Source of the DNA: Gloeobacter kilaueensis JS1
GTDB taxonomy: Bacteria > Cyanobacteriota > Cyanobacteriia > Gloeobacterales > Gloeobacteraceae
Length of the DNA: 64,000 nucleotides
Direction of reading: 5' to 3'
Assembly (NCBI RefSeq): GCF_000484535.1
Contig: NC_022600.1
Coordinates: 4,146,234 to 4,210,233, forward strand
Part shown: in pieces, positions 1 to 64,000 of the stretch
How the letters are laid out: each line of letters starts with the position of its first letter
Position numbering within the stretch: position 1 is the first letter of the stretch
The notes under the pieces: model-generated
The model's database searches: none
What the model saw: the letters and a program-made list of their open reading frames with translations, nothing else
What the model was told of the DNA's origin: nothing
Translations under genes and position numbers: made by a program

Positions 1-59
1 CAGGCCACAGCTACTACCTGTTTCAGCCCCGGTCCAGGTTCTCCCATCGCTATACAGGT

Positions 60-1496
<1,437 letters not shown>

Positions 1497-2324
1497 CTAG
1501 ACGGTAACGGGGGTACGACTGTAAAAGTCAGAAAGCAATTCAAAGAGGGCGCGATCGGGGGTCTCCTTGGGCACGACCCCTTCCGGACCCGCCAGCAGGT
1601 GATCGGCGATGTTGAGGTAGTACTGGCAGACCGGTTCGAGGGAAGGGTCGGACTCGGCCATCTCGAAGATGGTCTTTCCCTTGACGCGCGAAATGCGAAT
1701 GTCTTCGATGAGGGGCAAAATTTCGAGCACCGGCATCGGCACCGATTCGACGTACTTGTCAATCAGATCGCGCTTGTTGGTGCGGTTGCCAACCAGACCG
1801 GCCAGCTTCAGCGGATGGGTGCGCGCTTTTTCGCGCACCGAGGCGGCGATCCGGTTGGCGGCAAACAGGGCGTCAAAGCCGTTGTCGGTGATGATCAAGC
1901 AATAATCGGCGTAGTTGAGCGGGGCGGCAAAACCACCGCAGACCACATCGCCCAGGACGTCGAAGAGAATCACATCGTGCTCGTCGAAGGCGCGCAATTC
2001 TTTGAGCAACTTCATCGTCTCGCCCACGACGTAGCCACCGCAGCCTGCGCCCGCCGGTGGGCCGCCCGCCTCGACGCAATGCACGCCGCCGTAGCCTTCG
2101 TAGATCACGTCCTCGGCGTAGACATCTTCGTAGTGATAATCTTTTTCTTCGAGGGTATCGATGATCGTCGGAATCAAAAACCCCGTCAGCGTAAAGGTGC
2201 TGTCGTGCTTGGGATCACAACCGATTTGCAACACGCGCCTGCCGCGCCGGGCAAGAGCAACCGAGATGTTACAGCTGGTTGTCGATTTGCCGATTCCGCC
2301 TTTGCCGTAAACAGCCAGTTTCAC
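1497..2324 (-). CDS. chlL: Light-independent protochlorophyllide reductase iron-sulfur ATP-binding protein
   Basis: ChlL is the nitrogenase-Fe-protein-like ATPase that passes electrons to ChlN-ChlB. I place the start at the GTG at 2324: AAGGAG lies 8 bases upstream, and the protein then opens with [14 protein letters not shown], the expected P-loop at the very N-terminus. A longer open frame reaches 2504 but adds residues unlike the family. The product is 275 aa. The 4Fe-4S cysteines are visible in [10 protein letters not shown] and DVVCGGF. The open frame upstream overlaps the divergent promoter of the DUF3155 gene, another reason to prefer the short form. Confidence 0.96.
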
Positions 2325-2455
2325 AAGCGAAACTCCTTTAGAACGGGCAACGAAGACCATCGCCGTCGATGGGATCACTGTACACCACAATGCCCGCAGT
2401 TCAAGTAAAAGCACTACTTTGCAACTTTCTGTAAAGTACTTGCCAGCCCCAGGAT

Positions 2456-2483
2456 TGACAACCGGAGAGATTCTGTTAAAATC
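2456..2483 (+). promoter_or_regulatory. Sigma-70 type promoter ahead of DUF3155-ndhH
   Basis: TTGACA (2456-2461) and TAAAAT (2478-2483) are separated by 16 bases. This is a near-consensus housekeeping promoter pointing at the DUF3155 gene 42 bases downstream. It lies in the 200-bp divergent region shared with chlL. Transcription has not been measured; this rests on sequence match alone. Confidence 0.6.
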
Positions 2484-2524
2484 CGTGAAGTTTTTCCGCC
2501 GCATTCGCGTGGAGGAGTGGGGTC

Positions 2525-2830
2525 ATGTCCAGAGGTGCCATCCCGGCGGACCGGCGCGGTCGCCACCTGCTCAAGCAGGTTCCCCAGTTTCGAATCAGCT
2601 GCTGTGAAGACAAGCCGGTGACGGCAGCCCGCCGCTTTGTCCAGGAAAACCAGATCGTGCCTCCGGCGGTGATCTCGGTGCAGCGCAACCAGCAGGCGGC
2701 TGAACGTTTTTTCTGGTCCACGCGGGGACTGTTTGGAGCGCGCTACGCGGAGGATCATTATTTTCTTTTCCCGTCACTGGTGGCGCTGGTGTATCAATCG
2801 GCGGCTCCGGACGCCCAGAAAGTTTCGTAA
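2525..2830 (+). CDS. DUF3155-type cyanobacterial protein
   Basis: This small basic protein (101 aa) has no known function. The core, with KPVTAARRFVQ followed by RFFWSTRGLFGA and HYFLFPSL, matches my recollection of the cyanobacteria-specific DUF3155 family; I could not check this against a database. The ATG has a GGAGG-type ribosome site about 10 bases upstream, and a good promoter precedes it. It ends 51 bases before ndhH on the same strand, so co-transcription with ndhH is likely. No membrane segment or signal peptide is seen. Confidence 0.75.
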   Translation: MSRGAIPADRRGRHLLKQVPQFRISCCEDKPVTAARRFVQENQIVPPAVISVQRNQQAAERFFWSTRGLFGARYAEDHYFLFPSLVALVYQSAAPDAQKVS

Positions 2831-2881
2831 CAAAGTTATCTTGAAGGAAGAAAAGACCACCCACCACAGGGGTTCACCGCC

Positions 2882-4063
2882 ATGTCGATGATTGAGACCC
2901 GCGCAGATCGCATGGTCATCAATCTCGGGCCGCACCACCCGTCGATGCACGGCGTGCTGCGCCTGATTGTGACTCTCAACGGCGAAAACATCGAAGACTG
3001 CGTGCCGGTGCTGGGCTATCTGCACCGCGCCATGGAAAAGATCGCCGAGAACCGTTCGGTCATTCAGTATCTGCCCTACGTCACCCGCTGGGATTACCTG
3101 GCGACGATGTTTACCGAGGCAATCACCTGCAACGCCCCCGAGCAACTCGCCGGTGTCGAGGTACCGCGCCGCGCCCGCCACATCCGCGTAATCATGCTGG
3201 AGCTGTCGCGGATCGCGAGCCACCTGCTCTGGATCGGCCCCTTCTTGCAGGATCTGGGGGCGACAACGCCCTTCTTTTATATTTTCCGCGAGCGGGAGCT
3301 GATCTACGACCTGTTCGAGGCGGCCACCGGGATGCGGATGATGCACAACTACTTCCGCGTCGGCGGTGTGGCGGTCGATCTGCCCTACGGCTGGGTAGAC
3401 AAGTGCCGCGACTTTTGCGACTATCTGCCGCCCAAGATCGACGAGTACGAGCGGCTCATCACCAACAACCCGATCTTCCGCCGCCGCGTCGAAGGGCTGG
3501 GGGTGATTGGCCGCGAGGAGGCGATCAACTGGGGGCTATCTGGCCCGATGCTGCGCGCCTCGGGGGTCAACTGGGATCTGCGCCGGGTCGATCACTACGA
3601 GGTCTACGACGACTTTGACTTCGAGGTGGCCTGGGACACGGGCGGCGACTGCCTGGCCCGCTACAACGTCCGCATCAAGGAGATGCGCGAGTCGGTCAAG
3701 ATCATTCGCCAGGCTCTCGACGCGCTGCCCGGCGGTCCCTACGAGAACCTCGAAGCCCGTCGCCTCGCCGAAGGACCCAAATCCGAGTGGAACGGCTTCG
3801 ATTACCAGTTCATCGGCAAAAAATCCTCGCCGACTTTCCGGATACCCAAAGGCGAACATTACGTGCGCGTCGAGGCTCCCAAGGGTGAACTGGGCGTTTA
3901 CTTGATCGGCGACGACACGACCAACCCCTGGCGCTGGAAGATCCGTCCACCCGGATTCATCAATCTGGCCGTCTTGCCCAAGATCGTCCAGGGCACCAAG
4001 CTGGCGGACTTGATGGCGATTCTCGGCTCGATCGACATCATCATGGGCGAGGTCGATCGCTAG
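2882..4063 (+). CDS. ndhH: NAD(P)H-quinone oxidoreductase subunit H
   Basis: NdhH is the 49-kDa-type subunit of the NDH-1 peripheral arm, which takes electrons from ferredoxin to plastoquinone for respiration and cyclic flow. The 393-aa sequence shows family landmarks throughout: [11 protein letters not shown] at the start, [21 protein letters not shown], and the C-terminal [13 protein letters not shown] typical of plant and cyanobacterial NdhH. The length is normal. Here it is not in an ndh cluster but follows a DUF3155 gene, in keeping with the scattered ndh genes of cyanobacteria. Confidence 0.97.
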
Positions 4064-4090
4064 CTCCAGCAGGCGGGATCAAAAGTTGAG

Positions 4091-4113
4091 CGGGGGCTTC
4101 AAAGAAGTCCCCG
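4091..4113. terminator. Hairpin downstream of ndhH
   Basis: A 10-bp stem (4091-4100 with 4104-4113, one G-U pair) closes an AAA loop, 28 bases after the ndhH stop. There is no T-run after it, so it may be an mRNA-stabilising 3' hairpin or a weak terminator rather than a classical intrinsic terminator. Confidence 0.45.
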
Positions 4114-4163
4114 TTCCTGGTACGCTCTTTACATAACTTCAGAGTGATGCCCGTCCTCGGACT

Positions 4164-4195
4164 GCCGCCTGCGTGGCCTTCCTTTGACAGGCGGC
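4164..4195 (+). promoter_or_regulatory. Leader hairpin upstream of the desaturase gene
   Basis: Perfect 8-bp arms GCCGCCTG (4164-4171) and CAGGCGGC (4188-4195) are separated by 16 bases. They sit in the 273-base gap before the desaturase start. The gap holds no convincing gene. The hairpin could be part of the desaturase mRNA leader, but a transcription start is needed to know. Confidence 0.3.
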
Positions 4196-4336
4196 GACAG
4201 GCATAGGCCGGGCAGATTCCTGCAAACTGGAACCGTAACGGGGTTTGTCGATTTTGCACTCGAAAGTGGGGCTCGCCGACGGTGGCAGAGTCTGATTTTT
4301 TGGCGCGCATTCCATCTGACTCTCAAGGAGTAAACG

Positions 4337-5380
4337 TTGATCGACCAGGTGCAAACTGCGACGGATATCCGTGCGCGCAACGAACAGCTATTAGACCGTC
4401 TGGAGCGGCTCAGCTACAGCGAGGTGCTCAAAGCGATACCCAGGTACTGCTTTCAAAGAAATACCGCCCTCGGGCTGTGGTTTGTCGCGAGACATCTTGC
4501 CATTTTGCTCGTTTCCTATGGGTTGTTTGCCTGGGCACCGCTCTGGCTCGCTCCCCTGTTCTGGGTCTGGATCGGCACGGTGCTCTGGGGCAACTTTGTG
4601 CTTGCCCACGACTGCGGCCATCAATCGTTCAGTCCCTCGCGCCCGCTCAACGCCTTTGTTGGCCATCTACTTTTGTTTGCGACGCTCTACCCTTTTCATA
4701 GCTGGCGGATCATGCACGATCGCCACCACGCCTGGACCAACCACCAGGACAACGACAACAGCTGGCGCACCCTGCGGCCTGGCGAGTATGCCAAGGGGGA
4801 GGCGATCGACCGGTTGATTTATCGCCTCGCCCATGGCCGGGGCTGGTGGTTCGCCTCGGTTATTCATCTATTCGTCATGCACTACGACCTGCGAAAATTC
4901 ACCGACCGGGAGCGCGCTTCTGCCCGCTTTTCGATCGTCGTCACCATCTGTCTGGCGCTCGGGTGTCTATCGGCTCTCTTTGTATTCAGCGGCTGGTGGG
5001 GCGTCATCAACTACTGGCTTCTGCCCTGGCTGGTCTTTCATTTCTGGCTGAGCACCTTCACCCTCATCCACCACAACCATCCGGACATCCCCTACTATCC
5101 GAAGGACGAGTGGACGCCGCTTAAAGCCCAGCTCTTTGCCACGGTCCACTGCGAGTATCCCTGGTGGGTGGAGCTGGTCGCCTACCGCATCGGCGTCCAC
5201 ATCCCCCATCACCTCTCGACGGCGATTCCCTTCTATCACCTCGACGCCGCCCACGCCGCGATCAAGGCCCGCTGGCCGGAACTGGTGCATGAGGCGCGCT
5301 TTAGCTGGCCGTACTTGCGAACGATCGTCGATGCGTGCCACCTGAGCGCCCCGGACGGCTATCACATGCCCTTCAAGTAA
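4337..5380 (+). CDS. Membrane fatty acid desaturase, DesA/omega-type
   Basis: This integral-membrane di-iron desaturase introduces a double bond into acyl lipids. The three histidine boxes are intact: HDCGH, HDRHH and the distal HIPHH, plus the extra HHNHPDIPYY segment of the delta-12/omega-3 group. Several hydrophobic spans surround them. The start is a TTG at 4337 with AAGGAG six bases upstream; the open frame has no better start. The product is 347 aa, normal for the DesA/DesB group. The exact regiospecificity cannot be read from sequence by eye. It probably serves membrane fluidity, often cold-regulated in cyanobacteria. Confidence 0.88.
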   Translation: MIDQVQTATDIRARNEQLLDRLERLSYSEVLKAIPRYCFQRNTALGLWFVARHLAILLVSYGLFAWAPLWLAPLFWVWIGTVLWGNFVLAHDCGHQSFSPSRPLNAFVGHLLLFATLYPFHSWRIMHDRHHAWTNHQDNDNSWRTLRPGEYAKGEAIDRLIYRLAHGRGWWFASVIHLFVMHYDLRKFTDRERASARFSIVVTICLALGCLSALFVFSGWWGVINYWLLPWLVFHFWLSTFTLIHHNHPDIPYYPKDEWTPLKAQLFATVHCEYPWWVELVAYRIGVHIPHHLSTAIPFYHLDAAHAAIKARWPELVHEARFSWPYLRTIVDACHLSAPDGYHMPFK

Positions 5381-6626
5381 GCCGCGTGTAAGTTACTCGG
5401 CGCAGCAGCTCCAGTACCCTGCCCTGCAGGGGTCTGCCATACCAGATGGTCGATTGGGAGCGGCTTTTGAGCGTCTGGCTGTCGGGTGTCCAGCTTTGAT
5501 CGGGATCAAAAAGCACGTAGCTTTGTGGGGCGTTTTCGAGCGCCAGGATCGATCGAGGAGCACTGCTGAGGGCCGCCCAGGCCCGCAGAGGATCTAAGCT
5601 GCCGCCGCGCACCAGCGTCCAAAGAAGCGGCAGCGTCAGCTCCAGGGCAATCGCACCGGCAGGAGCAAGGGCAAAGGGCAGGGTCTTTTCTTCGTAGGTC
5701 CAGGGGGTGTGATCGGAGGCGACCGCATCGATGGTGCCGTCGGCCAAAGCAGCGATGAGCGCCGCTCTGTCTTCAGGGTTGCCCAGGGGCGGATCGAAGC
5801 GCAGGCGCGGATCGAATCCGGTGAGTTCTGGGCTCGCGTGGCTCAGGTGATAGATCGTCGTGCTGGCGGTGATGGGCAAGCCCTCCGCCTTTGCCTGCCG
5901 GACAAGTTCGACGGCGCGGGCAGTCGAAAGGCGCATCAGGTGAATCGGTCGGCCCGTGAGGCGCACCAGTTCTAAAAGCCCAGTCAGAGCAATCGTCTCA
6001 GCCTGGACCGGGCGGGCAGAAAGGCCCAGGCGGACGGCCCAGGTTCCTTCGAGGGCCACCCCCGTTGCGAGGGCTGCCAGGCAGGGCCAGACCAGCACCG
6101 GCTTCTCGAACACCGCTGCGTAATCGAGGAATCGTCGCAGCAAAGCCCAGTTGGTGATGGGTCGAGCGTCGGTAAAACCAGCCACCCCCGCCTCGCTCAG
6201 ATCGGCCAGGTCCGCGAGGGATTCGCCTTTTAAGCTGCGGGTCATCGCGCCCAGCACCAGCGCTTCGATGCCAAATAAGGGCAGCTTGCGGCGCAAAGAA
6301 TCGACCTGGGCGGCCTCGTCCACCGGTGGATCGGTGTCGGGCAACAGGGCCACCTGGCTGTAACCGCCCGCCAGAGCTGCCGCCGCGAGAGAACGCAGAT
6401 CCTCGCGCTCTTCGTGGCCCGGCTCCCCGGAGTGGGCGTAGAGATCGCAGAGGCTGGGGCCAACGATCAGCCGCCCCTCGCCGTCGATCGTGCGCTCAGG
6501 GACAGCAGGCGGTCCATCGGCGCGGCTCATCTGGCCGGTAGCCGCATCCCACAACCAGTCATCGACGCTATCGAGCCCAGCCGCCGGATCGAGCCTGCGG
6601 ACCTGCCTGAGAAGAACAACTGCCAC
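5373..6626 (-). CDS. Dihydroorotase-like protein lacking metal ligands (PyrX-like)
   Basis: This amidohydrolase-fold protein (417 aa) is related to class I dihydroorotase of pyrimidine synthesis. The usual DxHxHLREPG zinc/substrate motif reads DLYAHSGEPG, so the first histidine and the arginine are gone. The later histidine sites read IHLMRLST and TTIYHL, where the metal-binding histidines seem replaced. DHTPW near residue 320 keeps the acidic site. It is therefore probably a non-catalytic partner, such as the PyrX subunits that bind aspartate transcarbamoylase, rather than the working enzyme. It starts at a GTG sharing one base with the stop of an upstream 39-aa gene. Its 3' end overlaps the convergent desaturase gene by 8 bases. 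Confidence 0.82.
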   Translation of the reverse strand: MAVVLLRQVRRLDPAAGLDSVDDWLWDAATGQMSRADGPPAVPERTIDGEGRLIVGPSLCDLYAHSGEPGHEEREDLRSLAAAALAGGYSQVALLPDTDPPVDEAAQVDSLRRKLPLFGIEALVLGAMTRSLKGESLADLADLSEAGVAGFTDARPITNWALLRRFLDYAAVFEKPVLVWPCLAALATGVALEGTWAVRLGLSARPVQAETIALTGLLELVRLTGRPIHLMRLSTARAVELVRQAKAEGLPITASTTIYHLSHASPELTGFDPRLRFDPPLGNPEDRAALIAALADGTIDAVASDHTPWTYEEKTLPFALAPAGAIALELTLPLLWTLVRGGSLDPLRAWAALSSAPRSILALENAPQSYVLFDPDQSWTPDSQTLKSRSQSTIWYGRPLQGRVLELLRRVTYTRLT

Positions 6627-6745
6627 TAGTGGGCAGAACCGTTGCCGTGGTAGCGATCGGTGTTGTAAAAGCCGTTTTTGGTGCCAAAGAACAGTGCCAG
6701 CGGCACGAAGGCGATCGCGATACCGAGAATAATCAGCTTGATCAT
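6626..6745 (-). CDS. 39-aa single-span membrane protein
   Basis: This short protein has one N-terminal membrane helix (IKLIILGIAIAFVPLALFF), then a short polar tail, GTKNGFYNTDRYHGNGSAH. The tail, rich in G, Y, N and H, looks selected rather than random. Its TAG stop shares its last base with the GTG start of the dihydroorotase-like gene, so the two are probably translationally coupled. I do not recognise the family. The size and topology resemble the small accessory subunits of photosystems, cytochrome b6f or NDH-1, but that is only an analogy. The ribosome site is weak. Confidence 0.6.
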   Translation of the reverse strand: MIKLIILGIAIAFVPLALFFGTKNGFYNTDRYHGNGSAH

Positions 6746-6807
6746 CGAAACAGATCCAGACGCTTTTTTCCCAGGATACTGTCCGGTGGTAGCGGCCCCG
6801 CGAGTCT

Positions 6808-7593
6808 TTAGCTTTGCTTTACTACCGTGTTGGTGAGCGTACCGATGCCCGCGATCGTCACCCTCACCTCGTCGCCGGGCTGCATCGGGCCAATACCTGC
6901 CGGGGTGCCGGTGAGAACAATATCGCCCGGTTCGAGGGTCATCACGGCGCTGATGTAGGCGAGCAGAATCGACGGCGAGAAGACCATCTGATCGATCGTC
7001 GTCGATTGGACAAGTTTGCCGTTGAGGGTGGTCTGCAGGCTGGCGTCGGCTGGGAGTTCCGCGACGATCCGAGGACCGAGGGGACAGAAACTGTCGAAGC
7101 CCTTGGCGCGGGTCCACTGCTTGTCCCTGCCCTGCAGGTCGCGGGCGGTGACATCGTTGGCGATCGTGTAGCCAAAAAGATGGTCCAGCGCCGCCTCGGT
7201 GCTTACCCGCCGACAGGTGCGGCCTATTACCAGGGCCAGTTCACCCTCATAATCGACCCGCTCCGATTGGGGCGGATAGTAAATTTCAGCACCGGGAGCA
7301 GTGAGGGCCGAAGGGGGCTTCAAAAATAGCAGCGGCTCCGCCGGCACACCGCCGTCGCCCCGCAGTTGGGTCATCTCGGCGGCGTGGTCGCGGTAATTCT
7401 TGCCCACACAGACGATCTTGCCCGGCGTGCAGGGGGTGAGCAGTTTTACTTCTGCAAGGGCAACCGTCTCATCGGTCGGTTCTCCACCCAGCCAGGGGGG
7501 GCCGCTGAGGATGGCAATCTTACCGTCTGGCTCATCGAGCTGACCGTAGCGCGGGATAGCAGACCCGGAGCGACAAAAGCGAACAACGGACAT
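6808..7593 (-). CDS. Fumarylacetoacetate hydrolase family protein
   Basis: This metal-dependent hydrolase or decarboxylase belongs to the FAH superfamily, which cleaves carbon-carbon bonds in 2-oxo acids or acylpyruvates. The 261-aa product has the short N-terminal domain and then the FAH core: VGKNYRDHAAE, the metal ligands in DYEGELALVIG, GYTIANDVTARDLQ, and the C-terminal GDIVLTGTPAGIG. The family includes acylpyruvases and oxaloacetate decarboxylases, and the substrate cannot be fixed from these motifs. The gene stands alone, between the 39-aa membrane protein gene and the LuxR-type gene, all on the minus strand. Confidence 0.9.
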   Translation of the reverse strand: MSVVRFCRSGSAIPRYGQLDEPDGKIAILSGPPWLGGEPTDETVALAEVKLLTPCTPGKIVCVGKNYRDHAAEMTQLRGDGGVPAEPLLFLKPPSALTAPGAEIYYPPQSERVDYEGELALVIGRTCRRVSTEAALDHLFGYTIANDVTARDLQGRDKQWTRAKGFDSFCPLGPRIVAELPADASLQTTLNGKLVQSTTIDQMVFSPSILLAYISAVMTLEPGDIVLTGTPAGIGPMQPGDEVRVTIAGIGTLTNTVVKQS

Positions 7594-7657
7594 CTTTTAA
7601 CAACGGACAGGCACGGGGGCTATTCTCGCACGCGCCGGTGACCAGCAAAGCCACCCC

Positions 7658-8353
7658 CTAGCTTCCGACCAGTTCGATGCCGGACTGAATCGCCTTGAGT
7701 ACGGCCTGGGTGCGGTTGGTGGCGCTCAATTTGAACATGATCCGCGTCATGTGGTGCTTGACGGTGTGGACGCTCAAAAACAGCGAGGCGGCAATTTGCT
7801 GGTTGGAGTAGCCCTGGCGGATGAGGGTCAGGATCTGCAGTTCGCGGTAGGAGAGGAGAGAGGCAGAACCGGTTCTCGCCACCTGGGCTGCCGAGAGGGT
7901 GCTCTTAGATGAGCGGGGCGATTCGGAGGCTTCTAAACAGGCCGGATCGATCCAGCGCCTGCCCTCGATCGTCTGGTGGATAGCCTGCAACAGGACCGAC
8001 AGGGTCGAGCTGGTCGTCCAGACCGAGGCAGCACCCGCCGCAACCAGCGCTTTTACAGACTGGGCGTCGATCGAGCGCAGCAAAACCAGAATTCGGCCAC
8101 CGGGCAGCCACTCGCGCAACCGCCGCACCAGATTCTGCTCGCGTTCACCGGCGGCACTCACCTCCAGGACGATCAGCCGGGCGAGCGGTGGCTCCGACAA
8201 AGGCTCAAGTTCGCTGCTGGTGAGCTGAGCTGCCACCCGCAGGGAGGTGTGATCTTTGATCAGTCTTTTGAAAGCGTAGCGGGTCAGGGGGTGATCGCTG
8301 ATAAGGACCACGCCGCTCTCAGCACCGCCAGTTATCGAAGATGGGCACAGCAT
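7658..8353 (-). CDS. LuxR/NarL-type regulator with degenerate receiver domain
   Basis: This DNA-binding regulator (231 aa) has a receiver-like domain at residues 15-140 and a LuxR helix-turn-helix at about 165-230 (LSYRELQILTLIRQGYSNQQIA, then VHTVKHHMTRIM). The receiver has lost its chemistry: the DD pair reads SD, the phospho-acceptor Asp is Glu (LIVLEVS), the switch Thr is Leu, and the conserved Lys is Thr. It therefore cannot be phosphorylated in the normal way; the Glu may lock an active-like state. It is transcribed divergently from the ECF sigma/oligopeptide-binding pair, a plausible target. No histidine kinase is adjacent. Confidence 0.88.
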   Translation of the reverse strand: MLCPSSITGGAESGVVLISDHPLTRYAFKRLIKDHTSLRVAAQLTSSELEPLSEPPLARLIVLEVSAAGEREQNLVRRLREWLPGGRILVLLRSIDAQSVKALVAAGAASVWTTSSTLSVLLQAIHQTIEGRRWIDPACLEASESPRSSKSTLSAAQVARTGSASLLSYRELQILTLIRQGYSNQQIAASLFLSVHTVKHHMTRIMFKLSATNRTQAVLKAIQSGIELVGS

Positions 8354-8548
8354 AGTAACGAAGCTCTCCGTGTATCAGTCGAAGCAACAGACCGCAGGGA
8401 TGCCCTGTGCAACCTCATCGCGTTCAGCGCAGCGTAGCCGAGAAACTGAACCCGTTTTCCCCTTCATCGATACAGGCGAAAAAGCGCGGCGAAATGGTCC
8501 ATCGTCGGCCAAAATACTTCTCGGGTGCGCGGAGAGTTTTTCGAGCAG

Positions 8549-9148
8549 ATGTATGCTTGTTTGATATCCTTCGCAGGCGGCAAATCTGTGTCCACAGCAG
8601 ATGTGACCGAGATGTTGGGGGAGTGGCAGGCAGGCAACCGCGCCGCTCTCGATCAACTCACGCCATTGATCTACGAGGAGTTGCGCTCGCTCGCCCGCTA
8701 TTACATGCACTCCGAGCGCGGGGACCATACCCTGCAGGCAACAGCCCTGGTCAACGAAGCGTACCTGCGCCTCATCGATCTCAGTCGAATGTCCTGGCGC
8801 AGCCGTGCCCACTTCTTTGCTGTCGCCGCCCAGCTCATCCGCCACATCCTGGTCGATCACGCCCGCTCCCGTCAGGCGCTCAAGCGCGGCGGCAACCTGC
8901 AAAAACTCTCCCTCGATCAGTCCCTGGAAGTGAGCGCCGCTGAGCAGGATGTGGACCTCGTCGCCCTCGATGACGCCCTCGAAGCACTGGCCCAACTCAA
9001 CCCACAGCAAAGCCGGGTCGTCGAGTTGCGTTACTTTGCGGGCCTCAGCATCGAGGAAACGGCTGAAGTCCTGGGTGTATCGGTAAGTACGATCAAGCGG
9101 CAGTGGGCGCTTGCCCGTAGCTGGTTGCACACCCGGCTGAGCGACTAG
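8549..9148 (+). CDS. ECF-type RNA polymerase sigma factor (TIGR02999-like)
   Basis: This extracytoplasmic-function sigma factor resembles the group annotated TIGR02999: DVTEMLGEWQAGNRAALDQL, then ELRSLARYYM (region 2) and PQQSRVVELRYFAGLSIEETAEVLGVS (region 4 helix-turn-helix). The start is uncertain. ATG 8549 is used; GTG 8525 and GTG 8588 are alternatives, and the last fits the family N-terminus best. It lacks an adjacent anti-sigma factor. Its TAG stop is directly followed by the ATG of a peptide-binding lipoprotein, so the two are made together. The family is often found in regulatory arrays with unusual partners. Confidence 0.88.
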   Translation: MYACLISFAGGKSVSTADVTEMLGEWQAGNRAALDQLTPLIYEELRSLARYYMHSERGDHTLQATALVNEAYLRLIDLSRMSWRSRAHFFAVAAQLIRHILVDHARSRQALKRGGNLQKLSLDQSLEVSAAEQDVDLVALDDALEALAQLNPQQSRVVELRYFAGLSIEETAEVLGVSVSTIKRQWALARSWLHTRLSD

Positions 9149-10759
9149 ATGTCTGCTCGGTGGACCCGCCGTCACCTGCTGCACACCGGTCTATCGGGCC
9201 TGACCCTGGCGGGCTGTGGCCGGGTCAGCTCCGCCTACTTCGGTAACACCCTGCCGCCTGAGCGCGACATCCTGCGCGTCGGCAACGCCGCCGAACCGCG
9301 CTCCCTCGACCCGCACAAAGTCGAGGGAGCCCTGGGCGAATTGAATCTGTGCATGGCCCTCTTCGATGGCCTGAGCGAATATCATCCCCGTACCCTCGTT
9401 CCCCAGCCTGCCCTGGCCCTGGGCTGGTACCCCGAAAATCAGGCCCGCCGCTGGATCTTCAAACTGCGGCCCGGCGTGCGCTGGAACGACGGTACAGCCT
9501 GTAGCGCCCAGGATTTTGTCTACAGCTGGCGGCGCGCCCTCGATCCGGCCACCGGCTGCCCCTACGCGAATTTGCTTTATTATCTCAAAAATGGCCGGGC
9601 GATCAACGAGGGCAAACTGCCCACCGCTGCCCTCGGCGTCTCCGCTCCGGATCCGCTCACCCTGCGCGTCGAGATGGAAGGACCGGTCGCTTTCTTTCCA
9701 CTTATCACCTCGTTTTTTATCTTCCGACCGGTGCCGGAGCAGGCAATCGTGGCCCACGGCGATGAGTGGACCCGACCGGGCAAGCTCGTCACCAACGGAG
9801 CCTTTACCCTTGCTCACCACCGCCCCTACGACGAGATCCGGCTCCTGCGCTCTCCAACTTACTGGGACCGCTCGAATGTCCGCCTTGCCGAGGCGGTCCT
9901 CCTGCCAATCGTCGAGGGTGCCCAAAACGTCAATCTGTATCTGACGGGCGAGCTGGACGTAACCGTGGGCGGGGTGCTGCCCCGGCCTCTGCTGCCGGAG
10001 TTGCGCCGCTACCGCGACTTTCGCGCCGACGGACGCTTTATCACCTATTACCTGAGCTTTAACTGCAGCCGCTCTCCCTTCGACCGCTCAGCCGTGCGAA
10101 CCCTCTTAGGAAGCGCCATTGAACGGGACGAATTGGCCCGCCGCTACCTTAAAGGCGATGCCGTCGCCGCCACGAGCTTCATCCCGCCTGGCATTCCGGG
10201 CTACACCAGTCCCGGCTCTGCCCCTGCTTCTCCTCCGCGAAGATCTTTTCTGGAGCGCTTCACCATCCACTGCGCCAACCGCGAACCGGACCGGACAGTG
10301 GCTGCCGTTCTGCAGAGCCGCTGGAAGCAGCAGCTCGGGGCGGCTCCCCAGGTCAGTACCGAGGAACTGCAGACGTTTCTTGCCCGCATTCGCCGCCATG
10401 ACTACGACGTGGCCGTCACCCGCTGGGGGGGCGACTACCTCGACCCGACCACCTTTTTAGACCTCTACGACGGTCTCGCCCCCAAGAACTACCCCGGCTG
10501 GGACGATTCGCTCTACCGGCAGCTTCTGGCGGTCGCGCGCCGCGAAGGCGATCCCCAGCAGCGCTACCACCTGCTTGCCCGCGCCGAAGCGCGGCTACTG
10601 GCCGAAGCTCCAATCTGGCCCCTGTTTCACACCGGCCTCGAATATCTGCAAAAGCCCTGGCTCACAGGCTGGGAACCCAACCTCCAGGATCTGCACCCCC
10701 TCAAGTACGTGGCGATCGATCGCAGCTGGCACTCTCCGTTCAACGCCAGTTCGGGATAA
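9149..10759 (+). CDS. Oligopeptide-type ABC substrate-binding lipoprotein
   Basis: This solute-binding protein belongs to family 5 (OppA/DppA type), 536 aa. The N-terminus has twin arginines (TRRHLL), a hydrophobic stretch and a lipobox LAGC with the lipid Cys at residue 23, so it is likely anchored outside the inner membrane. The body shows the family pattern: RNAAEPRSLDPHKVEG-like start, FKLRPGVRWNDGT, DFVYSWRRALDP, and the C-terminal YHLLARAEARLLAEAPIWPL. No permease or ATPase genes follow. It abuts the ECF sigma gene with zero spacing, which suggests a signalling as well as a transport role. Confidence 0.88.
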   Translation: MSARWTRRHLLHTGLSGLTLAGCGRVSSAYFGNTLPPERDILRVGNAAEPRSLDPHKVEGALGELNLCMALFDGLSEYHPRTLVPQPALALGWYPENQARRWIFKLRPGVRWNDGTACSAQDFVYSWRRALDPATGCPYANLLYYLKNGRAINEGKLPTAALGVSAPDPLTLRVEMEGPVAFFPLITSFFIFRPVPEQAIVAHGDEWTRPGKLVTNGAFTLAHHRPYDEIRLLRSPTYWDRSNVRLAEAVLLPIVEGAQNVNLYLTGELDVTVGGVLPRPLLPELRRYRDFRADGRFITYYLSFNCSRSPFDRSAVRTLLGSAIERDELARRYLKGDAVAATSFIPPGIPGYTSPGSAPASPPRRSFLERFTIHCANREPDRTVAAVLQSRWKQQLGAAPQVSTEELQTFLARIRRHDYDVAVTRWGGDYLDPTTFLDLYDGLAPKNYPGWDDSLYRQLLAVARREGDPQQRYHLLARAEARLLAEAPIWPLFHTGLEYLQKPWLTGWEPNLQDLHPLKYVAIDRSWHSPFNASSG

Positions 10760-10845
10760 GAAAAGGCAGCCCCCAGGGGACTCGAAGTATTCAGTGACGC
10801 TCTCTGGCAGTCGTCGGCAGGTTCAACCCACTGCGAGATAGACTA

Positions 10846-10864
10846 AAGTAAGGATTCCTTACTT
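10846..10864. promoter_or_regulatory. Perfect 19-bp palindrome, probable toxin-antitoxin operator
   Basis: AAGTAAGGA and TCCTTACTT form perfect 9-bp arms around a single T. The site ends 20 bases before the antitoxin ATG. AbrB/MazE-type antitoxins usually repress their own operon by binding such a palindrome, so autoregulation is the simplest reading. Confidence 0.65.
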
Positions 10865-10884
10865 CACTACTGTAGAAGTTCACC

Positions 10885-11124
10885 ATGCTTGCCAAACTCA
10901 CGGCTAAGAACCAGTTGACCCTGCCCAAGGCGATAACCCAGGCTGTCGGTCCAGCCGAATACTTCGAGGTAGAAGTCAAAGACGGCCAGATCATCCTCAC
11001 GCCTGTCCGCATCCAGCGGGCGGATGCCCTGCGGGCCAAGCTCGCCGAACTGGCGATCGAAGAGCAGGACATTGCTGATGCTGTAGCCTGGGCACGCCAG
11101 ACACCACCCACGTCGCACAAATGA
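10885..11124 (+). CDS. AbrB/MazE-family antitoxin
   Basis: This 79-aa protein has an N-terminal swapped-hairpin DNA-binding domain (LAKLTAKNQLTLPKAI, then YFEVEVKDGQIILTPV) and a helical C-terminal tail (residues 45-75) that would bind and silence the toxin. Its TGA overlaps the ATG of the PIN toxin by four bases (ATGA), the usual coupling for such pairs. A perfect palindrome upstream is a likely self-operator. Assignment as an antitoxin rests on the fold pattern and the neighbour. Confidence 0.88.
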   Translation: MLAKLTAKNQLTLPKAITQAVGPAEYFEVEVKDGQIILTPVRIQRADALRAKLAELAIEEQDIADAVAWARQTPPTSHK

Positions 11125-11549
11125 CTCCGGTGCCTCGGGTGGTGCTGGAGACAAACGTTGTTCTCTCCGCCCTGATATTCGTCCAGGGCCGGCGTGCTCC
11201 GTTCCGCTATCAGTGGCAAGAGGAGCGCTTTCGACCGCTCCTCTCTCCCTTCACCGCAGCAGAGCTGATCCGTGCCCTCGGGTATCCTAAGTTCAAGCTT
11301 TCGATCGCGGATCAGCACGAGTTGCTGGCCGACCATCTGCCATACTGTGTCACCGTGAAGATACCTGACCAGCCGCCTGTGACTCCGCCCTGTCGCGATC
11401 CTCTCGATATTCCTTTTCTTGAACTGGCGATCGCAGGTGAAGCCGATTTCTTCGTCACCGGCGACAAGGATCTGCTGAGCCTCGCTGACACTTTTGCAGT
11501 GCCAATCGTCACACCTGAACACTTCCTCGCGCTGTTGACCGGCAATTAA
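11121..11549 (+). CDS. PIN-domain toxin (COG1569-like)
   Basis: This is a probable metal-dependent endoribonuclease toxin of 142 aa. The opening VVLETNVVLSALIF is the PIN strand-1 motif with Glu in place of the usual Asp; TAAELIRAL supplies the second acidic site, and CRDPLDIPFLELAIAGEADFFVTGDKDLL the remaining acidic cluster. These match the putative PIN-family toxin group TIGR00305/COG1569. The Asp-to-Glu change at the first metal site may lower activity, but Glu occurs in some relatives. It is coupled to the AbrB-type antitoxin upstream. Confidence 0.87.
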   Translation: MTPVPRVVLETNVVLSALIFVQGRRAPFRYQWQEERFRPLLSPFTAAELIRALGYPKFKLSIADQHELLADHLPYCVTVKIPDQPPVTPPCRDPLDIPFLELAIAGEADFFVTGDKDLLSLADTFAVPIVTPEHFLALLTGN

Positions 11550-11667
11550 GCCTATGAATACCATCTCCCGCAACAGCGATGAAAAGTTGTGTTTGGGGCT
11601 CCTTTAGGGGCTCAAAATGCTGACACCTAGTTCGTGCAAGCGCTTTAATGCCGGTCAGACGTAAAAA

Positions 11668-11979
11668 TTACTGCCCAGAGTTAGTCTCGGCGTCTTCGTC
11701 GGTATCAGGGGCTTCGTCTGTGCTCTGTGCGTCGCTGTCGTCGCTCATCTGGATGTTCGGATCGACAGAAATACGGCTGCTCGTCACTGTCACGCTGCCG
11801 TTGCTTTCGATGCGCACACTCTGGTAGGGCGCGGCCTCGACGCTCTCCTCGCAGTTGTACTCGGTGACAGAAATATCCGGTTCGTGGGGGTTGAGCAGGT
11901 TGAGAAAGTGGCCTGCCATCGATACGTTCATCGCCTGTACAGGAACGGCCAGGAGCAAAAAGGCAGCGCGCTTGAGCAT
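11668..11979 (-). CDS. Small exported protein with acidic tail, unknown function
   Basis: The product is 103 aa from ATG 11979, which has GGAGG eight bases upstream; a longer frame to 12030 lacks such a site. A hydrophobic N-terminus (LKRAAFLLLAVPVQA) looks like a signal peptide. The middle contains one Cys, and the last 30 residues are strongly acidic, with D, E, S and T. I recognise no family. It lies convergent with nothing and downstream of a terminator that separates it from groEL on the same strand. Confidence 0.55.
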   Translation of the reverse strand: MLKRAAFLLLAVPVQAMNVSMAGHFLNLLNPHEPDISVTEYNCEESVEAAPYQSVRIESNGSVTVTSSRISVDPNIQMSDDSDAQSTDEAPDTDEDAETNSGQ

Positions 11980-12038
11980 CGAAGCATCCTCCACTCGGCA
12001 AGACAGGGCGAGCTTTTTCCGTTGTAGCACGGGGCCAC

Positions 12039-12069
12039 AAAAAAAGCCCCGGCAGGGCCAGGGCTTTTT
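12039..12069 (-). terminator. Intrinsic terminator after groEL
   Basis: The arms AAAAAGCCC (12041-12049) and GGGCTTTTT (12061-12069) enclose an 11-base loop. Read on the minus strand, the stem is followed by a run of seven T, so it terminates groESL transcription 20 bases after groEL. The flanking A and T runs also allow it to act in the other direction. Confidence 0.85.
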
Positions 12070-12088
12070 AAGAAGAGGTCAGGGGTAG

Positions 12089-14048
<1,960 letters not shown>

Positions 14049-14083
14049 GCCAAACCTCTCACAACTCGCTTAAAACTGGGGCC

Positions 14084-14099
14084 GGGAGGTAACGCTCCC
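14084..14099 (-). promoter_or_regulatory. Short hairpin in groES leader
   Basis: GGGAG (14084-14088) and CTCCC (14095-14099) form a 5-bp GC-rich stem between the CIRCE operator and the groES start. Its role, if any, is unknown. Confidence 0.25.
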
Positions 14100-14114
14100 T
14101 TCCAACAACTGAGT

Positions 14115-14141
14115 TTAGCACTAAAGGCCCGAGAGTGCTAA
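14115..14141. promoter_or_regulatory. CIRCE operator (HrcA binding site)
   Basis: TTAGCACTA, nine spacer bases, then GAGTGCTAA. This matches the CIRCE consensus TTAGCACTC-N9-GAGTGCTAA at all but one position. CIRCE is bound by the HrcA repressor and controls groESL heat-shock expression. hrcA itself is not in the window. Confidence 0.93.
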
Positions 14142-14150
14142 CCCTCAAAT

Positions 14151-15041
14151 TCAAAGAGTGCCAATTTTAGGAGTGCGGGGGTGGCTGCGCATCAGCGCCT
14201 GCACCTGTTCGGCGTGGTAGGAGCTGCGGGTAAGGGGAGAGGAGACCACCTGCAGAAAGCCCATCTGCTCCCCGGCGAGCCGCCAGCGCTCGAAGGTTTC
14301 GGGGGGAACAAAGCTCTCGACTTTGAGATGTTTGGGGGTAGGCTGCAGGTACTGGCCAATCGTAAGGATGTCGCAGTGGACGGCGCGCAGGTCGGCCATC
14401 GTTTCGAGGACTTCCGCTTCGCTTTCGCCGAGGCCGACCATGATCCCGGACTTGGTGTAGAGGTGGGGGGCGCTGCGGCGGACCCGTTCGAGGAGCCTCA
14501 GCGTGCGCTGGTAGTCCCCCTGGGGCCGCACCCGCCGGTAGAGGCGGGGGACGGTCTCGGTGTTGTGATTGATCACCTCCGGCCCGGCTGCGATCACGAT
14601 CGAAAGGGCGTCTTCTGAGCCGCAAAAATCGGGGATCAAGACCTCGATCGTGGTCTCGGGCATGAGTGCACGCACCTGGGCGATGCAGCAGGCGAACTGG
14701 GTGGCTCCGCCCTCCGGCAGGTCGTCGCGGTTGACGGAGGTGATGACGACGTGGCGCAGGCCGAGGCGGCGGACTGCCTCCGCAAGGCGGGTTGGTTCTG
14801 TGGGATCGAGCGGCTGGGGATGCTTTTCAAAGTCGATGTCGCAGTAGGGGCAGGCGCGGGTGCAGGCCGGACCCATGATGAGAAACGTCGCCGTTCCGGC
14901 TTTGAAACACTCGCCAATATTCGGGCAGGAAGCTTCTTCGCAGACGGTGTTGAGGCTCAGATCCCGCAGGATCGACTGGACTGCGCCGACGCGCTCGCGC
15001 TGGGGCGCTTTTACCCTGAGCCAGTCCGGTTTGGCTGTCAT
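14151..15041 (-). CDS. lipA: Lipoyl synthase
   Basis: LipA is a radical-SAM enzyme that inserts two sulfurs into octanoyl groups on lipoate-dependent enzymes such as pyruvate dehydrogenase. The 296-aa protein has both cluster motifs: [12 protein letters not shown] for the sacrificed auxiliary cluster and CTRACPYC for the SAM cluster. [12 protein letters not shown] near the C-terminus carries the conserved RSSY. It lies upstream of groES on the same strand, but the CIRCE promoter between them argues for separate transcription. Its stop is only ten bases from the operator. Confidence 0.96.
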
Positions 15042-15075
15042 AGATCGTCATAACGGGTCTAAGCCAGTCTATCCC

Positions 15076-15798
15076 TCAGCCACTGAGGCGGTAGAGCAGC
15101 CAGCCCGCAAATTCCCGCAGGATGAGCAGGCGCTTGTGCTGCTCCGATAGCTGGGGCGGGATCGGGCTCATCGCAGGGACAACGGCAAAACCGGCTTTTT
15201 GAAAGATGTCGAGCGAGCGCTTCATGTGGGGGGCGTCGGTGATGAGCACGATCCGCCGCACCCCCTCCGGCTTGAGGCGAAGGGCGGTAAACTGGGCGTT
15301 TTCTTCGGTGGTGCGCGAGCACTCCTCCGCCTGCAGGTCCGAGGCCGGGACGCCTTTTGCCCGCAGAGCGGCAAGCATCGAGTCGGCGTCACCGCGACCG
15401 CTTGTGAAGATGCGCGGGGCGCGGCCAGCCTGCCAGAGCTGGGCTGCGAGATCGACGCGGGTGGCCTGAAATTCGATGCCCCGACCCAGGACGACGATCG
15501 CATCGGCAGGGATGGCGGTGCCTGCCGCCTCAAAGTGCATCAAGCGGCGATTGGCAAAGGCCAAAAGCGGCGGTGCCGTGCAGCCGATGTAGGCGAGCAG
15601 TACGACCGCAGGCACAGCACTCAGCCACCGCTTGAAGGGCAGCGGACGGATGAACCAGGGAAGGGCGATGAGCAGGGCGAGGGGCAGAACGACCAGAAGC
15701 GGCTCGCTCAACCACTGCATCAGCGCCGATGTCAGCACCGTCCACAATTCCGGCGGACGCAGACAAAGCGACGGGTCGCTCACGAGATTTCCAAACAA
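15076..15798 (-). CDS. DUF218/YdcF-ElyC family membrane protein
   Basis: This 240-aa protein has two N-terminal hydrophobic segments (around residues 33-50 and 60-80) followed by a DUF218 domain: DAIVVLGRG, TSGRGDADSM, EECSRTTEENAQF and IVLITDAPHMKRSL. Relatives such as ElyC and SanA affect envelope and peptidoglycan integrity, but their reaction is not settled. The start is a TTG at 15798; a GTG five codons in or the Met at residue 27 are possible. Its stop lies 35 bases from lipA on the same strand. Confidence 0.83.
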   Translation of the reverse strand: MFGNLVSDPSLCLRPPELWTVLTSALMQWLSEPLLVVLPLALLIALPWFIRPLPFKRWLSAVPAVVLLAYIGCTAPPLLAFANRRLMHFEAAGTAIPADAIVVLGRGIEFQATRVDLAAQLWQAGRAPRIFTSGRGDADSMLAALRAKGVPASDLQAEECSRTTEENAQFTALRLKPEGVRRIVLITDAPHMKRSLDIFQKAGFAVVPAMSPIPPQLSEQHKRLLILREFAGWLLYRLSG

Positions 15799-15857
15799 AA
15801 GGCTGCATCGAGTCTAGCTCTGTCGCTTCCTCCCCTGGGGTGCGCTACTGCACCACT

Positions 15858-16415
15858 TCAGGGGAACAGGGCCGCTACCGTCAGGGAAACGGCTGGAAAG
15901 TTGAGGGGGATCACCGTCTCCTGGAGGGTAAGAACAGATTCCTGCCGGTAGCCGGCGGCATCCGCTTCGCGCAGGACGATGAGCCGCTCGCCAGGAATAT
16001 CCACGATCCAGTACTCGCCGATGCCAGAGCGAGCGTAGATCCGCGCCTTTTGCCCACGGTCATAATCTAAAGTCGAATCGGAGACTTCAACGAGGAGCAA
16101 GATGTCGGCGGGACCGGGATGGCCTGCGAGGTAGTAGCGGCTGTCGGGGCGAACGACGGCGATGTCCGGCTCCGGTTCTGAGTCGGGGAGGAGGGTGACG
16201 GGCAACTGCAACCGCACCTGGATGGCCCCTCCCAGTTGTTCGCGCAGAGAGTCGGCAGCCCGGCTGAGGGTGGCAGCGTGGAGCGATTTTTGCGGAGCCA
16301 TCTGGACGATCTGTCCTGCGAGCAGTTCAACGGTGTCTGCGCCTGTAAGAATGCCGGCGTCGATCATTCGGTGATACTCCTCGACGGTCCAGATTCTCAG
16401 CTGCGCCTTCGTCAT
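15858..16415 (-). CDS. Uma2-family (DUF820) nuclease-fold protein
   Basis: This protein of a family greatly expanded in cyanobacteria has a PD-(D/E)XK nuclease-like fold and no settled role. ATG 16415 gives 185 aa beginning TKAQLRIWTVEEYHRMIDAG, the usual Uma2 start; a TTG six codons upstream is less likely. Core motifs include VRPDSRYYLAG (nuclease Asp), LLLVEVSDSTLDYDRGQKARIYA (the E-x-K-like active-site segment) and GIGEYWIVDI. A 47-bp repeat lies 23 bases upstream of the start. Confidence 0.88.
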   Translation of the reverse strand: MTKAQLRIWTVEEYHRMIDAGILTGADTVELLAGQIVQMAPQKSLHAATLSRAADSLREQLGGAIQVRLQLPVTLLPDSEPEPDIAVVRPDSRYYLAGHPGPADILLLVEVSDSTLDYDRGQKARIYARSGIGEYWIVDIPGERLIVLREADAAGYRQESVLTLQETVIPLNFPAVSLTVAALFP

Positions 16416-16437
16416 CGCCAGGTTCCGAGGCAACTTT

Positions 16438-16484
16438 GCCTTCAGTCTAGTGCCGGAGCGGCCCGACCCGGATCGCGCAGGCCC
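16438..16484. repeat. 47-bp direct repeat, left copy (duplicate of mutS 3' end)
   Basis: These 47 bases are identical to 17254-17300. The right copy holds the last codons and stop of mutS; the left copy is non-coding, just upstream of the Uma2 gene. The two copies bracket an 816-bp unit carrying one nucleotidyltransferase gene, as would arise from an insertion or recombination event that duplicated the mutS tail. Confidence 0.9.
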
Positions 16485-16535
16485 GTGGCATCCGTCGCGA
16501 GGGCCGGACTGTAAACATCCGGCATGGCGGCTTTT

Positions 16536-17180
16536 TCAGCGTTCTTCGACTTCAAGCCTGCCCAATACAATCAGGCTTTCAAGATCTTCTGCCGCATCTG
16601 CAAGGTACGTGCCCACAACCGCCCGGATCTCATCGAGAGCCTGATCGTCGGCTTGCCCAAGCATCCGGCTCAAGTCGCCAATGTCCACACCCCGGCTGGA
16701 TAGCAGTTTCATCAACACCAGATACGGAAGTGCGATGACCGGCAGACCATCCGGACTCACATTCGGGGTACTGAGGGCCGGAGGAACCCACGGTTCATCA
16801 GAGACGAGCACATCGAGACTGGTACCATCTTCCAAGCGCCAACTGCTGCCGCCTATACTCAGCTCGCCAAGCCTCCGGGCTCCAGCTTGTTCGAGTCGCT
16901 GATAAATTTCGGGCGCATCCTTCGTCAAAATCAATATGTCCAGATCCAGGGTCATGCGCTCGGGCATGTAGAGTCGAGTGGCCACACCTCCCACAACAAC
17001 AAAGTCGCTATTGGACAAGATGTTGCGAAGATCAGCCACAGGAAAAGTCCAACTTCTCGTCTGTAAAAATGTCAGGGAACTACCGCTACCAGCCCGCACC
17101 CGTCTAAGAGCGATCTCAATGTACTGTTTTCGTCTTGAGGCGTTCGTATTCGACCTTGCGGCATCGAGTTGGCTGTCCAC
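16536..17180 (-). CDS. Nucleotidyltransferase-fold protein (AbiEii/MNT-like)
   Basis: The product (214 aa, GTG start) has a nucleotidyltransferase core: FVVVGGVATRLY is the glycine motif and TLDLDILI the DxD metal motif, followed by LDVLVSDEPWVPPAL and a helical C-terminus. This resembles AbiEii-type toxins and related orphan nucleotidyltransferases. No antitoxin-like partner is adjacent. Base composition looks lower in GC than mutS next door; the line 16981-17040 is 50% G+C by count. It lies between two 47-bp direct repeats and so is probably a recent acquisition. The function is unknown. Confidence 0.75.
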   Translation of the reverse strand: MDSQLDAARSNTNASRRKQYIEIALRRVRAGSGSSLTFLQTRSWTFPVADLRNILSNSDFVVVGGVATRLYMPERMTLDLDILILTKDAPEIYQRLEQAGARRLGELSIGGSSWRLEDGTSLDVLVSDEPWVPPALSTPNVSPDGLPVIALPYLVLMKLLSSRGVDIGDLSRMLGQADDQALDEIRAVVGTYLADAAEDLESLIVLGRLEVEER

Positions 17181-17253
17181 GGAGGTACCTCAAACAGTGA
17201 GAGCCTTTGCCTCTCGTCCAGCTGTGCGGAAGATGCTCGCCGGCGCACACCCC

Positions 17254-17300
17254 GCCTTCAGTCTAGTGCCGGAGCGGCCCGACCCGGATCGCGCAGGCCC
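17254..17300. repeat. 47-bp direct repeat, right copy (mutS 3' end)
   Basis: This is the second copy of the repeat at 16438-16484. It covers the last 14 codons and the stop of mutS, plus a few bases beyond. The sequence just outside also keeps a weak resemblance (GGGCA against TGGCA, then GCGAG). Confidence 0.9.
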
Positions 17301-19927
17301 AGGGCAATCTGCGAGTGCTGTTCGACCTGGGCAAGCACGGTGCGGGCGCGGGAGATCACAGCCGGGGGCAAGCCCGCCAGCCGTCCGACCTCGATGCCGT
17401 AGGAGCGATCCGCGCCGCCGGGGCTGACCCGGTGCAAAAAGACGATTCGATCGGCCAGTTCCTGGACGGTGACCTGGTAGTTGGCGACGTTGGCGAGCAC
17501 TGTGGCCAGTTCGTTCAGCTCGTGGTAGTGGGTGGCAAAGATCGTCCGGCAGTGGATCTGGTCTGCCAGGTACTCGGCTACGGCCCAGGCGATGGCGAGG
17601 CCGTCGAAGGTGGCCGTTCCCCGGCCAATCTCGTCGAGCAGTACCAGCGAGCGGGCGGTGGCGTGGTTCAAGATATTGGCCGTTTCGGTCATCTCGACCA
17701 TAAACGTCGATTGACCGGTGGCCAGGTCGTCTACGGCCCCGACCCTGGTAAAGATGCGGTCGCTCACCCCCAGTCGGGCGCTGCTTGCCGGGACGAAGGA
17801 ACCCACCTGCGCCAGCAGCTGAATCAGGGCCACCTGGCGGATATAGCTCGATTTGCCGGACATGTTGGGACCGGTGAGAATTACCAGTTCCGGCGCTTCG
17901 AGGCCGCCCAGGTGGGTGTCGTTGGGTACAAAAAAACCCGCCGGGATCACCTGCTCGATCACCGGATGGCGGCCACCGACGATCGCGATCTCGTGGTCCT
18001 TGCTCAGCTGCGGACGGCAGTAGTCGCAGTAGACCGCCACCTCGGCCAGGCTTGCGAGGGCGTCGAGGGCAGCCACCCGGCGGGCGGTAAGCCGCAGGCT
18101 ATCGACGTGGCAGCCCGCCTCCTGGCGCAACTGGTTGAAGATGTCGTATTCGAGCTGGTTGTTCTGCTGCTGGGCGTTGAGGATGCGGTTCTCGCGCTCC
18201 TTGAGTTCGGGGGTGATGTAGCGCTCTTCACCGGTGAGGGTCTGCTTGCGCTGGTAATCGGCGGGAGCGAGATCGGCTTTGCCCCGCGAGATCGAAAGGT
18301 AATAGCCAAAGGCTTTGTTGAAGCCGACTTTGAGGGTCTGGATGCCGGTGCGGGCCCGCTCGCGCGCTTCGAGATCGACGAGCCACTGGCGATCGGCGCT
18401 GAGCTGGCGGCGCAGGGCTTCGAGATCGTCGTCTACCCCCTCGCGGATGAGCCCGCCCTCGCTCAAGATAAGAGGCGGATTGTCCACGATCGTCCGGCGC
18501 AACTTGCTGCCCAACTGCTCCAGCTGGGCGGGCAGGTTCTGCAATGCCTTGAGATAGGGGCTGGTGGCCTCGGCCACCGCCTCAGCCAGAGCCGGCAGCT
18601 TGAGCAGCGACTCGCCCAGAGCGACCAGATCGCGGGCGTTGGCAGTCCCCGAGCCGCAGCGGCCCGCCAGCCGCTCCAGGTCGTAGATCGATTCGAGAAG
18701 GCGCTGCAACCGCTCGCGCAGCAAAGTATTGTCCACCAGCTCAGCGATCGAATCCTGGCGGCGGCAGATGCGCTGGAGGTCCAATAGCGGCTGCAACAAC
18801 CAGCGCCTGAGGGTTCGTGCTCCCATCGCCGTGCGGGTGCGATCCAGCGCCCACAGTAGCGATCCGTGCAGCATTCCGTCGCGCACGGTCTGGGTGAGTT
18901 CGAGGTTGCGGCGCGTCTGGTGATCGAGGATGAGGTACTGGCTCAGAGCGTAGGTGCGGATGCGATCGAGGGGAATGGTGACGCCTTTTTGGGTCTCCTG
19001 CAGGTGCTGCACCAGGCCGCCCGCTGCCCGAATCGCGAGGGGCAACTGCTCGCAGCCAAAGCCTTCGAGGGAGCGCACCCGAAAGGTTTCAAGGAGCAAC
19101 CGCCGCGCCTCGTCGAAGTCGAAGTGGCGGCGGGGCCTGAGCGTATAGCAGAACTGGGAAGGCAGATAGTCGGGCCGCTCGCTGCTGGCCTCGCCCGGAC
19201 GCAGCAGCACGAGCGGATCCGGCGCGTCGGCGCTCAGGAGCACCTCGGCGGGCTGCAGGCGCAACAGCTCCTGCACCAGCGGCTCGACGCCCTCCAGTTG
19301 CGTCACCTGAAATTCACCGGTCGAGACGTCCGCAAAGGCCAGCCCCCAGCTATCGGCTGCCTGCACCAGCGCCACGAGATAGTTGTTTTTTTTGCTCACC
19401 AGCAACTGCTCTTCGAGTACCGTACCGGGGGTGAGCACACGGGTGACGGCCCGGCGGACCAGCCCACTTTCGTCGGTGGCACTCTGGCCTTCCTCCCCGC
19501 CTTCCAGTTCCAGAGGCAACAGCAGCGCACCGGCGTCCGCCTTCGAGCGGCGGTTGGTCACCTTTGCCTGTCTGGCGCGCTCCTTCGCCTCCTCGGGAGA
19601 TTCCATCTGATCGCAGATGACGACGGCGAAGCCTCTGTCGATGAGTTCGGCGCAGTAGCGCTCTAGGGCGTGGTGCGGAATGCCGGCCATCGGCACCCGG
19701 CCAATCGTCTCACCGGCGTGGCGGCTGGTGAGCACAATCTCCAGCTCCCGCGCCACCACCTCCGCATCCGCCAAAAAAGTTTCATAAAAATCGCCCATCC
19801 GGTACAGCAGCAGGCAGTGGGGGTACTGCGCCTTGACATCTATGTACTGCTGGAGCATCGGTGTGAGCCGACTGCGCTCCAGGCGGCGAAAGTCCCACTG
19901 AGAAAGGCTATCGGTCGATATGGCCAT
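17258..19927 (-). CDS. mutS: DNA mismatch repair protein MutS
   Basis: MutS recognises mismatches and recruits MutL. Starting at ATG 19927, the protein is 889 aa (a TTG five codons upstream is possible), normal for MutS1. The N-terminal mismatch-binding domain has the Phe-x-Glu motif in [10 protein letters not shown]. The C-terminal ATPase has [13 protein letters not shown] (Walker A), [16 protein letters not shown] (Walker B) and FATHYHEL. The last residues, [10 protein letters not shown], lie within a 47-bp repeat, so the C-terminal tail may have been altered by the insertion downstream. A long antisense frame here is a composition artefact. Confidence 0.97.
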
Positions 19928-20058
19928 CGCAGGTACAGGCAAAAAACGTGCCCCGAATGTAACCTATCGGCTGCTGGGGCCGCGATTCTGGGGATAATAG
20001 ATGCGCCGCCGGACGCTTTGCCTTTGAACATTCCACACGACACTCCGGCGGGGTAGCT

Positions 20059-20640
20059 ATGTTGGTGCCCTTGACGCCCGAACTGCTGCTGCAAGCCTAC
20101 AGCCGGGGATTTTTTCCGATGGCCGAGGGACAGGGGCAGCGCATCTACTGGTACGAACCCGATCCACGGGCGATCTTTGAACTCGACAAAATTCACTTTT
20201 CAAAGCGGCTGCTGCGCCTGGTGCGCCAGGAGCGCTTCGAGATTCGCTACAGCAGCGCCTTTGAGGCTGTGATCCGCGCCTGCGCCGACCGGCCCTCCAC
20301 CTGGATTTCAGAAGAAATTATCCGCGCCTACATCAGGCTCTACCGCAACGGCTACGGCCAGAGTGTCGAGACCTGGCAGGGGGGCGAACTGGTAGGTGGT
20401 CTGTACGGAGTCAGCCTGGGGGGCGCTTTTTTTGGCGAGTCGATGTTCAGCCGGGTAAGCGACGCCTCGAAGGTCGCCTTTTATCATTTAATCGAGCGGT
20501 TAAAAGCGCGGGGCTTCAGTTTGCTGGATACCCAGTTCACCAATAGCCACCTCGAACAGTTCAACGTCGTCGAGATCCCGCGCCGGGCGTATCGCCAGCG
20601 GCTCAAGGACGCCCTCTCTACCGAGTGCAAGTTTCGCTAG
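20059..20640 (+). CDS. aat: Leucyl/phenylalanyl-tRNA--protein transferase
   Basis: Aat adds Leu or Phe from tRNA to proteins with N-terminal Lys or Arg, creating destabilising N-degrons for ClpS/ClpAP. The 193-aa product shows the family start (YSRGFFPMAE), WYEPDPRAIFELD, YRNGYGQSVETW, GGLYGVSLGGAFFGESMFS and LLDTQFTNSHLEQF. It is slightly shorter than the E. coli enzyme, as in other cyanobacteria. It is divergent from mutS across 131 bases. Confidence 0.95.
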   Translation: MLVPLTPELLLQAYSRGFFPMAEGQGQRIYWYEPDPRAIFELDKIHFSKRLLRLVRQERFEIRYSSAFEAVIRACADRPSTWISEEIIRAYIRLYRNGYGQSVETWQGGELVGGLYGVSLGGAFFGESMFSRVSDASKVAFYHLIERLKARGFSLLDTQFTNSHLEQFNVVEIPRRAYRQRLKDALSTECKFR

Positions 20641-20643
20641 AGG

Positions 20644-20976
20644 CTACCACTCGACGATATCGACGATTGTCACCGCATCGGGCTGGTCGCCGTACAGGGT
20701 GGCCTCGTTGTTGCCGCGAACGCGCTGAACCGGTGAGGCGGAGCGGCGCAAAAGCCAGCGACTGTTGGCAGGAGCCTGCCGGTAGCGGCTCTCCTCGGCG
20801 TTGAGATCCTGTGCGTAGGACTTGCTGCCGGTAACCAGGCTGGCAGGCGAATTGAGCGTACGGGCGGGAACCGTCGTCAACTGGCTTGCATCGTCTTTGG
20901 AGGTCTGAGCTACCGCTGGCAGGGCGCTGAGCAGGCAGAGAGCGACCATTGCGATCCCAGTTTTTGAAATAGACAT
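20644..20976 (-). CDS. Exported protein of unknown function
   Basis: The 110-aa protein has a clear signal peptide (SKTGIAMVALCLLSALPAVAQ, probable cleavage after AVA-Q). The mature part is polar, with no Cys and no motif I recognise. It lies convergent with aat, three bases between stops. Codon use looks like its neighbours. It is probably real because the signal peptide is well formed and the ATG has AGGAG in reach. Confidence 0.6.
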   Translation of the reverse strand: MSISKTGIAMVALCLLSALPAVAQTSKDDASQLTTVPARTLNSPASLVTGSKSYAQDLNAEESRYRQAPANSRWLLRRSASPVQRVRGNNEATLYGDQPDAVTIVDIVEW

Positions 20977-21053
20977 GAGTGAGGAGTCCTGGCGAACTTC
21001 TTTCAGCTTAGCCCAAGGTTGGCAAGGAAAAATACCGACCTGTGCATAGCTCT

Positions 21054-21521
21054 TCAGATCGAGACCTCACCGTCGAGGGAGGGTTTTTGTGCCTCGATCA
21101 CACTCTCGATCTTCCACAGACCCCGCTCGCGCACCAATAGATAGACATAAAGCACCCGATCGCCGGTTCCTTCGACCAGAACGTGGGCCACCGCCTGCTC
21201 GCTGTCGTCGAGGATCGCCCCGAACTGGGCGGTCCGTGAGCGGGCAATTGCCGGATAGGCGCTGCGGACCATCTCGGCAAACGCCGCCGCTGCGAAGCGC
21301 CTGCGAATGCCAACCGAAGCATAGGTGTAGGCTTTTTGATAGTTTCCGCTCCGAAAAGCCGCCAGTTGTGCCTGGATAACGCTCTGAATCTGTTTTTTGA
21401 CCGGTGCCTTGCTCTGGGTAAAACCGGTCTCTTCGCCGCGAGCGGTGGCCGGAGGTCCGACAATCGTCGGACCCGCCGCCAGGATAAGCAGCAATATAGC
21501 GGCGCTGAGCACTGTTCTCAT
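21054..21521 (-). CDS. DUF4864-like exported protein
   Basis: The 155-aa product begins with a signal peptide (about residues 1-28). The body, IQSVIQAQLAAFRSGNYQKAYTYASVGIRRRF then FAEMVRSAYPAIARS, fits the DUF4864 pattern as I recall it: a small NTF2-like domain with no known function. The last part is LLVRERGLWKIESV, typical of NTF2-like folds. It is separated by 77 bases from the next gene on the same strand. The exact family should be verified by a profile search. Confidence 0.72.
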   Translation of the reverse strand: MRTVLSAAILLLILAAGPTIVGPPATARGEETGFTQSKAPVKKQIQSVIQAQLAAFRSGNYQKAYTYASVGIRRRFAAAAFAEMVRSAYPAIARSRTAQFGAILDDSEQAVAHVLVEGTGDRVLYVYLLVRERGLWKIESVIEAQKPSLDGEVSI

Positions 21522-21577
21522 AGATAGTACAGGTGCAATGAATGCCTACCAAAATACAGCCTGATGGAAGTAACGGC

Positions 21578-22891
21578 TTACTCCCGGCCCTGCAACCGCT
21601 CCAGCTCCTCCCAGAAGCGCGGGTAGGAGACTGCGGCGCACTGGCCGTCCGCCAGTTGCGTCCGGCCCTGGGCCACCAGAGCCGCAATCGCCAGACTCAT
21701 CGCGACGCGGTGATCGCCGTGGCTTTCGACATCGGCTCCCTGTAGAGGGTGCCCGCCTTCGATCGTAAGACCGTCGGGCTGCTCCTCGATCCGGGCTCCG
21801 AGCCGCCTCAGTTCGCGGGCCATCGTCGTCAGCCGGTCGCTTTCTTTGACGCGCAGTTCCGCCGCATCGCGGATGACGGTCCTGCCCGCAGCACAGCAGG
21901 CAGCCACCGCCAGAATCGGGATTTCGTCGATGAGCCTGGGGATCAATTCGCCGCCGATCGTGCAGGCTTGCAGAGCGGCAGTGCGCACGCGCAGGTCGGC
22001 CACCGGTTCCCCGCCACTCAGGCGCGCATCTTCGATCGCGATATCCGCTCCCATCTCAGCCAGCACATCGAGGATGCCCGTGCGCGTCGGGTTGATGCCG
22101 ACGTTGAGAAGTAACAGCTCCGAATCGGGCACGATGCTCGCCGCTACCAGCCAGAAAGCAGCCGAGCTGATGTCGCCGGGTACCCGCAGCGACTGGCCGC
22201 TGAGCCGGACCGGACCGCGCACGCTCGCGGTCGTCCCTTCTACCTGCACCTCCGCCCCAAAGGCGGCGAGCATCCGCTCGGTGTGATCCCGCGATCGTAC
22301 CGGCTCGGTCACGCTCGTCCAGCCTTCGCAAAAAAGCCCAGCCAGCAGCACCGCCGATTTGACCTGGGCGGAGGCGACCGGCGACGCGTAGTGGATGGGC
22401 TGCAACGGTTGGCCCACCAGGGCGAGGGGCGCTTTGCTCCCGCCCTCGCGACCCCAGATCAAAGCGCCCATCTGCCTCAAGGGAGCCGCCACCCGCTGCA
22501 TGGGCCGCGATCGAAGCGAAGCGTCGCCTGTAAGCGCACAAAATAGCCCCGGCTGCGCCGCCAAAATGCCCAGCATCAGCCGCATCGTCGTGCCGGAATT
22601 GCCCATGTCGAGCACCTGCTGCGGCTCGCAAAAAGACCCCGAAGCGGTGCCCTGCACCCGGACTCCAGATTCTTTGATCTCGCTGACTTCTGCGCCCAGA
22701 GCCCGCAGACAGTGGGCAGTGCTCTGGGGATCTTCGCCGGGTAACAGGCCCTCGATCCGTGTCTGCCCGGCGGCCAATCCTCCCAGCATCAAGGCGCGGT
22801 GGGAGATCGATTTGTCCCCGGCAACGGTAATTTTGCCCCGCAAACCACTGCCCGGTGAAATCGTGTACGATCCGTCCATCTTGTTGCCCAT
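21578..22891 (-). CDS. aroA: 3-phosphoshikimate 1-carboxyvinyltransferase (EPSP synthase)
   Basis: AroA makes EPSP from shikimate-3-phosphate and PEP in aromatic amino acid synthesis. Motifs are [22 protein letters not shown], the helix around [13 protein letters not shown], and [13 protein letters not shown]. From ATG 22891 the protein is 437 aa; ATG 22879 (DGSYTISPG) is four codons in and also plausible. The open frame continues to 22993, but that part does not resemble the family. It is divergent from the CPP1-like gene. Confidence 0.95.
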
Positions 22892-22997
22892 GCTGGCCGG
22901 ACATGATTGTACGCCAGCCTTGCGGAAGCTTGTCCAACTCTGTCTCTCTGGGATAGCCTGATAGAGCAGAGCCCTAGTCCCGTAGAGCGCCATCTAT

Positions 22998-23603
22998 ATG
23001 AGTGAACCGAACCCGTACCATATTCTCGGTATCGCTGAAAACGCTCCTTTCGAGGAAGTCCAGGAGGCTCGTGTCCGCCTGCTCTCGGAGTTCGCCCTCG
23101 ACGAAAAGCGCCAGCGCTCGATCGAGATCGCCTACGACGCGATCTTGATGCAGCGACTCAAGCTCCGCCAGGACGGCAAGATCAAAGTCAAAGACGGCAT
23201 CCGCTACGCCGATCGCACCGTCGTCACCCGTCCGGCCCAGACGCTGCCCACCCGCCCGGCCCGCCAGTGGTGGCGCGGTCTGTCGGTGGCGGCTCCCGAG
23301 GCGAGTATCTCCGCCCTCGTCTTCAGCGCCATCTGGCTTCTGTATCTGGCCCTCTCCTCCTCCACGCCCGGCAACGACGGCAGCTACGCCATCGCCCTTG
23401 GCCTCTTCGCTACCCTTTATTTTCTCTATCGGCGCATTCGCGTCTTCTGGAAAGCGGGCCTCTACGCACTCGGGGCGGTGGTCCTCGCTATTCTGGCTTC
23501 TTCCTCGCTCGCATCGATCTGGCCAGGCCAGGCGGTGCCCGCCGGTGTCACAGGCTTTGTGCTCATCGCCATCCTCTGGCTGGTGACGCTTCTGGCCCGC
23601 TGA
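22998..23603 (+). CDS. CPP1-like J-related membrane protein
   Basis: This 201-aa protein has an N-terminal J-like helix bundle (NPYHILGIAENAPFEEVQEAR, then SIEIAYDAILMQRLKLR) without the HPD triad needed to stimulate Hsp70. Four hydrophobic segments follow, at about residues 97-117, 126-145, 152-172 and 178-200. This matches the CPP1-like family, named for plant CPP1, a chaperone-like protein that stabilises protochlorophyllide oxidoreductase in the plastid envelope. It is a reasonable candidate for chlorophyll-enzyme maintenance here. Confidence 0.87.
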   Translation: MSEPNPYHILGIAENAPFEEVQEARVRLLSEFALDEKRQRSIEIAYDAILMQRLKLRQDGKIKVKDGIRYADRTVVTRPAQTLPTRPARQWWRGLSVAAPEASISALVFSAIWLLYLALSSSTPGNDGSYAIALGLFATLYFLYRRIRVFWKAGLYALGAVVLAILASSSLASIWPGQAVPAGVTGFVLIAILWLVTLLAR

Positions 23604-23655
23604 GAGTTTGGTAAGTTTGTTTGCCAGGGGCTGAGCAACGACTTACACTAGGTAC

Positions 23656-23826
23656 ATGCACCTAGCTACGCTCTCGGTCGTTGCCCTTGCCGGCCTTGCC
23701 GTGTTCTCCGTCGGCAACGCTACGGTCCGTCTGGGCAAGACCTTACCAAAAGCCTGCTTCGAGCTGGCGGTGCTGGCGGTGCTGACGGTTTTCTGGTTTG
23801 CCCTGTTCCACGTGCTCAACTCGTGA
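23656..23826 (+). CDS. Possible 56-aa two-span membrane protein
   Basis: An ATG-started frame of 56 codons has two hydrophobic stretches (residues 4-20 and 36-54) split by a short basic turn (RLGKTLPK). It fills an otherwise empty gap and overlaps the convergent tpiA 3' end by 11 bases. The ribosome site is weak. I recognise no family. Hydrophobic codon bias in GC-rich DNA can mimic such frames, so confidence is limited. Confidence 0.45.
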
Positions 23827-24553
23827 CAGCCACCGCCTCAAAGTTGACGATCCGCGCAAAGCTCTGCACCTCAAGGCTGGCACCGCCGACGAGCACACCG
23901 TCGATTTTGTCCTGGGCCATGATCGCGTCGATGTTGCCGGGGTTGCAGGAGCCGCCGTAAAGAACAGGCAGGTTGGCTTGGCCGACGTGTTCGCGGATAA
24001 GGCCGATGATCCGGTTGGCCTCGACGGGCGCACAGGTCTTGCCCGTGCCGATCGCCCAGATTGGCTCGTAGGCGACGATGAGCCGATCAAGGTCGATGTC
24101 TTTGAGATCGTGATCCAGTTGAAAGCGAATGTGGGATTCGGTCTGCCCGGCGAGCCTCAGCGCTTCGCTTTCGCCGACGCAGAGAATCGGGGTAAGGTCG
24201 TGGGCCTGGGCTGCCTTTAGCCGCCGGTTGACCGTCGCGTCGGTTTCGTTGAAGTACTGGCGGCGCTCGGAGTGGCCGACAATCGCGTAGAGCACCCCCA
24301 GTTCGGTGAGCATAACGGGGGCAATTTCGCCGGTGTAGGCACCGCTATTTTCCCAATGGACGTTCTGGGCTCCCACAGCGTAAGGCCCGGCGTTGGCGCT
24401 CAAGATGTCCAGGCAGGTATAGGGGCCGCACAAAATCACCAGCCGATCCGCTGCTAGGGGCTCGATCAGCGGCAAGAACGCTTCGACGAAGGCGCGGGCC
24501 TCACCGCGCGTCTTGTGCATCTTCCAGTTGCCCGCCAGAACCTTGCGTGCCAA
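23816..24553 (-). CDS. tpiA: Triosephosphate isomerase
   Basis: TpiA interconverts dihydroxyacetone phosphate and glyceraldehyde-3-phosphate in glycolysis and the Calvin cycle. The TTG at 24553 is the likely start: GGGAGGAGG lies six bases upstream, and an in-frame ATG further out (24577) would place that ribosome site inside the gene. The product is 245 aa. Catalytic features are all present: GNWKM (Lys), VGHSERR (His), [11 protein letters not shown] (Glu and loop 6) and YGGS for phosphate. Confidence 0.96.
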
Positions 24554-24647
24554 GACAGTCCTCCTCCCGGATTTCAATTCTCCTCAGTGTACCAGCCAGT
24601 GACGGCGCGATACAGTGGACGAGGCAGTAGCGGATGGGAGGACGGCC

Positions 24648-25028
24648 TTGGCGACGATCGAATTTATCAGCGGCATTCAAGAAGAGGTGAGCGAAATCAA
24701 GCTGCGCCGGGGCAAGAGCAGCGGCAACGTGATCGTTGTCTTCATCTTTGAGAAGGTCAACGCAATGGCAAACCTCAGCAGCTTCTCCTCGGGCGGTGCC
24801 CAGTACATGCGCCTGAGCGACGAGGAGGGCGACATTCAGGTGACGCCGCGCAACCTCGAATTTTTTTACAAGAACGACGACAACCTCGAGCGGCTGGTCT
24901 GCACCTTCGAACTCATCAACGATGTGCAGCGCCAGCGCCTTGAGCGATTTATGAACCGCTACGCGGAGCGCAATGGCATGGGCTACGAGGACAGGGACCA
25001 GCCCGCTTCTGAGACAATAAAGCAGTAG
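24648..25028 (+). CDS. psb28: Psb28-family photosystem II assembly protein
   Basis: Psb28 proteins bind early photosystem II intermediates near cytochrome b559 during assembly. The TTG at 24648 has GGGAGG six bases upstream and gives 126 aa; a frame extending to 24615 lacks a site. The family signature is visible as YMRLSDEEGDIQVTPRNLEFFY and RLERFMNRYAERNGMGY. A second, shorter Psb28 family member is at 31367-31669. Which of the two corresponds to Psb28-1 or Psb28-2 needs alignment. Fifty bases separate it from tpiA, with the two genes divergent. Confidence 0.87.
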   Translation: MATIEFISGIQEEVSEIKLRRGKSSGNVIVVFIFEKVNAMANLSSFSSGGAQYMRLSDEEGDIQVTPRNLEFFYKNDDNLERLVCTFELINDVQRQRLERFMNRYAERNGMGYEDRDQPASETIKQ

Positions 25029-25046
25029 ATTGTTACGGCGAGCACA

Positions 25047-25565
25047 ATGACCACCTTTGAAGGGCATTTTCAGGACACGGCGGATCTGAAGTTTGCGATC
25101 GTGATCGCCCGCTTCAACGATCTGGTGACGGGCAAACTCTTGAGCGCCTGCGAGGATGCCCTCACTCGCCACGGGATTACCGTCGGACCCGCTTCCTCCC
25201 AGGTCGATTACGCCTGGGTGCCGGGCAGCTTCGAGATCCCGATGGTCGCCCGCCTGCTCGCCCTTTCTGGGCGCTACGACGCGATCATTTGTCTGGGGGC
25301 GGTTATTCGGGGCCAGACCAGCCACTACGACCACGTCGCCTCCGAAGTGGCCAAAGGCATCCAGACCCTTGCCTACCAGACCGGCGTGCCGATTACCTTT
25401 GGCGTCCTCACCACCGATACGCTGCAGCAGGCGCTCGAACGGGCCGGTATCAAGAACAACCTCGGTTGGGAGTACGGCATGAACGCGATCGAAATGGCCA
25501 ATCTCACCCGCAAGTTGCGCCATCTGGCACTGCCGGAGCAGTCCGCTCCCAACCTGCTCAAATAA
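25047..25565 (+). CDS. ribH: 6,7-dimethyl-8-ribityllumazine synthase
   Basis: RibH condenses the ribityl-pyrimidine with dihydroxybutanone phosphate in the penultimate step of riboflavin synthesis. The 172-aa protein has [29 protein letters not shown] and the active-site segment [18 protein letters not shown]. It begins 18 bases after psb28 on the same strand, so it is likely co-transcribed. The length is typical for icosahedral cyanobacterial forms. Confidence 0.96.
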
Positions 25566-25573
25566 CTCTGCCG

Positions 25574-26827
25574 ATGCGCCGCAGCCTGCTGCTGTTGTTT
25601 ATTTTGTTGTTGCCCACTCCGCTTCTGGCCCAAAATTCCCTGCGCTTCGATCTCGACGGCGATGGCCGCAGCGAGGCAGTCGCCCTGGTCGGTAGCGAGT
25701 TGAGCGTCCGCAAGGGCGATCGGGCCACTGCCCGGCTGCCCATCGAGCCCAAAGAAGCCCAGAGCCTTGAGATGGTCGCCCTCGCGCCCCACCTGACGCT
25801 GGTGGGCGTCACCAGCCGCATCGCCGGTGGACGGTGCTACCGCTTTTATCGCTTTTATGAAGGGCAGCTCCTGGTGGTGCCCGTCGAGGTGGCCGAGGAC
25901 GACTTTGCGGACAGTCGCATCTGCACCGCCCCTGCCACCGCCGTGCGCACCGGCGATCTGACCGGCGACGGGGTGGCGGAGCTGATCGTCGAAGAGCGCC
26001 TGGCTGCTGGCCGCAACTTGATCCGCCGCCGCGTCTACCGCTACTTTCAAGGTGCCTGGAGTGCGCTGCCCCTGTTATCGGGGCTGACGGTCGATGGGGT
26101 GCCCATCCTGCCCCAACTGGCCGGCACCTACTACCGCGCTGAGGCATTTTCCGCTCTGCAGGATCTGCAGGATCTGCAAATTCTGCGCACCAGCCCGGCC
26201 CTCGTGGTCACGCTGCCCGCCGGTGCGGGTCTCTACCAGCTCGTCCTGCGCACACCGACCAGCCAGTTGAATCTGCGCCTGGGCAGTGCCCGCCGCAGCG
26301 TCGATCTGCAAGATGGCGAACAGCGGCTGGCCTTGAATGTCTCCGCTTCCGGGCGCAAGGGCCGCCTCACCTACGACTCGGCAGCCGATTTTACCGACGC
26401 GCCGATCGAGGTAAGTGGCCTGGGACCTGAACTGGACGGCACCTACCGTCCGGCTCCCTACGATCCGCGCTGGAGCAGCCTCGACGCTTACATTGGCCAG
26501 GGCGTGCTGGTCGGCACCTGGAACCCGATCGGCAACGTCGGCCTTGTCCTGCGCGACAACCTGCGCGTCGATCCAGGGCCAATCGCCGGTGCGCTTGTGC
26601 TCTCCTCGCGGCCCGCAGCGGTCTACAGCGTCGATCTAGCTGCCACCGTTGCTTCGCCCTACGACTTTGTGCTCACGGCGGTCGGTGCCCCGCCCCTGAT
26701 CGTCGATCTGCGCGGAGCGGACACGATGGCAGTTGCTCCGGCGCGCTGCAGCCGGGAGGCAAAGCAACTGAGCTGCCTCCCGACCGGTAGCCCGATACTC
26801 TACCACCGCCGGGAGGCACCCACTTGA
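25574..26827 (+). CDS. Exported protein with FG-GAP/VCBS-like calcium motifs
   Basis: The 417-aa product opens with a signal peptide (RRSLLLLFILLLPTPLLAQ). Two Asp-rich calcium-type segments follow, FDLDGDGRSEAVAL and GDLTGDGVAELIVEE, as found in VCBS/FG-GAP repeat proteins. The remainder contains beta-rich segments including a possible pre-peptidase-like region (SPYDFVLTAVG). A short in-frame DNA repeat near 26160 gives LQDLQDLQ. It starts eight bases after ribH and may be in the same transcript. No specific function is apparent; it probably acts in the periplasm or outside the cell. Confidence 0.7.
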   Translation: MRRSLLLLFILLLPTPLLAQNSLRFDLDGDGRSEAVALVGSELSVRKGDRATARLPIEPKEAQSLEMVALAPHLTLVGVTSRIAGGRCYRFYRFYEGQLLVVPVEVAEDDFADSRICTAPATAVRTGDLTGDGVAELIVEERLAAGRNLIRRRVYRYFQGAWSALPLLSGLTVDGVPILPQLAGTYYRAEAFSALQDLQDLQILRTSPALVVTLPAGAGLYQLVLRTPTSQLNLRLGSARRSVDLQDGEQRLALNVSASGRKGRLTYDSAADFTDAPIEVSGLGPELDGTYRPAPYDPRWSSLDAYIGQGVLVGTWNPIGNVGLVLRDNLRVDPGPIAGALVLSSRPAAVYSVDLAATVASPYDFVLTAVGAPPLIVDLRGADTMAVAPARCSREAKQLSCLPTGSPILYHRREAPT

Positions 26828-26859
26828 ACCTGCGCCTGGTAACATAGGGAGCGCACAGA

Positions 26860-27078
26860 ATGCAGAAAGCCATGGCGACTTCCAGCAGGACAAAGACCCT
26901 TGAGGACTGGACACCACAGGACGTTGCTGAACTCGCCCGCCGCCTGGAAGAGGACAGCTACGAGCACGCCTTCGACGCCCTCGCCGACTGGCAGGTACTC
27001 AAGGCGCTGCAGTACCGCCGCCCCCATCTGGTCGATGCCTACGTTCATCTTCTGGAATTAGAAGAAGACGAGTCATAG
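26860..27078 (+). CDS. DUF2555-type cyanobacterial protein
   Basis: This 72-aa soluble acidic protein contains WTPQDVAELARRLEED, FDALADWQVLKAL and RPHLVDAYVHLLELE, which fits the cyanobacterial DUF2555 family as I recall it. Its function is unknown. The ATG has GGGAG eight bases upstream. It follows the exported FG-GAP-like protein at 32 bases, and a small GGGCT/AGCCC hairpin lies shortly after its stop, near 27103. Confidence 0.78.
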   Translation: MQKAMATSSRTKTLEDWTPQDVAELARRLEEDSYEHAFDALADWQVLKALQYRRPHLVDAYVHLLELEEDES

Positions 27079-27117
27079 TCGCTCCTCCCGATAAAAGATT
27101 TTGGGCTGGTAGCCCGA

Positions 27118-28158
27118 CTAACAGATCGCGGCCAGTAGCGGAGGGTTTTCTGATAGCTGAGCAATCGCCTGAACCAGCAGAGCGTCTCCCTGCTCGACTG
27201 TCTCGATGCGCGTCAACTGGGCACGGATCGTGGCGGCTCCGGCAAAGTCGCGCACGTACCAGCCCATGTGCTTGCGGGCGCGGCGCACCCCCTGCTCGCC
27301 CAGGTAGCGGTGCAACAGTTCCAGGTGCAGCCGGGCCAGTTTGAGCCGCTCGGCAGCAGAAGGTTCCGGCAGCCGCTCGCCGGTGCGCAGGTAATGGTCG
27401 ATCTGGCCCACCAGATGGGGAGAACCCATCGTGCCGCGAGAGCACATCAGCCCATCCGCACCGGTTACCTCAAGGCAGCGGATCGCTGCGTCGATCGAGA
27501 AGATGTCGCCGTTGGCAATCACCGGGATGGTCAACTGCTCTTTGACGCGGCCAATCCACTCCCAGCGGGCAGAACCCTCAAAGCCCTGGGCGCGGGTGCG
27601 GGCATGGATGGTAATCAGCGCTGCGCCACTTTCTTGCATCAGGCGCGCAAAGTCCAGAATGTTGATTTCGGCGTCGTTCCAGCCCAGGCGGGTCTTGACC
27701 GTGACCGGCAATGGCACCGCCGCCGCTACCGCCTCGACGATCCGCGCCGCCGTCTGGGGCTCGCGCAACAGCGACGAGCCGCCGCCGTTTTTGGTGATCT
27801 TGTTGACTGGACAGCCCATATTGATGTCGATCACATCGGCCCCCTGATCGGCGGCAATCCGGGCCGCCTCCACCAGAAAGTCGGGCCGACAGTCAAAAAG
27901 CTGGATGCCGATGGGCGTCTCGCCCTCGTCGATATCCATGATCCGAGGAACGGTACGGCTGTAGTGCAGCCCCGAGGCACTCACCATCTCCGTAAACAGC
28001 AGTGAGCCGGGAGCGTAGTGGCGCACCAGCTGCCGAAAGGCCCGGTCCGTCACCCCCGCCAGGGGCGACTGCAGCACGCGGCTGGTAAACTGGCGCGGGC
28101 CAATCACCAGGGGCGGGCGCAGCCGCGCCCGCTGGGCAGCAGAAAGTTCCACCTTCAA
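27118..28158 (-). CDS. dusB: tRNA-dihydrouridine synthase
   Basis: This flavoenzyme reduces uridines in tRNA D-loops. Of 346 aa, it shows SPLAGVTDRAFRQLVRHY, GIQLFDCRP, the active-site Cys in DVIDINMGCPVNKITKNGGGSSLL, VTVKTRLGWND and DGLMCSRGTMGSP. These fit the DusB/NifR3 type rather than DusA or DusC. The frame begins at TTG 28158, or possibly GTG 28152. It begins right after the stop of the upstream hypothetical gene, so the two may be coupled. Confidence 0.93.
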   Translation of the reverse strand: MKVELSAAQRARLRPPLVIGPRQFTSRVLQSPLAGVTDRAFRQLVRHYAPGSLLFTEMVSASGLHYSRTVPRIMDIDEGETPIGIQLFDCRPDFLVEAARIAADQGADVIDINMGCPVNKITKNGGGSSLLREPQTAARIVEAVAAAVPLPVTVKTRLGWNDAEINILDFARLMQESGAALITIHARTRAQGFEGSARWEWIGRVKEQLTIPVIANGDIFSIDAAIRCLEVTGADGLMCSRGTMGSPHLVGQIDHYLRTGERLPEPSAAERLKLARLHLELLHRYLGEQGVRRARKHMGWYVRDFAGAATIRAQLTRIETVEQGDALLVQAIAQLSENPPLLAAIC

Positions 28159-28159
28159 A

Positions 28160-28831
28160 CTACAGCAACGTCTGCAGATACGTCTGCACGATCGTCTCGA
28201 GCTTGCCCATGATCTCCTGCTGCTCTTTTGGATTGAGGCCGGTGTTGCGCAATTCGAGGATCAACTCGCCCTTGCGCTTGGGCAGGCCGACAAAGCCCTT
28301 CTGGCCGTTGCGAAAATCGGAGGCGGCAAATTCGCCCGCGATTCCCGCCAGATTGAACAATTCCGCCTCGCCGTAATCGGGCACCAGATGGGCCGATTGC
28401 TTGCAGATCTGGCGCAGTTGCTCGACCTCTTGTTTGCTTACGAGCAGCTTTTCGAGCTTGGCTAGCCGCCCGTGCCAGTGACGTTCGTTTTCGCCTTCTT
28501 CGCGGACCATGCGCTCTTTGATCGCACGGTTGTAATTTTCGAATAGGGTGGGGACGACACTGCTTTCCCAGCCTTTGACGCGGCTGAAGACAGTGTGGAT
28601 ACTGCGAACAATCTTAGGCGTCGGGTTGTAGGCGACCGCCTGACGGTTCGGACCGTGGGGATTGTAGCCCAGCATGATCCGCCTGAGGGTGTTTTGGGTG
28701 ATGTTGCGTTCGCCGGTAAATTGATCGACCGATAGCAAACAGAAATCTGTTTGCGTCATCCGGGCTTCGTTGAGGAAATTCTCCAGCAATTGCCCGAGGG
28801 GGAACTGTCGTTTAGGGAGTGCACCATTCAT
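28160..28831 (-). CDS. Unknown protein, possibly with helix-turn-helix N-terminus
   Basis: The 223-aa product matches no family I recognise. The N-terminal 70 residues (LLENFLNEARMTQTDFCLL, NTLRRIMLGYNP) look like an XRE-type helix-turn-helix context, but this is only pattern resemblance. A helical middle (residues 100-140) and a C-terminus with KGFVGLPKRKGELILELRN follow. Its TAG stop is one base from the dusB start, so the two are read together. No membrane span is present. Confidence 0.65.
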   Translation of the reverse strand: MNGALPKRQFPLGQLLENFLNEARMTQTDFCLLSVDQFTGERNITQNTLRRIMLGYNPHGPNRQAVAYNPTPKIVRSIHTVFSRVKGWESSVVPTLFENYNRAIKERMVREEGENERHWHGRLAKLEKLLVSKQEVEQLRQICKQSAHLVPDYGEAELFNLAGIAGEFAASDFRNGQKGFVGLPKRKGELILELRNTGLNPKEQQEIMGKLETIVQTYLQTLL

Positions 28832-29054
28832 CGCCGTGTGCGCGTATACGGTGTTACTATGTTATCCCATCGGCGACAAACCACCGGCCCCAGCAGCAAA
28901 AGCCCCCAGCTCAAGGGATGCCGGTAGTGGCCGCTACACTTCATAAAAATTAAGGTGCCTCCCCTGGGAAAATGCGCTTTTTTGCGCAATTGCCCTTTGA
29001 AATCTGGGTGGGAGGGGTGTACTATTTCTCACAGTCCCTTGGCCTACTACTACT
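28832..29054. other. Intergenic region, divergent promoters
   Basis: These 223 bases separate the unknown gene before dusB from the 80-aa protein gene. They hold a small hairpin, TGCGC (28973-28977) with GCGCA (28984-28988) around six T, and several C/G tracts. No gene or RNA was recognised. Confidence 0.5.
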
Positions 29055-29297
29055 ATGTCAGGAACCGATACATTTACAAATGCGCTTGAAGTCCTGCAGT
29101 GCCTTCCGATGAGCGACCCGCGCGTACTCGATGCCTGCCGCAAGCTCGGTGAGATTACCAACGACCTGCAGACGGCGATGGCAGCCGAAACCTCTCCAGA
29201 AGAGACCTATAGCCTCGTCGAACAGGGTGCGCGCGACAGCGCCCGCAAGGCGGCGAGTTTTCTCATCGAGGTGCTGCGTCTGGCTCACAACCTCTAA
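29055..29297 (+). CDS. Small helical protein of unknown function
   Basis: The product is 80 aa, all predicted helical by eye: two segments around DPRVLDACRKLGEITNDLQTAM and EETYSLVEQGARDSARKAASFL. There are no Cys clusters, signal peptide or membrane span. The ATG is clear and codon use matches neighbours. I do not recognise the family. Confidence 0.6.
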   Translation: MSGTDTFTNALEVLQCLPMSDPRVLDACRKLGEITNDLQTAMAAETSPEETYSLVEQGARDSARKAASFLIEVLRLAHNL

Positions 29298-29514
29298 ACC
29301 GGTTGGAGCACACAGTCTCTGACTCTCCTCTCACCAGCGCGGCAAAATCCCCCATCGCCTCAAAAAAATTGCCGCACATCCCCACTGCAAGCATTCGCGA
29401 CTGGCCGTAGTTTTTTAGCTCTCCTACCTTGGGGCTGGCTGCCGGTACCGCAACCGGGGCAGCACCTCCAGTCCACCGTAGGATGAGGGGGTCTTCTGTA
29501 CAGGTTCTGGGTTG

Positions 29515-30234
29515 ATGGTCGGGCCCGTCGCCTGCGTCAGTGAGGGAAGCGAACGTTACTACCGGGTCGGAGAACACCTCTATCCTGGTGTGACGACGAT
29601 TCTGGCAGCCACTCGGCCACCGGAGGCAATTGAAGCGCTCGAGCGTTGGCGCAATCGGGTCGGCGTCGAGCAGGCTCAGGCCATTCAGGTTGCCGCCAGT
29701 GGTCGTGGCAACCGGTTGCATGCGCTCGTCGAGCAGTACCTGCGCGGCGAGCCGGTCGATACTGACCAGGCAGCGGCGCTGCAGCCCTGGTGGGGCAGCG
29801 TTCAGCCCGCCCTGCGCCAGATCGCCGACGTGCGTCTGGTCGAAGCGCCCCTGTTTCACCCAGTGGGTTGCTATGGCGGCACAATCGATGCGCTCTGCCG
29901 CTTCCAGGGCGAGCTGGTGGCGCTTGACTGGAAGAGTGCTGAGCGGCCCAAGCGACGCGCCTGGCTCGGAGACTATCCCCTGCAACTAGCGGCCTACCTG
30001 GGAGCGGTCAACCGCCTCTACGACCTGCGGGTCGCAAGCGGCATCATCGTGCTCGCCCACCGGCAGGGCGCTGCCCGCATCTACCGATTCAGTGGCCCGG
30101 AACTCCGCCGGTACTGGTTCGCGTGGCTGAAGCGGCTCGTCCAGTTCTGGTCAACCAACGACAGCGATCCGCGCTCTGCCCAGATCGTCGAGCAGATCCG
30201 AACAGCCTATCCGGCTGTTGGAACCCAGATTTAG
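29515..30234 (+). CDS. PD-(D/E)XK exonuclease-like protein
   Basis: This probable nuclease of 239 aa resembles the MGME1/RecB-exonuclease-like group: YPGVTTILAATRP at the start, RGNRLHALVEQYL, then the active site with Asp in GTIDALCRF and Asp-x-Lys in LVALDWKSAE, and the downstream Gln in YPLQLAAYLGAVN. Catalytic residues look intact. It is a single-domain form without helicase. The start is ATG 29515; a TTG one codon earlier is possible. The 217-base gap upstream shows no gene. Its 3' end overlaps the convergent short gene by four bases. Confidence 0.82.
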   Translation: MVGPVACVSEGSERYYRVGEHLYPGVTTILAATRPPEAIEALERWRNRVGVEQAQAIQVAASGRGNRLHALVEQYLRGEPVDTDQAAALQPWWGSVQPALRQIADVRLVEAPLFHPVGCYGGTIDALCRFQGELVALDWKSAERPKRRAWLGDYPLQLAAYLGAVNRLYDLRVASGIIVLAHRQGAARIYRFSGPELRRYWFAWLKRLVQFWSTNDSDPRSAQIVEQIRTAYPAVGTQI

Positions 30235-30452
30235 GCGTCGGCCTCACCAAAAGCCTGCCCTTCAATGCCCTGCCACCACCTGCCCAGGCCCATCAATTGC
30301 TGGTGCAGCGCTGTCAGCTCGCTCGTGTACTCTTGATCACTCATACTCGAGCGCCGTTCTTCGAGGAGTTTGAGGCGCAACTGCACGAGCAGCCACGGCT
30401 TGGAGATGCCATCTATCTGCTCGATGTAGCGGGCAAGGATTTTGCTGTCCAT
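30231..30452 (-). CDS. 73-aa protein of unknown function
   Basis: A short helical protein starts at ATG 30452 (DSKILARYIEQIDGISKPWLLVQL). An open frame to 30620 overlaps the NUDIX gene and is not favoured. It has a basic-hydrophobic first half and a Glu/Gln-rich second half. It lies 32 bases downstream of the NUDIX gene on the same strand and may be co-transcribed. Family unknown. Confidence 0.55.
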   Translation of the reverse strand: MDSKILARYIEQIDGISKPWLLVQLRLKLLEERRSSMSDQEYTSELTALHQQLMGLGRWWQGIEGQAFGEADA

Positions 30453-30484
30453 GTTACTTATCTTAACGCACCCTGCCGGTCCGC

Positions 30485-31030
30485 TTACTCCAGCTCTTCG
30501 CTCTCTCCGGTCGGCTTGACAAAAGGGGCAAATTGCTGGAGTGCCCGACTTTGAGCGTAGTGCTGCAGTGCCCAGCGCACCGAAGGAAAGGCCAGTTGCT
30601 CCCAGGGCAGGGCGTTCCACTCGAATAGATGCACCTCAAGACTTTCGGGGCCGGGACTGACATCGCCGCTCAGCAGGCGGGCGCGGTAGACCAGTTGGAC
30701 CTGGCTGATCGTCAGCACACTGTAGACCGCGAGGAGCGCCTCGATCTCGATTTGTGCCCTGGCTTCTTCCCACGCCTCGCGCATCGCGCCCTGCTCGGTG
30801 CTCTCGTGCAACTCCAGGTAACCGGCGGGCATCGTCCAGTAGCCTCGCCTCGGTTCGATTGCCCGGCGACAGAGCAGGATCCGCTGCTGCCAGTGACAGA
30901 CGGCACCGACGACGATGAGCGGATTTTGATACTGGATGAAGCCGCAGTCCGGACAGAGGAGCCGCTCGCGGTTATCTCCCTCCGGAACGACGACCACCGA
31001 TGGTCCCCGAGGCTGAGCGTGGGCAGACAT
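30485..31030 (-). CDS. NUDIX hydrolase with half zinc ribbon
   Basis: This pyrophosphohydrolase (181 aa) is specific for a nucleoside diphosphate linked to another group; the substrate is unknown. The Nudix box is complete at about residues 70-92: GYLELHESTEQGAMREAWEEA. Ahead of it is a CPDCGFIQYQNP zinc-ribbon-like knuckle, with only one Cys pair, as in many COG1051/NudC-like proteins. It is divergent from the short protein at 31131. Confidence 0.9.
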   Translation of the reverse strand: MSAHAQPRGPSVVVVPEGDNRERLLCPDCGFIQYQNPLIVVGAVCHWQQRILLCRRAIEPRRGYWTMPAGYLELHESTEQGAMREAWEEARAQIEIEALLAVYSVLTISQVQLVYRARLLSGDVSPGPESLEVHLFEWNALPWEQLAFPSVRWALQHYAQSRALQQFAPFVKPTGESEELE

Positions 31031-31130
31031 GGCTGAATTCTAGCCCGCCCGCCGCTGCGGTTCGCCCTCGCCGGTGGTTGCGTATAGGATAGGGCGAAGA
31101 GAAAATCTATCTTCAGGCAGAGGCGAGTTC

Positions 31131-31370
31131 GTGAATCCAAGACTAGCCCAGGCAGGACCATGCACCATCTTCTACCGCTACCTCGGGCGTGGCCGGGTGT
31201 ACCGCAGCCCCTGCTACATCTGGGAAATCTGGTGTCTGGGCCCGGATGGCAGGTTGGCGACGACTTCCAGCTGCTTTCCGGTGCGCTACGGCTTTCGCCG
31301 TTCCGAGCGCGAGGCGCTGCGCGACGGCAACCAGTTTGCCCGCACCCGCATCGAGACAAATGGAGCTTAA
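31131..31370 (+). CDS. 79-aa protein of unknown function
   Basis: The GTG at 31131 starts a protein with an aromatic, Cys-containing core (CTIFYRYLGRGRVYRSPCYIWEIWCLG) and a basic C-terminus. An open frame reaches back to 31074, but the shorter form avoids the NUDIX promoter. Its stop overlaps the convergent psb28-like gene by four bases. I recognise no family. The dense Tyr/Trp/Cys pattern is not expected from random frames. Confidence 0.6.
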   Translation: MNPRLAQAGPCTIFYRYLGRGRVYRSPCYIWEIWCLGPDGRLATTSSCFPVRYGFRRSEREALRDGNQFARTRIETNGA

Positions 31371-31669
31371 GAGGCGTAGCCCAGGCGCTTCATAAAGCGG
31401 TAGAAGCGGTCCCAGGCCGCTTCTGAGATCATCTCGTGGCTGATTTCGAGGCCGATGAATTTGCCGTTGAGGTGTTTGCTGCGAATGTCGCGGCAGGTGA
31501 TCTCGCCTTCTTCGTCGCGCATCCGAAAGCTCATCACCTGATTGAGGTCAGCCTTTGGCTTGGAAATATAGATCAAGGCAGTCTTGCGGGCGTTGTCGTA
31601 TTTAGAAGCCATCACCCGAATATCGGTAATCTCCTCGCTCACCCCGTCGAGAAACTGCGCCACTGCCAT
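31367..31669 (-). CDS. Psb28-family protein, second paralogue
   Basis: The 100-aa protein shows the Psb28 pattern: FLDGVSEEITDIRV, FRMRDEEGEITCRDIRSKHLNGKFIGLE and the C-terminal WDRFYRFMKRLGYAS. The GEIT-x-RD-x-x-x-K-x-x-NGK block is close to that of canonical Psb28. It lacks the C-terminal extension seen in the copy at 24648-25028. Both probably act in photosystem II assembly or stress repair. Confidence 0.85.
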   Translation of the reverse strand: MAVAQFLDGVSEEITDIRVMASKYDNARKTALIYISKPKADLNQVMSFRMRDEEGEITCRDIRSKHLNGKFIGLEISHEMISEAAWDRFYRFMKRLGYAS

Positions 31670-31738
31670 AGATCGACTCTCCTGAACCTGAGCAAATTTT
31701 CTTTATTTTACATTCCCTCAACAAATGCGAAGCAATCG

Positions 31739-32083
31739 TTACCCCGGCGGCCAGCCGAAGGGGCGGCCACCGAGCAGGTGCAGGTGCAGGTGGTAGACGG
31801 TCTGGCCGCCGTCAGGACCGTTGTTGATAAGCAGGCGATAGCCGGTGCCCAGTCCTTCGCGGCGGGCGATCTCGGTGGCGACAAAGAACAGGTGGCCCAC
31901 GAGCCCCTCGTCCTGGGCGCTCATCTGTTCGATCTGAGGGAGGGGCTTTTTGGGGATGATCAGAATATGCACCGGAGCCTGGGGATTGACGTCGCGAAAA
32001 GCGAGGCACTGCTCGTCTTCAAAGACGATCTGGGCCGGGATCTCCTTGCGCAGAATTTTGCCGAAGATAGTGTCGGTGCTCAT
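31739..32083 (-). CDS. HIT-family protein (HINT-like)
   Basis: This histidine-triad nucleotide-binding hydrolase of 114 aa contains [14 protein letters not shown] at the start, [20 protein letters not shown], and the active-site triad in [12 protein letters not shown]. It fits the HINT/PKCI branch, which cleaves AMP-lysine or adenosine phosphoramidates. It is divergent from the DUF362 gene. Confidence 0.94.
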
Positions 32084-32162
32084 GGCGGTGGTTGCGGCAG
32101 TTGTAAGCGGACTTATATCCTGAAGGAGACTCTATCGCGTTCGAGGCGGGGACTGCTAGCGG

Positions 32163-33143
32163 ATGAGCACTGTTTGCCTGCGCCGAATTTCTACTTACGA
32201 TCCGGCCATACTCGCTCCGGGGCTTGTGGAGTTGCTTGCCCCCTTGGGCGGGATCGCTGCCTTCGTCCGCCCCGGCGACCGCGTCCTGCTCAAACCGAAT
32301 TTGCTGACCGGGGCCAGGCCGGCCAAAGCTTGCACCACCGAGCCTGAACTGGTGCGCCAGGTCGCTTTGCTGGTGCGCGCCGCCGGCGGCGAACCTTTTT
32401 TGGGCGACAGCCCCGCCTTTGGCACCAGCCGGGGTGTGGCGGTGGCCAACGGTCTGCTGCCCATCTGCGAGGAACTGGGTCTGCCGATTGTCGAATTTTC
32501 TTCGCGCCGCTACCGCTCGGTGGGCCAGACCTTCGATCACCTGCGCCTAGGCAAGGAGGCGATGGAGGCGGACGTGCTCATCAACCTGCCAAAGGTCAAG
32601 TCCCACGCCCAGCTCACCCTCACCCTCGCCGTCAAAAATCTCTTTGGCTGCGTGCCGGGCAAGCTCAAAGCCTGGTGGCACATGGAGGCGGGCAAAGATA
32701 GCCTGCGCTTTGGCAAGATGCTCGTCGAGACCGCCGCCACCCTCCAGCCGGATCTGACGATCATCGACGGCATCGTCGGCCACGAGGGCAACGGCCCCTC
32801 CGGCGGTGAACCGCGTTTTTTGGGGCTGTTGGGGGCTTCGAGCGATGTCTTTGCCCTCGATTGGGTATTCGCCGATCTATTGGGGGTGGCACCGGAGCAG
32901 TTGCCCGTGCTCAGAGCGGCGCTGGCGCTGGGCATCGGCCCATCTGGATTCGCCGATATCGTCATCGACGGTCCACCGGTGGCGGAGCTGCGCTGTCCTG
33001 ACTGGAAGCTGCCCCAGACGATGGCCCCGATCGACTTTGGCCTGCCGCGAGTGGTGCGCTCGACCCTGCGCGACCTGCTCATTCGCCTCATCCGCGAGCC
33101 CCTCGTCGGCAGCACCGCAGGCGGGCGGAGAGCACTGCGTTGA
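32163..33143 (+). CDS. DUF362-domain protein
   Basis: The 326-aa protein has the DUF362 layout: VLLKPNLLTGARPAKACTTEPELV, FLGDSPAFGTSRG, DVLINLPKVKSHAQLTLTLAVKNLFGCVPGKLK and GIVGHEGNGPSGGEP. Many family members carry a C-terminal ferredoxin domain; this one does not. The biochemical role is unknown. Its TGA overlaps the start of the LptF/G-like gene by four bases. Confidence 0.88.
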   Translation: MSTVCLRRISTYDPAILAPGLVELLAPLGGIAAFVRPGDRVLLKPNLLTGARPAKACTTEPELVRQVALLVRAAGGEPFLGDSPAFGTSRGVAVANGLLPICEELGLPIVEFSSRRYRSVGQTFDHLRLGKEAMEADVLINLPKVKSHAQLTLTLAVKNLFGCVPGKLKAWWHMEAGKDSLRFGKMLVETAATLQPDLTIIDGIVGHEGNGPSGGEPRFLGLLGASSDVFALDWVFADLLGVAPEQLPVLRAALALGIGPSGFADIVIDGPPVAELRCPDWKLPQTMAPIDFGLPRVVRSTLRDLLIRLIREPLVGSTAGGRRALR

Positions 33144-34321
33144 AGAGCCTGATCGAGATGAGAGCGAGTATTGCCCGCAGGTTGCCCTTCTCGCTGCCCG
33201 GCACGACGATCATGGATCGCTATCTGGTCAGCGAACTGCTGTTGCCTTTTTTGTTCGGCGTCGCCGCCTTTGCCTCGATCGGCATGGCGATCGGTTCGCT
33301 GTTTGAACTGGTGCGGCTCATCACCGAAAGCGGCCTGCCGATCTTGACCGCTCTGCAGGTTTTTGCGCTGCGCCTGCCGCAGATCATCACTTACACTTTT
33401 CCGATGTCGATGCTGCTCGCCACCTTGATCGCCTTTGGGCGGCTCTCGGGGGACGAAGAGATCACCGTCTTGCAGGCGAGCGGCGTGAGCATCTACCGGA
33501 TCGTCGCGCCGACTCTGGTGCTGAGCGTAGTCGTGAGCGTGATTACCTTTGTCTTTAACGAAGTGGTGGTGCCGACGGCCAACCAGGAAGCCAATATCAC
33601 CCTTGCCCGCGCCGTGGGCGGCGGCGAGAAGCCCAAATTTAGCAAGGACAATATTCTCTACCCTGAGTACAGCTGGGTGACGCACCAGGATGGCCGCCGC
33701 GAATTTGGCCTCAATCGCCTCTTTTATGCCCGCCGCTTCAGCGACGGGGTGATGTACGGCCTCACCATCCTCGACTACAGCCAGGCGGATCTCAATCAGG
33801 TGATCACCGCCGACTCGGCCACCTACGACCCGGCGAGCAAAAGCTGGCGCTTCCACGACGGCACCAGCTACGTCATCGACCCCGGCGGCAACTACCGCAA
33901 CATCCTGCGCTTTCAGGAGCAGCAGGTCAAAATTGACAGTACCCCGCTGCAGTTCGCTCAAGAAGCGCGCCGGCCCGAGGAGATGACCACCGGCGAACTG
34001 CGCCGCTACATTCATCTGGCCGAAAATGCCAGGCAGGATGTCAAGGGATTGCTCGTGAGCCTCTACCAGAAGTACGCCATCCCGAGCGTCTGCTTTGCCT
34101 TTGCGCTCATCGGCGCGCCCTTGGGCCTGAGGCGACAGCGCACCAGCAACGCCCTCGGCCTCGGCTTGAGCGTGCTCATCATCTTTACTTATTACATCTT
34201 TTTGTTCGTCGCCCAGGCTCTGGGCCAGACCGGCACCCTGCCGCCCTGGCTCGGTGCCTGGCTACCGGCTCTGGTGACGATGGCGATCGGTGCCTGGCTT
34301 TTGTGGCGCGTCAACCAGTAA
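33140..34321 (+). CDS. LptF/LptG-type permease (YjgP/YjgQ family)
   Basis: This is the membrane component of the lipopolysaccharide-export ABC machine. The 393-aa product has three N-terminal spans (around residues 32-60, 72-95 and 125-148), a periplasmic beta-jellyroll middle domain and three C-terminal spans. YLVSELLLPFLFGV and SIYRIVAPTLVL are family patterns. Cyanobacteria commonly carry a single such protein in place of the LptF/LptG pair. The start is TTG 33140, overlapping the DUF362 stop; ATG 33158 is also possible. Confidence 0.88.
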   Translation: MKSLIEMRASIARRLPFSLPGTTIMDRYLVSELLLPFLFGVAAFASIGMAIGSLFELVRLITESGLPILTALQVFALRLPQIITYTFPMSMLLATLIAFGRLSGDEEITVLQASGVSIYRIVAPTLVLSVVVSVITFVFNEVVVPTANQEANITLARAVGGGEKPKFSKDNILYPEYSWVTHQDGRREFGLNRLFYARRFSDGVMYGLTILDYSQADLNQVITADSATYDPASKSWRFHDGTSYVIDPGGNYRNILRFQEQQVKIDSTPLQFAQEARRPEEMTTGELRRYIHLAENARQDVKGLLVSLYQKYAIPSVCFAFALIGAPLGLRRQRTSNALGLGLSVLIIFTYYIFLFVAQALGQTGTLPPWLGAWLPALVTMAIGAWLLWRVNQ

Positions 34322-34387
34322 AAAATAGGGCTGGTCGCCGCTTCCGCCTGGCCGGATAATCATGAAGGCACGTTGCGGGGAACTGCG

Positions 34388-35764
34388 GTGAAGGTACTGT
34401 TTGTGTCGGCGGAGTGTACGCCCCTGGCCAAGGTGGGAGGGCTCGCGGATGTGGTGGGCTCGCTGCCCCTGGCTCTCGCAAAGCTGGGGGTAGATGTGCG
34501 CATTGCTCTACCGTACTACGGCTTTTTAGGACAGCTCCCCAAGTCGGAAGAGCCCGTCTGGACTGGCAGTGCGATGTTCCAGCGCCTGGAAATCTACGAG
34601 TCGCACCTGCCGGAAAGCGACATTCCGCTGTATCTGGTGGGCCATCCGGCCTTTGCCAACGACCGCATCTACGGCTCGGAGGACGAGGCGTGGCGCTTTA
34701 CGCTCTTCTCGCGCACGGTGGCCGAATTTATCTGGCGGGGCGGCTGGGATCCGCAGGTGCTGCACTGCCACGACTGGCACACGGCGCTGTTGCCCCTGTG
34801 GATGCGGGCGATGCCTGTAATGACCGTCTATACTATTCATAATCTTGCCTACCAGGGGCCGCCCCTCGCCGGCTTCCGGTCCTTCGTCGATGTTCCCTAC
34901 GACACCGGTGCCTGGAATCCAATGGCTGCAGGCATCATCCACAGCGACGCGATCACCACCGTCTCGCCCACCTACGCACGCGAAATTTGCTCCCCCGAAT
35001 ACGGCGAGCGCCTCGACGGCCTGTTGCGCGCCCAGGGGGGGCGGCTCACGGGCATCCTCAACGGCATCAACACCGACGCCCTGGACCCTGCCACCGACAA
35101 ATATTTACCCGTCAACTTCGACGCTGCCAGCCTGGAGTTGCGCGTCGAGAACAAGCTCGCCCTCCAGCGCGAACTGGGGCTTGAGGTCAATCCCTACCGG
35201 ATGCTGGTGGGCATCGTCTCCCGCCTGGTCGATCAAAAGGGCTTCGATCTGTTAGCTCCGCTGTGGGATATCTGGATGAACAACAGCGCCGCCCAGGTGG
35301 TCGTACTCGGGAGCGGCGATCCGTTTTATGAGTTTCTGTTTCGGGGTGCGGCGGAGCGCTATCCGGAGCGGGTGCGCGCCTTTTTGCGCTACGACGGGGC
35401 GCTCTCCCAGCGCATCTACGGCGGGGCGGATCTGTTTTTGATGCCATCGCGCTTTGAACCCTGCGGCATCGGCCAGATGATCGCCCTGCGCTACGGAGCG
35501 GTGCCGCTGGTGCGCAAGACAGGCGGGCTCGCCGATACGGTCCACTTTCACAACCCGATCGACGAAGAAGGGAACGGCTTTCTTTTTGACCGCTATGAGC
35601 CTCAGAGTTTGCTCGCGATGCTCTTTCGTTCGGAGGAAGCGTTTCGCTACCGCGATTACTGGCAGCGGCTGCAACTGAGGGGAATGCAGGCGGACTTGAG
35701 CTGGAAGGTCTCCGCTGGGCGCTACCTGGACCTTTATGGGCAACTGGTGGCCCGCATCGGGTGA
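34388..35764 (+). CDS. glgA: Glycogen (starch) synthase
   Basis: GlgA is a GT5 enzyme that extends alpha-1,4-glucan from ADP-glucose. From GTG 34388 (GGGGA upstream) the product is 458 aa. Landmarks are KVLFVSAECTPLAKVGGLADVVG (ADP-glucose Lys-x-Gly-Gly-Leu), HCHDWHTALLP, TIHNLAYQG, GIVSRLVDQKGFDLL and the C-terminal RFEPCGIGQMIALRYG. A TTG at 34373 would add five residues without a good ribosome site. Glycogen is the main night-time carbon store. Confidence 0.95.
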   Translation: MKVLFVSAECTPLAKVGGLADVVGSLPLALAKLGVDVRIALPYYGFLGQLPKSEEPVWTGSAMFQRLEIYESHLPESDIPLYLVGHPAFANDRIYGSEDEAWRFTLFSRTVAEFIWRGGWDPQVLHCHDWHTALLPLWMRAMPVMTVYTIHNLAYQGPPLAGFRSFVDVPYDTGAWNPMAAGIIHSDAITTVSPTYAREICSPEYGERLDGLLRAQGGRLTGILNGINTDALDPATDKYLPVNFDAASLELRVENKLALQRELGLEVNPYRMLVGIVSRLVDQKGFDLLAPLWDIWMNNSAAQVVVLGSGDPFYEFLFRGAAERYPERVRAFLRYDGALSQRIYGGADLFLMPSRFEPCGIGQMIALRYGAVPLVRKTGGLADTVHFHNPIDEEGNGFLFDRYEPQSLLAMLFRSEEAFRYRDYWQRLQLRGMQADLSWKVSAGRYLDLYGQLVARIG

Positions 35765-35857
35765 GATGTCCCTCCTGGGGGGTAGGCCCGGCCTGCAACC
35801 ACTGATTCTAATAAAGAAGGGGGTGCGGGTTCTCGCGTTGACCTCGGAGGACTTGCG

Positions 35858-36142
35858 ATGAAGACAGGCAGTATCGCCGCCGCGCTGGCAATGGTTTTAA
35901 CGGGTTTAGCTGCCCCTGGGGTTCTGGCGGCAAGTGCGGTCCAGCCAACTTTGAGCACCGCCCAGGTACTCGACGCTTTTTACCGCTGCACCGAAAAAAG
36001 ACCCCAGAGTTTTTGTCGCGACTGGCTGTACACCCACTTTGAACAGGTCGCCGAGGGCCAGTGGGTGGCGCGCGGGATTTCGGCTGGGCGGCCAGACATT
36101 TCAGGCTTTGATTGGCAGCAGCACATCCGCAAGAATCCGTAG
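35858..36142 (+). CDS. Small exported protein of unknown function
   Basis: The 94-aa product has a signal peptide (KTGSIAAALAMVLTGLAAPGVLA) and a small mature domain with two Cys (FYRCTEKRPQSFCRDW) that may form a disulfide. GGAGG precedes the ATG. The last 42 bases overlap the convergent channel gene. No family recognised. Confidence 0.62.
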   Translation: MKTGSIAAALAMVLTGLAAPGVLAASAVQPTLSTAQVLDAFYRCTEKRPQSFCRDWLYTHFEQVAEGQWVARGISAGRPDISGFDWQQHIRKNP

Positions 36143-37138
36143 CTGGGGGCGGGTGCCCAGACAAAAGAGCATGTCCCCAGAAGCGAGAATCGTCTCGCCG
36201 TTGGGGTTGCCGATGAGCGAGCCGTCGGCGCGGCGGATGGCGACGATGAGGGCACCGCTCTTGTTGCGCAGGTCCGTCTGGTTGAGGGGCAGGCCGACGA
36301 ACGGGCACTGGGGGCGATCGATCTGAAATTCTTCGATAAAAAGGGAGCGGTTGCTGCCGCTGATGGCCGTCTCGATAAAGTCCACGACGCCGGGACGCAG
36401 AGCAATCGCCGCCATCCGCCGCGCCCCGGTGGTATAGGGGGAGACGACTTCATCCGCCCCGCCCCGGCGCAACTTGACCGCAGCTTCTTCGCTGCTGGCG
36501 CGGGTGATCGTGCGCACTCCCGCGTTGAGGTTGCGCGCCGAGAGAACGATGAACAGATTGTCCGCGTCGGAGGGCAGAGCGCAGATGACGCAGCGCGAGC
36601 GCTCGATACCGGCGGCGATCAAGGTTTCGTCGTCGCTGGCATCGCCCTCGACGAGCAGGTACTCCTTTGCTCTGGCCTGGCTCGCCGCCTTTGGATCGGC
36701 TTCGACGACGACGAAGGGGGCATGATCGTGGGCAAGTTCCTCGCAGATCCGGCTGCCCATCCGGCCATAACCGCAGACGATAAAGTGATCTTGAAGTCGG
36801 CTGAGCATCCGTTGGCCGCGAGTGAACTGCAATCCCTCTTGAAGATAGCCCTCGCCCAGCGCCTGAACAACTTGATTGATCAAAAAGCCGAGGGCAGTGA
36901 CACCGAGGAGAATCAAAAATATCGTAAATATCTTACCTGGGGCCGTGAGCGTACCGGCGTCGCTGTCGCTGATGCCTGAGAGGGTGCTCACGGTCATATA
37001 AAGCGCGTCCAGGGGCGACCAGTGCTCGATCGCGACGTACCCGGTCACGCCGATCAGGTACAGAGCGACGACGATGCCCAGAATGTTGAGGAGGCGGCGG
37101 CGAAACTGGCGCAGCCGCTCGGCGGCGGTGCCGTTCAC
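36101..37138 (-). CDS. K+-channel-like protein with TrkA (RCK) domains and unusual filter
   Basis: The product (345 aa, GTG start sharing four bases with the nagA stop) has two membrane spans (about 19-37 and 70-88) around a pore loop, then an RCK/TrkA-N Rossmann domain (FIVCGYGRMGSRICEEL) and a TrkA-C domain near residues 260-345. This is the architecture of RCK-gated K+ channels such as MthK. The loop, however, reads TLSGISDSD where TLTTVGYGD is expected, so the K+ filter Gly-Tyr-Gly is replaced by Ser-Asp-Ser. Ion selectivity is therefore doubtful. An upstream extension of the same frame is a shadow of nagA. Confidence 0.85.
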   Translation of the reverse strand: MNGTAAERLRQFRRRLLNILGIVVALYLIGVTGYVAIEHWSPLDALYMTVSTLSGISDSDAGTLTAPGKIFTIFLILLGVTALGFLINQVVQALGEGYLQEGLQFTRGQRMLSRLQDHFIVCGYGRMGSRICEELAHDHAPFVVVEADPKAASQARAKEYLLVEGDASDDETLIAAGIERSRCVICALPSDADNLFIVLSARNLNAGVRTITRASSEEAAVKLRRGGADEVVSPYTTGARRMAAIALRPGVVDFIETAISGSNRSLFIEEFQIDRPQCPFVGLPLNQTDLRNKSGALIVAIRRADGSLIGNPNGETILASGDMLFCLGTRPQLRILADVLLPIKA

Positions 37139-38265
37139 AGGTCGTCCAGCCGCACGGGCCGGGAGCGATGGGCAGGCCAGAAGAGCAGATCGTCGCCGTC
37201 GCTGGCTGTGGGCCAGCCGACCGTTAGACCCAGGGCGCGGCGCGGGGCGACAGCAGCCATCGAGAGCGCACTGCCGCGATCGAGATCGCCCTGTTCGATC
37301 AGGCGCACCAGCACGTCCGTCAGGCTGAGGGCACTGCCGGCGAGCCGTCCGTCCGCGAGCGTCACCTGGCCCGCTTGGACGGTGATCCTCAGGCCGTGCC
37401 AGTCGTACTCGCCATCGGCGATCCCCAGGGGAGCGACTGCGTCGCTCACCGGGATCAGAGCATCTGTCCCTTTTAAGGCCAGCAGCAACCGGACGGTGGC
37501 CGGGTGGAGGTGGATGCCGTCGGGGATGCACAGGCACTGCACGCGCCGATCGAGCAGGGCAGCGCCCACCACCCCCGGTTCGCGGTGATGAAAGGGGCGC
37601 TGGGCGTTGAAGATGTGCGTGACCAGCCGCGCCCCCCGATCGAAGGCGCGCCCGGCCTGCTCGAAGGTGGCGGCGGTGTGGCCCAGGCTCACGGCGATGC
37701 CCCGCTCCACCAGCCAGGGAATCACGCGCTCGTCCGGGTCCAGCTCCGGAGCGAGGGTGATGAGCCTGACCAGGGCGCTGTGATCCCCCAGGACCGCCTT
37801 GGCATCCTCGATCGTGAGCGGCAGCAGATACTGGCGCATGTGCGCCCCTTCGTACTCCGGATTGAGGAAGGGGCCTTCTAAGTGAACGCCCAAAATGCGG
37901 GCGCGGCCTGCTTTGGGCTGAAACCGGGCAATAATCTCCATCGCCTGGTGCAACTTGCCCACCGGCACGCTGATAAGCGTCGGCAGCCAGGCGGCGATCC
38001 CGATCGACCACAGATACGCAGCGATCCGCTCTAACTGCTCCAGGCCCGCCTCGGGAGAAAGTTCTGAAAATTCGACGCCCAGAGCGCCGTTGAGCTGCAG
38101 ATCGACCAGTCCCGGACTCACCCAGCCACCCGCCAGATCGATCGTCCGTCCGGCTTCACTCCAGCTGCCGCCCCCCGGTTTTACCTGCAGCAGGCGTCCC
38201 CCATCGACCAGTAAGCTATAGGTACCGCCGTCTCCCACCCAGCGAGCGTTGTGGATCTGCTGCAT
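37135..38265 (-). CDS. nagA: N-acetylglucosamine-6-phosphate deacetylase
   Basis: NagA removes the acetyl group from GlcNAc-6-P in amino-sugar and cell-wall recycling. The 376-aa protein starts at ATG 38265. Active-site segments are DLQLNGALG, HLEGPFLNPEYEGAH, SLGHTAATFEQA, VTHIFNAQRPFHHREPG, DGIHLHPATV and VSDAVAPLG. The stop overlaps the channel gene by four bases, so the two genes are co-transcribed. No nagB is nearby. Confidence 0.93.
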   Translation of the reverse strand: MQQIHNARWVGDGGTYSLLVDGGRLLQVKPGGGSWSEAGRTIDLAGGWVSPGLVDLQLNGALGVEFSELSPEAGLEQLERIAAYLWSIGIAAWLPTLISVPVGKLHQAMEIIARFQPKAGRARILGVHLEGPFLNPEYEGAHMRQYLLPLTIEDAKAVLGDHSALVRLITLAPELDPDERVIPWLVERGIAVSLGHTAATFEQAGRAFDRGARLVTHIFNAQRPFHHREPGVVGAALLDRRVQCLCIPDGIHLHPATVRLLLALKGTDALIPVSDAVAPLGIADGEYDWHGLRITVQAGQVTLADGRLAGSALSLTDVLVRLIEQGDLDRGSALSMAAVAPRRALGLTVGWPTASDGDDLLFWPAHRSRPVRLDDL

Positions 38266-38298
38266 TGCGTCTGTCCTTTGCTGCCTTGAGTGTAACCA

Positions 38299-38703
38299 AT
38301 GCGAAAGCGCGTCATTTTGACCTTTCCGCCCGCCGTCGTCCATATGCCGGTCACCTATCGGCTTGCCAAGGACTACAACATCGCAAGCAACATCCTGCGC
38401 GCCCACGTCGCCCCCGACGAGGTGGGCAAACTGGCAGTCGAACTCTCGGGCGACATCGATCAGATCGAAGCAGCGGTCCACTGGATGCGCGATCAGGGCA
38501 TCGATGTTTCGCTGATGGGGGGCGAGATCGTCATCGACGAGGCGCTGTGCGTCCACTGTGGCCTGTGTACCGGCGTTTGCCCGACCGCAGCCCTCACCCT
38601 CCAGAGCGAGACTTTTTTGCTGCAGTTTCGCCGTTCGCGCTGCATCGTCTGCGAGCAGTGCATCCCGGTCTGCCCGACGGCGGCGATCTCCACCAACCTC
38701 TAA
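38299..38703 (+). CDS. NIL-domain ferredoxin (2x4Fe-4S)
   Basis: The 134-aa protein has an N-terminal NIL domain (residues 1-75, as in methionine-transporter ATPases) fused to two 4Fe-4S motifs: CVHCGLCTGVCP and CIVCEQCIPVCP. NIL-ferredoxins occur in cyanobacteria and anaerobes; they are linked by family context to sulfur or methionine metabolism, but the electron partner is unknown. Only 33 bases separate it from the divergent nagA start. The next gene, a glycosyltransferase, follows 15 bases after its stop. Confidence 0.9.
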   Translation: MRKRVILTFPPAVVHMPVTYRLAKDYNIASNILRAHVAPDEVGKLAVELSGDIDQIEAAVHWMRDQGIDVSLMGGEIVIDEALCVHCGLCTGVCPTAALTLQSETFLLQFRRSRCIVCEQCIPVCPTAAISTNL

Positions 38704-38718
38704 CGGCCCGGCAGCGCG

Positions 38719-39873
38719 GTGAAAATTCTCCAGATAATCCACTCCGCCCATCCCGCCGGGGGTGGCCCGATCGAGGTGATCCGCCAGCTGGGCAGCGCTC
38801 TTGTCGAGCGCGGTCATTCTGTCGAGGTGCTCTGCCTGGACGCGCCCACAGCTCCCTGGCTCAAGGATTTTCCGCTTTCTGTTAACGCCCTCGGTCCCGG
38901 CCACACCGGCTACGGTTACACGCCGCGCCTCGTGCCCTGGCTACGCGCCCACCGCCACCGCTACGACCACGTGCTCGTCAATGGCCTCTGGCAGTTTACG
39001 AGCCTCGGCACCTGGCTCGCTCTGCGCGGCACGTCCACCCCCTACAGCCTGTTCGTCCACGGGATGCTCGACCCGTACTTCAACCGCGCCTACCCGCTCA
39101 AGCGCCTCAAAAAGCAGCTCTACTGGCCCTGGGGCGAGTACAGGGTCCTGCGCGATGCCCAGGCGGTGCTCTTTACCTGCAAGCAGGAAGAAGACCTCGC
39201 TGCCGAATCGTTCTGGCCCTACCGCTGCCAGACGGCGATCGTTTCTCTGGGCATTCGGGCCGAAGCCGCCGGTCCTGCCCTTTTTTATCGCCACTTTCCC
39301 CACCTGCAGGGCGGGCGGCTGGTGCTTTTTCTGGGCCGCCTCCATCCTAAAAAAGGCTGCGACCTGCTCATCGAAGCCTTTGCCCGCGTCGCCAAAACCG
39401 ACGAGGCTTTGCAGCTGGTGATCGCTGGACCGGACCCGCTGGGCTGGCAGGATAGTCTCCGGCAGCTCGCTGTGCGCCTGGAGATCGCCTCCCGCGTCCA
39501 CTGGTGCGGTCCACTCGCCGGACCCCTCAAGTGGGCGGCTCTGGCCGCCGCTGAGATCTTTGTTCTCCCTTCGCACCAGGAAAATTTTGGCCTCAGCATC
39601 GTCGAAGCCCTCGCCTCTGGCCTGCCGGTCCTGATCACCGATAAGGTGAATATCTGGCAGGAGGTAAAAGAAGACGGAGCGGCCCTGGTAGCCGCCGACA
39701 CGCTCGCGGGGGCCACACAACTGCTCGAAGGCTGGCTTGGCCTCTCCCTCGAACAACGGGAGCAGATGCGTTCGCGGGCCAGAGAATGCTTTGCCCGGCG
39801 CTTTACGATCGCGCAATCCGTCGCTGCGCTGCTCGACGCCCTCGCCCCCAGTCCCCGTCTCCCACGGCTATAG
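38719..39873 (+). CDS. GT4-family glycosyltransferase
   Basis: This GT-B fold transferase has 384 aa from GTG 38719 (KILQIIHSAHPAGGGPIEV). The donor-binding half has VLFLGRLHPKKGCDLLIEAFA and the E-x7-E motif in LPSHQENFGLSIVEALASGLPVLI. It fits retaining GT4 enzymes acting in glycolipid or polysaccharide synthesis, like WcaL or related enzymes in capsule clusters. No other glycan genes are adjacent; the main polysaccharide operon begins 6.7 kb downstream. Confidence 0.88.
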   Translation: MKILQIIHSAHPAGGGPIEVIRQLGSALVERGHSVEVLCLDAPTAPWLKDFPLSVNALGPGHTGYGYTPRLVPWLRAHRHRYDHVLVNGLWQFTSLGTWLALRGTSTPYSLFVHGMLDPYFNRAYPLKRLKKQLYWPWGEYRVLRDAQAVLFTCKQEEDLAAESFWPYRCQTAIVSLGIRAEAAGPALFYRHFPHLQGGRLVLFLGRLHPKKGCDLLIEAFARVAKTDEALQLVIAGPDPLGWQDSLRQLAVRLEIASRVHWCGPLAGPLKWAALAAAEIFVLPSHQENFGLSIVEALASGLPVLITDKVNIWQEVKEDGAALVAADTLAGATQLLEGWLGLSLEQREQMRSRARECFARRFTIAQSVAALLDALAPSPRLPRL

Positions 39874-39949
39874 GTTGGACAGGCTACCCTGATACCTGGC
39901 TCGACAGACTCCTATCCCATCTCTTAATCTGCTGCGAGGAGCAAGAACG

Positions 39950-40939
39950 ATGTTGGTGCAGGCAATCGAACAGTTCGGCGGTCCGGAACAATTCAAGCTG
40001 CAGCAATGGCCAAAGCCAGAACCAGGGCCGGGTTCTGTCCTGGTGCGCGTCCGGGCCACAAGCGTCAACCCCGCCGACTACAAGATCCGCCGCTACGGGC
40101 CGCCCTTTGCCCCAGCCCTACCGGCTGTGCTGGGCATGGACGTAGCCGGAGTGATCGAAGCGGTCGGTTCAGGGGTGAGCGCTTTCAAGCCGGGCGATGA
40201 AGTGTACGGCTGTGCCGGTGGCGTCAAAGGACTGGGCGGCACCCTTGCCCAGTACCTGCTCACCGATCCGGCGCTGCTCGCCCTCAAACCTGAATCTCTG
40301 GGCTTTCAAGAGGCAGCGGCGCTGCCTCTGGTGACGATCACCGCCTGGGAAGCCCTCTTCGATCGCGCCCAGATCGCACCGGGACAGAATGTGCTCATTC
40401 ACGCCGGTACCGGCGGTGTCGGGCACATCGGCGTGCAACTGGCCCGCTGGAGGGGCGCAAAAGTCTTTACCACGATCTCCTCCCTCGCAAAAGCGGAGAT
40501 CGCGAGGAGCCTCGGAGCCGATGTCGCGATCAACTACCGCGAGCAGAGCGTCGAGGAGTACGTCGCCCAGCACACCGGTGGCCGGGGCTTCGATGTTGTC
40601 TTTGACACCATCGGCGGCGACAACCTCGATCGCTCGTTTGCGGCGGCCCGCCTCAACGGCACAGTCGTCTCGATCTCGACCAACCGCAGCCACGATCTAA
40701 GTCCCATGCACGCCAAAGGGCTCACCCTCCACGCCGTCTTTATGCTCATCCAGATGATCCACAACCTCAACCGGCAGCACCACGGCGAGATTCTCACCCA
40801 GGTAGCCGCCCTGGTGGACGCGGGCAAATTGCGGCCCCTCATCGACGCTCAGCGCTTCTCACTCGCTGAGATCGCTCTCGCCCACAGTTATCTTGAAAGC
40901 GGCAGGGCGACGGGCAAGGTCGTCGTCGCTGTTCCTTGA
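39950..40939 (+). CDS. Zinc-independent quinone oxidoreductase (MDR family)
   Basis: This is an NADPH-dependent MDR-superfamily protein of 329 aa. It has the GroES-like N-terminal domain (NPADYKIRRYGPP, LGMDVAGVIEAVG) and the Rossmann cofactor site VLIHAGTGGVGHIGVQLAR. No Cys or His zinc ligands of alcohol dehydrogenases are present, which favours quinone or enone reduction. It precedes the flavoprotein gene by 54 bases on the same strand. Confidence 0.9.
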   Translation: MLVQAIEQFGGPEQFKLQQWPKPEPGPGSVLVRVRATSVNPADYKIRRYGPPFAPALPAVLGMDVAGVIEAVGSGVSAFKPGDEVYGCAGGVKGLGGTLAQYLLTDPALLALKPESLGFQEAAALPLVTITAWEALFDRAQIAPGQNVLIHAGTGGVGHIGVQLARWRGAKVFTTISSLAKAEIARSLGADVAINYREQSVEEYVAQHTGGRGFDVVFDTIGGDNLDRSFAAARLNGTVVSISTNRSHDLSPMHAKGLTLHAVFMLIQMIHNLNRQHHGEILTQVAALVDAGKLRPLIDAQRFSLAEIALAHSYLESGRATGKVVVAVP

Positions 40940-40993
40940 AACTTTGATCGCACGGCTGAACGCTGTGGATGACGCCATCGAAAGACCCGTCCT

Positions 40994-42160
40994 ATGAAAA
41001 GACGCAGGCTGCTGGGGGCAGCAACTTTGATCGCAGCGACGAACAACCGGGCCGCTGCCCAGTCCACCCGATCCCGCCCGCTCGCGAGAGTCCAGGTCTC
41101 CTTCGAGCGGATCGTCCGCACCGTCGTCGGCCTCAGGCCCTACCGCCCGACCGGCTTTGTCCTCCGCTCAGAGGTCTACGGCGACAAGGTGATCGTTCAT
41201 AACTACGGCCACGGCGGCGGCGGGGTCTCTCTAAGTTGGGGAACAGCCCAACTGGCAACCGATCTGGCAGCAGCTACCGGCAGGGACCGCTACGCCGTCC
41301 TGGGTTGCGGCGCAGTCGGCCTTGCCACCGCCCGCCTGCTACAGGACCGGGGCTTTGCCGTCACGATCTACGCTGCCGAGTTGCCTCCCCAGACAACCTC
41401 CAACATCGCCGGAGCCCAGTGGTCGCCCGTCAGCGTCTTCGAGCCTGAAAAGATTTCCCCAGCTTTCAGTGAGCAGTTTGTTCTCGCTTCCCAGCTGAGC
41501 TACCGCTACTTTCAAAATCTAGTGGGCGATCACTACGGCGTGCGCTGGATCGAGAACTATTACCTGGGCGAGCAGCCGGATCGGAGCTTTATCGACTACG
41601 TGCGCCGCGAGGGGATTGTCTCCCTCTATCCCGATATTGTCTCGCTACAGCCGGGAGACCATGCTTTTGCCGCCCGCTACGTCACCCGCTTTATGACGAT
41701 GCTCATCGAGCCGCCCGTCTACCTCAACGCCGTGCTGCGCGACTTTCTGTTGCGCGGTGGGACAGTGCGGGTGCAGCGATTCGCCGACCGCAAGCAGATA
41801 CTTGCCCTGGAGGAAGCGACGATCGTCAACTGTACCGGCCTCGGGGCTAAGTCCCTCTTTGTAGACGACGAATTGATACCGATCAAAGGCCAGCTCTCGG
41901 TGCTGCTGCCCCAACCGGAGATCGACTACCTGACCCTCGCACCGGATGCACTCTACATGTTTCCGCGCCGCGACGGCATCCTGCTGGGCGGCACCTTCGA
42001 GCGCGGCGTCGGTTCGCCCGAGGTGAACGAGCCGGCCCGCACCCGGATCGTGGGTGCCCATGCCCAAATCTTTGCCCAGATGCATGAAAGATTGCCAGAT
42101 TGCCGTGCAGGGCTGTTTCAGCCTAAAGGTGCGGCACACCCGGAATCTGGACGCCTTTGA
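40994..42160 (+). CDS. Circularly permuted D-amino-acid-oxidase-like flavoprotein
   Basis: The 388-aa protein looks like D-amino acid oxidase, but its parts are reordered. The segment normally at the C-terminus (RPYRPTGFVL, then VHNYGHGGGGVSLSWG) is at residues 45-85, ahead of the FAD Rossmann motif VLGCGAVGLATARLLQ near residue 95. The middle, IVNCTGLGAKSL and GILLGGTFERG, follows in normal order. The N-terminus MKRRRLLGAATLIAA resembles a twin-arginine or signal sequence, so it may be exported with FAD. Substrate unknown; D-amino acid turnover in the envelope is one possibility. Confidence 0.8.
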   Translation: MKRRRLLGAATLIAATNNRAAAQSTRSRPLARVQVSFERIVRTVVGLRPYRPTGFVLRSEVYGDKVIVHNYGHGGGGVSLSWGTAQLATDLAAATGRDRYAVLGCGAVGLATARLLQDRGFAVTIYAAELPPQTTSNIAGAQWSPVSVFEPEKISPAFSEQFVLASQLSYRYFQNLVGDHYGVRWIENYYLGEQPDRSFIDYVRREGIVSLYPDIVSLQPGDHAFAARYVTRFMTMLIEPPVYLNAVLRDFLLRGGTVRVQRFADRKQILALEEATIVNCTGLGAKSLFVDDELIPIKGQLSVLLPQPEIDYLTLAPDALYMFPRRDGILLGGTFERGVGSPEVNEPARTRIVGAHAQIFAQMHERLPDCRAGLFQPKGAAHPESGRL

Positions 42161-42257
42161 GAATCTGGCAGCCCTTGCCGCAGCGCTTGGCGCAGACATA
42201 GCCTGCCTCTATGCTTGACTGGTGCAAAGACGATAGGTGTTTGGCCCGGCGGTCCAC
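42123..42257 (-). CDS. Possible 44-aa Cys-rich protein
   Basis: A GTG-started frame with AAGGGA five bases upstream encodes 44 residues ending in GYVCAKRCGKGCQILKGVQIPG. Three Cys fall within nine residues. It overlaps the last 38 bases of the flavoprotein gene on the other strand and lies downstream of the YedK gene. It could be a small metal-binding or peptide product, or chance. Confidence 0.3.
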   Translation of the reverse strand: MDRRAKHLSSLHQSSIEAGYVCAKRCGKGCQILKGVQIPGVPHL

Positions 42258-42307
42258 AAAATCCCTTGCAAGCGAAATTGCCCTGCTGCCGGCGGGCTGC
42301 CCTCTCA

Positions 42308-42973
42308 TCAGGCGCGCTGCAGACACAGCGGACCGTCGTTGGCGGGATTGTTGACAGCGGTACTCACCGGGTATATCTCTATTTGCCCTGCAGAATACGG
42401 CACCAGCAAAGGTAGCAACACCTGGGGCTTCTGAACGCTCGTATCCAGCCATAGCTCGTAGCTTTGCGATTCTAAAATCACAGGCATCCGGTCGTGGATC
42501 GCTTTTGTCTGCTGGTTGGCAGCCGTGGTCAAGATCGTGCAGGTCTCCAGTTCGCTGCCTCCCGGCTCCTGCCAGTGTTCCCACAACCCGGCAAAGGCAA
42601 AGGGTCTGTCGCCATGAGGGTGAATATAAAAAGGCTGCTTTTTATTGCCTGTCCGTTGCCACTCGTAAAAGCCGCTGGCCGGGATCAAGCAGCGACGATA
42701 CTTGAAGGCAGAGCGAAAGGCAGGCTTTTCGGCAATCGTTTCGGCCCTGGCGTTGATGAGCCGATTGCCGATCGTCGGATCTTTGGCCCAGGCAGGAATA
42801 AGACCCCACCGCAGAAACACAGCCCGGCGCTCACCGGAGGCATCGCTGCGGATCGCCACTACCGGCTGCGTTGGAGCGATATTGTAGCGAGCTGCAACCG
42901 GCGGCAACTCGCTGAGGGCAAACGCCTCGGCAAGCTCCTCGGCAGAAGAATAAAGCGCAAAACGACCGCACAT
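42308..42973 (-). CDS. SOS-associated peptidase/HMCES-type abasic-site crosslinker (YedK)
   Basis: This protein crosslinks to abasic sites in single-stranded DNA. The product is 221 aa. Cys2 (MCGRFALYSS) is the crosslinking residue; NIAPTQ, NARAET, IPASGFYEWQ (Glu) and IHDRMPVIL (His) complete the active site. The C-terminal region after residue 180 is typical. It stands alone on the minus strand, divergent from fabF only in distance, 79 bases downstream of its stop. Confidence 0.93.
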   Translation of the reverse strand: MCGRFALYSSAEELAEAFALSELPPVAARYNIAPTQPVVAIRSDASGERRAVFLRWGLIPAWAKDPTIGNRLINARAETIAEKPAFRSAFKYRRCLIPASGFYEWQRTGNKKQPFYIHPHGDRPFAFAGLWEHWQEPGGSELETCTILTTAANQQTKAIHDRMPVILESQSYELWLDTSVQKPQVLLPLLVPYSAGQIEIYPVSTAVNNPANDGPLCLQRA

Positions 42974-43052
42974 GGCTCTATTTTATCAGTTCGTGGACTG
43001 CTGTCCACCGCCACTACTGGCTTGAGCGGTGTGCAAAGACAATCTGCCCGAC

Positions 43053-44300
43053 TTAAGGGCGGAACTTGCGCAGGACGAGGGTGACGTTGTGGCCGCCGAA
43101 GCCGAAGGAATTGGAAAGTGCCACCTCGACCGGCATCGAGCGGGCCTGATTGGGCACGTAGTCGAGGTCGCAGGTCGGATCGGGGTTTTGGAGGTTGATC
43201 GTGGGCGGTGCGGTGTCGTGGTAGATGGCGAGGGCCGTCGCGATCGCCTCGATGCCGCCGGAACCGCCCAGAAGATGGCCGGTCATCGACTTGGTGGAGC
43301 TGATGGCGGTGCGGCGGGCCGCCTCCTCACCCAGGGCGCTCTTGATCGCCTGGGTCTCGGTGGAGTCGTTGAGGGGGGTGCTCGTGCCGTGGGCGTTGAT
43401 GTAGCTCACCTGCTCGGGAAATACACTCGCGTCCTTGAGGGCGAGGCGAATGGCGCGGGCGGCACCCTCGCCTGCCGGAGTCGGCGAAGTCATGTGGTAG
43501 GCGTCGCAGGTCATGCCGTAGCCGACGATCTCTGCGTAGATGCGTGCCCCCCGCGCCAGGGCACACTGGAGTTCTTCGAGCAGGAGAATGCCCGCTCCTT
43601 CGCCAATTACAAAGCCGTCGCGCTCGCTGTCGAAGGGCCGACTTGCGTGAGCCGGATCGTCGTTGCGGGTGGACATGGCGCGGGCGGTGGCAAAACCGGC
43701 CACCACCAGGGGGGTGATCGCCGCTTCGGTGCCGCCGCAGATCATTGCCTGGGCCTCACCGTACTGGATGAGCCGAAAGGCGTCGCCGATCGCGTTTGAG
43801 CCGGAGGCGCAGGCGGTCACGGTGCAGGAGTTGGGTCCTTTGGCCCCCAGTTGGATAGCGGTGAGACCGGCGGCCATGTTTGGAATAAAAAGCGGCACCA
43901 TAAAAGGCGAGACCCGCCCCGGTCCCTGTTCGCGCAGGATGCCATCTTGCAGTTCGAGCCAGTCCATGCCGCCGGTGCCGGTGCCGATGATCACGCCGAC
44001 CTGCTCGCTGTTGAGTTCATCGATCGTAAAGTTGGCGTCGGCAATCGCCTGCTTGCTGGCGGCGATCGCCATCTGCGAGAAGCGCACGGTCCGCTTCACT
44101 TCTTTGGGCGTCAGGTACAGGAGCGGATCGAAATTTTTGACCTCGGCGGCGATCTGAACGCTGTGCCGAGAGGAGTCGAAGAGGCTAATCCGGTCGATGC
44201 CTGAGCGGCCCGTCACCAAACCCTGCCAGTAGTCCGCCGCCGTATTGCCGATGGGCGTCACCGCCCCGACCCCGCTCACCACCACCCGCTTCTTTTCCAT
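43053..44300 (-). CDS. fabF: 3-oxoacyl-[ACP] synthase II
   Basis: FabF elongates acyl chains on ACP. ATG 44300 ([20 protein letters not shown]) has GAGGAGAG upstream and gives 415 aa; the longer frame to 44462 enters the divergent promoter. The Cys-His-His triad is in [21 protein letters not shown] and [13 protein letters not shown]. The C-terminus [10 protein letters not shown] is canonical. acpP and other fab genes are not adjacent. Confidence 0.96.
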
Positions 44301-44397
44301 CGGGGTGCTCTCTCCTCGCAAGCTTATCTTTCCAACGATAACAGCCTTCAAAGGAGTAGCCTGGAATCGGAATGTTCGAATAATCGTCCCCAACTCT

Positions 44398-45720
44398 ATG
44401 CCCTCAACTTCCACCCGGCCCAAAACGGCCTGTCTTGTCACCTTCGGCTGCCAGATGAACAAGGCCGATTCGGAGCGGATGGCCGGTGCCCTCTGCCACC
44501 TTGGCTATCGAATTGTCGAAGAAACTGACAGCGCCGATCTGGTACTGTTCAATACCTGCACGATCCGCGACAACGCCGAGCAGAAGGTCTATTCGTATCT
44601 GGGCCAGCAGGTCAGGCGCAAGCGGCGCAATCCTGAGATCACGCTGGTACTGGCCGGTTGTGTCGCCCAGCAGGAGGGCGAGCGGCTGCTGCGGCGGGTG
44701 CCGGAGCTGGATCTGGTGATGGGGCCGCAGCACGTCAACCGCCTCGCGGATCTGCTGGAGCGGGTGGCCGAGGGCGAGCAGGTGGTGGCCACCGAACCCA
44801 TCGAAATCTTTGAGGACATCACCAAGCCCCGCCGCGACAGCGCCGTCACCGCCTGGGTCAACATCATCTACGGCTGCAACGAGGGCTGCACCTACTGCAT
44901 CGTGCCCAGCGTGCGCGGGCGCGAGCAGTCGCGCACCCCGGAGGCAATCTGCCAGGAGATCTGGCAGTTGGGCGAGCAGGGCTACAAGGAAGTGACGCTG
45001 CTCGGCCAGAATATCGACGCCTACGGTCGCGACATCGGTACCAACCTGGCCGCCCTGCTGCGCTCGATCCACAGCGCGCCCGGTATCGAGCGCATCCGCT
45101 TTGCCACCTCCCACCCCCGCTACTTCAGCGACGAGCTGATCGCCACCTGTGCCGAGCTACCAAAAGTCTGCGAGCACTTTCATATTCCGTTTCAGTCGGG
45201 CGACAACGAAGTGCTGCGGCGGATGGCACGCGGCTACACCCACCAGAGCTACCGGGCGATCATCGACAAGATTCGCGAGCAGATGCCCGATGCCGCCATC
45301 AGCGCCGACCTCATCGTCGGTTTTCCCGGCGAGAGCGAGGAGCAGTTTCTGGGCACCCTCGATCTGGTCGAGGCGATCGGCTTCGATGCGCTCAATACCG
45401 CCGCCTACTCGCCCCGCCCCGGCACCGCCGCCGCCCGCTGGTCCGGCCAGCTCGACGACGACACCAAACAGGACCGCCTCCAGCGCGTCAACCGGCTGGT
45501 GGCCGCAGTTGCCCAATCGCGCTCCCAGCGCTACCTGGGGCGCAAAGAACAGGTGCTCATCGAACAGGCCAGCCCCCGCGACCCTGAGCAGGTGGTGGGC
45601 CGCACCCGCACCAACCGCCTGGTCTATTGCAAAGGTGCCATCGACGCATTGCGCGGCCAGCTCGTAGACGTCCGCATCGACGAGGCGCGGGCCTTTTCCC
45701 TCAGCGGCCAACTGGTCTGA
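44398..45720 (+). CDS. miaB: tRNA-2-methylthio-N6-dimethylallyladenosine synthase
   Basis: MiaB is a radical-SAM methylthiotransferase acting on A37 of tRNAs that read UNN codons. ATG 44398 gives 440 aa. It has the N-terminal UPF0004 domain ([15 protein letters not shown], with cluster Cys), the SAM cluster CNEGCTYC, and a C-terminal TRAM domain ending around [13 protein letters not shown]. Its start is 97 bases from the divergent fabF. nadD follows by five bases. Confidence 0.95.
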
Positions 45721-45725
45721 GGCCG

Positions 45726-46337
45726 ATGGGCGGCAAGCTCTGTATCTTCGGCGGCACCTTCAATCCGGTCCACCGGGGGCATCTGGCGATGGCCCGCGCC
45801 GCCTGTAAGCAATTCGACCTCGATCGCCTGCTGTGGGTACCGGCGGGACAGCCGCCCCACAAGCCCCTGCTGGGCAACGCCACGATCGACGACCGCCTGG
45901 AGATGGTCCGCCTCGCTATCGCCTCCGAGGCGGGCATGGAGCTGTCGCCCATCGACGCCCATCGGCCTGGCCCGGCCTACGCGATCGACACTCTGGAACT
46001 ATTGGACCGCGCCTACCCCGAGACCTGCTGGTACTGGCTCCTGGGCGAGGACAGCCTCATAGATCTGCCGGGCTGGCAGCGCGCCTCTGAGCTGATCGGG
46101 CGCTGCCACTGGCTGGTCGCCGCCCGCCAGAACAACTCCCGCCTTGAGGGTCAGCTTGTGGAGTTACGGGAGCGTTACCGGGCGCAATTTTCGCCCCTCG
46201 CCCATTTTTGGTGCGCCATCTCCTCGACCGGGGTGCGCGAGCGGATAGCTCAGGGACTTGCGATCGACGATCTGGTACCGGGAGCGGTCGCCGCCTACAT
46301 CCACCGGCACCACCTCTATACGGCGCACCCCCGTTAG
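45726..46337 (+). CDS. nadD: Nicotinate-nucleotide adenylyltransferase
   Basis: NadD forms nicotinate adenine dinucleotide from NaMN and ATP in NAD synthesis. The 203-aa protein shows FGGTFNPVHRGHLAMA (GGxFxPxHxGH), WVPAGQPPHKP, the RLEMVRLAI helix, YWLLGEDSLIDLPGW and the adenylyl site ISSTGVRERI. It begins five bases after miaB and is probably in the same transcript. The stop is followed by the 239-base regulatory gap before the polysaccharide operon. Confidence 0.94.
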   Translation: MGGKLCIFGGTFNPVHRGHLAMARAACKQFDLDRLLWVPAGQPPHKPLLGNATIDDRLEMVRLAIASEAGMELSPIDAHRPGPAYAIDTLELLDRAYPETCWYWLLGEDSLIDLPGWQRASELIGRCHWLVAARQNNSRLEGQLVELRERYRAQFSPLAHFWCAISSTGVRERIAQGLAIDDLVPGAVAAYIHRHHLYTAHPR

Positions 46338-46576
46338 CGAAGGTAGCGGCGGAGCTGTCGGGTCAACTTCTTCAAGAAGCCTTCATATTGCATAGCAGGA
46401 TTCCGGATAATTTGTGAATGTGGCCAGAGGAGCAAACCGGCTCAGTAAAGGCTGACTAACCACCTGGATATCCGGATGGATAGTGACATAAAAATCAAGC
46501 TCTGTCCGAAAGGCAGTTTTTGATTTGGTTGCCAACGCCGATACTGCCAGTATGTCCTTTATGCAGTAGAGACCTT
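46338..46576 (+). promoter_or_regulatory. Upstream region of the exopolysaccharide operon
   Basis: This 239-base gap has no gene. It holds several symmetric sites: CTTCTT-C-AAGAAG (46367-46379), TCCGGAT twice (46402-46408 and 46471-46477) and ATACTG-C-CAGTAT (46541-46553), the last 24 bases ahead of the operon's first ATG. One or more may bind a regulator. A TTGATT at 46520-46525 is a possible -35 box, but the -10 is weak. Confidence 0.4.
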
Positions 46577-47437
46577 ATGCAGACCCTTTCTCAGCAAGTC
46601 GCAGCTACGCCCAAATTTGCGGTTCTCGGCAAAGTGCTCGTCGAGATGGGCCTGGTCAACGAGTATCAGTTGCACTGCGCCCTCGACTATCAAAAAGAAG
46701 AGGCCGAGCACTTTCAAAAATGGCGGTTGCTCGGTGAAATTTTTGTCGAGTGGGGGCTGATCACCCGCAGCCAGCTCGTGGCGGCGGTCGATCGGCAGTA
46801 CTTGCAAAACGAGAAGTGGTTGTTTCGAGCCCGGACCCACCCCTCGGCGCGCAGCCTGGGCAAGCGCACGATCGATCTGGTAGGAGCGGCGGTCGGCTTG
46901 AGCCTCACCGCCTGTCTGTTACCGGCGATTGCCCTCGCCATCTACCTCGAAGACAGAGGACCGATCTTTTTTGCCCAACCGCGCATGGGCCTGCGCGGAC
47001 GGCAGTTTACAATCTGGAAATTTCGTTCGATGGTGCCGGATGCGGAGGCAAGAAAGCTCACCGTAGCCGGGAGCAGCATCTTTTTTAGCCCAGCCGCCGA
47101 TCCGCGCATCACGGGCGTTGGCCGGGTGCTGCGCAAATTGAACCTCGACGAGTTGCCCCAATTTTGGAACGTGCTTTTAGGCCAGATGAGCCTGGTGGGC
47201 ACGCGACCGCCCACCCTCGACGAGGTCAAGCACTACTCAGAAACGCAGTGGCAGCGATTGCTGGTCAAGCCGGGGATCACCGGTCTATGGCAGGTGAGTG
47301 GCAGCCGCCACGCCCAGAGTTTCGATCAGGTACTGCAGCTTGACAGCGAGTACCAGCAAAGCTGGAGTGTCCGGCGGGATCTGGCGATTGTCTTCAAGAC
47401 GCTCTACTGCGCTCTGTTTCGGCGGGGGAGGCTCTAG
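46577..47437 (+). CDS. Initiating sugar transferase with N-terminal MshEN-like domain
   Basis: The 286-aa protein joins two modules. Residues 16-39 and 51-74 form tandem 24-residue motifs (LGKVLVEMGLV..QLxxALxxQ and LGEIFVEWGLI..QLxxAVxxQ), like the MshEN domain that binds cyclic di-GMP in type IV pilus and secretion ATPases. The usual leading Arg is absent in both, and the linker is longer. Residues 95-286 are a bacterial sugar transferase (polyprenyl-phosphate hexose-1-P transferase): KRTIDLVGA, one membrane anchor, RMGLRGRQFTIWKFRSM, LRKLNLDELPQFWNVL, GTRPPTLDE and KPGITGLWQVSG. It likely primes the polymer. Confidence 0.87.
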   Translation: MQTLSQQVAATPKFAVLGKVLVEMGLVNEYQLHCALDYQKEEAEHFQKWRLLGEIFVEWGLITRSQLVAAVDRQYLQNEKWLFRARTHPSARSLGKRTIDLVGAAVGLSLTACLLPAIALAIYLEDRGPIFFAQPRMGLRGRQFTIWKFRSMVPDAEARKLTVAGSSIFFSPAADPRITGVGRVLRKLNLDELPQFWNVLLGQMSLVGTRPPTLDEVKHYSETQWQRLLVKPGITGLWQVSGSRHAQSFDQVLQLDSEYQQSWSVRRDLAIVFKTLYCALFRRGRL

Positions 47438-47441
47438 GGCG

Positions 47442-47891
47442 ATGAAAGTTCTGCTGGTCTGCTCTTCCGGGGGGCACTTTGCTGCGATGCTGCGGCTGCA
47501 ACCGTTCTGGCAGGCCCACGAGCGCAGCTGGGTCACTTTTCGTTCTGCGGCGACTGCCGGAGTGCTGGCGGGGGAGCGCGTCTACTGGGCCTTCAGCCCG
47601 ACCAACCGCAATTTGATCAATCTGGTGCGCAATCTGGTGCTGGCGGTAACAGTCCTCATCACCGAAAAGCCCGATCTGGTGCTCACCACCGGGGCGGGGG
47701 TGGCCGTGCCCTTCTTGCTTCTGGGCAGGTTGCGCCGCTGCCGCGTCGCCTTCGTCGAATCGATCACCCGCACCGAGTCGCTGAGCATGTCCGCCCGGCT
47801 GGTGCTGCCCTTCAGCGAAGTCTACGTCCAGTGGCCCGAACTGCAAAAGCAGTACCCCAAAACGATCTACACCGGAGCCCCTTTTTTATGA
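47442..47891 (+). CDS. PssD/Alg14-like glycosyltransferase membrane subunit
   Basis: This 149-aa protein resembles the membrane-anchored half of a two-part GT1 transferase, as in PssD of rhizobia and Alg14: VLLVCSSGGHFAAML at the start, a hydrophobic segment near residues 60-75, then KPDLVLTTGAGVAVPFLLLG and VESITRTESLS. It overlaps the PssE-like partner by four bases (ATGA), and starts four bases after the sugar transferase. The pair would add the second sugar to the lipid carrier. Confidence 0.88.
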   Translation: MKVLLVCSSGGHFAAMLRLQPFWQAHERSWVTFRSAATAGVLAGERVYWAFSPTNRNLINLVRNLVLAVTVLITEKPDLVLTTGAGVAVPFLLLGRLRRCRVAFVESITRTESLSMSARLVLPFSEVYVQWPELQKQYPKTIYTGAPFL

Positions 47892-48385
47892 TCTTCGTCA
47901 CCGTCGGCACCGAACAGTTTCCCTTCAATCGCCTGCTCCACTGGGTAGCGCGGGCGATCGAAAGAGGCGACATCCGCGAGGAGGTGATCGTCCAATCCGG
48001 TGCCTGCACCGACAGGGTGCCCGGTGCCCAGACCTTTTCGCTACTGAGCCAGCCTGAATTTGATCGCTGTGTGCAGCAGGCGCGGTTGGTGATCAGCCAC
48101 TGCGGCGAGGGGTCTTTTTTGCAGCTGAGTACGGCCAACCGGCCCTTTGTGCTGGTGCCGCGCCGCTGCGGTCTGGGGGAGCACCTCGACGATCACCAGT
48201 GGGAGCTGGCGCGGGTGCTCGATCGGGTTGGGGTGCCGGTGGCCTGGATTCCCAACGACATTGGCCGCTTTGTCAACAGACCGGTGCCGGTGGCGACCGC
48301 TGCGCTATCGAGCCAGTCCCTGCTTCGTTGTCTGACGGAGCACTTCGCACAGCAGACACCTTCAAGAGGAGCGACGAACCGATGA
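47888..48385 (+). CDS. PssE/Alg13-like glycosyltransferase catalytic subunit
   Basis: The 165-aa C-terminal, donor-binding half of the split GT1 transferase. FVTVGTEQFPFNRLL is the hallmark start; CVQQARLVISHCGEGSFLQL and PFVLVPRRCGLGEHLDDHQWELA form the nucleotide-sugar site. The ATG overlaps the stop of the PssD-like gene, and its own stop overlaps the next gene, so translation is coupled on both sides. Confidence 0.9.
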   Translation: MIFVTVGTEQFPFNRLLHWVARAIERGDIREEVIVQSGACTDRVPGAQTFSLLSQPEFDRCVQQARLVISHCGEGSFLQLSTANRPFVLVPRRCGLGEHLDDHQWELARVLDRVGVPVAWIPNDIGRFVNRPVPVATAALSSQSLLRCLTEHFAQQTPSRGATNR

Positions 48386-49314
48386 AAGCCTACTTGTTGG
48401 CCGCCGGGACCGGTAGCCGCCTGCGACCGATGACCCAGTGGCTGCCCAAGCCCCTGGTACCCTTTCTCAACCAGCCGCTGGTGCATTACCAGCACCAGCA
48501 ACTCCTGGAGCACGCCGCTCACGTCCGCTTCAACATCAGCTACCTCGCCGCTCCCCTCACCGCCTACGTCAATTCGGTGCCGCGAACGAGCTACAGCCTC
48601 GAAGCGCAACCGCTCGGTTCGGCGCGCACGGTCTGGCAGGAGCGGGACTACTTCGATGAGACGACGATCGTCGCCTGCGCCGATGTGCTCGCCGACTACC
48701 CGGTGGAGCAACTGCTCGCAAACCACCGCGCCAGCGGAGCCCTGGTGACGATCGCCACCACCACCGTCGATGATCCGCGCCGCTTTGGGGTGATCGTGAG
48801 CGCTCCCGACGGTCGCATCGAGGCGTTTCAAGAAAAACCGGAACTGCCCGCCTCCAACACGATCAGCACCGGCATCTACGTCTTCGAGCCCGAGGTGCTG
48901 CGCCACTGGAACAGCCACTGGCAGGATTTAGGCGGCGAAGCCTTTCCGCACCTTCTGGCCCAGGGGGTGCCCCTCAACGCCTGGGCGCTACCGGGCGACT
49001 GGCAGGACGTGGGCACGGGGGAAAACTATCTATTTTTGCAACTGCGGCGTCTGGGCGGCAACAGCCTCGTCCATCCCGAGGCGTGCGTCCACCCGAGCGC
49101 TACCCTCCAGCGCACCGTCGTCGGTGCCGGTGCCCTAATCGAAGCCGGAGCCACCCTCACCAACTGCATCGTCTGGCCCGAGACCCACGTCGAAGCCGGC
49201 GCAAGCATCGGCCTGTCGGTGCTCGCTCCCCAGTTCAGCCTGCGCCTCGATCGCCGCCAGCGCACCCAGACGGTGCCGGTCGATCGCCGTCAGGCGCTGC
49301 GCTACATCTCGTAG
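48382..49314 (+). CDS. Sugar-phosphate nucleotidyltransferase
   Basis: The enzyme (310 aa) activates a sugar phosphate as NDP-sugar. The N-terminal catalytic domain has YLLAAGTGSRLRPMTQWLPKPLVPF, VACADVLADYP and GVIVSAPDGRIEAFQEKP. A short left-handed beta-helix tail (PEACVHPSATLQRTVVGAGALIEAGATL) follows, as in mannose-1-phosphate guanylyltransferase-like proteins. Whether it makes GDP-mannose or another donor cannot be told. It overlaps the PssE-like gene by four bases and is followed by the EAL gene after 14 bases. Confidence 0.88.
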   Translation: MKAYLLAAGTGSRLRPMTQWLPKPLVPFLNQPLVHYQHQQLLEHAAHVRFNISYLAAPLTAYVNSVPRTSYSLEAQPLGSARTVWQERDYFDETTIVACADVLADYPVEQLLANHRASGALVTIATTTVDDPRRFGVIVSAPDGRIEAFQEKPELPASNTISTGIYVFEPEVLRHWNSHWQDLGGEAFPHLLAQGVPLNAWALPGDWQDVGTGENYLFLQLRRLGGNSLVHPEACVHPSATLQRTVVGAGALIEAGATLTNCIVWPETHVEAGASIGLSVLAPQFSLRLDRRQRTQTVPVDRRQALRYIS

Positions 49315-49328
49315 GACCACCCGGACCC

Positions 49329-50231
49329 GTGCTCGATCAAACTGTGAATATCCCTAACTGTGCCGTAATCCAGCAGGCACTCCTTGAAGATCGCTTCGAG
49401 CTGTGGTTTCAGCCGGTCTACCGCGCTGCTACCGGGGCGGTCGTCCACAACGAAGCCCTCCTGCGCTTGCGCGACGGCGACGGCGGGGTGCTCCTGCCCG
49501 GTCGCTTTTTGCCCCTGGCCGAGCAGGCCGGACTGATGCGCGAACTGGACCTGCGGGTGATCGAAAAGGCGATCGCTTTTTTACAGCAAGAAGACAGGCT
49601 CTGCCTCTCGGTCAACCTCTCAGGCGAGAGTCTGGCGGATCCGGGTTTTGCCGGACTTGTGATCGAGCGGCTGGGAGGAGCCGCTATTGCGCCGGAACGG
49701 TTGGGTTTTGAACTCAAAGAAAAGGACGTCCTCGCCGACCTCGATGCCGCCCGCACCTGGATCGCGGTGCTCAAAAAATTTGGCTGTCCCATTGCCCTCG
49801 ACGACTTTGGCTTTAACCTCACCGCCTGCGAGTACCTGCGGGATCTGCCCGTCGATGTCGTCAAGATCGATGGCCGCTTTATCCGCAGCCTCAAAGCCGA
49901 ACCGCTCTACCGGACGCTGGTGCAGGCGATGAACAGCGTCGTCCATGCCTGCGGCAAGCGGACTCTCGCCGAATCGGTAGAAGATGCCGAGACGCTGGGC
50001 CTGTTGCGACAGCTCAAGGTGGATTACCTGCAGGGCTACCACCTGAAGCGCCCCGACGCCGCTACCACCGCCACCGCCACCGCCGCTCTGCGCTATCCGG
50101 CGCGGGTGCTGCTGGCGCTGGCAGCCCTTTACCTGTTCAAAAGTGCCCTCAATATCAACCTCTTCGAGGATTTTCACCTGTGGGAACTGCCGCTGGTGCT
50201 GCTGCGGTGGTTCTGGCCCAATCTGTCCTGA
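49329..50231 (+). CDS. EAL-domain c-di-GMP phosphodiesterase with C-terminal membrane segment
   Basis: The 300-aa protein starts at GTG 49329. Residues 15-245 are an EAL domain. Catalytic positions appear kept: Glu42 (NEALLR), Asn96 (SVNLSG), Glu128 (GFELKE), Asp158-Asp159 (ALDDFG), Lys179 (VKIDG), Glu215 (AESVED) and Gln235 (LQGYH). Loop 6 reads FGFNLTA instead of FGTGxSS, which may lower activity or impair dimerisation. Residues 258-298 are hydrophobic and may anchor it in the membrane. No GGDEF or sensor domain is present. Within a polysaccharide operon, it probably tunes local c-di-GMP. Confidence 0.88.
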   Translation: MLDQTVNIPNCAVIQQALLEDRFELWFQPVYRAATGAVVHNEALLRLRDGDGGVLLPGRFLPLAEQAGLMRELDLRVIEKAIAFLQQEDRLCLSVNLSGESLADPGFAGLVIERLGGAAIAPERLGFELKEKDVLADLDAARTWIAVLKKFGCPIALDDFGFNLTACEYLRDLPVDVVKIDGRFIRSLKAEPLYRTLVQAMNSVVHACGKRTLAESVEDAETLGLLRQLKVDYLQGYHLKRPDAATTATATAALRYPARVLLALAALYLFKSALNINLFEDFHLWELPLVLLRWFWPNLS

Positions 50232-50249
50232 GTCTCTAAGGAAGCAAAG

Positions 50250-51317
50250 ATGAACTGCAACCGTGTCAAAAAACAGCGTACCCCAGCCGCCCTGGTCGCT
50301 GTCCTGCTGCTGGCGGCCACGGCCCCGCTCGGGGCGATGCCGCTCTCGCCCGGCGACAAAGTCCGGCTGGTCCTGCCCGAAGGCGAAGGCTTCAGCGGCA
50401 GCTACGAGGTAGACGGGGGCGGCGCGCTCGATCTGCCCCACCTTGGCCGCTTGCCGGTAGCGGGGCTGGAGCCGGAGGCCGCCGCCCGGCGCGTCTCTGA
50501 GACCCTGGTGGAGGAGGGCTACTTTCAAAAAGCGTTTGCCCGCACCAACCTGCAGGTGCTCGCCTGGGCTCCGATCAACGTCGAGGTCGAAGGGGCGACC
50601 TTCAACCCCGGTCGGGTGCTGATCAATCCCCGACCCGTCAAAGAAGGGCGCGAGGACGAGGCGGCGGATCTGCCCGGCGACGCCACCCTCGAGCGCAACC
50701 TGGCAGCCGCCCTGCGGGCTGCCGGTGGTGTCAGACCGAACGCTGACCTGGCCCATATCCGGTTGATCCGCGCCGGGGTCGAAAAAACCGTCGATCTAAG
50801 CGGCGTGCTCACCGACGGAGCGATCGAGGATGTGCCGCTGCAGGCGGGCGATCGGATCGTCGTACCGGCGGTCGCGACCTTTCAAGCCAGCCTGGTCCGC
50901 CCCTCGCAGATTACACCGCCGGGGATCATGGTGTTCTTGTCGAACCTCACCCAGCCTGCCACCAACAACGCCAGCTCCCACGTCGATCGCGACGTGCGCG
51001 AATTTGCCTACGGCTCGCGTTTTTCGCAGGCGGTGATCGCCGCCAACTGCCTGGGCGGCACCCAGACCACCAACGCCGATCGCTACGCCGTGCTGGTGCG
51101 CACCAGCCGCGAAACCGGTGAGACCAAAACCCTCGATCGATCCATCGAACAGCTCATCCGCCACTCCGATGACACCAACAACCCCCTGCTCATGCCCGGC
51201 GACGGCGTCGCCTGCTACGACTCGGGGGTGACCAACACCCGCAGTATCTTCCAGCTGGTGGGCGACATCCTCAATCCGTTCAGCCTGCTTTTTGGTCCCG
51301 CTCGTATCCTCCGGTGA
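50250..51317 (+). CDS. Wza-like polysaccharide export protein
   Basis: The 355-aa protein starts with a signal peptide (residues 8-28; no lipobox Cys at the expected spot). A Poly_export (PES) domain follows (LSPGDKVRLVLPEGEGFSGSYEVD, LPHLGRLPVAGLEPEAAARRV), then an SLBB-type region (INVEVEGATFNPGRVLINP), an L-A-G-like module ending LQAGDRIVVP, and a family-specific C-terminal part with GTQTTNADRYAVLVRT. It would form the outer-membrane exit for the polymer. It starts 18 bases after the EAL gene. Confidence 0.87.
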   Translation: MNCNRVKKQRTPAALVAVLLLAATAPLGAMPLSPGDKVRLVLPEGEGFSGSYEVDGGGALDLPHLGRLPVAGLEPEAAARRVSETLVEEGYFQKAFARTNLQVLAWAPINVEVEGATFNPGRVLINPRPVKEGREDEAADLPGDATLERNLAAALRAAGGVRPNADLAHIRLIRAGVEKTVDLSGVLTDGAIEDVPLQAGDRIVVPAVATFQASLVRPSQITPPGIMVFLSNLTQPATNNASSHVDRDVREFAYGSRFSQAVIAANCLGGTQTTNADRYAVLVRTSRETGETKTLDRSIEQLIRHSDDTNNPLLMPGDGVACYDSGVTNTRSIFQLVGDILNPFSLLFGPARILR

Positions 51318-51321
51318 AGTC

Positions 51322-52713
51322 ATGACAAAAGCATTTCCAGTTCCTGAATTACCCCGCGACCTCGGTGGCCCGAAGCTCTCCGTCAGTCGCCATCTGCTTC
51401 TTGGCCTGGCGGCGAACGTCGGCATCTGGGGCCTGGCGGCGGCATTTTTGGTCGGGGCACCGCGCTCCTACACCAGCGAATGGGCGCTCATCCTGCCGGG
51501 CTCCGGCATGGGGACGAACATCACCCTCGCCGATGTCGGCCAGGCGAGTTCGTCGGTCAACTCGCCCTACGCCAGCTCCAGCATCGATCCACGGGCCAAC
51601 TACAAGGCGGTGGCCGAGAGCGAGCCGGTGCTCCAGGCGGCAGCAAAGAGCCTGGGTCTGACGGCGCGCACCTTTGGCCAGCCGCGCATCAAACTGCCGG
51701 ACCAGTCCTCGGTGATCGAGTTTGCCCTCAACGCTTCCACGCCCGAGCTGGCCCAAAAAAAATCCCGCGCCCTGGAGGCGGCCTTTGAAAAGCGCCTCGA
51801 CCAGCTGCGCACCGACGAGATGGAGCGGCGCGAGGCAAGCATCGAAGCGGCCACCGCCAGTGCCCGCCAGAAGTTGCAGCGCGCCCAGCAGGCGGTCCTG
51901 CGCTACAAGGCGCACTCGGGCCTCAGTTCCACCGATCAGGTGAGCAACCTGACAGCGACGATCGAACAACTGCACAAGGAGCAGGCCGAAGTCCTCGCCC
52001 AGGGCCGCCTCACCAGCACCCAGCTCGCCCAGCTCACCCAGACGATGAAACTCTCGCCCGGCGGGGCAGCGGACGCCTTCGTGCTCCAGGCCGACCAGAT
52101 CTTCCAGGAGCACCTCAAGGACTACAGCGAGGCGACCACCGCCCTGCAGGTGCTGCAGACAAAGTGGGGGGCGAACCATCCGACCGTAGCGAAGGAACTC
52201 GCTCGCCGCGAGGCCGCCCACACCGGCATGATCGAGCGGGCACGGGCACTGCTCGGCAGCCAGGCGAACGACAACCGCCTGCAGCAGTTGAGCTTGATGT
52301 CGAGTGCTGCCGGCGGCGGCAGCCGGGAGAATCTCTTTCGCGAGCTGGTCGCCACCCAGGCCCAGAGCCGGGGTCTGGCAGGTCAGGCAGAAGAATTGAC
52401 CCGCCAGATCGCAAAACTCGAAACGAAGCTCAGGATGCGCACCGCCCAGCAGACGGGCCTGGAAGGGCTGCAGCGCAACCTTCAGCTGGCGGAGACAGTC
52501 TTTACCTCGACCCTTGCCAAGCTGGACGTGGGCAAATCGGACATCTACGCCTCCTATCCCCTCGCCCAGCAGTTGATTGCTCCCCAGCTGCCGGAGGAAC
52601 CGAGTTTCCCCAGCCCGCTCTACACACTTTTAGGAGCGCTGGTCGGTTCGTTTCTCGTCAGCGCCGGTATCTTTGCCCACTGGCTGCGGGGACGCACCGA
52701 TGAAGCCGCGTAA
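51322..52713 (+). CDS. Wzz-like polysaccharide co-polymerase
   Basis: The 463-aa protein has two membrane spans (about 25-46 and 435-457) flanking a long periplasmic coiled-coil domain with repeated Q/A/L heptads (residues 150-420), the form of chain-length determinants. SYTSEWALILPGSG and LPEEPSFPSPLYTLLGALVG are typical flanks. There is no tyrosine-kinase domain, so it belongs to the PCP type without cytoplasmic autokinase. It overlaps the ligase/polymerase gene by 14 bases. Confidence 0.85.
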   Translation: MTKAFPVPELPRDLGGPKLSVSRHLLLGLAANVGIWGLAAAFLVGAPRSYTSEWALILPGSGMGTNITLADVGQASSSVNSPYASSSIDPRANYKAVAESEPVLQAAAKSLGLTARTFGQPRIKLPDQSSVIEFALNASTPELAQKKSRALEAAFEKRLDQLRTDEMERREASIEAATASARQKLQRAQQAVLRYKAHSGLSSTDQVSNLTATIEQLHKEQAEVLAQGRLTSTQLAQLTQTMKLSPGGAADAFVLQADQIFQEHLKDYSEATTALQVLQTKWGANHPTVAKELARREAAHTGMIERARALLGSQANDNRLQQLSLMSSAAGGGSRENLFRELVATQAQSRGLAGQAEELTRQIAKLETKLRMRTAQQTGLEGLQRNLQLAETVFTSTLAKLDVGKSDIYASYPLAQQLIAPQLPEEPSFPSPLYTLLGALVGSFLVSAGIFAHWLRGRTDEAA

Positions 52714-53989
52714 CTTCGAGGAGTGGGCCGTCTGGTGGGCGATCGTCGGCACCTACGGGTTTTATCTGGTGGGCGGCCTCTACATTCTCGCCCCGGTCCT
52801 GGCCTGGACCCTGACGGGCTGTTTGATCTGGCGGTTGTGGCGGCAGAACGCCGCCACGCCCCAGGGCGAGCGCGTGCAGATCCCGGTGGGGGTCGCCGTC
52901 TGGGTGCTCTCGATGCTGGCGATGGAACTGGCGCTCGTCGTCGGTCACCTCGACTTCGATCTGGGCACCGCCTCGCTCATCAAGTCTTCGATCGGCTGGG
53001 CCAAGGGCTGGGCGCTGCTGGCGCTCTTTCCGCTCATCGGCTGCCTGAAGATCCGCCCCCAACTGTTGAGCCGGGCGGCCTGCCTGCTCGGGCTGCAGAC
53101 GCTCATCGTACTGCCGCTTTTTGTTGCCGCCTACCTGCTCAAACTGCCCCCCACCCTCTACGTCTCGCCGCTGCAGGTGGTGGGCGGGCCGGGGCCAGAA
53201 TTTTTTAGCCTCAGCCTCTACGAAATCGATCCGGGTAACGGCCTGCCGCGCTGGCGGCTGTTTGCTCCCTGGGCACCGGCTCTCGGGATGACAGCGAACG
53301 TCTATTTTTATCTCGCCCTGGCGGAGCGCGATTGGCGCTGGCGCTGGGTAGGAACGCTCGCCTGCGTCGCGATGTGCCTCATCTCTCAGTCGCGCCTCGC
53401 CGCCCTGGCCCTGCCGGTTGTCTGGGGAATCACCTGGCTGCTTGCCAACCTCTACCGACCGGGGGTGCTGGTCGGTAGCGGCCTCGCCGCGACGGCCCTG
53501 GGTCTGTTGCAATCACCCGTGCGCGAAGCCTACGAGAACTTTGCCCGCGCCTTTGAAGGGGCACGGGCCAACTCCTCGCGGGTACGGGATCTCCTGGGCC
53601 GCATCGCCTTCGACCGCTGGCAGAACGAGGCTCCCGTCTGGGGCCATGGGGTGCTCGAACCCGGCCCCCACAGCGTCGAGCACATGCTCATCGGCTCGCA
53701 CCATACCTGGCTTGGCCTGCTTTTTGTCAAAGGAGCGGTGGGCTTTGCCGCCCTGGCTGCACCGATGCTCTGGAGCGGCGTCGAGCTATTCGTCAAGCTG
53801 CGCACCAGCGCGCTTGCCCGCGTGGCGATGAGCATGTGGCTGATTCTGCTGCTCTACACCTTTGGCGAGAACTTAGAAATTCTTGCCTACCTGTTCTGGC
53901 CCGCCCTGGTGGTCTTAGGCAGCGCCCTCGCCGAGCGGCAGGAGCAGGCTGTGGGCGATTGCGCCCCCCAACAGCAAACCGTTGGTTGA
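52700..53989 (+). CDS. O-antigen ligase/Wzy-like polymerase
   Basis: This 429-aa integral-membrane protein has about ten hydrophobic segments. The periplasmic loop near residues 275-345 (NSSRVRDLLGRIAFDRWQ, VWGHGVLEPGPHSVEHMLIGSHHTWLGLLFVKGAVG) carries the conserved Gly-His and Ser-His-His features of the Wzy/WaaL family. In this operon a polymerase role is more likely than ligation to a core lipid. The start at ATG 52700 lies within the Wzz-like gene. Confidence 0.83.
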   Translation: MKPRNFEEWAVWWAIVGTYGFYLVGGLYILAPVLAWTLTGCLIWRLWRQNAATPQGERVQIPVGVAVWVLSMLAMELALVVGHLDFDLGTASLIKSSIGWAKGWALLALFPLIGCLKIRPQLLSRAACLLGLQTLIVLPLFVAAYLLKLPPTLYVSPLQVVGGPGPEFFSLSLYEIDPGNGLPRWRLFAPWAPALGMTANVYFYLALAERDWRWRWVGTLACVAMCLISQSRLAALALPVVWGITWLLANLYRPGVLVGSGLAATALGLLQSPVREAYENFARAFEGARANSSRVRDLLGRIAFDRWQNEAPVWGHGVLEPGPHSVEHMLIGSHHTWLGLLFVKGAVGFAALAAPMLWSGVELFVKLRTSALARVAMSMWLILLLYTFGENLEILAYLFWPALVVLGSALAERQEQAVGDCAPQQQTVG

Positions 53990-53999
53990 GGAGTGATAC

Positions 54000-55127
54000 A
54001 TGTATTTAACGGCAAAAGACCGCGAAGATGCGCCCCTGGTATCGGTGGTCATCCCCGCCTACAACGCCGGGCGCTTTATCGCCGCCACCCTCGAATCGGT
54101 CCTCGCCCAGACCTACAGCCACCTGGAGGTGCTGGTGGTCGATGACGGCTCAAGCGACCAGACCGCCGAAATTGCCCTCGCCTTTGCCGCCCGCGACCAG
54201 CGGGTAATCGTGGTAAGCCAGGCAAACGCCGGGGTGGCCGCCGCCCGCAACCTGGGCATCGAGCGTTCCCGAGGCGCGTTCATCGCCCTGGTCGATGCCG
54301 ACGACATCTGGTATCCCGACAAGCTGAGCCTGCAGGTGCAGTGCTTCGAGCAATCGGGAGCAGCCGTGGGCCTGGTCTACACCTGGTCGGCCCACATCGA
54401 CGCCGAGGGAAAGCTGACCGGCGGCTACATTGCCTTCAAAGAAGAAGGAGATGTCTACCTCCCCTTGCTCTATCGCAACTTCGTGGGCAACGGCAGCACG
54501 CCCCTGATTCGAGCTGGCTGTCTGCGGCGGACGGGCGGCTTTGCCGCTGAATTTCGCGAGCGCCGCGCCGGCGGCTGCGAGGACTGGGATCTCTACTTGC
54601 GCCTGGCGGAGGTGTGCGAATTTCGGGTCGTGCCCCAATTGCTCACCGGTTATCGCCAGCTTCCGGCCAGCATGTCCGCCAACTACGAGGCGATGGAGCG
54701 CTCCTTTGCCCTGGTGATCGAGCGCGCCTGCCAGCGGCGGCCCGCCCTGCCGGCTCTGGTCAGCCGCTGGGCAGCGAGCGACGTGTGCTGCTACCTGGCC
54801 AACCTGGCCCGCCAGAATGGCCACCATCGAGCCAGTTTCACCTGGGCGCTCAAGTCTATGGGCCTCGATCCAGCTGCCCTGTTGCGCTTTGAGCTTTATC
54901 GAGACCTCATCGAAGGCGCGCTGCTGCCGCTGGTGGGTCCAGACCGCCATCCCTTGCAGCACCTGAGGCACCGCTGGCGCACCGACCGCTTCGAGATGGC
55001 CGATGTCGAGCGGCGCATCGCCCACCACAACCGGCGGCTCTGGCCGCACTACGAGCGCCATCGCCTCCGCCGCCTCGTCGGCGCATCGCCGTCAGCCAAT
55101 TCCCTCAACGCCGGGGTGTCAGTGTGA
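54000..55127 (+). CDS. GT2-family glycosyltransferase
   Basis: This GT-A enzyme has 375 aa: LVSVVIPAYNAGRFIAATLESVLAQTY, VVDDGSSDQTAE, FIALVDADDIWYPDKL (DxD metal site) and EDWDLYLRLAEVCEF (catalytic-base region). The C-terminal 130 residues are helical and variable. It follows the polymerase gene by ten bases and overlaps the Wzx-like gene by four (GTGA). It transfers a sugar to the repeat unit on the inner face of the membrane. Confidence 0.92.
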   Translation: MYLTAKDREDAPLVSVVIPAYNAGRFIAATLESVLAQTYSHLEVLVVDDGSSDQTAEIALAFAARDQRVIVVSQANAGVAAARNLGIERSRGAFIALVDADDIWYPDKLSLQVQCFEQSGAAVGLVYTWSAHIDAEGKLTGGYIAFKEEGDVYLPLLYRNFVGNGSTPLIRAGCLRRTGGFAAEFRERRAGGCEDWDLYLRLAEVCEFRVVPQLLTGYRQLPASMSANYEAMERSFALVIERACQRRPALPALVSRWAASDVCCYLANLARQNGHHRASFTWALKSMGLDPAALLRFELYRDLIEGALLPLVGPDRHPLQHLRHRWRTDRFEMADVERRIAHHNRRLWPHYERHRLRRLVGASPSANSLNAGVSV

Positions 55128-56404
55128 ATTTTCGCCTTCGCCTGCAAGAAAAACTCTCCGACCGGTTCGTGCGCAACCTGGGCTGGTTGGGAGCCGCTCA
55201 ACTCGTCAACCGCGTCTTTCGTCTGGCGACGACGGTGGTGCTCGCCCGGCTTCTCGCTCCGGACGACTACGGTCTGGCAGCCCTGGTGCTCACCACCAAC
55301 GAATTTGTGAACGTCTTTACCCGCTGCGGCATCGGCACCAAGCTCATCCAGGCCCGCGAAGAAGACATGCCAGTCTACTGCGACACGGCCTACTGGCTCA
55401 CCTGGATCGTCTGCATTGTCCTTTTTGTCGGCCAGTGCGCCCTCGCCCTGCCGGTGGGGCTCTTTTATGGCCGCAGTGCGATCGTGCTTCCAATCTGTGC
55501 GATGGCCCTCGTCTACCTGACGCTGCCCTTTGGCTACGTCCAGGCGATGCTTTTGATGCGCGAGAACCGGCTGGAGGTCGGGGCGCTCACCAACGCCGTG
55601 CAGCTGTCGGTCGATTGTTTGCTCACGATCGCCTTTGCTCTGGGGGGGCTCGGCCTGTGGGCGGTGATCTTGCCCAAGATCCTGGTCGCACCGCTCTGGT
55701 CGCTCATTCATATTTACAACCATCCCTGGCGGGCTCCCCGGCAGTTTACCCTGGCGCGCTGGCAGGAGATCTTCCGCTTTGGCCGCAACGTCCTCGGGGT
55801 CGAACTGCTCGCCACCCTGCGCGCCAACGTCGATTACCTGCTGGTGGGCCGCTTTTTGGGCGTCGAAGCGCTGGGGGTCTATTACTTTGCCTTCAACGCC
55901 GGTCTGGGCATCAGCCTCAGCTTGATCTCGGCCTTTGACATGGCCCTCTACCCCCACCTGTGCGCCGCCAACCAGCAACCGGAACAGCTGCGCCAGCGCT
56001 TTCATCGAGCCCTCAAGACCCTCGCGCTTTTGTTCGTTCCGCTCGTACTGCTGCAGGCGAGCCTCGCCCCGTTCTACGTGCCGATTATCTTCAGCTCCAA
56101 GTGGGCCGCCGCTGGAGCGATACCGGTGCTCGTTCTCATCTGCCTTTCGGCTTTGCCCCGGCCCTTCGCCGGTGCCGCCTCCCAGGTGTTGCACGCCCTG
56201 AACCGGCCCGAAGTCGATCTGCAGTGGAACCTGCTATTTACGCCGCTGCTGATCGTCGCGCTGTTGGCCGGCCTCAATTGGGGCATCCTCGGGGTGGCTG
56301 CCGCCGTGCTCGCCACTCACCTGCTGCTGCTGCCGCTATTTGCGCTCTGGGCAGACCGCTACTGCTTTACGAGCGCCCATTCGCCTGTTCCTGCGTCCGT
56401 CTGA
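55124..56404 (+). CDS. Wzx-like polysaccharide flippase
   Basis: The 426-aa protein has around twelve membrane spans of the MOP/polysaccharide-transport superfamily, with the family start RNLGWLGAAQLVNRVFRLATTVVLARLLAPDDYG and a mid region RFGRNVLGVELLATLRANVDYLLVG typical of the lipopolysaccharide biosynthesis group. It should flip lipid-linked repeat units to the periplasm. The GTG start overlaps the stop of the GT2 gene. Confidence 0.9.
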   Translation: MNFRLRLQEKLSDRFVRNLGWLGAAQLVNRVFRLATTVVLARLLAPDDYGLAALVLTTNEFVNVFTRCGIGTKLIQAREEDMPVYCDTAYWLTWIVCIVLFVGQCALALPVGLFYGRSAIVLPICAMALVYLTLPFGYVQAMLLMRENRLEVGALTNAVQLSVDCLLTIAFALGGLGLWAVILPKILVAPLWSLIHIYNHPWRAPRQFTLARWQEIFRFGRNVLGVELLATLRANVDYLLVGRFLGVEALGVYYFAFNAGLGISLSLISAFDMALYPHLCAANQQPEQLRQRFHRALKTLALLFVPLVLLQASLAPFYVPIIFSSKWAAAGAIPVLVLICLSALPRPFAGAASQVLHALNRPEVDLQWNLLFTPLLIVALLAGLNWGILGVAAAVLATHLLLLPLFALWADRYCFTSAHSPVPASV

Positions 56405-56423
56405 TACCCGCCGGAGAGCTTCG

Positions 56424-57446
56424 ATGCCAAAAGTTTCTGTGATCGTTCCTGTCTACAACGTCGAGCCCTACGTGGCCGCCGCCCTGCACTCGGTCCTCGA
56501 TCAGACCTACCGGGACTTCGAGGTGATCGTCGTCGATGACGCCTCTCCCGATCGCAGCGTCGAGATCTGCCGCTCCTTTCGCGACCCGCGCCTGCGCATC
56601 GTCCAGCAGGCCAATCGGGGCTTAGCCGGAGCGCGCAACACCGGCATCCGCCACGCCCGAGGCGAGTACCTGGCCTTTCTTGACTCCGACGATCTCTGGG
56701 CAGCGACCAAGCTCCAGAAGCACGTCGCCCACCTCGACAGCCACCCCGAGGTCGGCCTCAGCTTCAGCCGCTCCGCATTTATCGACGGGGCAGGCCAGCC
56801 CCTCAACTACTACCAGATGCCCCGTCTGAGCGGCATCGACGCCGCCCACCTGCTCTGCCGCAACCCGGTCGGCAACGGCTCCGCCCCGGTGATCCGGCGG
56901 CAGACGCTTGCGGACATCGCCTATCCAGGCGAGCGGGAAGGCGAACCGTGCTACTTCGACGAGCAGTTTCGCCAGTCAGAAGATATCGAGTGCTGGGTGC
57001 GCATCGCCCTCCAGACCGGCTGGCAGATCGAGGGCATCCCCGAGGCGCTTACCTTTTATCGGGTAAATGCCGGTGGCCTCTCCGCCGTTTTGCTCAAGCA
57101 ACTGGCTTCCTGGGAGCGGATGATCGAAAAGACCCGCAGCTACGCTCCAGAACTCATCGCCGCTGCGGGCAACCTGGCGCGGGCCTACCAGTTGCGCTAC
57201 CTGGCCCGCCGGGCCGTTCAGCTGCGCGACGGGGCGATGGCCGTCTCCCTGATGCGCCGCGCCATCGCGACTGACAAGCGCATTCTTATCGAGGAGCCGC
57301 GCCGCACCCTGCTCACCGCCCTTGCCGCCCTCGTCCTGCTCGCGGTGCCGGCGGATCTCTTTAACCGGCTCGAAGCGTTCGGGATGCGCCGGGTCGCCCG
57401 GCAGCAGGAGCGGATCATCGCCGCCTCGGGACTGTCTGCTCCGTGA
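56424..57446 (+). CDS. GT2-family glycosyltransferase (second)
   Basis: The 340-aa enzyme begins at ATG 56424 with KVSVIVPVYNVEPYVAAALHS, then VIVVDDASPDRS, GEYLAFLDSDDLWAATKL (DxD) and QSEDIECWVRIALQTGW. Its C-terminus has a hydrophobic stretch near residues 302-318. It differs enough from the other GT2 in the operon to use another acceptor. It overlaps the GH74 gene by four bases. Confidence 0.92.
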   Translation: MPKVSVIVPVYNVEPYVAAALHSVLDQTYRDFEVIVVDDASPDRSVEICRSFRDPRLRIVQQANRGLAGARNTGIRHARGEYLAFLDSDDLWAATKLQKHVAHLDSHPEVGLSFSRSAFIDGAGQPLNYYQMPRLSGIDAAHLLCRNPVGNGSAPVIRRQTLADIAYPGEREGEPCYFDEQFRQSEDIECWVRIALQTGWQIEGIPEALTFYRVNAGGLSAVLLKQLASWERMIEKTRSYAPELIAAAGNLARAYQLRYLARRAVQLRDGAMAVSLMRRAIATDKRILIEEPRRTLLTALAALVLLAVPADLFNRLEAFGMRRVARQQERIIAASGLSAP

Positions 57447-59512
57447 GATGCCCGCTGTTGCTGTTGCTGCTGCTCCTGTTCTGGAGCGCTCCGGCCCGCC
57501 TGGTGCGCGCCTACCAGTGGGGGAGCGTCGCGATCGGGGGCGGCGGCTATATCACCGGGATCTACCTCCATCCAAAGGCAGCCGGCCTCGCCTACCTGCG
57601 CACCGACATCGGCGGCTTTTATCGCTGGAACGGGTCGAGCCACTGGATTGCCCTCACCGACGGCTTTACTGCCGATCAGAGCAACTACTACGGCGGCGAA
57701 GCCCTCGCCCTCGATCCCGCCGATCCCAACCTCGTCTACATCGCCTGCGGCAAAGACCTGAGTGTACCCGGTGCCCTGTTCAAATCCACCGATCAAGGGG
57801 CGCACTGGAGCCCCCTCGGCCTGAACGTGCCGATGGGGGGCAACGCCGATCGGCGCTGGGCCGGGGAGCGGCTGGCGGTCGATCCTTTCGATTCGCGGCT
57901 GCTCTTATTTGGATCGCGCCGGAACGGCCTCCTGCGTTCGAGCGACGGCGGCATGAGCTGGAGCGCGGTGTCTATTCCCGCCGTTCACCTGAGCGACGGC
58001 ATCGGCGTGCTCTCCCTCGCCTTCGACAGCCGCACCCGTGGCCTTGTCTACCTCAACGCCTACGGCGACGGCATCTATCTTTCTCAAGATAGTGGCCTGC
58101 ACTGGAGCCGGATCCCAGGCAGCCCGGACGGAGCCCTGCGGCTTGCGGTATCCGGCGACGGTTCCCTCTACGTGAGCCACAGCCAGGGGGTGGCCCGGTA
58201 CGCGGCGGGCCAGTGGTCGGACCTCTCGCCCGAAGCGAATACCAGCTTCGATGCATTGGATGTCTCGCCCCTCGACCCCCGCCAGATCCTCGTCGCCACC
58301 GACCAGAGCAGCGATACTCATATTTATTATTCTAAAAATGGCGGCACTTCCTGGACCCTGCTCTCGCGCTCGCTCGCAAGCACCCTGCCCTGGTTCGATC
58401 CTGCCGCCTTCACAAGAAGCACAGCGGCGGTCGCCTTCGACCCGTTCGTGGCGGGCAAAGCCTGGCTGAGCGACTGGTACGCCGTCTATCAGACCGCCGA
58501 CTTCACCGCCCAACCGACGATCTGGCGCAACGCTGTGGGCGGCATCGAGCAGACCGTCACCTTTGGCCTGAGCGCCCCGGCGAGCGGGCCGCTCCTGGTG
58601 AGTGCGATCGCCGATCTCGACGGCTTTGTTCACGACCGGGGGTTGGATGCCGCCCCGAGCCAGACCTTCGGCGGCAGGAGCGGCCCCTGGTACCAGGACA
58701 CCTACAGCCTCGACAGCGATCCTGCGGCACCCCTGCAACTGGTGCGCGTCGGCGGCAACCGCTGGCAGAACCCCTACCAGGGCGGTGTAGCCGTCTCAGG
58801 CGACGGCGGACGCACCTGGAGGAGCAGCGGTTCCTTCCCGGCTGGAACGATCCCGCTGCGCGTAGCGATGGCGACCGGCAACCCGAGCCGCTTCGTGGTT
58901 GTGACAAGCAACGGGCTGCCGCTTTTTACCAGCAACGGCGGTCAGACCTGGCAGCCGGTGAGCGGCCTGCCGCTGGGCCCCACTGGTCCCTGGTACTGGG
59001 GGCAGCCCCTCGCCGCCGATCGGGTGGAGGCGAACACTTTTTATTACTACAGCGGCGGCACCGTCTACCGCAGCGACGACGGAGGCGAGCGCTTCGCTTC
59101 GCTCACCAGCACCCTGCCCGCCCAGGACGGGGCGCTGCTTAAAACTGCTCCCGGCAGGCAGGGCGAGGTCTGGCTCAGCCTGGATGGCGAGGGCCTGTAC
59201 CATTCGATCGACGCTGCCCATAGCTTCCAGCCCATCGCCAGCGTTCAACAGGCGCATCTGTTTGCCCTCGGTAAACCCGCCCCCGGCAGCACCGTCCCGG
59301 CCCTCTACCTCTACGGCAGCGTGGTCGGTCTGGGATCGGGTATCTTCCAGTCCCTCGACGCCGGGCAGAGCTGGACGAGTATCGGCAACTTCGCTCTGCC
59401 CATCGGCGACGCCCCAAACACGATGGAGGCAAGCTGGCAGCGCTTTGGACTGGTCTTCGTCGGCACCAATGGCCGGGGCATCTACTACGGTATGCCTGCA
59501 GCCGGAAATTGA
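57443..59512 (+). CDS. Secreted GH74-type glycoside hydrolase
   Basis: The 689-aa product has a signal peptide (residues 3-23) then two seven-bladed propellers with repeated Asp-box motifs (SSDGGMSW, SQDSGLHW, SKNGGTSW, SGDGGRTW). The opening WGSVAIGGGGYITGI, YLRTDIGGFYRW, NYYGGEALALDPADPNLVYI and the mid part GIEQTVTFGLSAP match GH74 xyloglucanases. The two Asp positions corresponding by motif to the catalytic pair are kept: Asp55 (RTDIGG) and Asp391 (IADLDGF). Being last in the polysaccharide operon, it likely trims or releases the operon's own polymer rather than plant xyloglucan. Confidence 0.85.
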   Translation: MRCPLLLLLLLLFWSAPARLVRAYQWGSVAIGGGGYITGIYLHPKAAGLAYLRTDIGGFYRWNGSSHWIALTDGFTADQSNYYGGEALALDPADPNLVYIACGKDLSVPGALFKSTDQGAHWSPLGLNVPMGGNADRRWAGERLAVDPFDSRLLLFGSRRNGLLRSSDGGMSWSAVSIPAVHLSDGIGVLSLAFDSRTRGLVYLNAYGDGIYLSQDSGLHWSRIPGSPDGALRLAVSGDGSLYVSHSQGVARYAAGQWSDLSPEANTSFDALDVSPLDPRQILVATDQSSDTHIYYSKNGGTSWTLLSRSLASTLPWFDPAAFTRSTAAVAFDPFVAGKAWLSDWYAVYQTADFTAQPTIWRNAVGGIEQTVTFGLSAPASGPLLVSAIADLDGFVHDRGLDAAPSQTFGGRSGPWYQDTYSLDSDPAAPLQLVRVGGNRWQNPYQGGVAVSGDGGRTWRSSGSFPAGTIPLRVAMATGNPSRFVVVTSNGLPLFTSNGGQTWQPVSGLPLGPTGPWYWGQPLAADRVEANTFYYYSGGTVYRSDDGGERFASLTSTLPAQDGALLKTAPGRQGEVWLSLDGEGLYHSIDAAHSFQPIASVQQAHLFALGKPAPGSTVPALYLYGSVVGLGSGIFQSLDAGQSWTSIGNFALPIGDAPNTMEASWQRFGLVFVGTNGRGIYYGMPAAGN

Positions 59513-59592
59513 GCGTCTGGCAGTGTGCAGCAGAAAATAGATAAGCGCGCCTGCTGGTTAGACTGAAGTCCAGGCGCGTTCAGGACGCAGCG

Positions 59593-60303
59593 ATGAGCGA
59601 CTCGTACACCCGCCGATTTCCTACCGCTGAAGAGTTGCCCGACTCCGACGACACCCCCGTGGACAACGAACTGCAGGATCTGATCCCCAGTCTGCTCAAG
59701 CGCCTGCTCGCCTCTATCTGGCCCGAGCGCTACGACTGGTTCTGGGGCACCGACATGGGCATCTACTTCGACCCAGACGATCCGCCCGTCGTCCCCGATG
59801 GCTTTTTAGCGCTGGGCGTGCCCCGCGTCAAAGACGAGAACCTGCGCAGAAGCTATGTGCTCTGGGAAGAGAACACCGCGCCGATCCTGGCGCTGGAGGT
59901 GGTCTCGCGCTCGCGGCGGGGCGAGTATCGCCAGAAGAAGATCGACTATGCCGAGCTGGGCATCCGCTACTACGTCATCTACAACACCCAGCGGCGGGTA
60001 AAGGCCACCTTTGAGGTGTACCGGCTGGAGGGTGAGGAGTACGTGCTGTTGGAGGGCAATCCGGTGTGGTTGCCGGAGGTGGGTCTGGGGCTCGGTGTGG
60101 AGCGGGGAATAGATCAAGGAGTGGAGCGCGAGTGGCTCTATTGGTACGACGAGGCGGGCCATCGCTACCCCACACCGGAGGAGCGGGAGCAAGCGGCACG
60201 ACAGCGGGCAGAAACAGCAGAACAGCGGGCAGAAACAGCAGAACAACGCGCCGAGCGGCTGGCCGAGCGGCTGCGGGCTCTGGGCGTCGATCCAGACGCC
60301 TGA
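59593..60303 (+). CDS. Uma2-family protein with C-terminal coiled coil
   Basis: The 236-aa protein has a Uma2/DUF820 core: VVPDGFLALGVPRV, ILALEVVSRSRRGEYRQKKIDYAELGIRYYVIYN. The last 50 residues are an Ala/Glu/Arg/Gln-rich coiled coil encoded partly by a perfect 21-bp tandem duplication (60202-60243), giving two copies of AEQRAET-like heptads. This long-tail form is common among cyanobacterial Uma2 proteins. It begins 80 bases after the GH74 gene. Confidence 0.87.
   Translation: MSDSYTRRFPTAEELPDSDDTPVDNELQDLIPSLLKRLLASIWPERYDWFWGTDMGIYFDPDDPPVVPDGFLALGVPRVKDENLRRSYVLWEENTAPILALEVVSRSRRGEYRQKKIDYAELGIRYYVIYNTQRRVKATFEVYRLEGEEYVLLEGNPVWLPEVGLGLGVERGIDQGVEREWLYWYDEAGHRYPTPEEREQAARQRAETAEQRAETAEQRAERLAERLRALGVDPDA
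60202..60243 (+). repeat. 21-bp perfect tandem duplication
   Basis: Two identical 21-bp units sit head to tail within the Uma2 gene, preserving frame and lengthening the coiled coil by one heptad. A third, diverged unit continues the pattern. Confidence 0.85.
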
Positions 60304-60324
60304 GCAGACTTTTTTGCGCTGTTC

Positions 60325-60846
60325 TCAGCGGCTTTTTTTGAGCACCGAAAGCGAGCCGTAATCTTCCGGATGGGCCGTGCTCAACTCCAGGCCGCTCTCG
60401 CGGTCGGCGAGGGCAATCGCGTGCATCAGCTTGGCAATCCAGGCGCGCACCAGAAGCAGCCCGCCCAGGACCAGCAAAAATAGACAGATAGAGAGAATCT
60501 GGCCGGCGGGAGTCTTGAGGACTTCGTGGACGATCACCTCGCGCAGCACCGAGACGATCGTCACCTCGACGGCGACGCTCACCGAGATCCGGTGCTCGCG
60601 CAGGTAGATGATGAGCAAGCGAAAAAGCTCGACCAGGATCAAGACGAAGAGAATTTCCGCCGAGACCTCCTGAAAGTCCAGCGGCTGGAGCATCAGCTGC
60701 AACAGAGCCCAGAGCTTGAGCACCATCACCCCAAAGAGGCTGAGGCACAGCGACATGACAATCAGATCCTGGACGTTTTCGAGTCTGTCGATGATCAAGG
60801 AGCGGACGGTGACATCGATCTGATCGGCGGTGGGCTCTTTGCGCAT
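60325..60846 (-). CDS. PsiE-like (phosphate-starvation-inducible) membrane protein
   Basis: The 173-aa product has four hydrophobic segments (about residues 27-50, 58-78, 90-108 and 117-137) and the PsiE core pattern (LILVELFRLLIIYLREHRISVSVAVEVTIVSVLREVIV). PsiE proteins have no proven function beyond phosphate-stress association in E. coli. It begins four bases after the cupS-like gene and so appears to be the last gene of the ndhD-cupA-cupS operon. Confidence 0.82.
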   Translation of the reverse strand: MRKEPTADQIDVTVRSLIIDRLENVQDLIVMSLCLSLFGVMVLKLWALLQLMLQPLDFQEVSAEILFVLILVELFRLLIIYLREHRISVSVAVEVTIVSVLREVIVHEVLKTPAGQILSICLFLLVLGGLLLVRAWIAKLMHAIALADRESGLELSTAHPEDYGSLSVLKKSR

Positions 60847-60850
60847 CGGT

Positions 60851-61258
60851 CTACCCCATCAGTAGGACGTTGTCGATGACGTGGATGACGCCGTTGTCGG
60901 CCTCCACATCGGCGAGGACGACGGTGGCGTTCTTGACCTCGAAGCCGTCGGGGGTGGTGGCTCGAATCGGAATGTCTGCCCCTTCTAGAGACGTGAGGGT
61001 GTCGATATCGGCCAGATCCGCCTGGCGGTAGCGACCGGCGACGACGTGGTAGGTGAGGATGCGGGCCAGTTGGGGCGGATTCTGGACGAGGGTGGTGATC
61101 GTGCCGGGGGGCAACTTGGCGAAGGCAGCGTCTACCGGGGCAAAGACGGTAAAGGGACCGGGGCTTTTGAGGGCGTCCACCAGCCCCGCCACCTGCACGG
61201 CGGTGACGAGGGTCTTGAACGAATCGTTGCTGACGGCAATCTCGACGATGTCGGGCAT
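60851..61258 (-). CDS. cupS: Fasciclin-domain protein, CupS-like
   Basis: A single fasciclin (FAS1) domain of 135 aa: [52 protein letters not shown] and [12 protein letters not shown]. There is no signal peptide, so it stays in the cytoplasm. CupS, the small subunit of the inducible CO2-uptake complex NDH-1MS, has a fasciclin-like fold, and this gene lies directly after the CO2-hydration protein gene. The symbol rests mainly on that context. Confidence 0.82.
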
Positions 61259-61273
61259 GAGGGGCTCCCTTGC

Positions 61274-62563
61274 TTAGCGGTAGTCCGAGCGCTGTACGTC
61301 CCGCAGCCGCGCCTCCGGCCTGAGGAAGCGGTCCATCTGCCCTTCAAAGAACTGGCGGTTGGCCATCAGGTGGCGCGGATTGGGATCGTCGAGGGGATAG
61401 AGCAGAGCGGTGCGCAGCGCCTGGATGACAGCGGAGGTGACGACGTACATCGAGCGCTGGAAGGTGATGCCCAGTTGCACGAGCATGTCGTCTTCGCCCC
61501 GGCAGTGGCGCTGATAGTACTCCACCAGGTACGGCGGCAGAAAATGGAGCATGTCCTGCATCAAGAGCGTCGGTGGAATGCCCGCCGTCCCCACCGGGAA
61601 GACGTCGGCATAAAGAATGCCGTAATGAAAGTCCTTTTGATCGACTGGGATCTGGTGGGCCTGGGCGTTGTAGGACTTGGTGCCCCGAAAAGGCGCGGTG
61701 CGGTAGAAGACCGCCTCGACGTAGGGCAGGGCCGCCTCGTAGAGCCAGGTAAAGCCCTTCGATTTGGGGATCACCTCGTAGCACTCGCCCCGGATATAGA
61801 CGTGGTGGTAGATGGGCCGCCCGGCAATGGCAAAGATGCCGTTGACCAGAAAGTTCATCGCCTCCGGCACGGTGCGGAGCTTGCCCTCGTCGTAAAGATC
61901 GGACATCTCAAAGAAGACCGGAGCCATCACCTCCCAAAAAAGGCCCAGGTTGGCGTAGTAGGACGCCTGGCGGCACTGCTCGATGAACATGTCCGGAAAG
62001 AGCCTGTGCAGGGCGAGCATCGCCGGGTTGCCCCGGAAGTAAGCTTCGATGGCGCGGTTGGCGTTCGCCTTGTACTCGTCGCTGTCGAGGTACGGATCGA
62101 AGCGCCCGCCCATGCCCCGGTGCCAGAGCATAGCCCGCATACACATCTCGGCAAATTCCATGTTGACCCGGTCGTGCCAGAGGTGGTGGAGCAGCCGGGG
62201 CAGACGGCCCGTCTCGCCGCGCTCCATAAAGGCCAACAGCTCCGGGTGGGCGGTCGCCTCACCCCGCCAGATGCGCAGATCCGCCGTGTCCCCGGCGTAG
62301 TGGTTGTGCAGTTCCAGGTACTCTTTGGGCAAAAAGTACTTGAAAAAAGGCAGCGGTTCGAGAAAGACGCGCTCGCCGATATAGAGCAGATCCCGCCAGT
62401 AAAAGTCCATCGGTACGGCGTAGGCTTTGTAGATGCCGATAATCTGCATCAGGTTCTCGGGCGTGTCCGGCAGCATCGCTCCGCCCGCTTCGAGGCGATG
62501 GACGATCTCGGCGTGGGGGTGGCGGGAGGGAGGCAGCTTGGCCCTGGTAGCAACGGCGTTCAT
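61274..62563 (-). CDS. cupA: CO2 hydration protein of NDH-1 (CupA/ChpY type)
   Basis: The 429-aa protein belongs to the CupA/CupB family, which hydrates CO2 to bicarbonate when bound to specialised NDH-1 complexes. Family stretches are PENLMQIIGIYKAYAVPMDFYWRDLLY, FFKYFLPKEYLELHNHYAGD, DSDEYKANANRAIEAYFRGNP and LLMQDMLHFLPPYLVEYYQ, with many His, Cys and Tyr that could serve at the metal site. AGGAG precedes the ATG. The CupA rather than CupB label is inferred from the adjacent fasciclin gene; CupB operons lack it. Confidence 0.9.
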   Translation of the reverse strand: MNAVATRAKLPPSRHPHAEIVHRLEAGGAMLPDTPENLMQIIGIYKAYAVPMDFYWRDLLYIGERVFLEPLPFFKYFLPKEYLELHNHYAGDTADLRIWRGEATAHPELLAFMERGETGRLPRLLHHLWHDRVNMEFAEMCMRAMLWHRGMGGRFDPYLDSDEYKANANRAIEAYFRGNPAMLALHRLFPDMFIEQCRQASYYANLGLFWEVMAPVFFEMSDLYDEGKLRTVPEAMNFLVNGIFAIAGRPIYHHVYIRGECYEVIPKSKGFTWLYEAALPYVEAVFYRTAPFRGTKSYNAQAHQIPVDQKDFHYGILYADVFPVGTAGIPPTLLMQDMLHFLPPYLVEYYQRHCRGEDDMLVQLGITFQRSMYVVTSAVIQALRTALLYPLDDPNPRHLMANRQFFEGQMDRFLRPEARLRDVQRSDYR

Positions 62564-62592
62564 CGAATCGCTCCTGGTAGTGGAATCGGTAT

Positions 62593-64000
62593 CTAGTGCA
62601 GGCTGAGCTTGGCGACGGGCACCGGGCGGGGCACAGCGGCGGCAAGGGCGTCGGTGGTGCTCTCAGACCAGTGGGTGAGCCACGAGGGCTGGATGCCCAG
62701 AACAAAGATGAGGGCGACCAGCACCAGCGCCGGGATGCGCTCGGACCAGCGGATGGTCGGATAGTAGGCGCGGGAGTTGTCGAGGCGGCCAAAGCAGGTG
62801 CGGCTGAGGAGAATGACGAAGTAGACAGCCGTGAGGCCGCTGCAGACCACACAGAGCAGGGTCGCCACCGGAAAGACGGGGAAGCTGCCCTGCAGGACGA
62901 GAAATTCGGCAATAAAGCCCACCAGACCGGGGATACCGGCGCTCGCCATCCCTGCCAGCACCAGTAGAGCGCTCGCCAGAGGCAGGCCGCGCACCGGATT
63001 CATCAGGCCGTTGAGCACGTCGAGGTCGCGGGTGCCGGCTTTTTCTTCGATGATGCCCACCAGATAAAACAGCACCGCGAGGATGAGGCCGTGGCTCACC
63101 ATCTGCAGGACGGCTCCCAGCAGGCTGAGGGGCGTCTCCGCCGCCAGCCCCAAAAGCACGTAGCCCATGTGGCCGATCGAACTGTAGGCGACCATGCGCT
63201 TGATGTCTTTTTGGGCAATCGCCGCGAACGCGCCGTAGATGGCGCTGATCGCTCCCAGGGTAGCGAGCCCCGGCGCGGTGAGGTTCCAGGTCTCAGGAAA
63301 AAGTCCCAGCCCAAAGCGCAACAGGCCGTAGGTGCCCAGCTTGGCGAGCACCCCGCCCAGCAAGATCGCCACCGGCGCGGACGCTTCGCAGTAGGCGTCC
63401 GGCAGCCAGGTGTGCAGCGGGAAGAGGGGCGTCTTGATTCCGAAGCCCAGCAATAGCAGGGTCAAGATCACCAGTTGGGCCGTGAGGGGCAGGGTGCGGG
63501 CAATATCCGAGTCGAGGGCAAAGGCCGCCGCTCCACCCAGCACCCCGATGCTCAAAAAAGCGCCCAGCAGCAAAAATCCGGAAACAGCGGTGTAGGTAAG
63601 AAACTTCATCGCCGCGTAGGCCCGCTTCGGGCTGCTGCCCCAGAGCAAGATGAGCAAGAACAAAGGCACCAGTTCCAGCTCATAAAAAAGCAAAAACAAC
63701 AGCAGATTTTGCGCGGTAAACGCCCCAGCCAGCCCGGCTGTCACCAATAGCAACAGCGCGTAGTAGAGCTGGGGGCGCTCGATCGTGCGGGAGCTGGTGT
63801 AGACCGCCACCCAGCCCAGCAGCGCATTGAGGGCCAGCATCAGCAGCGAGAGGCCGTCCACTCCCAGGCTGTAGTTAAGACCAAGCGGCTCGATCCAGGG
63901 CACAAACTCGCTAAACTGCATCGCTGCACTGCTCGGTTGAAACTGGAAAAATAGCCAGCCAGTCCAGAGCAAGAGGGCGGCGCTGACCGCGAGGGCCGCC
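62593..64000 (-). CDS. ndhD: NADH dehydrogenase subunit NdhD (D3-type), 5' end outside window
   Basis: This proton-pumping membrane subunit (NuoM/NdhD) is missing its N-terminus at the window edge; 469 codons plus the stop are visible. Landmarks are LLFLLFYELELVPLFLLILLWG (conserved membrane Glu), LPLTAQLVILTLLLLGFGIKTPLFPLHTWLPDAY (conserved Lys region) and KDIKRMVAYSSIGHMGYVLLG. It is followed after 29 bases by cupA and then cupS, which identifies it as the CO2-uptake type (NdhD3) by context. ndhF3 would be expected just beyond 64000. Confidence 0.93.
   Translation of the reverse strand, partial: AALAVSAALLLWTGWLFFQFQPSSAAMQFSEFVPWIEPLGLNYSLGVDGLSLLMLALNALLGWVAVYTSSRTIERPQLYYALLLLVTAGLAGAFTAQNLLLFLLFYELELVPLFLLILLWGSSPKRAYAAMKFLTYTAVSGFLLLGAFLSIGVLGGAAAFALDSDIARTLPLTAQLVILTLLLLGFGIKTPLFPLHTWLPDAYCEASAPVAILLGGVLAKLGTYGLLRFGLGLFPETWNLTAPGLATLGAISAIYGAFAAIAQKDIKRMVAYSSIGHMGYVLLGLAAETPLSLLGAVLQMVSHGLILAVLFYLVGIIEEKAGTRDLDVLNGLMNPVRGLPLASALLVLAGMASAGIPGLVGFIAEFLVLQGSFPVFPVATLLCVVCSGLTAVYFVILLSRTCFGRLDNSRAYYPTIRWSERIPALVLVALIFVLGIQPSWLTHWSESTTDALAAAVPRPVPVAKLSLH

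Follow-up and report, generated by a model that had tools for sequence, protein, structure and literature searches.

Within a window of 64,000 nucleotides from the cave cyanobacterium Gloeobacter kilaueensis JS1 (the whole stretch of DNA analysed here, taken from a genome that is a single contig of 4,724,791 bases) lies a gene for an MthK-type RCK channel, whose parts are collected in Table 1 together with the upstream neighbour. The protein, called the query in what follows, has the domain order that defines these channels, a pore with two transmembrane (TM) spans followed by RCK-N and RCK-C. Pfam recognizes all three parts above the curated cut-offs (Ion_trans_2 at 4.9e-10, TrkA_N and TrkA_C as in the table), while none of the 17 NCBIfam matches reaches its cut-off. 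RCK-N contains the Rossmann nucleotide motif GxGxxG in the form GYGRMG (residues 123-128), and 140 of 143 other cyanobacterial sequences share the glycine of M2, G79. The two-span pore module and the RCK domains are thus intact, as the original prediction from the DNA letters had held. It had also placed Ser-Asp-Ser where K+ channels carry Gly-Tyr-Gly, and the alignment agrees to the residue: SDS stands exactly at the GYG position of the congeners, with no gap. The surrounding stretch reads TLSGISDSDAG, and GISDSD departs from the K+-selective motif, be it T-V/I-G-Y/F-G or the form of this family in which the third position varies.

Table 1 Features of the RCK channel locus (positions in the window)
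Feature	Positions	Strand	Remarks
MthK-type RCK channel gene, 345 aa	36101..37138	-	open frame, no internal stop
M1 helix, residues 16-38	37025..37093	-	alignment and AlphaFold helix 2-38
Pore helix PLDALYMTVSTLS, residues 42-54	36977..37015	-	Ser51 here, Ile51 in congeners
Filter G55-I-S-D-S-D60 (congeners G-V-G-Y-G-E)	36959..36976	-	gap-free alignment
M2 helix, residues 66-95	36854..36943	-	alignment, AlphaFold
RCK-N domain, residues 117-250	36389..36790	-	Pfam TrkA_N 2.3e-35
RCK-C domain, residues 265-342 (Pfam stretch 277-334)	36113..36346	-	Pfam TrkA_C 2.9e-10
Upstream amidohydrolase, nagA-like	37135..38301	-	start provisional; adjoins the channel in congeners too

The channel gene starts with a GTG that overlaps the TGA stop of the upstream amidohydrolase gene, which we take to be nagA-like. 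This GTG is preceded by GGACGACCT, whereas the congeners have an ATG after GGAGGT(A/G)CG; their GGAGG has been lost upstream of the query start. The overlap of stop and start itself is retained, as GTGA here and ATGA in the congeners, so translation by coupling is possible. A GTG start and a lost GGAGG would fit reduced expression, and they are the main support for a reading in which the gene is in early decay, a dispensable channel heading towards a pseudogene. The frame, however, is fully open. MthK also yields a free, soluble RCK by translation that begins within the gene; an equivalent product was considered here and rejected, as Met111 occurs in only 10 of 143 other cyanobacterial sequences and is not a feature of the family. 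At the 3' end of the channel gene, a small convergent ORF with a signal-peptide-like start (35858-36142, + strand) overlaps it by 42 bases and had no match outside this genome among the loci compared.

Orthologues were found in three congeners (L007, L008 and L009), 69% identical and aligned over the whole protein, and in the sister genus of the same family (L010, 60% identity). A locus of Aphanocapsa lilacina (L036) encodes a protein identical to that of L007. All of them differ from the query in reading AGVGYGE at the filter. The amidohydrolase gene adjoins the channel gene in each of these five loci, although it is only partly covered in L010, and beyond it a ferredoxin-like gene is present in L007, L008, L009 and L036. 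On the other side of the channel, glgA was found in L008 and L009, where the two genes nearly touch, but not in L007 or in L036, the latter covering 5 kb on that side. Since the orthologues in the congeners and the sister genus read AGVGYGE, the change of the filter must have arisen on the G. kilaueensis lineage; an ancestral GVGYGE, with a replacement specific to this lineage, is well supported by the comparison.

Could such a filter simply be an artefact of sequencing or assembly? The change is seen in a single isolate, as an artefact would be. Against this stand the codons themselves: GGC TAC GGC GAG in a congener and AGC GAC AGC GAC here are four separate base substitutions apart, and in the codon alignment of the two the replacements are spread over codons 51-69, on both sides of the filter and with no indel. 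Substitutions scattered in this way would not result from a frameshift or an assembly join, and a local sequence error was rejected on the same ground; no repeats were found at the filter. Moreover, the finished genome combines 454 and Illumina data at 93x coverage, and its authors give fewer than 1 error in 100,000 (PMC3806779); we consider an artefact very improbable. Of the two signs that the original prediction had named as telling against it, one is present, as relatives do have GVGYG or TVGYG-like filters at this place, while the other, an obvious local error, is not: the differences are substitutions only, with no frameshift. The main text of the genome paper (PMC3806779) does not contain the terms potassium, ion channel, transporter or channel.

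A census among relatives shows how far the filter stands apart. It was read in 231 of 235 loci, the remainder being four other channels of this genome (L001-L004) that gave no alignment; these four, a second copy of the query (L005) and the duplicate protein L036 were left out of the counts. The cyanobacterial set comprises 150 sequences including the query, and the non-cyanobacterial set, assigned by record title, comprises 79. The former stems from a relatives search (58 of 59 genomes matched) and a class search (177 of 388 genomes matched at E <= 1e-70), of whose matches the census covers a part, those listed. The latter stems from the best 80 of 308 relatives, and its search patterns lay outside the filter, so that there was no selection for GYG. 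The first filter glycine (position 57) is found in 149 of the 150 and in all 79, the Ser of the query being the sole exception read. Position 58 is Phe or Tyr in 149 of the 150, with the query the exception, and in 78 of the 79, the last having Ile; Asp at this place occurs only in the query among the sequences read. Position 60 is Glu in 149 of the cyanobacterial sequences, the query alone among the 150 having Asp, and in 76 of the 79 others. By comparison, the third filter position (59, the second glycine) was already variable, with Gly in 97 of the 150 and 47 of the 79, and Ser, Met, Leu, Ala, Arg, Gln and other residues in the rest.

The alignment of homologues, proposed along with the original prediction as a check on whether SDSD is conserved, gave a negative answer: SDSD is found in none of the 228 other relatives read. 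None of these has lost the first glycine either, which lends weight to a second explanation, namely that the pore no longer conducts and selection retains the protein for sensing RCK ligands at the membrane, or for its gating ring, the constraint having been lifted from the filter alone.

Apart from the query, position 59 is non-Gly in 52 of 149 cyanobacterial (L007-L035, L116-L235) and 32 of 79 other sequences (L037-L115), and the Glu that follows this variable position, in 149 of 149 and 76 of 79, marks a widespread TVGFxE filter class. Searches for the printed strings TVGFSE, TVGFGE, TVGFME, TVGYSE and TVGFAE found no papers, a result of little weight because such strings often stand in figures. 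As to the SDSD filter, no description appears in the titles and abstract openings listed for Gloeobacter kilaueensis, for Gloeobacter potassium channels and for the filter literature.

Where, then, did the substitutions fall? Lineage-specific changes were scored at sites with one and the same residue in the sister genus and all four congener sequences. The filter and the loop behind it (55-68) changed on the G. kilaueensis lineage at 5 of 8 such sites, compared with 19 of 187 elsewhere (Fisher p = 8e-4) and 6 of 34 in M1, pore helix and M2 together (p = 0.02). Branch lengths were compared on a fixed tree of 45 of the 144 distinct cyanobacterial orthologues (6 chosen and 40 random, after which L035, a long-branch paralogue placed beside the congeners, was dropped); of its 44 other terminal branches, 41 were tested, the remaining 3 having a length near zero. 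In the pore stretch 47-68, which was picked after the finding, the best fit gives the G. kilaueensis branch 16-24 times the length expected by scaling from the remainder of the protein (2dlnL 37.4, against a maximum of 4.1 among the 41 others); a less biased statement comes from a window scan over the entire sequence, in which the 14-residue windows richest in changes, with 7 each, start at 47-51. With L035 kept in the tree, multipliers were taken up to 12x, where 2dlnL reached 33.8, and none of 42 other branches exceeded 3.5. Columns that are at least 95% conserved in the 144 sequences tell a similar story: of the 3 that lie in the filter and loop, the query has a different residue at 2, and 141 of the 144 depart at none; when the set is widened to 223 sequences, a single further one departs at 2 of these columns.

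Outside the pore the picture is a different one. The G. kilaueensis branch is shorter there than the congener stem (0.182 vs 0.289), and the total of changes is 24 of 195 sites, compared with 31 of 202 on that stem. RCK-N is the most constrained part, with 3 changes at 89 sites and, relative to L008, a dN of 0.121 at a dS of 0.777. A lineage-specific remaking that is local to the filter region, with the rest of the protein not accelerated, is therefore well supported. These numbers also bear on early decay, which would not be expected to centre on the filter or to leave the remainder of the protein changing no faster than the congener stem; what does fit it is that, outside the pore loop, the query departs at 5 of the 84 conserved columns against a median of 1, although ten of the 144 sequences, the query included, show at least 5. 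On balance we think decay unlikely.

The same distribution is more ambiguous for a pore that has ceased to conduct. An acceleration centred on the filter together with the strong constraint on RCK-N is in keeping with a retained sensor, but M1 and M2 are constrained at least as much as on the congener stem (1 of 10 and 2 of 13 sites changed, vs 5 of 14 and 4 of 15). The changes also trend one way, with Ser or Asp at six of the positions 51-60, which would not point to lifted constraint; this is an impression with no statistic attached, and Ser at position 54 is common, occurring in 43 of 143 other cyanobacterial sequences. We regard a non-conducting sensor as a serious alternative, if a doubtful one.

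Structure prediction adds to this question. AlphaFold models of the query and of the congener protein L036 as control, both made from the same 29 sequences, have mean pLDDT values of 85.4 and 86.3 and show the same order of helices and strands except in the stretch after the pore helix, where the query has a short helix at 59-63 and the control has coil. The ten-residue means of pLDDT around this place are 74 and 80 in the query and 69 and 89 in the control. The predicted helix may hint at a blocked pore, and it is a hint only, as models of a monomer cannot settle a tetrameric filter. A Foldseek search with the query model returned MthK first (8djb_A, E 1.8e-23). In VIA-align the top places went to isolated TrkA_N domains (Z 19.7 and 19.1), ahead of MthK, which scored Z about 18 over some 280-300 residues at an rmsd near 11.

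How does the query compare to channels that are already known? MthK, an archaeal Ca2+-gated K+ channel, shares with it the two-TM pore and one RCK domain, and the sequence match spans residues 17-334; it differs in its GYG-type filter, as opposed to GISDSD, and is 22-24% identical in the Foldseek rows. When the pore alone is compared with solved structures, entries of NaK come out best, 3t2m (TVGDGD) at 1e-8 and 2ahy (TVGDGN) at 4.4e-8, followed in lower ranks by a NaK variant with TVGFGD (3tet, 2.2e-7) and by MthK (4e-4). The congener pore (L036) gives the opposite order, with K2P6 at 6.2e-12, MthK at 4.9e-11 and wild-type NaK 2ahy at 1.8e-8. However, the bit scores to 2ahy are about equal, 36.7 for the query pore and 37.9 for the congener pore, and hence the shift in ranking stems from a lost likeness to K+ channels and not from a gained likeness to NaK. 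The query resembles NaK in that D58 aligns under the NaK Asp, at the place of the filter Tyr; it is unlike NaK in having Ser at 57 and 59, where TVGDG keeps both glycines. NaK, moreover, is not known to carry an RCK domain.

Functional descriptions exist for a few channels of this kind. NaK with the filter TVGDGN is described as non-selective (PMC9822992). NaKTs of Tsukamurella paurometabola is, like the query, a two-TM channel of a bacterium whose filter (LPMGNGPLSP) is unusual, and it is reported to be non-selective and Ca2+-binding; unlike the query it is proline-rich, and the filter stretch as printed lacks acidic residues. It shows that a bacterial two-TM channel can stray far from GYG and still conduct (PMC5052707). 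The plant nuclear channels CASTOR, DMI1 and POLLUX, likened here by description only, are RCK-gated and have an acidic filter in place of TVGYG, but are predicted to have four TM segments and a larger soluble part. For CASTOR the filter is given as ADS(A)GNHA and the channel as Ca2+-selective, and neutralising the filter Asp (D265N) left no current (PMC6697748). A tested channel with Ser at the first filter glycine was not met in the literature searched.

Judged from its sequence, the G. kilaueensis protein probably passes ions without potassium selectivity, or passes no ions at all. The original prediction had expected K+ selectivity to be abolished and had named a divalent or non-selective channel, or a regulatory subunit, as outcomes; it is supported in part, for the intact module with its non-K+ filter, and the lost selectivity and each of these outcomes stay candidates. 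The reading we favour over a non-conducting sensor and over early decay, and to which we give a little less than an even chance, is that the protein, still gated by its RCK ring, has ceased to be a K+ channel and has most likely become a non-selective, Ca2+-binding cation pore similar to NaK and CNG channels. A presumably tetrameric two-TM channel with an RCK gating ring would have lost its K+ filter while its gene stayed constrained. D58 would form an acidic ring where NaK has its Asp (TVGDG), and D60 a second one at the outer Asp/Glu position of K+ channels. The pore would most likely still open when a nucleotide or other ligand acts on the RCK ring; monovalent cations would then pass with no preference for K+, and Ca2+ would be bound or passed, by analogy to NaK and CNG channels. 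The chief weakness of this favoured reading is that SDSD occurs in this one sequence alone among those read. The NaK score that did not rise, the GTG start with its lost GGAGG, the helix predicted at 59-63 and the departures at conserved columns outside the pore loop also weigh against it. A bolder version, by which a K+ channel turned Ca2+-permeable or Ca2+-selective within one genus through GYGE to SDSD together with I51S and A54S behind the filter, independently of plant CASTOR, appears improbable to us.

Few short motifs in membrane proteins are conserved as highly as the K+ filter. In this case, orthologues of the same genus that are 69% identical come to differ in just this motif, the rest of the protein not being accelerated. 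If the query conducts, the orthologous pair would be a natural experiment on the conversion of a K+ filter into something different and on the residue changes that accompany it; if it does not, an RCK channel can persist in a genome without a K+ pore.

What else can carry K+ in these genomes? Five proteins of G. kilaueensis match Ion_trans_2, the RCK channel being one. The other four (L001-L004) have K+-type filters: a 6-TM channel (TSVGYGD), two pentapeptide-repeat two-TM proteins (TTGYGD) and one of Kir type (TIGYG). The search of the three congeners matched none of these types. A heteromer with another RCK channel was considered and rejected, there being no second RCK-bearing pore among the five; this bears also on a role as regulatory subunit, one of the possibilities in the original prediction. 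The congeners have two Ion_trans_2 matches each, one of them the RCK channel. The second is a short two-TM protein with RIGYGD in two of the congeners (G001 and G003) and, in the third (G002), a glutamate-receptor-type channel with SBP_bac_3 around Lig_chan (L272:1114-2271, - strand). As for transporters, each congener has one TrkH/KtrB-type gene, and none was matched in G. kilaueensis or the sister genus; KUP-type genes gave one match below the cut-off in G. kilaueensis and none in the other four genomes. The kdpA gene occurs in all five genomes. With other K+ routes present, the RCK channel may have been free to lose its K+ task, a correlation that comes from one genome. The four additional channels speak for both alternatives, as K+ could flow elsewhere if the RCK pore were closed for good, and the same inventory, along with the unmatched TrkH/KtrB-type gene, would suit a gene that has become dispensable.

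G. kilaueensis and the sister genus have two copies of kdpA. Those of G. kilaueensis lie side by side (G000:C1:2858433-2862118, L250), a short TrkA_N frame being found at a distance of about 5 kb, and in the sister genus a 155-aa TrkA_N frame lies about 1.2 kb from one kdpA (G004:C73).

Follow-up and report, generated by a model that had tools for sequence, protein, structure and literature searches.

Twelve genes, all on the plus strand, lie at positions 46577-59512 of the window (the whole 64,000-nucleotide stretch of the Gloeobacter kilaueensis JS1 genome that we analysed). As the first-pass annotation had it, the genes follow one another with overlaps or short gaps. From g1 to g12 the junctions measure 4, -4, -4, 14, 18, 4, -14, 10, -4, 19 and -4 bp, so that no gap exceeds 19 bp, and the cluster is flanked by 239 bp of free DNA upstream and 80 bp downstream. 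This spacing suggests that the 12 genes are read as one transcript. A single sigma-70-like site was found at 46382, which is no more than expected by chance. The operon had also been described as self-contained, but this is too strong since none of the 12 genes encodes a diguanylate cyclase.

The locus is best explained as the form that a widespread cyanobacterial Wzx/Wzy exopolysaccharide (EPS) cluster takes in Gloeobacterales. The priming enzyme, described below, is followed by a PssD-like glycosyltransferase subunit (g2, 47442-47891; NF041549, 9.4e-34, 116.9 bits against a cut-off of 110) and a PssE-like subunit (g3, 47888-48385; PF04101, 6.9e-12), the latter scoring under the 120-bit cut-off of the PssE-type model NF041548 (6.1e-21, 74.9 bits) and also under that of the WelK model. 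Next come a sugar-1-phosphate nucleotidyltransferase (g4, 48382-49314; PF00483, NTP_transferase, 4.2e-39), for which the top NCBIfam model is mannose-1-phosphate guanylyltransferase at a score under its cut-off, and an EAL protein (g5). The export and assembly genes encode a Wza/OPX-like polysaccharide export protein (g6, 50250-51317; PF02563, Poly_export, 2e-8; SLBB_2, 2.6e-7), a putative Wzz-like chain length protein (g7, 51322-52713; transmembrane segments at 26-44 and 433-451, a weak TIGR03007 match), a putative Wzy-like polymerase (g8, 52700-53989; at least seven hydrophobic segments), a GT2 glycosyltransferase (g9, 54000-55127; PF00535, 2.3e-35), a Wzx-like flippase (g10, 55124-56404; PF13440, Polysacc_synt_3, 4.7e-51) and a second GT2 glycosyltransferase (g11, 56424-57446; PF00535, 2.5e-40). 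Of the Wzx/Wzy set claimed earlier, the priming enzyme, Wzx and the OPX protein are thus recognized by family, while g7 and g8 were assigned as Wzz and Wzy by position, hydropathy and synteny because Pfam calls no family for either. The AlphaFold model of g8 (pLDDT 46) is too poor for use. Of 386 cyanobacterial genomes, 29 encode a Wzy of the g8 type, and the gene neighbourhood was the same in those that were inspected.

The first gene (g1, 46577-47437) encodes a small monotopic phosphoglycosyl transferase of 286 aa (Bac_transf, 3.8e-61) with an N-terminal MshEN-type domain. Its PglC-like catalytic domain (46862-47413; PF02397, residues 96-279) has KFRSM, DE (the Asp-Glu pair at 191-192) and GTRPP motifs and a hydrophobic segment at 104-122, and its assignment is also supported by the tree. 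Fold matches to the AlphaFold model (pLDDT 87.6) are PglC and MshE. The N-terminal domain (residues 16-83, 46622-46825), identified by fold match and PDB profile matches, is an MshEN fold as modelled: it consists of four helices (H17-23, H29-46, H52-58 and H64-83), as in MshEN_N, and superimposes on c-di-GMP-bound MshE (5htl_B) with an rmsd of 1.1 A over 60 columns at 35% identity. The model also matches a c-di-GMP-bound PilF domain, and a profile built from five relatives finds PilF (4.5e-15), PilB (8.2e-9) and MshE (5.7e-7) in the PDB. Consistent with this, g1 is the sole protein of its genome to pass the cut-off of 38 bits for NCBIfam NF053729 ('cyclic di-GMP-binding, MshE-related'), with 42.7 bits; its relatives score above (50.2, 39.6 and 41.0) or below it (36.9). 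The Pfam MshEN model (PF05157) does not call g1, and finds only a PilB-type ATPase in this genome.

The published MshEN motif, RLGxx(L/V/I)(L/V/I)xxG(L/V/I)(L/V/I)xxxxLxxxLxxQ, occurs as two copies separated by a 5-residue spacer. The g1 domain carries two 24-residue motifs (16-39 and 51-74) with a spacer of 11 residues, as compared with 10-11 among the five relatives. By regular expression g1 fails both the strict and the relaxed published forms, the motif arginines being missing, and both of its motifs fit the relaxed form once the first residue is left free. None of the five relatives has either arginine, and the two proteins of ES-bin-313 (2/5) no longer have the second motif Gln, but the motif glycines, which are critical in NfrB (PMC8669472), are invariant in all five. 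The MshEN-fused priming transferase of the first-pass annotation therefore holds for the fold and the NF053729 score, but departs from the published domain in its arginines, spacer and motif. Given the absent arginines and the longer spacer, we consider c-di-GMP binding by this domain likely but unproven, and since both arginines are absent and the relaxed motif fails, that c-di-GMP turns on priming is something we infer.

The same departures would be expected if the domain had lost c-di-GMP binding and now served as a protein-interaction or oligomerisation module, docking the priming enzyme to PssD/PssE or to another regulator. We regard this as rather unlikely. At the positions that contact the ligand, LG, L..L and the first Gln are largely retained, the fold match is to a c-di-GMP-bound form, and the arginine of motif II is also replaced by leucine (LLG) in the second MshEN domain of PilF, as it is in g1. 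Moreover, MshE loses at most fivefold in affinity when Arg9, Asp12 or Gln32 is changed (PMC5013675).

The MshEN form of the priming enzyme was found only in Gloeobacterales, as five proteins in four genomes. Most other cyanobacteria with this cluster have a STAS domain instead of MshEN on the homologous enzyme, and as STAS is typically a protein-interaction domain, this lends some weight to the loss of c-di-GMP binding. In our tree MshEN-bearing, STAS-bearing and bare priming enzymes form one cyanobacterial clade (support 99/89), and the MshEN-bearing enzymes group at 100/99. The STAS-fused enzymes are accompanied by the same Wza-Wzz-Wzy-Wzx-GT2 genes; these clusters differ from the one described here in that STAS replaces MshEN and no EAL gene lies within about 10 kb in 20 Wzy-centred regions. 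A search of the phylum with the single N-terminal domain gave weak matches in 12 other genomes, none fused to a priming enzyme, and the three other Gloeobacter species are missing both the fusion and the Wzy. The STAS alternative on the same enzyme lay beyond what the first-pass annotation could see from sequence alone. We found no prior description in the literature of a STAS/anti-sigma antagonist domain with cyanobacterial sugar transferases, and O'Toole 2021, on monoPGT domain fusions, may already list such fusions.

The fifth gene (g5, 49329-50231; PF00563, 1.2e-64), with its start corrected to the GTG at 49329, encodes a stand-alone EAL protein with a C-terminal hydrophobic segment. Loop 6 is degenerate, reading DFGFNLTA in g5 and DFGFDISR in its ortholog as compared with the canonical DFG(T/A)GYSS (DFGTGYSS). 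Together with the conservation of the C-terminal hydrophobic helix among the orthologs, this could indicate a c-di-GMP-binding scaffold for activating or recruiting the polymer machinery rather than a working phosphodiesterase. We think this improbable, as all eight metal- and substrate-contacting residues of the catalytic site are kept (E42, N96, E128, D158, D159, K179, E215 and Q235) and the closest solved structures are EAL proteins of the ordinary type. In the related genus represented by ES-bin-141, an ortholog 57% identical to g5, including the C-terminal helix, lies directly before wza. The EAL protein of the earlier description is thus borne out, with its catalytic residues intact and its cluster place kept in a relative. 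In PMM_0068, from another family, the gene immediately upstream of the fusion encodes an RR-PAS-GGDEF-EAL protein, and no EAL gene was found near the fusion in ES-bin-313. Overall, three of the four MshEN-fusion genomes have an EAL or GGDEF-EAL gene in or beside the cluster, which also argues against a domain that no longer binds c-di-GMP. The G. kilaueensis genome (4.7 Mb) holds two EAL genes, g5 included, and four GGDEF matches; no PilZ was found in it.

The last gene (g12, 57443-59512; PDB 6p2m, 4.5e-89) encodes a GH74 glycoside hydrolase with an N-terminal hydrophobic signal-type segment (residues 3-21 by hydropathy). The homology to GH74 xyloglucanases (6p2m and CtXgh74A, 2cn2) is full-length, and Asp55 and Asp391, which we take to be the catalytic pair from D70/D480 of CtXgh74A, are invariant among 8 cyanobacterial GH74 proteins. 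Unlike those xyloglucanases, g12 belongs to an EPS cluster. Other such clusters with a glycosidase of their own include those with bcsZ, pslG and pelA, where a hydrolase of a different family is likewise co-encoded with polymer synthesis. No earlier description linking GH74 with EPS or cyanobacteria was found in the literature. GH74 co-occurs with this type of Wzy in six of eight genomes (p about 1e-6) and adjoins cluster genes in five other genomes. The secreted type and both catalytic aspartates uphold the earlier reading of g12, but because GH74 also closes this cluster in other cyanobacteria, we rejected it as what makes the operon unusual. Most of the cluster, GH74 included, is common to other cyanobacteria, and it is the MshEN-type fusion that is peculiar to the Gloeobacterales lineage. 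The absence of GH74 from all other Gloeobacterales searched, and of a nearby EAL gene from ES-bin-313, would fit a plain EPS cluster into which functionally unconnected EAL and GH74 genes had dropped by chance. This is very improbable given the association of GH74 with this Wzy, the overlapping gene junctions, and the conserved place, in another genus, of one of only two EAL genes.

The model proposed in the first-pass annotation, in which c-di-GMP gates priming, the EAL protein resets it and the polymer is trimmed or released by GH74, is a plausible one and has partial support. What the computation shows is gene content, gene order, the MshEN fold, the intact catalytic residues of EAL and GH74 and the conservation of the modules; we infer that c-di-GMP is bound, in which direction control runs, that the EAL protein acts locally and that GH74 has the cluster's own polymer as its substrate. 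In the committed step, a small monotopic phosphoglycosyl transferase bearing an N-terminal regulatory module would transfer a sugar-1-phosphate to undecaprenyl phosphate. In Gloeobacterales this module is of the MshEN type, most likely a c-di-GMP receptor, and bound c-di-GMP would raise priming. The EAL protein, probably membrane-tethered via its C-terminal helix, may lower the c-di-GMP level around the priming enzyme, thereby damping or resetting production. The unit would be lengthened by PssD/PssE and both GT2 enzymes and flipped by Wzx; Wzy and Wzz would polymerise it, and the OPX protein would export the polymer, which the secreted GH74 may cut, either to determine its length or to free it. 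For this combination of MshEN-gated priming, local damping by EAL and cutting by GH74 as a whole, we put the chances somewhat above even. That c-di-GMP acts directly on committed Wzx/Wzy priming through the MshEN fusion, with STAS and MshEN as exchangeable modules on one clade and an in-operon phosphodiesterase closing the loop, is a proposal on which we are evenly divided.

Among the closest known systems is NfrB of Escherichia coli, a glycosyltransferase under MshEN control that has its own cyclase, DgcJ (PMC8669469). As in g1, MshEN is fused to an EPS-making enzyme with a dedicated c-di-GMP enzyme (PMC8669469, PMC8669472), but NfrB is a GT2 synthase with a C-terminal MshEN and without Wzx/Wzy, whereas g1 is a priming phosphoglycosyl transferase with an N-terminal MshEN and an EAL partner. 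In Myxococcus xanthus, EpsW regulates EPS through the priming enzyme EpsZ (PMC12802240), so that a signalling domain likewise controls a Wzx/Wzy pathway at priming; EpsW is, however, a response regulator separate from its target, which is a large monoPGT, and there is no c-di-GMP domain. For polysaccharides of the synthase type, direct control by c-di-GMP is well documented, while the control of Wzx/Wzy pathways after translation is described as incompletely understood (PMC12802240). Such control could be tested in one protein if a receptor-type domain is part of the very enzyme committing undecaprenyl phosphate, and the fusion would identify a likely output of c-di-GMP in an early-branching cyanobacterium whose genome yielded no PilZ protein. 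The STAS-bearing homologs, set beside the MshEN form, offer a natural experiment in which regulatory inputs are swapped on one enzyme.

The twelve genes that the first-pass annotation had grouped as one exopolysaccharide (EPS) cluster are all present as true plus-strand open reading frames (46577-59512; g1 to g12 in order) in the single 4,724,791-base contig of this genome, and that observation was right. Gaps at the successive junctions measure 4, -4, -4, 14, 18, 4, -14, 10, -4, 19 and -4 bp, and because of this short spacing the genes are likely, by prediction, to be co-transcribed. The cluster is flanked by 239 bp of free DNA to the upstream gene and 80 bp to a Uma2-family gene that lies directly downstream on the same strand (59593-60303). 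Consensus scans found one weak sigma-70-like site upstream of g1, at chance level, and scattered terminator-like sites, mainly within genes. Pfam and NCBIfam searches assigned g1 to Bac_transf, g2 to PssD (above cut-off), g3 to the PssE-type partner of PssD, g4 to the NTP transferases, g5 to the EAL proteins, g6 to the Poly_export/SLBB proteins, g9 and g11 to GT2, and g10 to the Polysacc_synt_3 flippases. Neither database gave a curated family for the Wzz-like g7, which has two terminal membrane segments, as in a Wzz protein, by hydropathy, or any family for the Wzy-like g8, in which seven or more hydrophobic segments were counted.

At its N-terminus the priming enzyme g1 carries a domain of MshEN type. 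The NCBI MshE-related c-di-GMP model matches g1 over its cut-off, as it does three of its four relatives, and AlphaFold, run with the relatives in the alignment, places four confident helices (short-long-short-long) ahead of the catalytic domain. In Foldseek these helices superpose on c-di-GMP-bound MshE at 1.1 Å over 60 columns (35% identity) and also match a c-di-GMP-bound domain of PilF. Further support is provided by a profile built from the five relatives, g1 included, which by sequence alone retrieves PilF (4.5e-15), PilB and MshE (5.7e-7). The g1 domain matches neither the strict nor the relaxed published MshEN motif (PMC5013675), because none of the five relatives has the arginine with which the two 24-residue motifs should open, and the spacer is 10-11 residues rather than the published 5. 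In MshE, changes of Arg9, Asp12 or Gln32 lower affinity by at most about fivefold, and changes at hydrophobic positions by more than tenfold (PMC5013675). The motif glycines, critical in NfrB (PMC8669472), are invariant in the five relatives, and LLG also stands in motif II of the second PilF domain. Judged from sequence and modelled structure, the g1 domain probably, but not certainly, binds c-di-GMP. In a search for receptors of the MshE-related (NF053729) and PilZ classes, g1 is the sole protein of this genome above the NF053729 cut-off, and no PilZ was found.

The fusion of this domain to a priming transferase was found only in Gloeobacterales. Among nine genomes of that order it occurs in the window genome, ES-bin-141, ES-bin-313 (two copies) and PMM_0068, and the three other Gloeobacter species have neither the fusion nor this Wzy type. 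The same three relatives were the only carriers recovered from 84,980 species genomes scanned with degenerate patterns, a scan that relied on two catalytic-domain patterns and that distant cases could escape. A 386-genome sample of the phylum held no further fusion. Concerning the same gene order elsewhere, a point raised by the first-pass annotation, the Wza-Wzz-Wzy-Wzx-GT2 set does recur in other cyanobacteria, but without the MshEN module; the g8-type Wzy is present in 29 of the 386 sampled genomes (22 of 143 genera).

Priming enzymes of the matching clusters mostly carry STAS (Pfam PF01740) ahead of the same catalytic domain. Two genomes encode PssE-PssD-STAS-transferase as a single chain of about 717 residues (716-718; L233:12698-14848 and L234:13224-15380, both minus strand), each adjoining Wza/Wzz/Wzy. 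An RsbW-like ATPase (HATPase_c_2; L158:2425-2865, minus strand) adjoins a STAS-fused priming enzyme, which suggests that EPS priming in other cyanobacteria is under partner-switching control. A phylogeny built from 95 catalytic domains groups the enzymes with MshEN, with STAS and with neither module as one clade (support 99/89), within which the MshEN form is a separate clade (100/99) and the remaining forms are its sister (99/88); the tree is midpoint-rooted, and either module could be the older. Gloeobacterales are the first branch among oxygenic cyanobacteria, and a vertical split is therefore possible. That a regulatory domain is retained at this position across the phylum while its identity varies argues that priming is the controlled step.

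The EAL protein g5 keeps all eight catalytic residues, with loop 6 altered, and ends in a hydrophobic segment. It is one of only two EAL genes in the genome. Of the four GGDEF matches there, two are strong. Since the cluster itself encodes no cyclase, calling it self-contained was too strong. ES-bin-141, whose cluster is divided between two contigs, has an EAL ortholog (57% identical to g5) with the C-terminal helix kept, directly before wza as in the window. In PMM_0068 a response regulator-PAS-GGDEF-EAL gene (L051:1940-3970, plus strand) lies immediately upstream of the fusion. No EAL gene was found near either fusion copy of ES-bin-313, nor in other cyanobacteria across 20 regions of about 20 kb centred on the Wzy gene. 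The best reading of the locus puts priming under local control by c-di-GMP; in it we infer c-di-GMP binding, the direction of control and the roles of the EAL and GH74 proteins. This c-di-GMP model of the first-pass annotation is plausible and partly supported: the MshEN-type fold and intact EAL residues speak for it, the absent motif arginines and longer spacer against. NfrB-DgcJ (PMC8669469) may serve as an analogue for the proposed local control, and EpsW acting on EpsZ (PMC12802240) for control at the priming enzyme.

Comparison with solved xyloglucanases indicated that g12 is a full-length GH74 protein, and both aspartates aligning with the catalytic pair are invariant across eight cyanobacterial GH74 proteins. 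Among the Gloeobacterales genomes searched, GH74 is confined to the window genome, the only one of its order to have gained or retained it. Seven other genomes of the phylum sample encode one (47-54% identity), and in five (G062, G027, G060, G008 and G360) it adjoins GT2 genes of this cluster type, so its presence here is not the unusual feature it was first taken for. The order in G062 is Wza-Wzz-Wzy-GT2-Wzx-GT2-GT2-GH74; in G125 and G070 no recognisable cluster genes lie next to GH74. The g8-type Wzy occurs in six of the eight GH74 genomes versus 25 of 386 overall (p ~1e-6, uncorrected for kinship). From this recurrence beside cluster genes and co-occurrence with the Wzy type, a subfamily of cyanobacterial GH74 enzymes seems to be part of EPS clusters and probably acts on their product; we found no prior statement of the association in the literature searched.

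Further genes were noted in other cyanobacteria. ATP-grasp proteins lie in or next to the relatives' clusters (L058:10340-11260, minus strand; L049:9518-10678, plus strand), and the window's cluster is without one. Four cyanobacteria (L170:570-2243, L171:5382-8869, L172:9453-11159 and L173:9205-10872) share a conserved gene of about 550-580 amino acids next to the cluster's Wza end; its product has the motif NPVIAIGLDAA(D/E)P near the start. A second, remoter cyanobacterial GH74 group (34-40% identity; L165-L169) is found near polysaccharide-type genes in some genomes.
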